Translations under genes and position numbers: made by a program | Part shown: positions 1-19,591 of the stretch, piece by piece | Position numbering within the stretch: the stretch's first letter is position 1 | Layout of the letters: the number at the start of each line of letters is the position of its first letter | Assembly (NCBI GenBank): GCA_946482165.1 | Contig: CAMLQS010000054.1 | Location: 1-19,591, forward strand | Reading direction: 5' to 3' | Length of the DNA stretch: 19,591 nucleotides | Source of the DNA: an uncultured Verrucomicrobiota bacterium | GTDB lineage: Bacteria; Verrucomicrobiota; Verrucomicrobiae; Opitutales; Opitutaceae | Notes under the pieces: generated by a model | What the model saw: the letters and a program-made list of their open reading frames with translations, nothing else | Told to the model about the DNA's origin: nothing | Database searches by the model: none

Positions 1-521
1 GGGACTTCGTGCGGTTCCAGGATACCCGGCTCCGTCACGAGGTAGAGAAAGTCCGCCGCGTGATATTTATGCAGCCGGGAAAATTTCACCCCCAGCAGGA
101 GCTTCCGCTGCAAGGCTTCAAAGTCTGTCTCCAAGGCGTGCAAGGTCTCATGCCGCAGCCCGCCGAAGTCGTAGCTGTCGAATTCGGCAAACAGCGACTC
201 GCCGCGCCGCAAGTCGGGTCGGTGCATCGCAAGCAAAGCGCGCAACGCCCGCAGTCGTTCGGACAGCGCCCGCAACTCCGTCTGCGCAGCGGGTTCGTCC
301 ACCTGATCGCGAAGAAAATCCACCCGGCTTTGCTTGCATTCGAACAAGGCTGAACGGGCCTCGGGCGAAGCGGGCTTGCGTGTCAACGCGGCCACGTCGG
401 CCCGATAGCCGCTTCGCGGCACCCGCACTTCGCAGGCCACGAATGCGAACCCGGCCGTCATCGCCCATTCGCAGGCGAGACGCTTCAGCACGCGATGCCG
501 CTCGGTTTCTCCGCTGCTCAT
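1..521 (-). CDS. PD-(D/E)XK nuclease-like protein, partial (3' end outside window)
   Basis: The reading frame opens with ATG at 519-521 and runs without a stop to the window edge, giving 173 residues. The N-terminal half resembles small PD-(D/E)XK nuclease-fold proteins of the MmcB-like kind: a helix with Glu18, a strand with RADVAAL (Asp42), then FECKQSRVDFLRD with Glu61-x-Lys63. This is the D...ExK metal-binding arrangement. The visible end, FLYLVTEPGILEPHEV, matches the pattern these proteins show before a final Trp-Gly-Leu-Leu-like segment, which would lie outside the window. A role in DNA cleavage or repair is inferred from the fold only; the substrate is unknown. It lies 145 nt downstream of ftsZ on the same strand, where lpxC often sits in proteobacteria. 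The ATG is preceded by only a weak purine stretch (GGATAGGCA). I am fairly sure it is a real gene and moderately sure of the fold. Confidence 0.72.
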   Translation of the reverse strand, partial: MSSGETERHRVLKRLACEWAMTAGFAFVACEVRVPRSGYRADVAALTRKPASPEARSALFECKQSRVDFLRDQVDEPAAQTELRALSERLRALRALLAMHRPDLRRGESLFAEFDSYDFGGLRHETLHALETDFEALQRKLLLGVKFSRLHKYHAADFLYLVTEPGILEPHEV

Positions 522-604
522 TGCCTATCCCAAATTCGGAAAAAAGCTGTGGCGTCTGAGCAGGTGGGTAGTGCGTCCCTGCGCATGCCGTCGGGACAAT
601 CCAC

Positions 605-649
605 GGGCGGAGGGACCGCCCCCGTCCACCTTCCGGACGCCAATCCGGA
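605..649 (-). terminator. Tandem GC-rich hairpins downstream of ftsZ, possible terminator
   Basis: Two short inverted repeats follow ftsZ in the 145-nt gap before the nuclease-like gene. One is tccgga (632-637) with tccgga (644-649), loop of 6. The other is gggcgg (605-610) with ccgccc (616-621), loop of 5. Neither is followed directly by a T run on the transcribed strand; a T6 run occurs only about 55 nt further on. They could slow or end transcription at the end of the cluster, or be chance in GC-rich DNA. Confidence 0.3.
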
Positions 650-666
650 CCAGCGTTACCGCCGCC

Positions 667-2001
667 TCAGAGATGCAACTTCAGCCCTTGGCGAAGGTAG
701 GTGGGAACGTCGAGATCCTGCCCTTCGAAGAGATTGCGATCCGTCTTTTCGAAGCTGCCGCGCGTCTCGTGCTCGCCGAAGCTGAGTTCGACTTGGTCGG
801 CGGCAACGGCGGGAGCGAGGGGGCGTCCCTTGCGGGAAGATTTGCCGGACGCAGCGTCGGCGCCGAGCTCGAGGTCGGCATCCGATGCGGGCGCGGCGCC
901 CGCCGCGGCATCGGTCGTGGCGACGGCAAGGATGGGGGTCGCGGAGGGAGCGGACGAACCGGCGGCGCGGGCGCGGGCGGCCGGTGCGCGGCGCGGCGCG
1001 AAAACACGTCCGCCGACATCGCTCGTGCCGAGCACCATCAGCTCGACGCGGCCCTGGCAGGTCTCGTCGATCACGGCGCCCATGACCACGTGCGCCTCCT
1101 TGCCAAACTGCTCGGTGACGGCGGCCATGATCTCGTTGACCTTGGGCAAGGTGAGATCGGTGCCGCCGACGATGTTGACGAGCAGCCGGTCAGCCTTGCG
1201 CGCGAACTCGGGCGTGGAGAGCAACGGACAGGTCTTGAGGTTGTCGAGCGCCTCGGCGACGGGGTCGGCGTCGGCGCCGACTGCGAGGCCGAAGAGCGTC
1301 TTGCCGCCGCGGGTGTGGAAAGCCTGCCGGAGCGTGGCGAAGTCCAGGTTGATCAGGCCGGTGCGGAACATCATCGACCAGATCGACTTCACGCCGCGGC
1401 CGATCCACTCGTCGGCGCGCGCGAAGCTGTCGAGAACGGTTTCGCCCTCGGCGGCCTCCTGGAGAAGGAGGTCGTTCGGAAGCGGGATAACGGCGTCGCA
1501 AACCTTGCGCAGGGCCTGAAGGCCCTCGTCGGCCTGCTTCACGCGGCGTCCGCCTTCGAAGCTGAAGGGCAGCGTGACAAATGCGATGACCACGGCGCCT
1601 TGTTCGGCGGCGATCTCGGCCACGGTGGGCGCCGCGCCGGAGCCGGTGCCGCCGCCCATGCCGGCGACGAGGAAGACCAGATCGCAATCCTTCACGACCG
1701 CGGCGATCTTCTCGCGGTCGGCCTCGGCGGCCTGGCGGCCCAGGTCGGGATCGGCGCCCGCGCCGAGACCGCGCGTGATGCCGGCGCCGATGAGGATCTT
1801 GTCCTGCACGGGCGAGGCGGCGAGCGCCTGGGCGTCGGTGTTGATGACCGCCATCTGAAGGCGGTCGAGGTTCTCCATTTTCAGGCGATCGACGGCGTTG
1901 GCGCCGGCGCCGCCGAGGCCGACGACCTTGATGGCGATGCGACGGTCGGTGAGGAGATCGGCGGAAAGGGGCAGCGGAAGCTCGGAGGAGGCGTCGGACA
2001 T
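667..2001 (-). CDS. ftsZ: Cell division protein FtsZ
   Basis: Tubulin-like GTPase that polymerises into the cytoplasmic Z ring and directs septal wall synthesis. The 444-residue protein has a 20-residue N-terminal extension, the nucleotide-binding start VVGLGGAGANAVDRL (26-40), NTDAQAL (54-60) and the signature GGGTGSGAAP (116-125), with tubulin-like Ser at 121. A variable Ala-rich linker follows from about 340 to 425. The C-terminal peptide DVPTYLRQGLKLHL is the expected FtsA-binding tail. In the T7 (synergy) loop the sequence is GLINLDFATLRQAF. Asn218 and Asp220 are present, but Thr223 (codon ACG, 1333-1335) stands where E. coli FtsZ has catalytic Asp212. It starts at ATG with no Shine-Dalgarno sequence. 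It is last in the division cluster, 107 nt after ftsA, with a strong inverted repeat in that gap. The identity is certain; the active-site change is read directly from the DNA. Confidence 0.98.
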   Translation of the reverse strand: MSDASSELPLPLSADLLTDRRIAIKVVGLGGAGANAVDRLKMENLDRLQMAVINTDAQALAASPVQDKILIGAGITRGLGAGADPDLGRQAAEADREKIAAVVKDCDLVFLVAGMGGGTGSGAAPTVAEIAAEQGAVVIAFVTLPFSFEGGRRVKQADEGLQALRKVCDAVIPLPNDLLLQEAAEGETVLDSFARADEWIGRGVKSIWSMMFRTGLINLDFATLRQAFHTRGGKTLFGLAVGADADPVAEALDNLKTCPLLSTPEFARKADRLLVNIVGGTDLTLPKVNEIMAAVTEQFGKEAHVVMGAVIDETCQGRVELMVLGTSDVGGRVFAPRRAPAARARAAGSSAPSATPILAVATTDAAAGAAPASDADLELGADAASGKSSRKGRPLAPAVAADQVELSFGEHETRGSFEKTDRNLFEGQDLDVPTYLRQGLKLHL

Positions 2002-2020
2002 TGTTATGAAGGATGAAGGC

Positions 2021-2104
2021 GGAAACCTGAGACCTGAGGAGGAATCAGCGTTTCGATCTCGGTGGTTTGGGAATTTCAGGTCTCAGGTTTCAGGCCTCAG
2101 GTCT
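2021..2104 (-). repeat. Inverted repeat between ftsA and ftsZ
   Basis: A perfect 16-bp inverted repeat fills most of the 107-nt gap: gaaacctgagacctga at 2022-2037 and its reverse complement at 2076-2091, with a 38-nt loop. The right arm continues into a further degenerate copy (caggcctcaggtctg to about 2104), ending a few bases from the ftsA stop codon. In the transcript it can fold into a stem about 20 nt upstream of the ftsZ start. The same repeat core flanks the four-helix-bundle gene upstream. No T run follows, so it is not a classical terminator. A mobile-repeat remnant, an mRNA stabiliser or an ftsZ leader control element are all possible. Confidence 0.85.
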
Positions 2105-2108
2105 GCTT

Positions 2109-3329
2109 TCACAGCCGCGCGAGGTTGTCGACGGCCTGGCGGAACTTGCCGAAGAATCCGGCGGGCTTCGCCGCCGCGGTTTCAAGTTGCTGGGTGAGGC
2201 CCTGGTGCAGGAGACCGAGCGCGGTGCTGTAGGCGGGGTGCCGCAATTTTTCGGCGACCTCGACGCGCGGGATGCCGAAACGGGCGGGAATCTCAAACAC
2301 GCGGGCGGCGGCGTCCTCGATGCCGGGCAAGGCGGTGGTGCCGCCGGTGAGCACGACGCCGGCGAGGGTCTCCGCGGGCGTGTAGATGTTGCCCAGCTTC
2401 TTGCGGACGACCTCGAAGATCTCGCGCACGCGGGCGGTGGTGATCTGTTCGATGGTCATGCGCGGGAACTTGCGGTCTCCGATGCCCATGTCGCCGTTGA
2501 GCCAGACCGCGTCGTTGCGGTCCTTGGCGGCGACGGTGGCGCGGCCGTAGAGATTTTTCATCTTGTCGGCCTGGCCCTCGGTGATGCGCAGCCCCAGCGA
2601 AAGATCGTTGGTGAGATGATTGCCCCCCACGGGAACGACGCCCGCGACGTAAGGACGGCCGTGGCGGTAGTAGGCGTAGTCCGTGGTGCCGGCCCCGATA
2701 TCGATCGCGAGCACGCCGTGCTGGCGCTCTTCGGGCGTGGTGAGGATGTTGCCGCCGGCGAGAGACGAAAGAACGAGTTCGGTGACCGGGAGGTTGAAGT
2801 TGCGGATGATATGCACGCCGTCGGCAATGCGGTTTTGCTCTCCGTGCACGTGCCAGACGCCGACCGAGAGCCGGTCGCCGCGAATGTCCTCGGGCGAGGG
2901 ATTGAGCGTGCCGTCGAGGTAAAAGGGGCGGCGCAGGAAATGAACGATGCAGCGGCCGGGCGGCAGCGCCTTCGACTTGGCGAGGCCGTAGACGCTGTCG
3001 ATATCGAGCTGGCTGACGCGCCCCTCCAACCCGCCGACATTGACGCTCGCCTCGTGATAAAAACCGTCGATGTGGCTGCCGCTCTGGGCGAGGTAAATCT
3101 GTTGCAGGCGGGCGCCGGCGCTTTGCTCGGCGGCGACCAAGGCGCGGTGGGTGGCTTCGCCGGCCGCGGGAGCGTCGACCACGACGCCCTTCACCACGCC
3201 GCGGGATGGGAACTCGCCCAAGCCGATGACGTTGAGCCGCGAGCCGGAGATCTCGCCGACGAGCGCGGTGACCTTGGAGGTGCCGATTTCGACGGCGCCG
3301 ACGATGCGTGACTTGGAGAAGGCGGACAT
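2109..3329 (-). CDS. ftsA: Cell division protein FtsA
   Basis: Actin-like ATPase that tethers FtsZ filaments to the inner membrane and recruits later divisome proteins. Length, 406 residues, is typical. Visible actin-fold motifs are phosphate 1 GAVEIGTSKV (11-20), phosphate 2 VLAIDIGAGTTDYAYY (206-221) and the adenosine loop GVVLTGGTTALPGIEDA (324-340). The 1C subdomain lies between the first two. The last 16 residues, GFFGKFRQAVDNLARL, form an amphipathic membrane-targeting helix after a short Ala/Lys/Pro linker. The start is ATG at 3327-3329; the 81-nt leader has no Shine-Dalgarno sequence, is pyrimidine-rich next to the start, and carries two copies of the ctgaaacctgag-type repeat. It lies between the inserted four-helix-bundle gene and ftsZ. 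Identity is certain. Confidence 0.98.
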   Translation of the reverse strand: MSAFSKSRIVGAVEIGTSKVTALVGEISGSRLNVIGLGEFPSRGVVKGVVVDAPAAGEATHRALVAAEQSAGARLQQIYLAQSGSHIDGFYHEASVNVGGLEGRVSQLDIDSVYGLAKSKALPPGRCIVHFLRRPFYLDGTLNPSPEDIRGDRLSVGVWHVHGEQNRIADGVHIIRNFNLPVTELVLSSLAGGNILTTPEERQHGVLAIDIGAGTTDYAYYRHGRPYVAGVVPVGGNHLTNDLSLGLRITEGQADKMKNLYGRATVAAKDRNDAVWLNGDMGIGDRKFPRMTIEQITTARVREIFEVVRKKLGNIYTPAETLAGVVLTGGTTALPGIEDAAARVFEIPARFGIPRVEVAEKLRHPAYSTALGLLHQGLTQQLETAAAKPAGFFGKFRQAVDNLARL

Positions 3330-3348
3330 GAAGAAGAGGGATGAGGTG

Positions 3349-3400
3349 CTGAAACCTGAGACCGGAGAGGAAGGATGCGTTTGGAAGACTGAGACCTGAA
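3349..3400 (-). repeat. Two repeat copies in the ftsA leader
   Basis: The gap between the four-helix-bundle gene and ftsA holds ctgaaacctgagacc (3349-3363) and ctgagacctgaa (3389-3400), in the same orientation as each other. The first is the exact reverse complement of 3804-3818 on the other side of the four-helix-bundle gene. The stretch 3351-3384 also resembles 2022-2054 in the ftsZ leader (shared arm, then gaggaa...gcgttt-ga), and both lie 20-21 nt from their start codons. Confidence 0.8.
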
Positions 3401-3410
3401 TCGAATGGAA

Positions 3411-3791
3411 CTAGGACAGGTTTTGCGTGCGTTGTTTGGTGCGCTTGGCCATGGTGACGAAGATCGAGATCAACTCGTCAGCCTCCGTCCAGATGGGCGT
3501 GGTGCGGGAGGAATCTGCTTCGCAATCCTCGTTCAAGAGCTCGAGCCAGAGTTGCGTTTCGTCCGCTTCCTGCGCGCAAAGTTCGATCTTCGCCACGAAC
3601 TCGGCGTCGCTCCTGGCCCGCGACGCTTCCCGATAGTTTGCGGCCACGGAAGTGCCGGCGCGGAGCATTTGGCGTCCAAGGATTCGGACATCTTCGCGCC
3701 GAAAATCCAGCTGCTGATACCCGCGAACGACCATCGAGGCGAACGACTTCGTTCGCGCACGCAGGGCCTGCTTCTTGTCTTCGGAATTCAT
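3411..3791 (-). CDS. Four helix bundle protein (S23 / 23S rRNA intervening-sequence family)
   Basis: A 126-residue helical protein with no signal peptide or membrane segment. The hallmark region of the S23/IVS four-helix-bundle family is clear: QMLRAGTSVAANYREASRAR (41-60), then SDAEFVAKIELCAQEADETQ and LWLELL (to 86). Relatives are encoded in intervening sequences of 23S rRNA genes and as stand-alone genes. The Avd accessory protein of diversity-generating retroelements has a related fold, but no reverse transcriptase is present here. The molecular function is not known; nucleic-acid binding is inferred. It sits between ftsQ and ftsA, where dcw clusters normally have nothing, and is bracketed by inverted repeats. 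By my count about 75% of its codons end in G or C, which looks lower than in the flanking division genes. It starts at ATG (3789-3791) without a Shine-Dalgarno sequence. The frame is intact. Confidence 0.92.
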   Translation of the reverse strand: MNSEDKKQALRARTKSFASMVVRGYQQLDFRREDVRILGRQMLRAGTSVAANYREASRARSDAEFVAKIELCAQEADETQLWLELLNEDCEADSSRTTPIWTEADELISIFVTMAKRTKQRTQNLS

Positions 3792-3796
3792 GTCCG

Positions 3797-3818
3797 GGTT
3801 TCAGGTCTCAGGTTTCAG
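3797..3818 (-). repeat. Repeat copy upstream of the four-helix-bundle gene
   Basis: The 42-nt gap between ftsQ and the four-helix-bundle gene contains two tandem overlapping copies of the ggtttcag unit joined by gtctca (positions 3797-3818). It is inverted relative to the copies at 3349-3400 and matches the right arm of the ftsA-ftsZ repeat (2074-2093) over 20 bases. Confidence 0.8.
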
Positions 3819-3833
3819 CGATTCAACCCTCAG

Positions 3834-4850
3834 CTAGATGCGGAAAAAGGTGAGCGGGGCGGGCGCTTGCGCCGGAGCAGGAGAAGCGGGGCGCGCAGGA
3901 CGGGTGGACGCGCCCGAGGCGGCGGGTTTGGACTCCTTCACTGGAGCCTCGAACGCGACCGGGACCTGGCGGCTTCCGACCGCGAGATTGATCGAACGGA
4001 CGGGAGCGGCGCCGGGCTTGGCGCGAATCTGGTCGAGAATGTAGTCCAGCCGCGCGATCTGGCGGTAAAAGTCGTCGCGTGTTCCGAAAATGATCTCCCC
4101 CACATCCTGGGTGCGCACAAGAATGACCCCGTCACGCGCGAAGCGGGCAAGCGACACGGTCTGAAAATCCTTGGCGAGCGAAGGAGCCGACGCTCGGGCG
4201 GTGCCGAGCAGATCCGAGACGGCGTCCATCCCGGGAACCGGCGAGAAGCCGAGGCCCGAGAGCTGGCGCGTGAGGCTGACGCCTCCCAGCCACGGCAGGC
4301 CCAGCAGGACGGATTCGTCGTAGCCCTCGCCGGCGAAAACGAAGCCGTCGCGCGCCACGAAAAGGTGACGCTCCACGCCGTCGGGCGTGCGGGCGCGGAC
4401 GCGAAGGACGGGGCTGCGTTCTTCCAAGGTGACGGCCAGCACGTCGGGAAAGCGGCGGGCGACGACCGCGACCTTCACCTGGCCGGACTCGAGCAGGCGG
4501 TCGCGCAGGGCGTCGATCTCCAGATCCATCAGCGGCACGCCGGGGCGGACGCCAAGGGTGCGCTCGACCCAGGCGCGATTGAGGACGCCATCTCCGCGGA
4601 CGACGATTTCGCGAAGCGGCGCGGAAGGCGCGGGCGCGGCGAGCGCGGCGGGATTGTCGTTCCAGATGCGCCACCCGAGGTATCCAAAAATCAAACACGC
4701 CGCGGCCAGGCCGACGCCGATCCAGTGGCGCAACGCGGAAAGGACCAGGCGGCGACGTCCGGTGCGGGTGCGCGGACGCGGCGCGGCCTCCGGGGCGACG
4801 GTGTCGCGCCAGGTGGGTGCGGTCTGCGGGATGATCGGGACGTGGTTCAC
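3834..4850 (-). CDS. ftsQ: Cell division protein FtsQ/DivIB
   Basis: Bitopic divisome protein that links FtsL/FtsB to the septal synthase and FtsA. The 338-residue product has a basic Pro-rich cytoplasmic tail (1-42), one membrane helix (about 43-61), then a POTRA-like domain starting near LREIVVRGDGVLNRAWVERT (79-98). This is followed by a beta domain with the typical FPDVLAVTLEERSPVLRV stretch. The last 40 residues are an Ala/Pro-rich low-complexity tail ending LTFFRI, longer than in many FtsQ proteins. FtsQ is poorly conserved, so the call rests on topology, the POTRA pattern and position between ddl and ftsA. The start is GTG (4848-4850), 9 nt after the ddl stop; no Shine-Dalgarno sequence is seen. 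Its stop is followed by a repeat and the inserted four-helix-bundle gene rather than ftsA directly. Confidence 0.88.
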   Translation of the reverse strand: MNHVPIIPQTAPTWRDTVAPEAAPRPRTRTGRRRLVLSALRHWIGVGLAAACLIFGYLGWRIWNDNPAALAAPAPSAPLREIVVRGDGVLNRAWVERTLGVRPGVPLMDLEIDALRDRLLESGQVKVAVVARRFPDVLAVTLEERSPVLRVRARTPDGVERHLFVARDGFVFAGEGYDESVLLGLPWLGGVSLTRQLSGLGFSPVPGMDAVSDLLGTARASAPSLAKDFQTVSLARFARDGVILVRTQDVGEIIFGTRDDFYRQIARLDYILDQIRAKPGAAPVRSINLAVGSRQVPVAFEAPVKESKPAASGASTRPARPASPAPAQAPAPLTFFRI

Positions 4851-4859
4851 GGCAAGCGG

Positions 4860-5828
4860 CTACGCGGAAGGACGGGCGGTTTCCTGAAGACGACGCACGG
4901 CGGGTTTGACCAACTCCCCGACCAGTCCGGTGAAATCGAGCCCAGCGCAACGCGCGCTCATCGGCAGGAGACTGGTTTCCTTCATGCCGGGGAGCGTGTT
5001 TATTTCCAGCAGGAAAAACGCGGATTCCGAAATGAGGATGAAATCGACGCGGGCGTAGTCGCGGCAACCGCAGGCGGCGAACGCCTTTTCGGCGGCGTCG
5101 CGCACGGCCGCGGTGGCGGCCTCGGAGAGCGGCGCGGGGGCGAGATACTCCGTCGCCCCCTTGGTGTATTTGCTCGCGAAATCGTAGACGCCCGAGCGCG
5201 GGCGGATCTCGACGACGCCCATGGACTTGCCGGCCAGGACGCCGACGGACAATTCACGGCCGACGAGACGCGGCTCGGCGATCCAGTTGCCCGGCGCGAG
5301 CGCGGCGAGCGCGGTCTCGAGCGCGGCGCGATCCTCGGGGAGGGCGAGGCCGACGGAAGAGCCTTGGTCGTTGGGCTTGAGCACGATGCGCTCGGAGCCG
5401 AGCGCGGCGATCAACTCGTCGGCGGTGGGACGCACGGCGCCCGATGCGACGGCGAAGGTGCGATCCGGGGCGACGTTCACGCCGACGGATGCCGCGGCGC
5501 GCTTGGTCGCGGCTTTGTCCATCGTGAGCGCGGACGATGCGGCGTCGCAACCCGCGTAGGCGATCCCCGCGGCGTCGAGGAGACGCTGCATGCCGCCGTC
5601 CTCGCCGAAGGTGCCGTGAAGCGTCGAGAAGACGACGTCGCGGGAGGGATCGATGCCGGGGGGAAGCGCCGCGGCCTTCACGTCGATCAGACGCGTCGGC
5701 CAGAGGCGGGCGAGCGCGGCGGCCGAGGCGGCGCCGGAGCCGAGCGAGACTTCGCGCTCGGAAGAGACGCCGCCGGCGAGGACGGCGACGCGGATACCGG
5801 GAACTTGAGCGGGGGCGGAGGCGGACAT
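4860..5828 (-). CDS. ddl: D-alanine--D-alanine ligase
   Basis: ATP-grasp ligase joining two D-alanines to make the dipeptide that MurF adds to the stem peptide; cytoplasmic. The 322-residue protein carries the expected sites: GGVSSEREVSLGSG (Glu24, first D-Ala site), LKPNDQGSSVGL (150-161, ATP loop), SKYTKGATEYLAP (Lys220-Tyr221), YARVDF (Arg260, Asp262) and LLEINTLPGM (Glu275 and Asn277, metal ligands). Tyr221 corresponds to Tyr216 of E. coli DdlB, which favours D-Ala over D-lactate as second substrate. The start ATG (5826-5828) shares its A with the TGA stop of murB (TGATG), indicating translational coupling and fixing the start despite open frame further upstream. ftsQ follows 9 nt later. 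Confidence 0.97.
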   Translation of the reverse strand: MSASAPAQVPGIRVAVLAGGVSSEREVSLGSGAASAAALARLWPTRLIDVKAAALPPGIDPSRDVVFSTLHGTFGEDGGMQRLLDAAGIAYAGCDAASSALTMDKAATKRAAASVGVNVAPDRTFAVASGAVRPTADELIAALGSERIVLKPNDQGSSVGLALPEDRAALETALAALAPGNWIAEPRLVGRELSVGVLAGKSMGVVEIRPRSGVYDFASKYTKGATEYLAPAPLSEAATAAVRDAAEKAFAACGCRDYARVDFILISESAFFLLEINTLPGMKETSLLPMSARCAGLDFTGLVGELVKPAVRRLQETARPSA

Positions 5829-8170
5829 CACAGAAATTCTTTCCAATCCCGGCCGTAGAGCAGGACCTCGGGTTCGAGGCGGACGCCATGGGCTTTCTCG
5901 ACCTGCGCGCGGACACGGCGGACGAGCGTGATCACATCGGCGGCGCGGGCGCGGTCGTGATTTACGATGAAATTGGCGTGGACGGGCGAGACCTCGGCGT
6001 CGCCCTCGCGGGCGCCCTTGAGGCCGGCGGAGTCGATGAGGCGGCCGGCGGAGTCGCCCGGCGGGTTTTTGAAGATGCAACCGGCCGACGGCTCGCGGGG
6101 CTGGGTCTTGCGGCGCTTGTCGCGGTAGACGTCGATCTGCCGGTTGATCTCGACGGCGGATTTGGCCGTGTCGGAGGCCGGGGGGCGAAGAACCGCGCCG
6201 AGGGCGATGGCGGAGTCGAGTTCGGCGCAGTGGCGGTAATCCACGTGCATCGCCGACTTCGGCAGCGTGCGGCGCTCGCCGGCGAGGGTGACGAGGTCGA
6301 CGCTTTCCACGACGTCGAAGATCCATCCGCCCATGGCGCCGGCATTCATGCGAAGAGAGCCTCCGACATTGCCGGGAATACCCTCAAGAAACTCGAAGCC
6401 GACGAAGCCGGCCTTGGCCGCGAGGCCGCAGAGATTTTTCAAGCGCAGGCCGGCGCCGACGCGGATGCGGCCGTCAGGCAAGGGGGCGAAACTCTCCCAG
6501 AACGGATGACGCAAACTGATGACAAGCGCGTCCACGCCCTCGTCCGGCACGAGCAGATTGGAACCGCGACCAAGTGGGAGCACGCGGAGGCCGAGGGACC
6601 GGGCGGCGCGCACGAGGCCTACGAGATCCGAGTCGTTGGCCGGCTCCGCATAGAGGCGAGCGGCGCCGCCGACGCGAAGGGTGGTCTTGTCCGCGAGCGA
6701 GATTTCGCGCTGCAGCTTGGTATCCACCGAGACGTGCGGGGTCGCCGCCGCCGCGACGCGGTCCCACCAAGCCGGCCAAGGGAAAGCGGCGAGCCAGGCG
6801 CGGGCCGAGGCATCGAGATCGCCCGCGCCGACGATGGCGACGAGATCGCCCGGGCGCAGATCGGCGGTCAGGCGGTCGTAAACGGGCGAGTGCTCCCCGG
6901 CGAGATGGACGACGGGCAGGCCGGGAGAGGCGGCGCGAAGGATCTCGACGAGATCGGCCGTCGTTCCGCCGGCGGCGGACGATTCACCCGCGCCGTAAAC
7001 GTCGAGCAGGTAGAGCGCATCGGCCATGGAAAGCGCGGCGGCGAAGCCGGCGCGGAACTGCCTGGTGCGGCTGAAACGATGAGGTTGAAAAACCACCCGC
7101 AGGCGTCCCTCCGCGGGCAAGCGGAGGCGGAGGCCGGTGAGAAGCGCGGCGATCTCCGAAGGGTGGTGCGCATAGTCCTCGATCACCGTGAAGGCGGCAC
7201 CGGAGGCGAGCACGGCCTGGCGGCGGCGCACCCCGGGATATTCGGCAAGAAGATCAGGCCGGAGATTCGCCCCGAGCAGATGCGCGGCAGCGAGGGCCGC
7301 GGTGGCGTTGAGCGCGTTGAAATCGCCGAAAGCGCGCACGCTGGCGGCGGGCAAACCGGGGAGAAACCGGCCGTCGAGCCGAAGGTCGAGCCTCGCGGGA
7401 CCGGCGGGGGCGGAAGAGACCAAAGCGTAGGAACCGCCGCGGCCGAAGGTTAGCACCCCGTCGCGCGTCGAGGCGGCGCGCGCGGAAAGTTCACAGGTGG
7501 AGTTGATCAAAACCGCGCCGGCGGTGCGGGAAAGCAGGGCGGCGAAAGTGGCCTCGAGATCGGCTTGCGTGCGGTAGTGGTCGGGGTGGTCCCAATCGAG
7601 ATTCACCACCAACGTGAGGAAGGGCGCGAATCGCCCGATGGTGCCGTCGCTCTCGTCGATCTCGGCGACCAGCAATTCGCCCGCTCCGGCCGCGGCGGGA
7701 GGAGTGGCGTCGTCGGCGAAAAGGCCTCCTCCCACGTAGCCGGGCGCGAGGCCCGCGGCGCGAAGCGCGACAACCAGCATGGCGGTCGTGGTCGTTTTTC
7801 CATGCGAACCACAGACGGCGACGAGGCGGCGATGGCGCGCCAGCTCGGCGAGAAATTCGCCGCGGCGCACGACCTGCAGTCCGCGCTTTCCGGCGACGGC
7901 CAGCGCCGGGTGCGCCGAGGGGATGGCCGAGGAAACCACAAGGAGCTCGGCGGCCTCGGGTATATGATCGGAAGACGCGAGGGAGACGCCGGCACGCTCC
8001 AGCCAGACGCGCATGACGTCCGTCGGCGCATCGTCGGCACCGCTGACGGAGAACCCCAGTTCGGCGGCGTAGATCGCGAGCGGACCAAGGCCCATGCCGC
8101 CGACTCCAAGGCAGTGGATGGCGCGGAGCGGGCGTCCGAAGAGCGAGGGTGGCGAGGGAGGAGGGCTCAT
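5828..8170 (-). CDS. murC-murB: MurC-MurB fusion: UDP-MurNAc L-alanine ligase / UDP-GlcNAc-enolpyruvate reductase
   Basis: One uninterrupted 780-residue frame encodes two precursor enzymes. Residues 1 to about 460 are MurC, with the Rossmann start CLGVGGMGLGPLA (20-32), P-loop GSHGKTTTT (121-129), LDWDHPDHY (191-199), GDFNALNATAALA and EDYAHHPSEI (331-340). Residues from about 480 are MurB, with the FAD-binding SLADKTTLRVGGAA (491-504), GRGSNLLVPDEG, GIPGNVGGSLRMNAGA (597-612), PSAGCIFKNPPG (694-705) and the final LEPEVLLYG. At the MurB proton-donor position the usual Ser is Cys698. MurB reduces the enolpyruvyl intermediate to UDP-MurNAc and MurC adds L-Ala, so the fusion joins adjacent steps. 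The ATG (8168-8170) overlaps the murG stop as ATGA. The junction around 460-485 is Ala/Trp-rich with no start-like break, so I see a true fusion rather than readthrough of two genes. Confidence 0.95.
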   Translation of the reverse strand: MSPPPSPPSLFGRPLRAIHCLGVGGMGLGPLAIYAAELGFSVSGADDAPTDVMRVWLERAGVSLASSDHIPEAAELLVVSSAIPSAHPALAVAGKRGLQVVRRGEFLAELARHRRLVAVCGSHGKTTTTAMLVVALRAAGLAPGYVGGGLFADDATPPAAAGAGELLVAEIDESDGTIGRFAPFLTLVVNLDWDHPDHYRTQADLEATFAALLSRTAGAVLINSTCELSARAASTRDGVLTFGRGGSYALVSSAPAGPARLDLRLDGRFLPGLPAASVRAFGDFNALNATAALAAAHLLGANLRPDLLAEYPGVRRRQAVLASGAAFTVIEDYAHHPSEIAALLTGLRLRLPAEGRLRVVFQPHRFSRTRQFRAGFAAALSMADALYLLDVYGAGESSAAGGTTADLVEILRAASPGLPVVHLAGEHSPVYDRLTADLRPGDLVAIVGAGDLDASARAWLAAFPWPAWWDRVAAAATPHVSVDTKLQREISLADKTTLRVGGAARLYAEPANDSDLVGLVRAARSLGLRVLPLGRGSNLLVPDEGVDALVISLRHPFWESFAPLPDGRIRVGAGLRLKNLCGLAAKAGFVGFEFLEGIPGNVGGSLRMNAGAMGGWIFDVVESVDLVTLAGERRTLPKSAMHVDYRHCAELDSAIALGAVLRPPASDTAKSAVEINRQIDVYRDKRRKTQPREPSAGCIFKNPPGDSAGRLIDSAGLKGAREGDAEVSPVHANFIVNHDRARAADVITLVRRVRAQVEKAHGVRLEPEVLLYGRDWKEFL

Positions 8171-9402
8171 CGGGCGCGGGCGGCGACAATTTGCTCCAGA
8201 TCGTCGAGCATGAACCCGAGCGAAGGCGCGGCGTCGAGACGGGCGAGCCCGGCGCGAAAGCCGGCGAGACGGACGTCGTCGAGGACGATCGACGTCGCGA
8301 GCGGCGTGAGTTGGCCGATCTGCTTCTGTTCGAGAACGGCGCCCCCGCCCTGCTCCACGAACCAGGCGGCGTTGGCGCGTTGATGATCGTCGGCCGCCTG
8401 CGGATACGGCACCAGAACCGCGGGAACCCCGATGCGCGCGAACTCGGCGAGGCTGCCCGCTCCGGCGCGGGCGACGACGAGATCGGCCGCGGAGAGCAGG
8501 CCCGCGACGTCGTCGCAGAACGGAATCCACGCGGAACGCAGAACCGAGCGGGGGCCGGACAACGAGGAGCCGGAGGCCGGCAGCGCGGGGCCGGGGTTCT
8601 CGGTGAAGGAAGAATCACCCTTGCCCAGGCCCGTCACGCAGACGAGCTGGATGCCGAGGGCGGCGAGATCGCGCGAAGCGCCGCGAGCCCACTCGTTGAG
8701 CGGGGTGGCGCCTTGGCTGCCGCCGAAGACGGCGAGTATTTTTCTCGCGGGGTCGAGCCCGAGGCGGGCGGCGGCCTCGGCGCGCGGCACGCGGGCGATC
8801 TCGGCGCGAACCGGCATCGCCGCGGCGCGGACACGCGAATCGGTTCCCGGGCGGCCGGGCAAAGAAACGCCGGGGGGAAGCCAGACTCGCGAAGCGAAAC
8901 GGGCGAGGTGCCGCACTGCCTTGCCAGGCACGCGGTTCGATTCGTGCAGGGCGACGGGAACGCCGTGAAGGCGGCCGGCGAGGATCACGCTGGCGGTGGT
9001 GAAACCGCCGAAACCGATGATCGCGGCGGGCCGCTCGCCGCGCACAAGGCGCAGGCCGGCGCCAAAACCCTTGGTCTGTGAAACGAGAAACCGGGCGAGC
9101 ACGCCGGGGTGCGCGCCGAAAGGCGCGCCGGGGATGGGCGCGAAGCGAAGGGAAGGATACTTGGCGGCGAGGCGCGTATCGACTTTCTTGTGACTGATGA
9201 GCAGAACGGCGCGGTGGCCGCGGGCGGCAAGGCCCTCGGCGAGCGCGATGCCGGGCGAGAGGTGCCCGCCGGTGCCGCCGCAGGACAGAAGGAAGCTGCG
9301 GGATGCGGGCGGGGCGAGAGCCGCGGAGCGCGGGGAGTTCGAGGCGGGAGCCGGGGACGGCGTCCCCTCGATGCGAGATTTTTCGGCGGGCGCGGCGGTC
9401 AT
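8167..9402 (-). CDS. murG: Lipid II synthase MurG (UDP-GlcNAc transferase)
   Basis: GT-B glycosyltransferase on the cytoplasmic face of the membrane that adds GlcNAc to lipid I to give lipid II. The 411-residue protein begins with about 35 Ala/Pro/Ser-rich residues not typical of the family, then the acceptor-side loop CGGTGGHLSPGIALAEGL (41-58). Next come GFGGFTTASVILAGRLHGVP and ALHESNRVPGKA in the N domain, FGGSQGATPLNEWA at the domain junction, and AGAGSLAEFARIGVPAVLVP with ADDHQRANA (donor site) in the C domain. The chosen ATG (9400-9402) overlaps the ftsW TGA as ATGA. The frame stays open far upstream, but that part is an antisense-like shadow over ftsW. The 3' end overlaps the murC start by 4 nt. 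Confidence 0.96.
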   Translation of the reverse strand: MTAAPAEKSRIEGTPSPAPASNSPRSAALAPPASRSFLLSCGGTGGHLSPGIALAEGLAARGHRAVLLISHKKVDTRLAAKYPSLRFAPIPGAPFGAHPGVLARFLVSQTKGFGAGLRLVRGERPAAIIGFGGFTTASVILAGRLHGVPVALHESNRVPGKAVRHLARFASRVWLPPGVSLPGRPGTDSRVRAAAMPVRAEIARVPRAEAAARLGLDPARKILAVFGGSQGATPLNEWARGASRDLAALGIQLVCVTGLGKGDSSFTENPGPALPASGSSLSGPRSVLRSAWIPFCDDVAGLLSAADLVVARAGAGSLAEFARIGVPAVLVPYPQAADDHQRANAAWFVEQGGGAVLEQKQIGQLTPLATSIVLDDVRLAGFRAGLARLDAAPSLGFMLDDLEQIVAARAR

Positions 9403-10553
9403 CCCAGGAAATCCCGGCTGCCGGGCAGCACTTCTTGTCGCGACCAGGCGCGGCGCGTGTTGACGAAAACTCCCACGAGAATGCCCATGAGAAGCAGATT
9501 GGACATGCCCGCGCTGACGAACGGCATCGACATGCCTTTCGTCGGAAGGCAGCCGGTGACGACGCCGAGGTTCACGATCGACTGAAGGGCGACGACGAGC
9601 AGGCAGCCGGCGACGAGGAGGTATTGAAACTGGTTGGGCGCGCGGCGCAGATGGAGCAGCCCGCAAACAAAGATCGTGAGGAAGATCGCGACCGTGCCGA
9701 GCGTGGCGACGAGGCCGAGCTCCTCGCCGACGATCGCGAAGATGAAATCGGTGTGCGCCTCGGGCAGGTAGTTCATCTGCTGCCGGCCCTGGCCCAGGCC
9801 GACGCCGCTCACCCCGCCGGAGGCGAACGCAAGGATGGCCTGGTAGAGCTGGAATGTCTGGTCCTGCTTGTTGCCTTCGACGTCGAGAAAGCCGAGGAAG
9901 CGGTTCAAGCGGTTCGGATTTAGCATGACCGCGACGGTGAAAAACGCGGCGCCGCCGACGACGCTGACGAGAATGTAGAACCAGCGCGCGCCGGCGAGGA
10001 AGAGCAGGACCACGCCGACCGCGCCGACGAGGGCGGTGGTGCCGAAGTCGGGCTGGAGCATGTTCAGCCCGGCGAAGACCCCGATGATGCCGAGCGGCAC
10101 CACGAAGCCGCGCTTGAAATCGACCATGCGCGACTGGTTGAGCGCGAGGTAGTGCGCCAGCACGAAGATCACCCCGAGCTTGGCCAGTTCGGAGACCTGG
10201 AAGCGAACCGGGCCGAAGCCGAGCCAGCGGCGGGAGCCGTTCACGCTGATGCCGATGTGCGGGATCGCGACGAGCACGAGCAGCCCCACGATGCCCAAGG
10301 CGATCCAACCCACATGGCGACGGCACTCCTCGAGATCGAGACGGCTGACGAAAAAGCCCGCGGCGGTGGCGATCCCCAAACCGAGGATCTGCTTCCAAAA
10401 ATAAGTCGACGACCGGAAGGCCGTGGCGCTGAAAACCGCCATCAGCCCGAGGACGGCGAGCGCGCAGGCGCAGAGCAGGATGACGCCCACGGGACCGAGC
10501 CCACCGCGTCGCGGCGCGGAGGGGTCGGGCAGATCAAGTTCGCGGGCGTTCAC
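9399..10553 (-). CDS. ftsW: Septal peptidoglycan polymerase FtsW (SEDS family)
   Basis: Multi-pass inner-membrane glycosyltransferase that polymerises lipid II at the septum with FtsI. The 384-residue protein shows about ten hydrophobic segments after a short polar N terminus. Family landmarks are SRRWLGFGPVRFQVSELAKL, LNMLQPDFGTTAL, YLPEAHTDFIFAIVGEELG (with the Asp taken as catalytic in SEDS enzymes) and VNLGVVTGCLPTKGMSMPFV. The motif after this, usually SYGGSS, reads SAGMSN here (347-352). The start is GTG (10551-10553), 52 nt after the LysM gene, with a pyrimidine-rich leader and no Shine-Dalgarno sequence. FtsW rather than RodA is inferred from its place between murD and murG. Confidence 0.95.
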   Translation of the reverse strand: MNARELDLPDPSAPRRGGLGPVGVILLCACALAVLGLMAVFSATAFRSSTYFWKQILGLGIATAAGFFVSRLDLEECRRHVGWIALGIVGLLVLVAIPHIGISVNGSRRWLGFGPVRFQVSELAKLGVIFVLAHYLALNQSRMVDFKRGFVVPLGIIGVFAGLNMLQPDFGTTALVGAVGVVLLFLAGARWFYILVSVVGGAAFFTVAVMLNPNRLNRFLGFLDVEGNKQDQTFQLYQAILAFASGGVSGVGLGQGRQQMNYLPEAHTDFIFAIVGEELGLVATLGTVAIFLTIFVCGLLHLRRAPNQFQYLLVAGCLLVVALQSIVNLGVVTGCLPTKGMSMPFVSAGMSNLLLMGILVGVFVNTRRAWSRQEVLPGSRDFLG

Positions 10554-10605
10554 GGAAGCGGCGTGGTGCGGAGGAAGCGTGAAGCGGGAAGGAAGGGGTA
10601 TCGGA

Positions 10606-11658
10606 TCAGTCGATACGGATCACCGGCACGGCCATGGGCTCGACGGTCGTGGCCGGCTCGACCGGGGTGACGGTGGATGGGGCCGGCTCGACGGGAACAG
10701 GCTCGGGCTCGGGCGCGACGGGAGCCGGAATGGCGGCGGGCGTCGAGGCGGCCGCCGGTCGCGAGGAGGACGCGGACGCCGTCTTGGCGCCGGCGGGCAA
10801 CCGCAGCACCTGGCCGACGCGGAGCTTGGCCGGGTCGGTGATGGCGTTGAGCGTGGCTAGGTCGCCGGTCTTTACCCCGTGCCGCCGGGCGATGGTGCCG
10901 AGGGTGTCCCCCGGGGCCACCGTATAGGCGCCGGCGCCGGCGCGAGGCGCGGCGGTCGCGGAGGATCCGGACGAAAGCGGAACGGCATTGCCCGGGATGA
11001 CCAGCTTCTGGCCCACGCGGAGGTTGTCGCCGGAGAGATTGTTGGCGGTGCGGAACGCCGAAACGGTGGTGCCGTGTCTCTTGGCGATGGCGCCGAGGGT
11101 GTCGCCGGATTTCACCGTATAGGTGTTGGCGGCGTCGGTGTCGGACGCGGCGGGCGCGGCCTTGGCGGGAACGGAAAGCTGCTGGCCGAGGCGAAGCGTG
11201 GCGGACTTGGAGAGCTGGTTGGCGGCCGCGAGTTCGTCGACGCCGATGCCGTATTTCTTCGCGATCAACCAGAGACTGTCGCCCTTCGCGACGGTGTGCG
11301 TGGCCTTGGCTCCAGCCTGCGGGACGGTGACATCCGCATCCGGTTGTGTCGAAGCGGTCGGACGCGTGGGGGCGAAGCGCACACCGAAGTCGGACGAGCC
11401 GGAGGAGGATGACGAGGCAACGGGGGCGACCGGGGAAACCGTGGAGGTGGCGGGGTTGAGGTCGGCGTCGCTCATGGCGGTGGACGCGGGCGCGATGCTA
11501 TCCACCGGGGAAACGGGCGAGCCGGGGTCGCCGGCCAGGGTGTCCTCGGGTTTCGGCGTTTGTTTGCCGGTGGAGCGGCAACCGGGGGTGGCGAAGATCA
11601 CGGTGAGGGCGGCGAGATGGGCGCCGACCACGAGGCCGAAAACGTTGAGCAGTTTCAT
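10606..11658 (-). CDS. Envelope protein with three LysM domains
   Basis: A 350-residue exported protein predicted to bind peptidoglycan glycan strands. Residues 1-26 form a hydrophobic signal or anchor ending TPGC; Cys27 could be lipidated, but the -3 to -1 residues T-P-G are not a good lipobox. A Ser/Thr/Pro-rich spacer (28-118) follows. Then come three LysM units at 121-164, 180-222 and 245-288, each with a TV-x(2)-GD-[ST]-L start and a LR[LV]GQ-x-L-x-[VI/L]P end. The C-terminal 60 residues are Pro/Val/Glu-rich. No catalytic domain (M23, NlpC/P60 or amidase) is present. It lies between murD (47 nt gap) and ftsW in the same direction, so it is likely co-expressed with septal synthesis genes and may act in septal wall binding or daughter-cell envelope organisation; that role is inference. 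The start is ATG (11656-11658). Confidence 0.93.
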
Positions 11659-11707
11659 GACGAGGGTGGGTAGTTGTTTAAAGAGGATGGAGGAAAAGCG
11701 GCCGGGG

Positions 11708-13003
11708 TCAGCGCGAAGCCGGCGCGGAGGCGAGATTTCGCACGAGGTTCACGAATTGGTCGCCACGATCGGCGTAACTCTTGAATTGGTCGAGACTGGC
11801 GAACCCGGGGCTAAGCAGGACCTGATCACCGGGAACGGCTTGGCGGGCAAGGGTGGCGACCGCGGCGGCGAGGTCCTCGCAGACGGTGTGGGCGAGCCCG
11901 TTTTCCGCACAGGCCGCGGCGAGGAGGTGGCGAGTCTCGCCGAGAAGGGCGGCGTGGCGCAGGCGCGGCGCGATCCGGCGAACGAAGCCGGCGATGTCGC
12001 CGCCCTTGGACTTTCCGCCGGCGATGAGAAACACACGCTGCTGAAAGCGGGAGAGGGCGGCTTCGGCGGCGTGGAAATTCGTCGCTTTGGAGTCGTTCCA
12101 CCAAGTAACGCCGGCAAAGTCCCCCACCCTTTCGAGCCGGTGGCGGGCGGGCGCGAAGCTGCGGGCGGCCGAATAGAGTATGCTCTCGCGCAAGCCGGCG
12201 GCTCTCCACCAGGCGGAGACAAGAAGGAAGTTCTCCCGCTGCGGATAATCGGCGAAGGGCGTGCCTTGCAGCAGGATGTCTCCCGGCTCGCGTTCGGTGG
12301 AGATACAAGCCTCGGCGGGAAGGGTCTGCCCGAATTGTTCGGCGTGGACGCGCACGCTGGTGCCGACGTGCACATGGCCGCCGATGCAGCGTTCCAAAAG
12401 GCGCCACTTGGCCAGAAAATAGGCCTCCATGGTGCCGTGGCGCTCCAAGTGGTCCTCGGCGAAGTTGGTCCAGATGACGCTATCGGCCCGGAAGTGGCGG
12501 AAGGTCTCGGACTGAAAGGAGCTGACCTCGCAAACCGCGATCGAATCGGGTCCCCCGCCCGCGCGGTCCACGACGAGTTGGGAAAGAGGATAGCCGATGT
12601 TTCCTGCGGCGGTCGCGTCGCGACCCGCGGCGGAGAGGGCGTGGGTGAGAAACTCGGTGGTGGTGGTCTTGCCGTTCGTGCCGGTGACGGCGACAAGCGA
12701 GCCGCGCCAGAAGAGCGCGGCGAAGTCGAGTTCGCCCAGGCAAAGCGCGCCGCAGGTGCGGGCGAGCGAGAGCCAGGGATGCGTCGGCGCGAAACCCGGC
12801 GAAAAGAGCACCAGCCCATGTTTCTCGGCGTCGGCGGCCGTGAAGGCGGGACGAGCGCCGTCCAAACCGCCGGCGTCGTAGACGACCGGCTCGGCGCCGA
12901 GTTCGCGCACGAGGCCCGACAGCGCGCGACCGCTCACGCCCGCGCCGAGGATGGCGACGGGACGGGCGAGCAGCGGGCGGATGAAGTCGGGCGGGCGAAG
13001 CAC
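11708..13003 (-). CDS. murD: UDP-MurNAc-L-Ala:D-glutamate ligase MurD
   Basis: Cytoplasmic ATP-dependent Mur ligase adding D-Glu, the second stem-peptide residue. The 431-residue protein has the N-terminal Rossmann loop [14 protein letters not shown] (18-31), the P-loop [14 protein letters not shown] (106-119), [43 protein letters not shown] and [14 protein letters not shown]. The family C-terminal stretch [22 protein letters not shown] is split here only by notation: [12 protein letters not shown] then [10 protein letters not shown]. The start is GTG (13001-13003), and [10 protein letters not shown] fits the family N terminus. It is separated from mraY by 131 bp containing a long imperfect inverted repeat, the largest break between mraY and ftsW. 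Identity is certain; the start is likely. Confidence 0.97.
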
Positions 13004-13026
13004 GGGATAAGCGGGAACGAATTTAT

Positions 13027-13119
13027 TTTAACGCGGAGGCGCAGAGACGCGGAGGAAGTGGCAAAAATAACGGGGAGTGGTTTGGGTTATTCTCTGCGAC
13101 TCTGCGTCTCTGCGTTAAA
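13027..13119. repeat. Imperfect 28-bp inverted repeat between mraY and murD
   Basis: Arms at 13027-13054 (tttaacgcggaggcgcagag...) and 13092-13119 (...tctctgcgttaaa) are complementary at 24 of 28 positions by hand alignment, with a 37-nt loop. Each arm is built from internal cgcagaga-type units. It resembles short intergenic gcagagacgcagag repeats that occur in many bacterial genomes (recalled, not searched). In the transcript it would make a long stem just before murD. There is no direct T run after the stem, so it could be a mobile repeat or an mRNA processing or stability site. Confidence 0.8.
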
Positions 13120-13134
13120 CTTTTAAGTGAACAT

Positions 13135-14262
13135 TCAGCGGAGCTTGAGGGTGGCGAGGCCGGCGAGGGCGCACATGAGCGAGATGACCCAGAAGCGCAG
13201 GACGACCTTGGTCTCGGGCCAGCCGAGCTTCTGGAAATGATGGTGGATCGGCGCCATTTTGAAGAAGCGCCTGCCCTCGCCGGTGGGGCTGCGGCGCTTG
13301 GTGTATTTGAAATAGCCCACCTGGATCATCACCGAGAGCGCCTCGGCCACGAAGACGCCGCCGACAATCACGAGGGTGAAAGGTTGCTGCACCATGAAGG
13401 CGACCACGCCGATGAGGCCGCCAAGCGCGAGGGAACCGGTGTCGCCCATGAAGACCTCGGCCGGGTGCGAATTATACCAGAGGAAAGCCATGCCGGAGCC
13501 GACCAAGGCGGCGCAAACCACGGCGAGCTCTCCCGTGCCGGGCACGAAGGAGATCAACAGATATTTCGCGATGATGGCATTGCCGGCCGAATAGGCCATG
13601 ATGCCGTAGACCAGCGCCACGGTGATGGTGCAGCCGATGGCGAGCCCATCGAGGCCGTCGGTGAGGTTGATCGCGTTGGAGAAGCCGACGATCCAGAGAA
13701 ACATCATCACGAACAGCGCCGCGAGGCCGAGGCCGCCGGTGAAGAGAAAGACGGGGTCCTTCAAAAACGGCAGCCAGAGCTCGCGGATCTTATCCGCGCT
13801 CTGCGGGTGGAAAACCAGGGCGACGAGCGCGACTATCGTGACCAGCGTCTGCCACATCATTTTCTCGCGCGAGCTGATGCCGTCCTTGTTTTTCCGCACG
13901 GCCTTGAGGAAGTCGTCGCGAAAACCCACGGCGGTGAGCGCGGCGTAAACGAAAAGCGCGGTGAACACCCAGATGTTGGGTTCGGCCCAGAGCACGGAAC
14001 TGACGAAAACCGAAAAGAAGATGAGCAGGCCGCCCATGGAGGGCGTGTTCTTCTTGTCGAAGCGCGTGGCGAGATCGCCGGTCCGGGTGTCGTCGTAGTG
14101 CTGGCCGAACTTCAGCCTGCGGAGGTGCGCGATCAGCCAAGGGCCGATGACAAAACCGATCACCGTCGCGGTAAGGGCGCCAAGCAGCGCGCGAAACGTG
14201 AGGTAACGCAGGAGGCGGAGGGGGCCCCAGAGGTTTTCGTAGTCGGCGAGAAAGGAGAGCAC
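13135..14262 (-). CDS. mraY: Phospho-MurNAc-pentapeptide translocase MraY
   Basis: Integral membrane enzyme that transfers phospho-MurNAc-pentapeptide to undecaprenyl phosphate to form lipid I. The 375-residue protein is strongly hydrophobic with about ten membrane segments. Active-site landmarks are NTPSMGGLL (72-80), FRDDFLK (114-120, Asp116 and Asp117), SNAINLTDGLDGLA (195-208), FMGDTGSLALGG (271-282) and the triple-His loop APIHHHFQKLGWPE (337-350). The start is GTG (14260-14262), 18 nt after the murF stop; no Shine-Dalgarno sequence is visible. An inverted repeat lies just downstream before murD. Length and motifs are standard for the family. Confidence 0.98.
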   Translation of the reverse strand: MLSFLADYENLWGPLRLLRYLTFRALLGALTATVIGFVIGPWLIAHLRRLKFGQHYDDTRTGDLATRFDKKNTPSMGGLLIFFSVFVSSVLWAEPNIWVFTALFVYAALTAVGFRDDFLKAVRKNKDGISSREKMMWQTLVTIVALVALVFHPQSADKIRELWLPFLKDPVFLFTGGLGLAALFVMMFLWIVGFSNAINLTDGLDGLAIGCTITVALVYGIMAYSAGNAIIAKYLLISFVPGTGELAVVCAALVGSGMAFLWYNSHPAEVFMGDTGSLALGGLIGVVAFMVQQPFTLVIVGGVFVAEALSVMIQVGYFKYTKRRSPTGEGRRFFKMAPIHHHFQKLGWPETKVVLRFWVISLMCALAGLATLKLR

Positions 14263-14280
14263 GGTCGGAGATCGGGAGCG

Positions 14281-15666
14281 CTAGAGCGCGGTGCCAGGCG
14301 TGTCGGCCACGGCGACGTTGGGTAGAAGAAGGGACTCGAGCTGGTAGCGGCGCGACCCCTTGATGAACACGGAGCCGGCGTGGGATTCGAACCGGGCGCG
14401 AAGAGCGGCCAGGCTGTCGACGGCCTGGACGGAGCGGCGAAACGCCGCCTTGGCGACGGTCCGCGCCGGCTCGGGATCGGCGAGAACGAACGCGGCGTCC
14501 TGCGGACGCAGGAGATTGTTCAACGCCTCGCCCAGCTGCTGGTGGTATTCCAGCGAGGAGCGGCCGAGCTCCTCCATGCCTCCGATAAGGAAAAGGCGCG
14601 GCTGATCTTCGGGCGCCGTCGTCACGAAGGCTTCCAGCGCATCGAGCATCGAGGCCGGGTTGGCGTTGTAGCAGTCGATGTAGATCCAGCGGCCCGCGTG
14701 ATCCTGAACGTGCTCGCCGCGAAGCGCGGCGGCGGTCCAGGTGGAAAGCCGGGCCTGGGCGTCGGCCGGGGAAACGCCCAGGCGGAGCGCGGTGGTGAGG
14801 GCGAGGGCGGCGTTGTGCGCCATGCCTTCGGAAACGCGACGGCAAACGAACGTGATCTCAAACGGCGCGCGCGAGCCGGAGACGTTCGGGGCGATGGTGA
14901 TCCGCGTCTCGGTTTCGGAATTGGTGATCGCCGGAGCCACCACGACTCCCGGCGAGGGGAAGGAGCGAAACTCGTGGTAATTGAGGCAATCGACGCCGAA
15001 GAGCCGCAGTCCTCCGGCCGGAACGGCGGCGGGCAGCTGCGCTTTTTCGCGGGCGACGTTCGCGAGCGTGCCGAGCGTCGCGAGGTGGGCGGGACCGATG
15101 AGCGTGACGATGGCGTGGCTCGGGCGGATCATCTCCGCGAGCACGGACATTTCGCCGAGGCCGCCGATGCCGGCCTCGATGACGGCGAACTTGTGCAGGG
15201 CGGGATCGAGGCGCGTGAGCGTCAACGGCACGCCAAGGTGGTTGTTAAGGTTGCCGGAAGTCGCCAGGACGTCGCCGGGCGAGGAGGACAGAAGGAGGGC
15301 GAGCAGTTCCTTGGTCGATGTCTTGCCCGCGCTGCCGGTCACTCCGATCACGGGGCCGGGGAAACTCTGGCGATGCGCGGCCGCGATGGCTTGGAACGCG
15401 GCGAGGGGGGAGGCCGCGACCAGCTGCGGCAAGTCGACATCGGGGTCCTCCACCGACACGAGCGCGGCGGAGGCGCCCGCCTCTTTCGCGGCGGCGAGAA
15501 ACGCGTGGCCGTCCCGGCGAGCCGTCCGGAGCGCCACGAAACAATCGCCCGGAGAGAGGTGTCGGGTGTCGACGGAGAAGCCGGTGACCGGGAGCGAGGC
15601 GGCCGGCATCTTGGACCAGCGAGCCCCGGCGGCGGAGGCGAGGAATTTGGGGGAGAATATAGGCAT
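14281..15666 (-). CDS. murF: UDP-MurNAc-tripeptide D-Ala-D-Ala ligase MurF
   Basis: Mur ligase that adds the D-Ala-D-Ala made by Ddl, completing the cytoplasmic pentapeptide. The 461-residue protein shows the N-terminal SVDTRHLSPGDCFVAL (31-46), P-loop VTGSAGKTSTKELLA (109-123), SGNLNNHLGVPLTL, EAGIGGLGEMSVL, REKAQL with the carbamylated Lys, IDCYNANPASMLDAL, GGMEELG and the terminal FIKGSRRYQLESLL. The P-loop has Ala where many homologues have Asn, a common variant in MurF. The ATG (15664-15666) shares its A with the murE TGA (TGATG), so translation is probably coupled. mraY follows after 18 nt. Confidence 0.97.
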   Translation of the reverse strand: MPIFSPKFLASAAGARWSKMPAASLPVTGFSVDTRHLSPGDCFVALRTARRDGHAFLAAAKEAGASAALVSVEDPDVDLPQLVAASPLAAFQAIAAAHRQSFPGPVIGVTGSAGKTSTKELLALLLSSSPGDVLATSGNLNNHLGVPLTLTRLDPALHKFAVIEAGIGGLGEMSVLAEMIRPSHAIVTLIGPAHLATLGTLANVAREKAQLPAAVPAGGLRLFGVDCLNYHEFRSFPSPGVVVAPAITNSETETRITIAPNVSGSRAPFEITFVCRRVSEGMAHNAALALTTALRLGVSPADAQARLSTWTAAALRGEHVQDHAGRWIYIDCYNANPASMLDALEAFVTTAPEDQPRLFLIGGMEELGRSSLEYHQQLGEALNNLLRPQDAAFVLADPEPARTVAKAAFRRSVQAVDSLAALRARFESHAGSVFIKGSRRYQLESLLLPNVAVADTPGTAL

Positions 15667-17162
15667 CAGGCGGAGGGGTTTGCGCGCAGGCGTTTAAGAT
15701 TGATGAGCTCACGCACGACCTGGCGGTCGTCGAAGGGGGTGATGGTGTCGGCGAACTCCTGGTAGGTTTCGTGTCCCTTGCCCGCGACAAGGAGGCAGTC
15801 GCCGGGCTTGCAGAGATCGAGGGCGAGACTGAGCGCGCGGCGGCGGTCCTCGATCCAGGTGAATTTCTCCGGCCGGGTGACGCCGGAGCGCATGTCGTCG
15901 AAGATTGCGGCGACGGTTTCGCCGCGGGGGTTGTCGGCGGTGGCCAGCGCGATGTCGGAGCCCTCCTCCACGGCCCGGGCCATGAGCGGACGCTTGGCGC
16001 GGTCGCGGTTGCCCCCGCAGCCGAAAACGCAGATGACGCGGCCGGGCGTGATGGCGCGAAGCATGCCGAGAGCGTTGCTCAGCGCGTCGTCGGTGTGCGC
16101 GTAGTCGACGAGAACATTGAACGGTTGCCCCTCCTCGATGCGTTCCATGCGGCCGGGCACGCCGGGAAACACGGCGAGGCGAGCGAGAAATGCGTGGGGA
16201 TTGCGGCCCAGCCCGTAAACGGCGGCGACGGCGGCTAGGACGTTGGCCAGATTGTAACGACCGATCAGCGGCGAGCGCACGCGCGCGCGGCCCTCCGGCC
16301 ATACGAGCGTGAAAACGGTTTCCTTGAAGCCGAGTTCGACATCCTCGGCGCGGACCTGGGCCTGCGACGACTCGCCATAGCCGATGACGCGCGAAATCCC
16401 CGCCGGCACCATGCCGATGAGGCGGCGTCCGTGCTCGTCGTCGCAGTTTATGGCGCACACGGGCGGCACGCATCCGGCCTCGCCGGTGAAAAGGCGGGCC
16501 TTTACCTGAAAGTAGGCTTCGAGCGTGCCGTGATAATCGAGGTGATCCTGGGTGAGGTTGGTGAAGACGGCGGCGGCGAATTCCATGCCGAGCACGCGGC
16601 GCTGATCGATGCCGTGGGAGCTGACCTCCATGACGGCCTCGCGGCAGCCGGCGTCGCGCATCTGCGCGAGCATGCCGAAAATATCGGGCGCCTCGGGCGT
16701 GGTCTTGAAGGACGGGACGGTGCGGGCGCCGAGATCGTAGCTGATCGTGCCGAGCAGACCGACGCGCGGACCATCCTCGAGGAAGTGCTTGATGAGGTGG
16801 GTGACGGTCGTCTTGCCATTGGTCCCGGTGACGCCGACGATGCGCAGATCGCGATCAGGCGCGCGATGCACGCGGCGCGCGGCGCGGGCCAGGGCGGCAC
16901 GAGGATCCTCGACCTGGACAAAAGTGACCTTGGCCGGCGCGGAGGCGGGGGCGGCGTTCGAAACGATGGCGACGGCGCCGCGACTGAGCGCCTCGGCGAC
17001 ATGCGTGGAGCCATCGGTGCGCAAGCCGGGAAGCGCGAAGAACACGTTGCCCGGGACGACGCGGCGGCTGTCCATCACGATGCCGGAAGCCGGTCGATCC
17101 AGCGGGCCGCGCGAGGCGAGGATCTCGCCCTCGGCAAAGAGGTCGGAAAGCGAGGGAGCCAT
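15666..17162 (-). CDS. murE: UDP-MurNAc-L-Ala-D-Glu:meso-diaminopimelate ligase MurE
   Basis: Mur ligase adding the third stem-peptide residue. From ATG 17160-17162 it is 498 residues, the usual length, and begins at the family N-terminal domain: MAPSLSDLFAEGEI, then MDSRRVVPGNVFFAL (30-44). Other sites are P-loop GTNGKTT (113-119), EVSSHGIDQRRVLG, LTQDHLDYHGTLEAYF with Lys221 as the carbamylated Lys, DYAHTDDAL, FGCGGNRDRAKRP and GKGHETYQ. The motif TADNPRGE (408-415) is the DNPR signature of meso-diaminopimelate-adding enzymes, implying DAP-type peptidoglycan. An alternative start at 17339 would overlap the ftsI stop as ATGA and add 59 residues; I prefer 17162 because the extra stretch is low-complexity and its codons look less biased, but the overlap pattern is common in this cluster. 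Confidence 0.93.
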   Translation of the reverse strand: MAPSLSDLFAEGEILASRGPLDRPASGIVMDSRRVVPGNVFFALPGLRTDGSTHVAEALSRGAVAIVSNAAPASAPAKVTFVQVEDPRAALARAARRVHRAPDRDLRIVGVTGTNGKTTVTHLIKHFLEDGPRVGLLGTISYDLGARTVPSFKTTPEAPDIFGMLAQMRDAGCREAVMEVSSHGIDQRRVLGMEFAAAVFTNLTQDHLDYHGTLEAYFQVKARLFTGEAGCVPPVCAINCDDEHGRRLIGMVPAGISRVIGYGESSQAQVRAEDVELGFKETVFTLVWPEGRARVRSPLIGRYNLANVLAAVAAVYGLGRNPHAFLARLAVFPGVPGRMERIEEGQPFNVLVDYAHTDDALSNALGMLRAITPGRVICVFGCGGNRDRAKRPLMARAVEEGSDIALATADNPRGETVAAIFDDMRSGVTRPEKFTWIEDRRRALSLALDLCKPGDCLLVAGKGHETYQEFADTITPFDDRQVVRELINLKRLRANPSA

Positions 17163-17335
17163 TTGAAGAACGCGTTGGGAAGGTGAGAACGGAGCGGAGG
17201 GGCCGGAGTTCCCCGGGGACGTTTTTGCGGACGGGGACCGACGGCGGCCCGAGGCGGGCTCCGCGGACGAATCGAGATCCGCGGCCGAGGCGGCGAATGC
17301 ACGAATGAGCGAGTAGTCCTGAACGAGATAACCGA
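17163..17335 (-). other. Gap or N-terminal extension between ftsI and murE
   Basis: This 173-nt stretch stays open in the murE frame from an ATG at 17337-17339 that overlaps the ftsI TGA. The encoded 59 residues are Ser/Ala/Pro-rich with no recognised domain, and about 70% of codons end in G or C by my count against about 83% for the next 60 codons. It is either a lineage-specific MurE extension or an untranslated gap. I see no promoter or hairpin in it. Confidence 0.4.
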
Positions 17336-19213
17336 TCATGGCCGGCCTCCCGTGCTCGCGGATTGGGCGATGAGCGACGAAGGGACGGCGCTCGTGACAG
17401 GCTTGATATCGAGATACTGAATGAGCTGCTCGGCGATCTTCTTGAAGCTCGGCACGGCGACGACGGAGCCGTAAGCGGTGCCGCCGCCGGGCGGTTTGCC
17501 ATCGTCGACGATCACGGTGATGACGACGCGGGGACGGCTGGCGGGAAAAAACCCGGCGAAGGAGCCGATGTGATTCCGCTCGGAGTAACGGCCGTCGATG
17601 AGTTTTTGCGCGGTGCCCGTCTTGCCCGCGACCTCGTAGCCGGGAATGGCGGCGGCCTTCGCCGTGCCGTCGGGGGAGGCGACCTTTTGCAACATGCGCG
17701 CCATCGTCTCCGCGGTCTGAGGGGCGATGACCGTGCGGCGAACGGCGGGCTTAAACGTGTAGACGGCCTCGCCGCCGACGTCGCGCACCTGGTGGATGAC
17801 CTGCGGGCGATGCAGCTGGCCGCCGCTGGCGATGGCGCCCATGCCGTAGTGAATCTGGATCGGCGTGGCGGCGATCGAGTAGCCCGCCGGGATGCGAGTG
17901 ATGTCGATGCCGGACCACTTGGCGGGATCGGCGAGCAGGCCGGGCTCTTCGCGACCGAGGGGAAACCCGGAACGTTCGCCGAAACCGTAGGCGCGAGCGT
18001 AATCGTAGAGTTTGCGATCCCCGAGGAGCATGCCGAGCTGCGCGGTGCCGACGTTGCTGGATTTGGCAATGACCTCGGCGACGGTGAGCGGATGGTTGTA
18101 GCGGTGGTCGTCGCGCATGAAGCGGCGCGGCTTCCCGTTATAGAGAATGCTGTCGAGCGTGCAGTCGAAGGTGCTCGCGGGAGTGACCAGGCCTTCGTTG
18201 AGCGCGGCGGAGGTCGCCACGATCTTGAAGGTGGAGCCCGGCTCGAGAAGGTCGGTGGCGGCGATGTTGCGCTGCGTGTCGAGCGGCGTGGTCGAGAACT
18301 GGTTCAGGTCGAAGCTCGGGTAGTTGGCGAGGCCGAGCAGGAAGCCGCTGCGGGCGTCGCTCACGATGATGGTGGCCTTCTGCGGATGAAACTTCGCCAC
18401 AAGCGCGTCGAGTTCCTGTTCCACGATGTGCTGGACGGCGGTGTCGATGGAGAGCACGACGCTCCATCCATCGGAGGCGGGAACCTCGCGCTCGCGAAAC
18501 TCGGCGCGCTCGACGCGCTTGCCATCGCGCTCGATCTCGCGCCAGCCGGGAATGCCGCGGAGGTAGGTGTCGGCGAAAGCCTCCACGCCGCCGGAGGGAA
18601 CGTCCTCCTTGTTCACGAAACCGATGACGTGCGCGGCGAGGGATCGGTGGGGATAGACGCGGCGATAGCGGCGCTCGAAGGTGAGGCCGGAGATCTTGAG
18701 CGCCGAGATGCGCGCGAACTGCTCCTCGCTCACGCCCTCGCGAAGCTTCACGAAGCGCACGCGGCTGCGGCCGTCCACGACCTCGTCGCGGGTGTCCTGC
18801 TCGATCGGCAGATCCTTCCAGGCCGGGGTGAAAAACGCCTCGACCTCGGAGGCGGAGGCCCCGAGCAGGGCGGCGAGCCGACCGCGCAACTCGCGTTGCT
18901 CGTCCGCGAAACGGGCCTGGCGGGCGGGAAGCTTCAGCGACTCGATTTTCTCGGGTAGCGCCCAGGGATCGATCGCGAGCGTGATGTCGGTCTGACTGGT
19001 GGCGAGCAAGTCGCCGCGCGCGTCGTAGATGTCGCCGCGGCGGGCGGGCTCGACGACAACGCGGCGGCGCGTCTCCTGAATCTGGGCGAGATAGTGGTCG
19101 CGCTCGACGACGTGAATCCGAACCAGGCGATGGGCGATCACGCCAAAGCTGGCGGCGACCGCGCCCGCGACAAGGTAGAGGCGGATATTGTGTGCGAAGC
19201 CGCGGGCGGTCAT
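17336..19213 (-). CDS. ftsI: Septal transpeptidase FtsI (penicillin-binding protein 3, class B)
   Basis: Class B penicillin-binding protein that cross-links septal peptidoglycan with FtsW. From ATG 19211-19213 it is 625 residues: a short cytoplasmic tail, one membrane anchor (about 11-32), the pedestal domain starting RRVVVEPARRGDIYDARGD (50-68), then the transpeptidase domain. Active-site motifs are in order: LEPGSTFK (323-330, nucleophile Ser327 and Lys330), SSN (385-387) and GKTGTAQK (530-537). No C-terminal PASTA domain is present. The start is 4 nt after the ftsL stop; the frame is open further upstream, but that part overlaps ftsL and lacks FtsI features. The stop overlaps a candidate murE ATG. 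Position between ftsL and murE supports FtsI rather than the elongation enzyme PBP2. Confidence 0.97.
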   Translation of the reverse strand: MTARGFAHNIRLYLVAGAVAASFGVIAHRLVRIHVVERDHYLAQIQETRRRVVVEPARRGDIYDARGDLLATSQTDITLAIDPWALPEKIESLKLPARQARFADEQRELRGRLAALLGASASEVEAFFTPAWKDLPIEQDTRDEVVDGRSRVRFVKLREGVSEEQFARISALKISGLTFERRYRRVYPHRSLAAHVIGFVNKEDVPSGGVEAFADTYLRGIPGWREIERDGKRVERAEFREREVPASDGWSVVLSIDTAVQHIVEQELDALVAKFHPQKATIIVSDARSGFLLGLANYPSFDLNQFSTTPLDTQRNIAATDLLEPGSTFKIVATSAALNEGLVTPASTFDCTLDSILYNGKPRRFMRDDHRYNHPLTVAEVIAKSSNVGTAQLGMLLGDRKLYDYARAYGFGERSGFPLGREEPGLLADPAKWSGIDITRIPAGYSIAATPIQIHYGMGAIASGGQLHRPQVIHQVRDVGGEAVYTFKPAVRRTVIAPQTAETMARMLQKVASPDGTAKAAAIPGYEVAGKTGTAQKLIDGRYSERNHIGSFAGFFPASRPRVVITVIVDDGKPPGGGTAYGSVVAVPSFKKIAEQLIQYLDIKPVTSAVPSSLIAQSASTGGRP

Positions 19214-19217
19214 CGGC

Positions 19218-19591
19218 TCAGCGCTGCGCGCCTCCTCCCAGGTTGAAGCGGACGGGCACGACGACCTGGCCGCGCTCGGCGGCGAAGATCTCGGCGTTTC
19301 GCTTGGCGGCAAGACGGGTGGTCACGGGCTCGTCGACGCGCGCGAGGCGATCCTCGGCCGGCGGAGCAAGGCCCAGGGCGAGGGCCTGGTTGCGCCGGGC
19401 GAGGGCGTCGGGAGACTGCTCGGACGCGATCGCGCCGCCGATCTCGGCGATGCGGCGCTCGGTTTCCGCGATGCGCTGCTCAAGCAGACGGGTCGTGTTG
19501 GCGGAGACGGAGATGTCGTGGCGCAGGTCGACGATGGCGAAGCCGAGGCCGCCGCCCGCGCCGAGCACGACCAGCGAGGCGACCAGCAGCT
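19218..19591 (-). CDS. ftsL: FtsL-like cell division protein, partial (5' end outside window)
   Basis: The frame is open to the right window edge, so the N terminus is missing; 124 residues are visible. It begins within a hydrophobic segment (LLVASLVVLGAGGGLGFAIV) followed by a heptad-like helix, TTRLLEQRIAETERRIAEIG, and a polar tail ending in VPVRFNLGGGAQR. This single-membrane-helix plus coiled-coil layout, together with its place 4 nt before ftsI, is that of FtsL, which pairs with FtsB and FtsQ to activate FtsWI. FtsL proteins share little sequence, so the call depends on topology and context. An internal GTG at 19566-19568 could be mistaken for the start, but it lies inside the membrane helix. 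Confidence 0.78.
   Translation of the reverse strand, partial: LLVASLVVLGAGGGLGFAIVDLRHDISVSANTTRLLEQRIAETERRIAEIGGAIASEQSPDALARRNQALALGLAPPAEDRLARVDEPVTTRLAAKRNAEIFAAERGQVVVPVRFNLGGGAQR

Follow-up and report, generated by a model that had tools for sequence, protein, structure and literature searches.

S23-family genes between inverted heptamer arrays in Verrucomicrobiota, including one at the ftsQ-ftsA junction of a dcw cluster

Most of the S23-family genes that we examined in Verrucomicrobiota lie between two inverted arrays of a short tandem repeat, commonly a heptamer. One of them is in the window, as we call the whole 19.6-kb stretch of DNA analyzed here, which very probably holds an inserted unit made of an S23 gene and its heptad repeat. 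The more important result is the pattern around S23 genes, of which the insert in the window is one case. We lean slightly toward the reading that such a unit is a compact element of ~0.5 kb in which S23 is the partner of its own heptad hairpin, an organization resembling that of REPINs and RAYTs and having no transposase. The insertion itself is well supported by comparison with related sequences, and we regard an active role of S23 as partner of its repeat as an evenly balanced matter.

The S23 family is common and multi-copy, and its setting in a heptamer hairpin gives it a testable ligand. The association ties together two puzzles, that of heptamer repeats and that of S23, and points to a class of mobile elements that is invisible to gene annotation alone and able to enter essential operons such as fts. 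We found no report of a link between S23 genes and heptamer arrays in the open-access literature; subscription papers and preprints were largely outside this search.

The S23 gene and its repeat arms between ftsQ and ftsA

A dcw cluster occupies the minus strand of the window. Its Pfam matches are consistent with ftsZ, ftsA, ftsQ, ddl, murC-murB, murG, ftsW, a LysM protein, murD, mraY, and murF, and the names murE and ftsI come from frame order alone. The ftsQ-ftsA spacer (3330-3833, 504 nt) contains one S23 gene (Table 1). A preliminary description of this DNA had placed an S23-family gene here, and profile searches confirmed the assignment, with matches above the cut-offs of both PF05635 (E 3.4e-13, 50.2 bits, curated cut-off 33.8) and TIGR02436 (E 1.2e-19, 70.6 bits, cut-off 24). 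The predicted structure of the protein is a four-helix bundle (pLDDT 96.3), as expected for the family. Solved structures matching this model best were 2rld and 2gsc, followed, among others, by Avd, with a structural score that is not decisive for helical bundles. The protein has a pI of 6.35 and is not basic overall. We also considered membership in a defense or phage family and rejected it, as the protein had no PADLOC or PHROGs match.

Table 1. Positions of the S23-heptad element and neighboring features in the window
Feature	Position	Strand	Description
S23-heptad element	3348..3833	-	From the exact repeat's outer end, next to FtsA, up to the base that follows the FtsQ stop
S23 / 23S_rRNA_IVP four-helix-bundle gene	3411..3791	-	126 aa; same direction as ftsQ and ftsA
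5' arm	3797..3819	-	GC + TGAAACC TGAGACC TGAAACC (gene strand); lies after the FtsQ stop and before the S23 start
3' arm	3348..3403	+	GCTGAAACCTGAGACC (3348-3363), degenerate units, and a further TGAGACCTGA at 3390-3399 (+ strand reading)
ftsQ (flank)	3834..4850	-	POTRA_1 E 1.2e-10; stop at 3834
ftsA (flank)	2109..3329	-	TIGR01174 E 4.8e-80
Gene-less hairpin, same TGA[AG]ACC heptamers	2014..2106	.	ftsA-ftsZ junction; arms 2014-2034 and 2072-2106

The perfect 15-bp inverted repeats reported earlier around this gene are exact and in fact one base longer. The 16-bp repeat GCTGAAACCTGAGACC returns as its reverse complement at 3804-3819, and both copies lie within 40-nt arms that are 78% complementary (3327-3366/3801-3840). 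Three things had been overlooked, namely that the repeat is a heptamer array, that the pattern is general for S23 genes, and that a gene-less hairpin is present between ftsA and ftsZ. The 16-bp repeat forms the core of two TGA[AG]ACC heptamer arrays that lie head to head, with three exact units at 3797-3817, two at 3350-3363, and one more at 3390. Exact inverted repeats of length 15 or more within 600 nt were present at three places in the window, and only 7 of 100 approximately dinucleotide-preserving shuffles of it contained any. The ftsA-ftsZ hairpin is one of the three places. Its RNA fold has an energy of -34.9 kcal/mol (z -4.76), and the sequence L002 likewise has a hairpin without a gene, built of the same heptamers, at its ftsA-ftsZ junction (7226-7314). 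When the segment 3330-3837 (508 nt) was folded, the arms were predicted to pair at the base (z -3.21) and to form a stem enclosing the ORF. No match to Rfam at gathering level occurred in the window.

Comparison of this junction between genomes had been proposed as a check, and sites that lack S23 do exist. None of the 11 relatives found via FtsA has S23 between ftsQ and ftsA (HMM at E 1e-5). The nearest by FtsA is a Verrucomicrobiota MAG (L001, 90% identity), and several others are labeled Opitutaceae. In 10 of the 11 the spacer between stop and start positions is 0 to about 46 nt. Because S23 is absent from the junction in these relatives, the insert in the window appears to be recent relative to their splits. 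For the same reason the idea that the window copy is a domesticated factor, which had been offered as an alternative, is not supported; beside this stands the observation that S23 genes are under purifying selection (14 pairs, with omega 0.05-0.22 in 8 and synonymous changes saturated in 6). No target-site duplication was visible by eye at the ftsQ-ftsA ends.

A further repeat-flanked copy was also found. L091 has the heptamer of the window and an S23 protein 76% identical to that of the window (similarity 0.77), and the flanking DNA of the two is not homologous. Thus, a gene plus its heptamer occurs at two unrelated sites, and gene-less hairpins of the repeat are dispersed. The anatomy and these sequence comparisons thus lend good support to the earlier proposal of a small insertion unit that has no obvious transposase. 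Neither of the two outcomes that had been named beforehand as refuting this proposal was observed.

The closest relative has an insert of its own at the same junction. By eye, the spacer of L001 (386 nt, about 927-1312) contains different inverted repeats, of the CACAGAT/ATCTGCGG type, and a small ORF.

Inverted arrays at S23 loci

To score S23 loci in general, we compared the 250 nt before each gene with the 250 nt after it by local alignment of inverted copies and took a score of at least 28 as a pass. Among 94 chromosomal S23 loci of Verrucomicrobiota, 72 passed and 22 failed. The window, L091, and L096 had been reached via the repeat or the finding; leaving out these three gives 70 of 91. 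The pooled 94 leave out L019, L036, and L037 (contig end or below cut-off), L033 (short flank), and L042, a duplicate of L091. The 69 loci taken from the phylum belong to the strongest listed matches and are no random draw, with some skipped that were near contig ends, beside another copy, or interrupted by an internal stop.

Controls passed far less often. The rate was 2.1% for 3000 pairings of 5' and 3' flanks between S23 loci of different genomes and 2.7% for 110 pairings between different S23 loci within one genome. This low rate within genomes indicates that S23 loci mostly own a separate repeat. Only 1 of 43 other ORFs in the same loci passed, as did 0 of 29 ParE genes (30 taken, 29 with enough flank). 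RAYT-like Y1 genes, which are often flanked by inverted GGGGTCAG-type repeats, also serve as a positive control for the test; from a set of 20 genes, 19 were usable (L277-L295) and 10 of these passed, 7 of the 10 with GGGTCAG.

The best period among the 72 passing loci was 7 in 34, 14 in 21, 8 in 13, 6 in 2, and 9 in 2, with periods of 4-14 covered. Examples of S23 heptamers are AGGAGTC, GGAGAAC, AGTTGAG, AATGACC, and AGTAGCG, and the median length of an element is about 490 bp. S23 was present in 100 of the 145 sampled genomes, with up to 18 matches in one; many of these genomes are drafts (MAGs where a title was given). On plasmids of other phyla, 12 of 15 S23 loci passed, and cross pairs did so in 5.2% of cases. 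This set comprised 15 of 25 S23-bearing records, with flanks of 220 nt counted from the ORF. The passing loci are from Cyanobacteriota, Chloroflexota, Spirochaetota, and Bacillota, and the failing ones are L301 (the only Bacteroidota locus), L297 (Cyanobacteriota), and L298 (Chloroflexota).

S23 genes usually have the orientation of their surroundings. With neighbors called by longest open frame, 71 loci were entered and 25 had both sides called; in 22 of these 25, S23 and both neighbors are on one strand. Taken singly, the upstream neighbor is on the S23 strand in 35 of 37 cases and the downstream neighbor in 33 of 37. As a comparison, both neighbors share the strand of the gene in 4 of 10 ParE loci and 7 of 9 PDDEXK_3 loci.

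GxxExxY/PDDEXK_3 genes (PF13366) are a second gene-in-hairpin family. With enough flank in 29 of 30 (L202-L231), 27 of the 29 lie between inverted arrays of longer units such as ACCACAGAGGACACAGAGG. The cross-pair rate of PDDEXK_3 was 11.6% because repeats are shared between loci.

Heptamer matching, gene-less hairpins, and exchange of inserts

Similarity between S23 proteins correlated with similarity between their heptamers (Mantel r 0.36, a value reached in 0 of 2000 permutations). There were 29 pairs from different genomes with a protein similarity of at least 0.7. In 18 of these the flanks are homologous, and 16 of the 18 share the heptamer at score 30; much of the correlation, and most of it at high similarity, is therefore orthology. 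The other 11 pairs have non-homologous flanks, and the heptamer is shared in 4 of them at score 30 and in 7 at score 24. In each similarity class below 0.5, sharing at score 30 was at most 1.1%. Related S23 genes with a shared heptamer at non-homologous sites are the window and L091, L113 and L136, L017 and L144, and L103 and L107. These data suggest that related S23 proteins tend to keep related heptamers. One pair, L128 (G017) and L149 (G129), has homologous flanks and related S23 yet carries AGGAGTC versus AGAATCC on both arms, which indicates that arrays can change in concert.

Arrays like those of the window are also dispersed without a gene. The pattern CCTGARACCTGARACC was found in 6 of 57 related genomes, and we scanned 37 sequences (35 stretches around places with the pattern, the window, and L002) for TGARACC. 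This gave 16 head-to-head neighbor pairs less than 600 nt apart, in 11 of the 37 stretches, and 14 of the 16 are without S23. The spacing was 2-149 in 12 pairs, 248 in two, and 393 and 409 in the remaining two, which are those with S23 (the window and L091). In the other 26 stretches the scan found no head-to-head partner, which means that many arrays stand alone or are too degenerate. Five tail-to-tail neighbors were 195-525 nt apart.

Dispersed inverted pairs of one repeat that form hairpins, as REPINs do, were thus present for the TGARACC type, and they were present for the L017 type as well. The AGTAGCG arms of L017 form at least 12 gene-less hairpins, 7 in G009, 3 in G010, and 2 in G008 (counted by eye), with loops of 8-54 nt; G008 has these hairpins and no S23 match. 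The arms of L012 recur at no fewer than 20 further places in G003 and 5 in G004, counted by eye from BLAST matches. Of the four genomes searched with this query, G003 and G004 are the two that have that S23; all 11 matches in G001 were to another part of the query, and G005 had no match. Most of the 64 (G003) and 53 (G004) rows concern other repeats in the query. All BLAST counts for hairpin arms rest on 40 scored candidate stretches per genome and are therefore lower bounds.

Two heptamers were compared with the presence of S23 across genomes. AGGAGTC arrays were found in 13 of 145 genomes, each of which has S23 (Fisher p 0.010), and were most abundant in G017 (38 matches), whose S23 L128 carries AGGAGTC. 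The reversed-pattern control had matches in about 4-5 genomes (G060 11, G100 5, G087 1, G169 1). AGTTGAG arrays were found in 18 of 145 genomes, 16 of them with S23 (p 0.059), and were most abundant in G018 (235 matches; S23 L151); here the reversed motif is a rotation of itself, and the control is uninformative. G002 and G011 have many TGARACC arrays, and their examined S23 loci carry other motifs or none. Orphan arrays also occur, as in G019, apparently one contig, which has 83 AGTTGAG-array matches and is not among the 100 S23-positive genomes.

At two other S23 sites that we compared, the relatives without S23 have other hairpins or genes rather than nothing. At the pheS-pheT junction (identified by eye; the L022 site), G004 has S23 in AGTAGCG arms, and hairpins without a gene are present in the others, of the ACACAGAGG type in G003 and G013, of CACGAAA in G001, and of ACGGAG in G002. 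This junction (L240-L244) therefore shows four hairpin types across five genomes, one of them with S23 in the loop. At the L017 site (L017, L313-L317; gene types by eye), G009 has S23 with a remnant of a AAGCGCAAAGACGCG-type arm beside it, and G006 has a GxxExxY-like gene in AAGCGCAAAGACGCG arms. An AbrB/PIN-like pair occupies this site in G005, and other small ORFs occupy it in G008 and G010.

S23 as a possible partner of its hairpin

We scanned 13 proteins of the window (ftsI, murE, and the right-end ORF being outside the scan) and found no recombinase, transposase, or reverse-transcriptase domain. No Y1 (HUH) transposase was found in the element, and S23 is the only gene assigned to it. In the reading that we slightly favor, the element would consist of a single S23 gene with an array of a mostly private heptamer on either side, the two arrays lying head to head and able to form a hairpin with the gene in its loop, and it would have entered the ftsQ-ftsA junction after the lineage split from its known relatives. 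The S23 protein may specifically bind the hairpin formed by its own repeat, either in RNA or in single-stranded DNA, and may favor the spread or upkeep of that hairpin as RAYT does for REPINs. Joining of the strands would fall to the host or to another enzyme. Insertion between co-directional genes may be tolerated because the hairpin could be read through, or cut from the transcript by RNase III.

In organization the element resembles REPINs, which are REP doublets associated with TnpA-REP (PMC3116915, in the part available). In both cases a gene lies between inverted copies of an extragenic repeat that is dispersed and forms hairpins. S23 and its repeat may also stay matched, to judge by the Mantel correlation and the 4 of 11 non-homologous-flank pairs at score 30, and the arrays without S23 in G019 and G008 speak against a tight match. 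By contrast, the S23 element has no Y1 transposase, its units are tandem heptamers and not REPs, and RAYT-like genes of the same phylum mostly carry GGGGTCAG-type REPs.

Other known systems share part of the anatomy. In rRNA intervening sequences a gene is likewise found within pairing arms, and the intervening sequence is cut out of the transcript by RNase III. They and the S23-heptad element have a protein family and the enclosing arms in common, but the element in the window lies between protein genes of an essential operon and not in an rRNA gene, and S23-heptad elements have heptamer arrays and dispersed gene-less hairpins. Cyanobacterial STRRs are heptamer short tandem repeats; such repeats have 7-nt tandem units that are mostly intergenic, whereas the arrays of S23 elements form head-to-head pairs, both on the two sides of S23 and in hairpins without a gene. 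MITEs are short non-coding inverted-repeat copies, as are the gene-less hairpins. Unlike MITEs, S23 elements have no known transposase parent, and no target-site duplication was seen by eye at the ftsQ-ftsA ends. The predicted fold of S23 may resemble that of Avd of diversity-generating retroelements, and a passage in PMC10053308 states a distant homology between PF05635 and Avd; the difference is that no reverse transcriptase was found among the scanned proteins of the window.

An alternative that we consider unlikely but worth weighing is that S23 is a passenger. Mobility of the hairpin families would be due to another enzyme, and several kinds of small gene (S23, GxxExxY nuclease-like genes, toxin-antitoxin pairs) would ride in the loops or share hot spots. 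This would fit the GxxExxY/PDDEXK_3 genes between inverted arrays (27 of 29) and the occupation of one junction by S23, GxxExxY, an AbrB-PIN-like pair, or other ORFs, depending on the genome. It would also fit the distribution of Y1 transposases, which were present in 102 of the 145 genomes, in 83 of 100 with S23 and 19 of 45 others, with copy numbers that correlate with those of S23 (Spearman 0.61). However, 17 of the 100 S23 genomes have no Y1 match, the type of repeat differs by gene family (heptamers with S23, longer units with GxxExxY), and related S23 proteins tend toward related heptamers. Movement driven by RAYT was considered and rejected, as REPs of the GGGGTCAG type, rather than heptamer arrays, predominate at the RAYT-like genes examined, and heptamer periodicity there is low. 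Sequence was sufficient for 8 of the 12 best Y1 loci, and the one that passed the inverted-array test (L275) has a long arm and no heptamer array.

It is improbable, in our view, that S23 inserts, at the level of either RNA or DNA, into the loops of hairpins that were already present, the arrays being short tandem repeats of the host. S23 is known from rRNA insertions, and the family is called functionally uncharacterized (PMC11270868, in the part available). The same-strand orientation (22 of 25) and the hairpin fold would suit insertion at the RNA level, and the S23-free relatives at the pheS-pheT site carry hairpins. But these hairpins differ in sequence and have no AGTAGCG arms, and loop insertion does not predict a heptamer common to related S23 genes at unrelated sites.

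Avd-like retro-mobilization, with S23 and a reverse transcriptase acting in trans on a transcribed hairpin, is very unlikely. RVT_1 was found in only 50 of 145 genomes and is absent from the S23-rich genomes G059 (18 matches), G084 (8), G087 (13), and G129 (10), and the 13 scanned window proteins had no reverse-transcriptase match; movement driven by reverse transcriptase was rejected on these grounds. That the arrays are ordinary features (terminators, slippage microsatellites) lying near S23 by chance is hardly credible: heptamer tandem repeats are reported from other bacteria, including TAACTGA in Beggiatoaceae (PMC4679880) and GGGAATC in Xanthomonas (PMC4692102), and the available parts of these two papers mention no S23, with heptamer repeats also in PMC4853749, but the ORF, ParE, and cross-pair controls contradict coincidence, and a terminator or slippage alone does not yield arms on opposite sides of a gene.

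Returning to S23 as partner of its hairpin, a wider idea, which we put forward tentatively as a possibility, is that a large class of selfish heptamer-hairpin elements exists across phyla and that stand-alone S23 proteins serve these elements as dedicated partners with no enzymatic role. If so, the protein would recognize its private hairpin, as RNA or single-stranded DNA, and drive its copying into co-directional junctions via host enzymes. Such a mobile system would be REPIN-like yet lack a transposase, and it would give a function to a family known mainly from rRNA intervening sequences.

Several plasmid S23 genes are within defense-like clusters (L298, L299, L304, L305, L309, L311). In L309, S23 lies between cas2 and cas1 on the opposite strand, and in L311 it lies between hsdS and hsdR. 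In L304 and L305 it is between DUF1156 and Swt1-HEPN genes, and a helicase/methylase cluster is also among the plasmid settings. In the excerpts available, IVP is named in the legend of a CRISPR-system figure (PMC10910872), and unique four helix bundle genes are mentioned in Arthrospira (PMC8700078).
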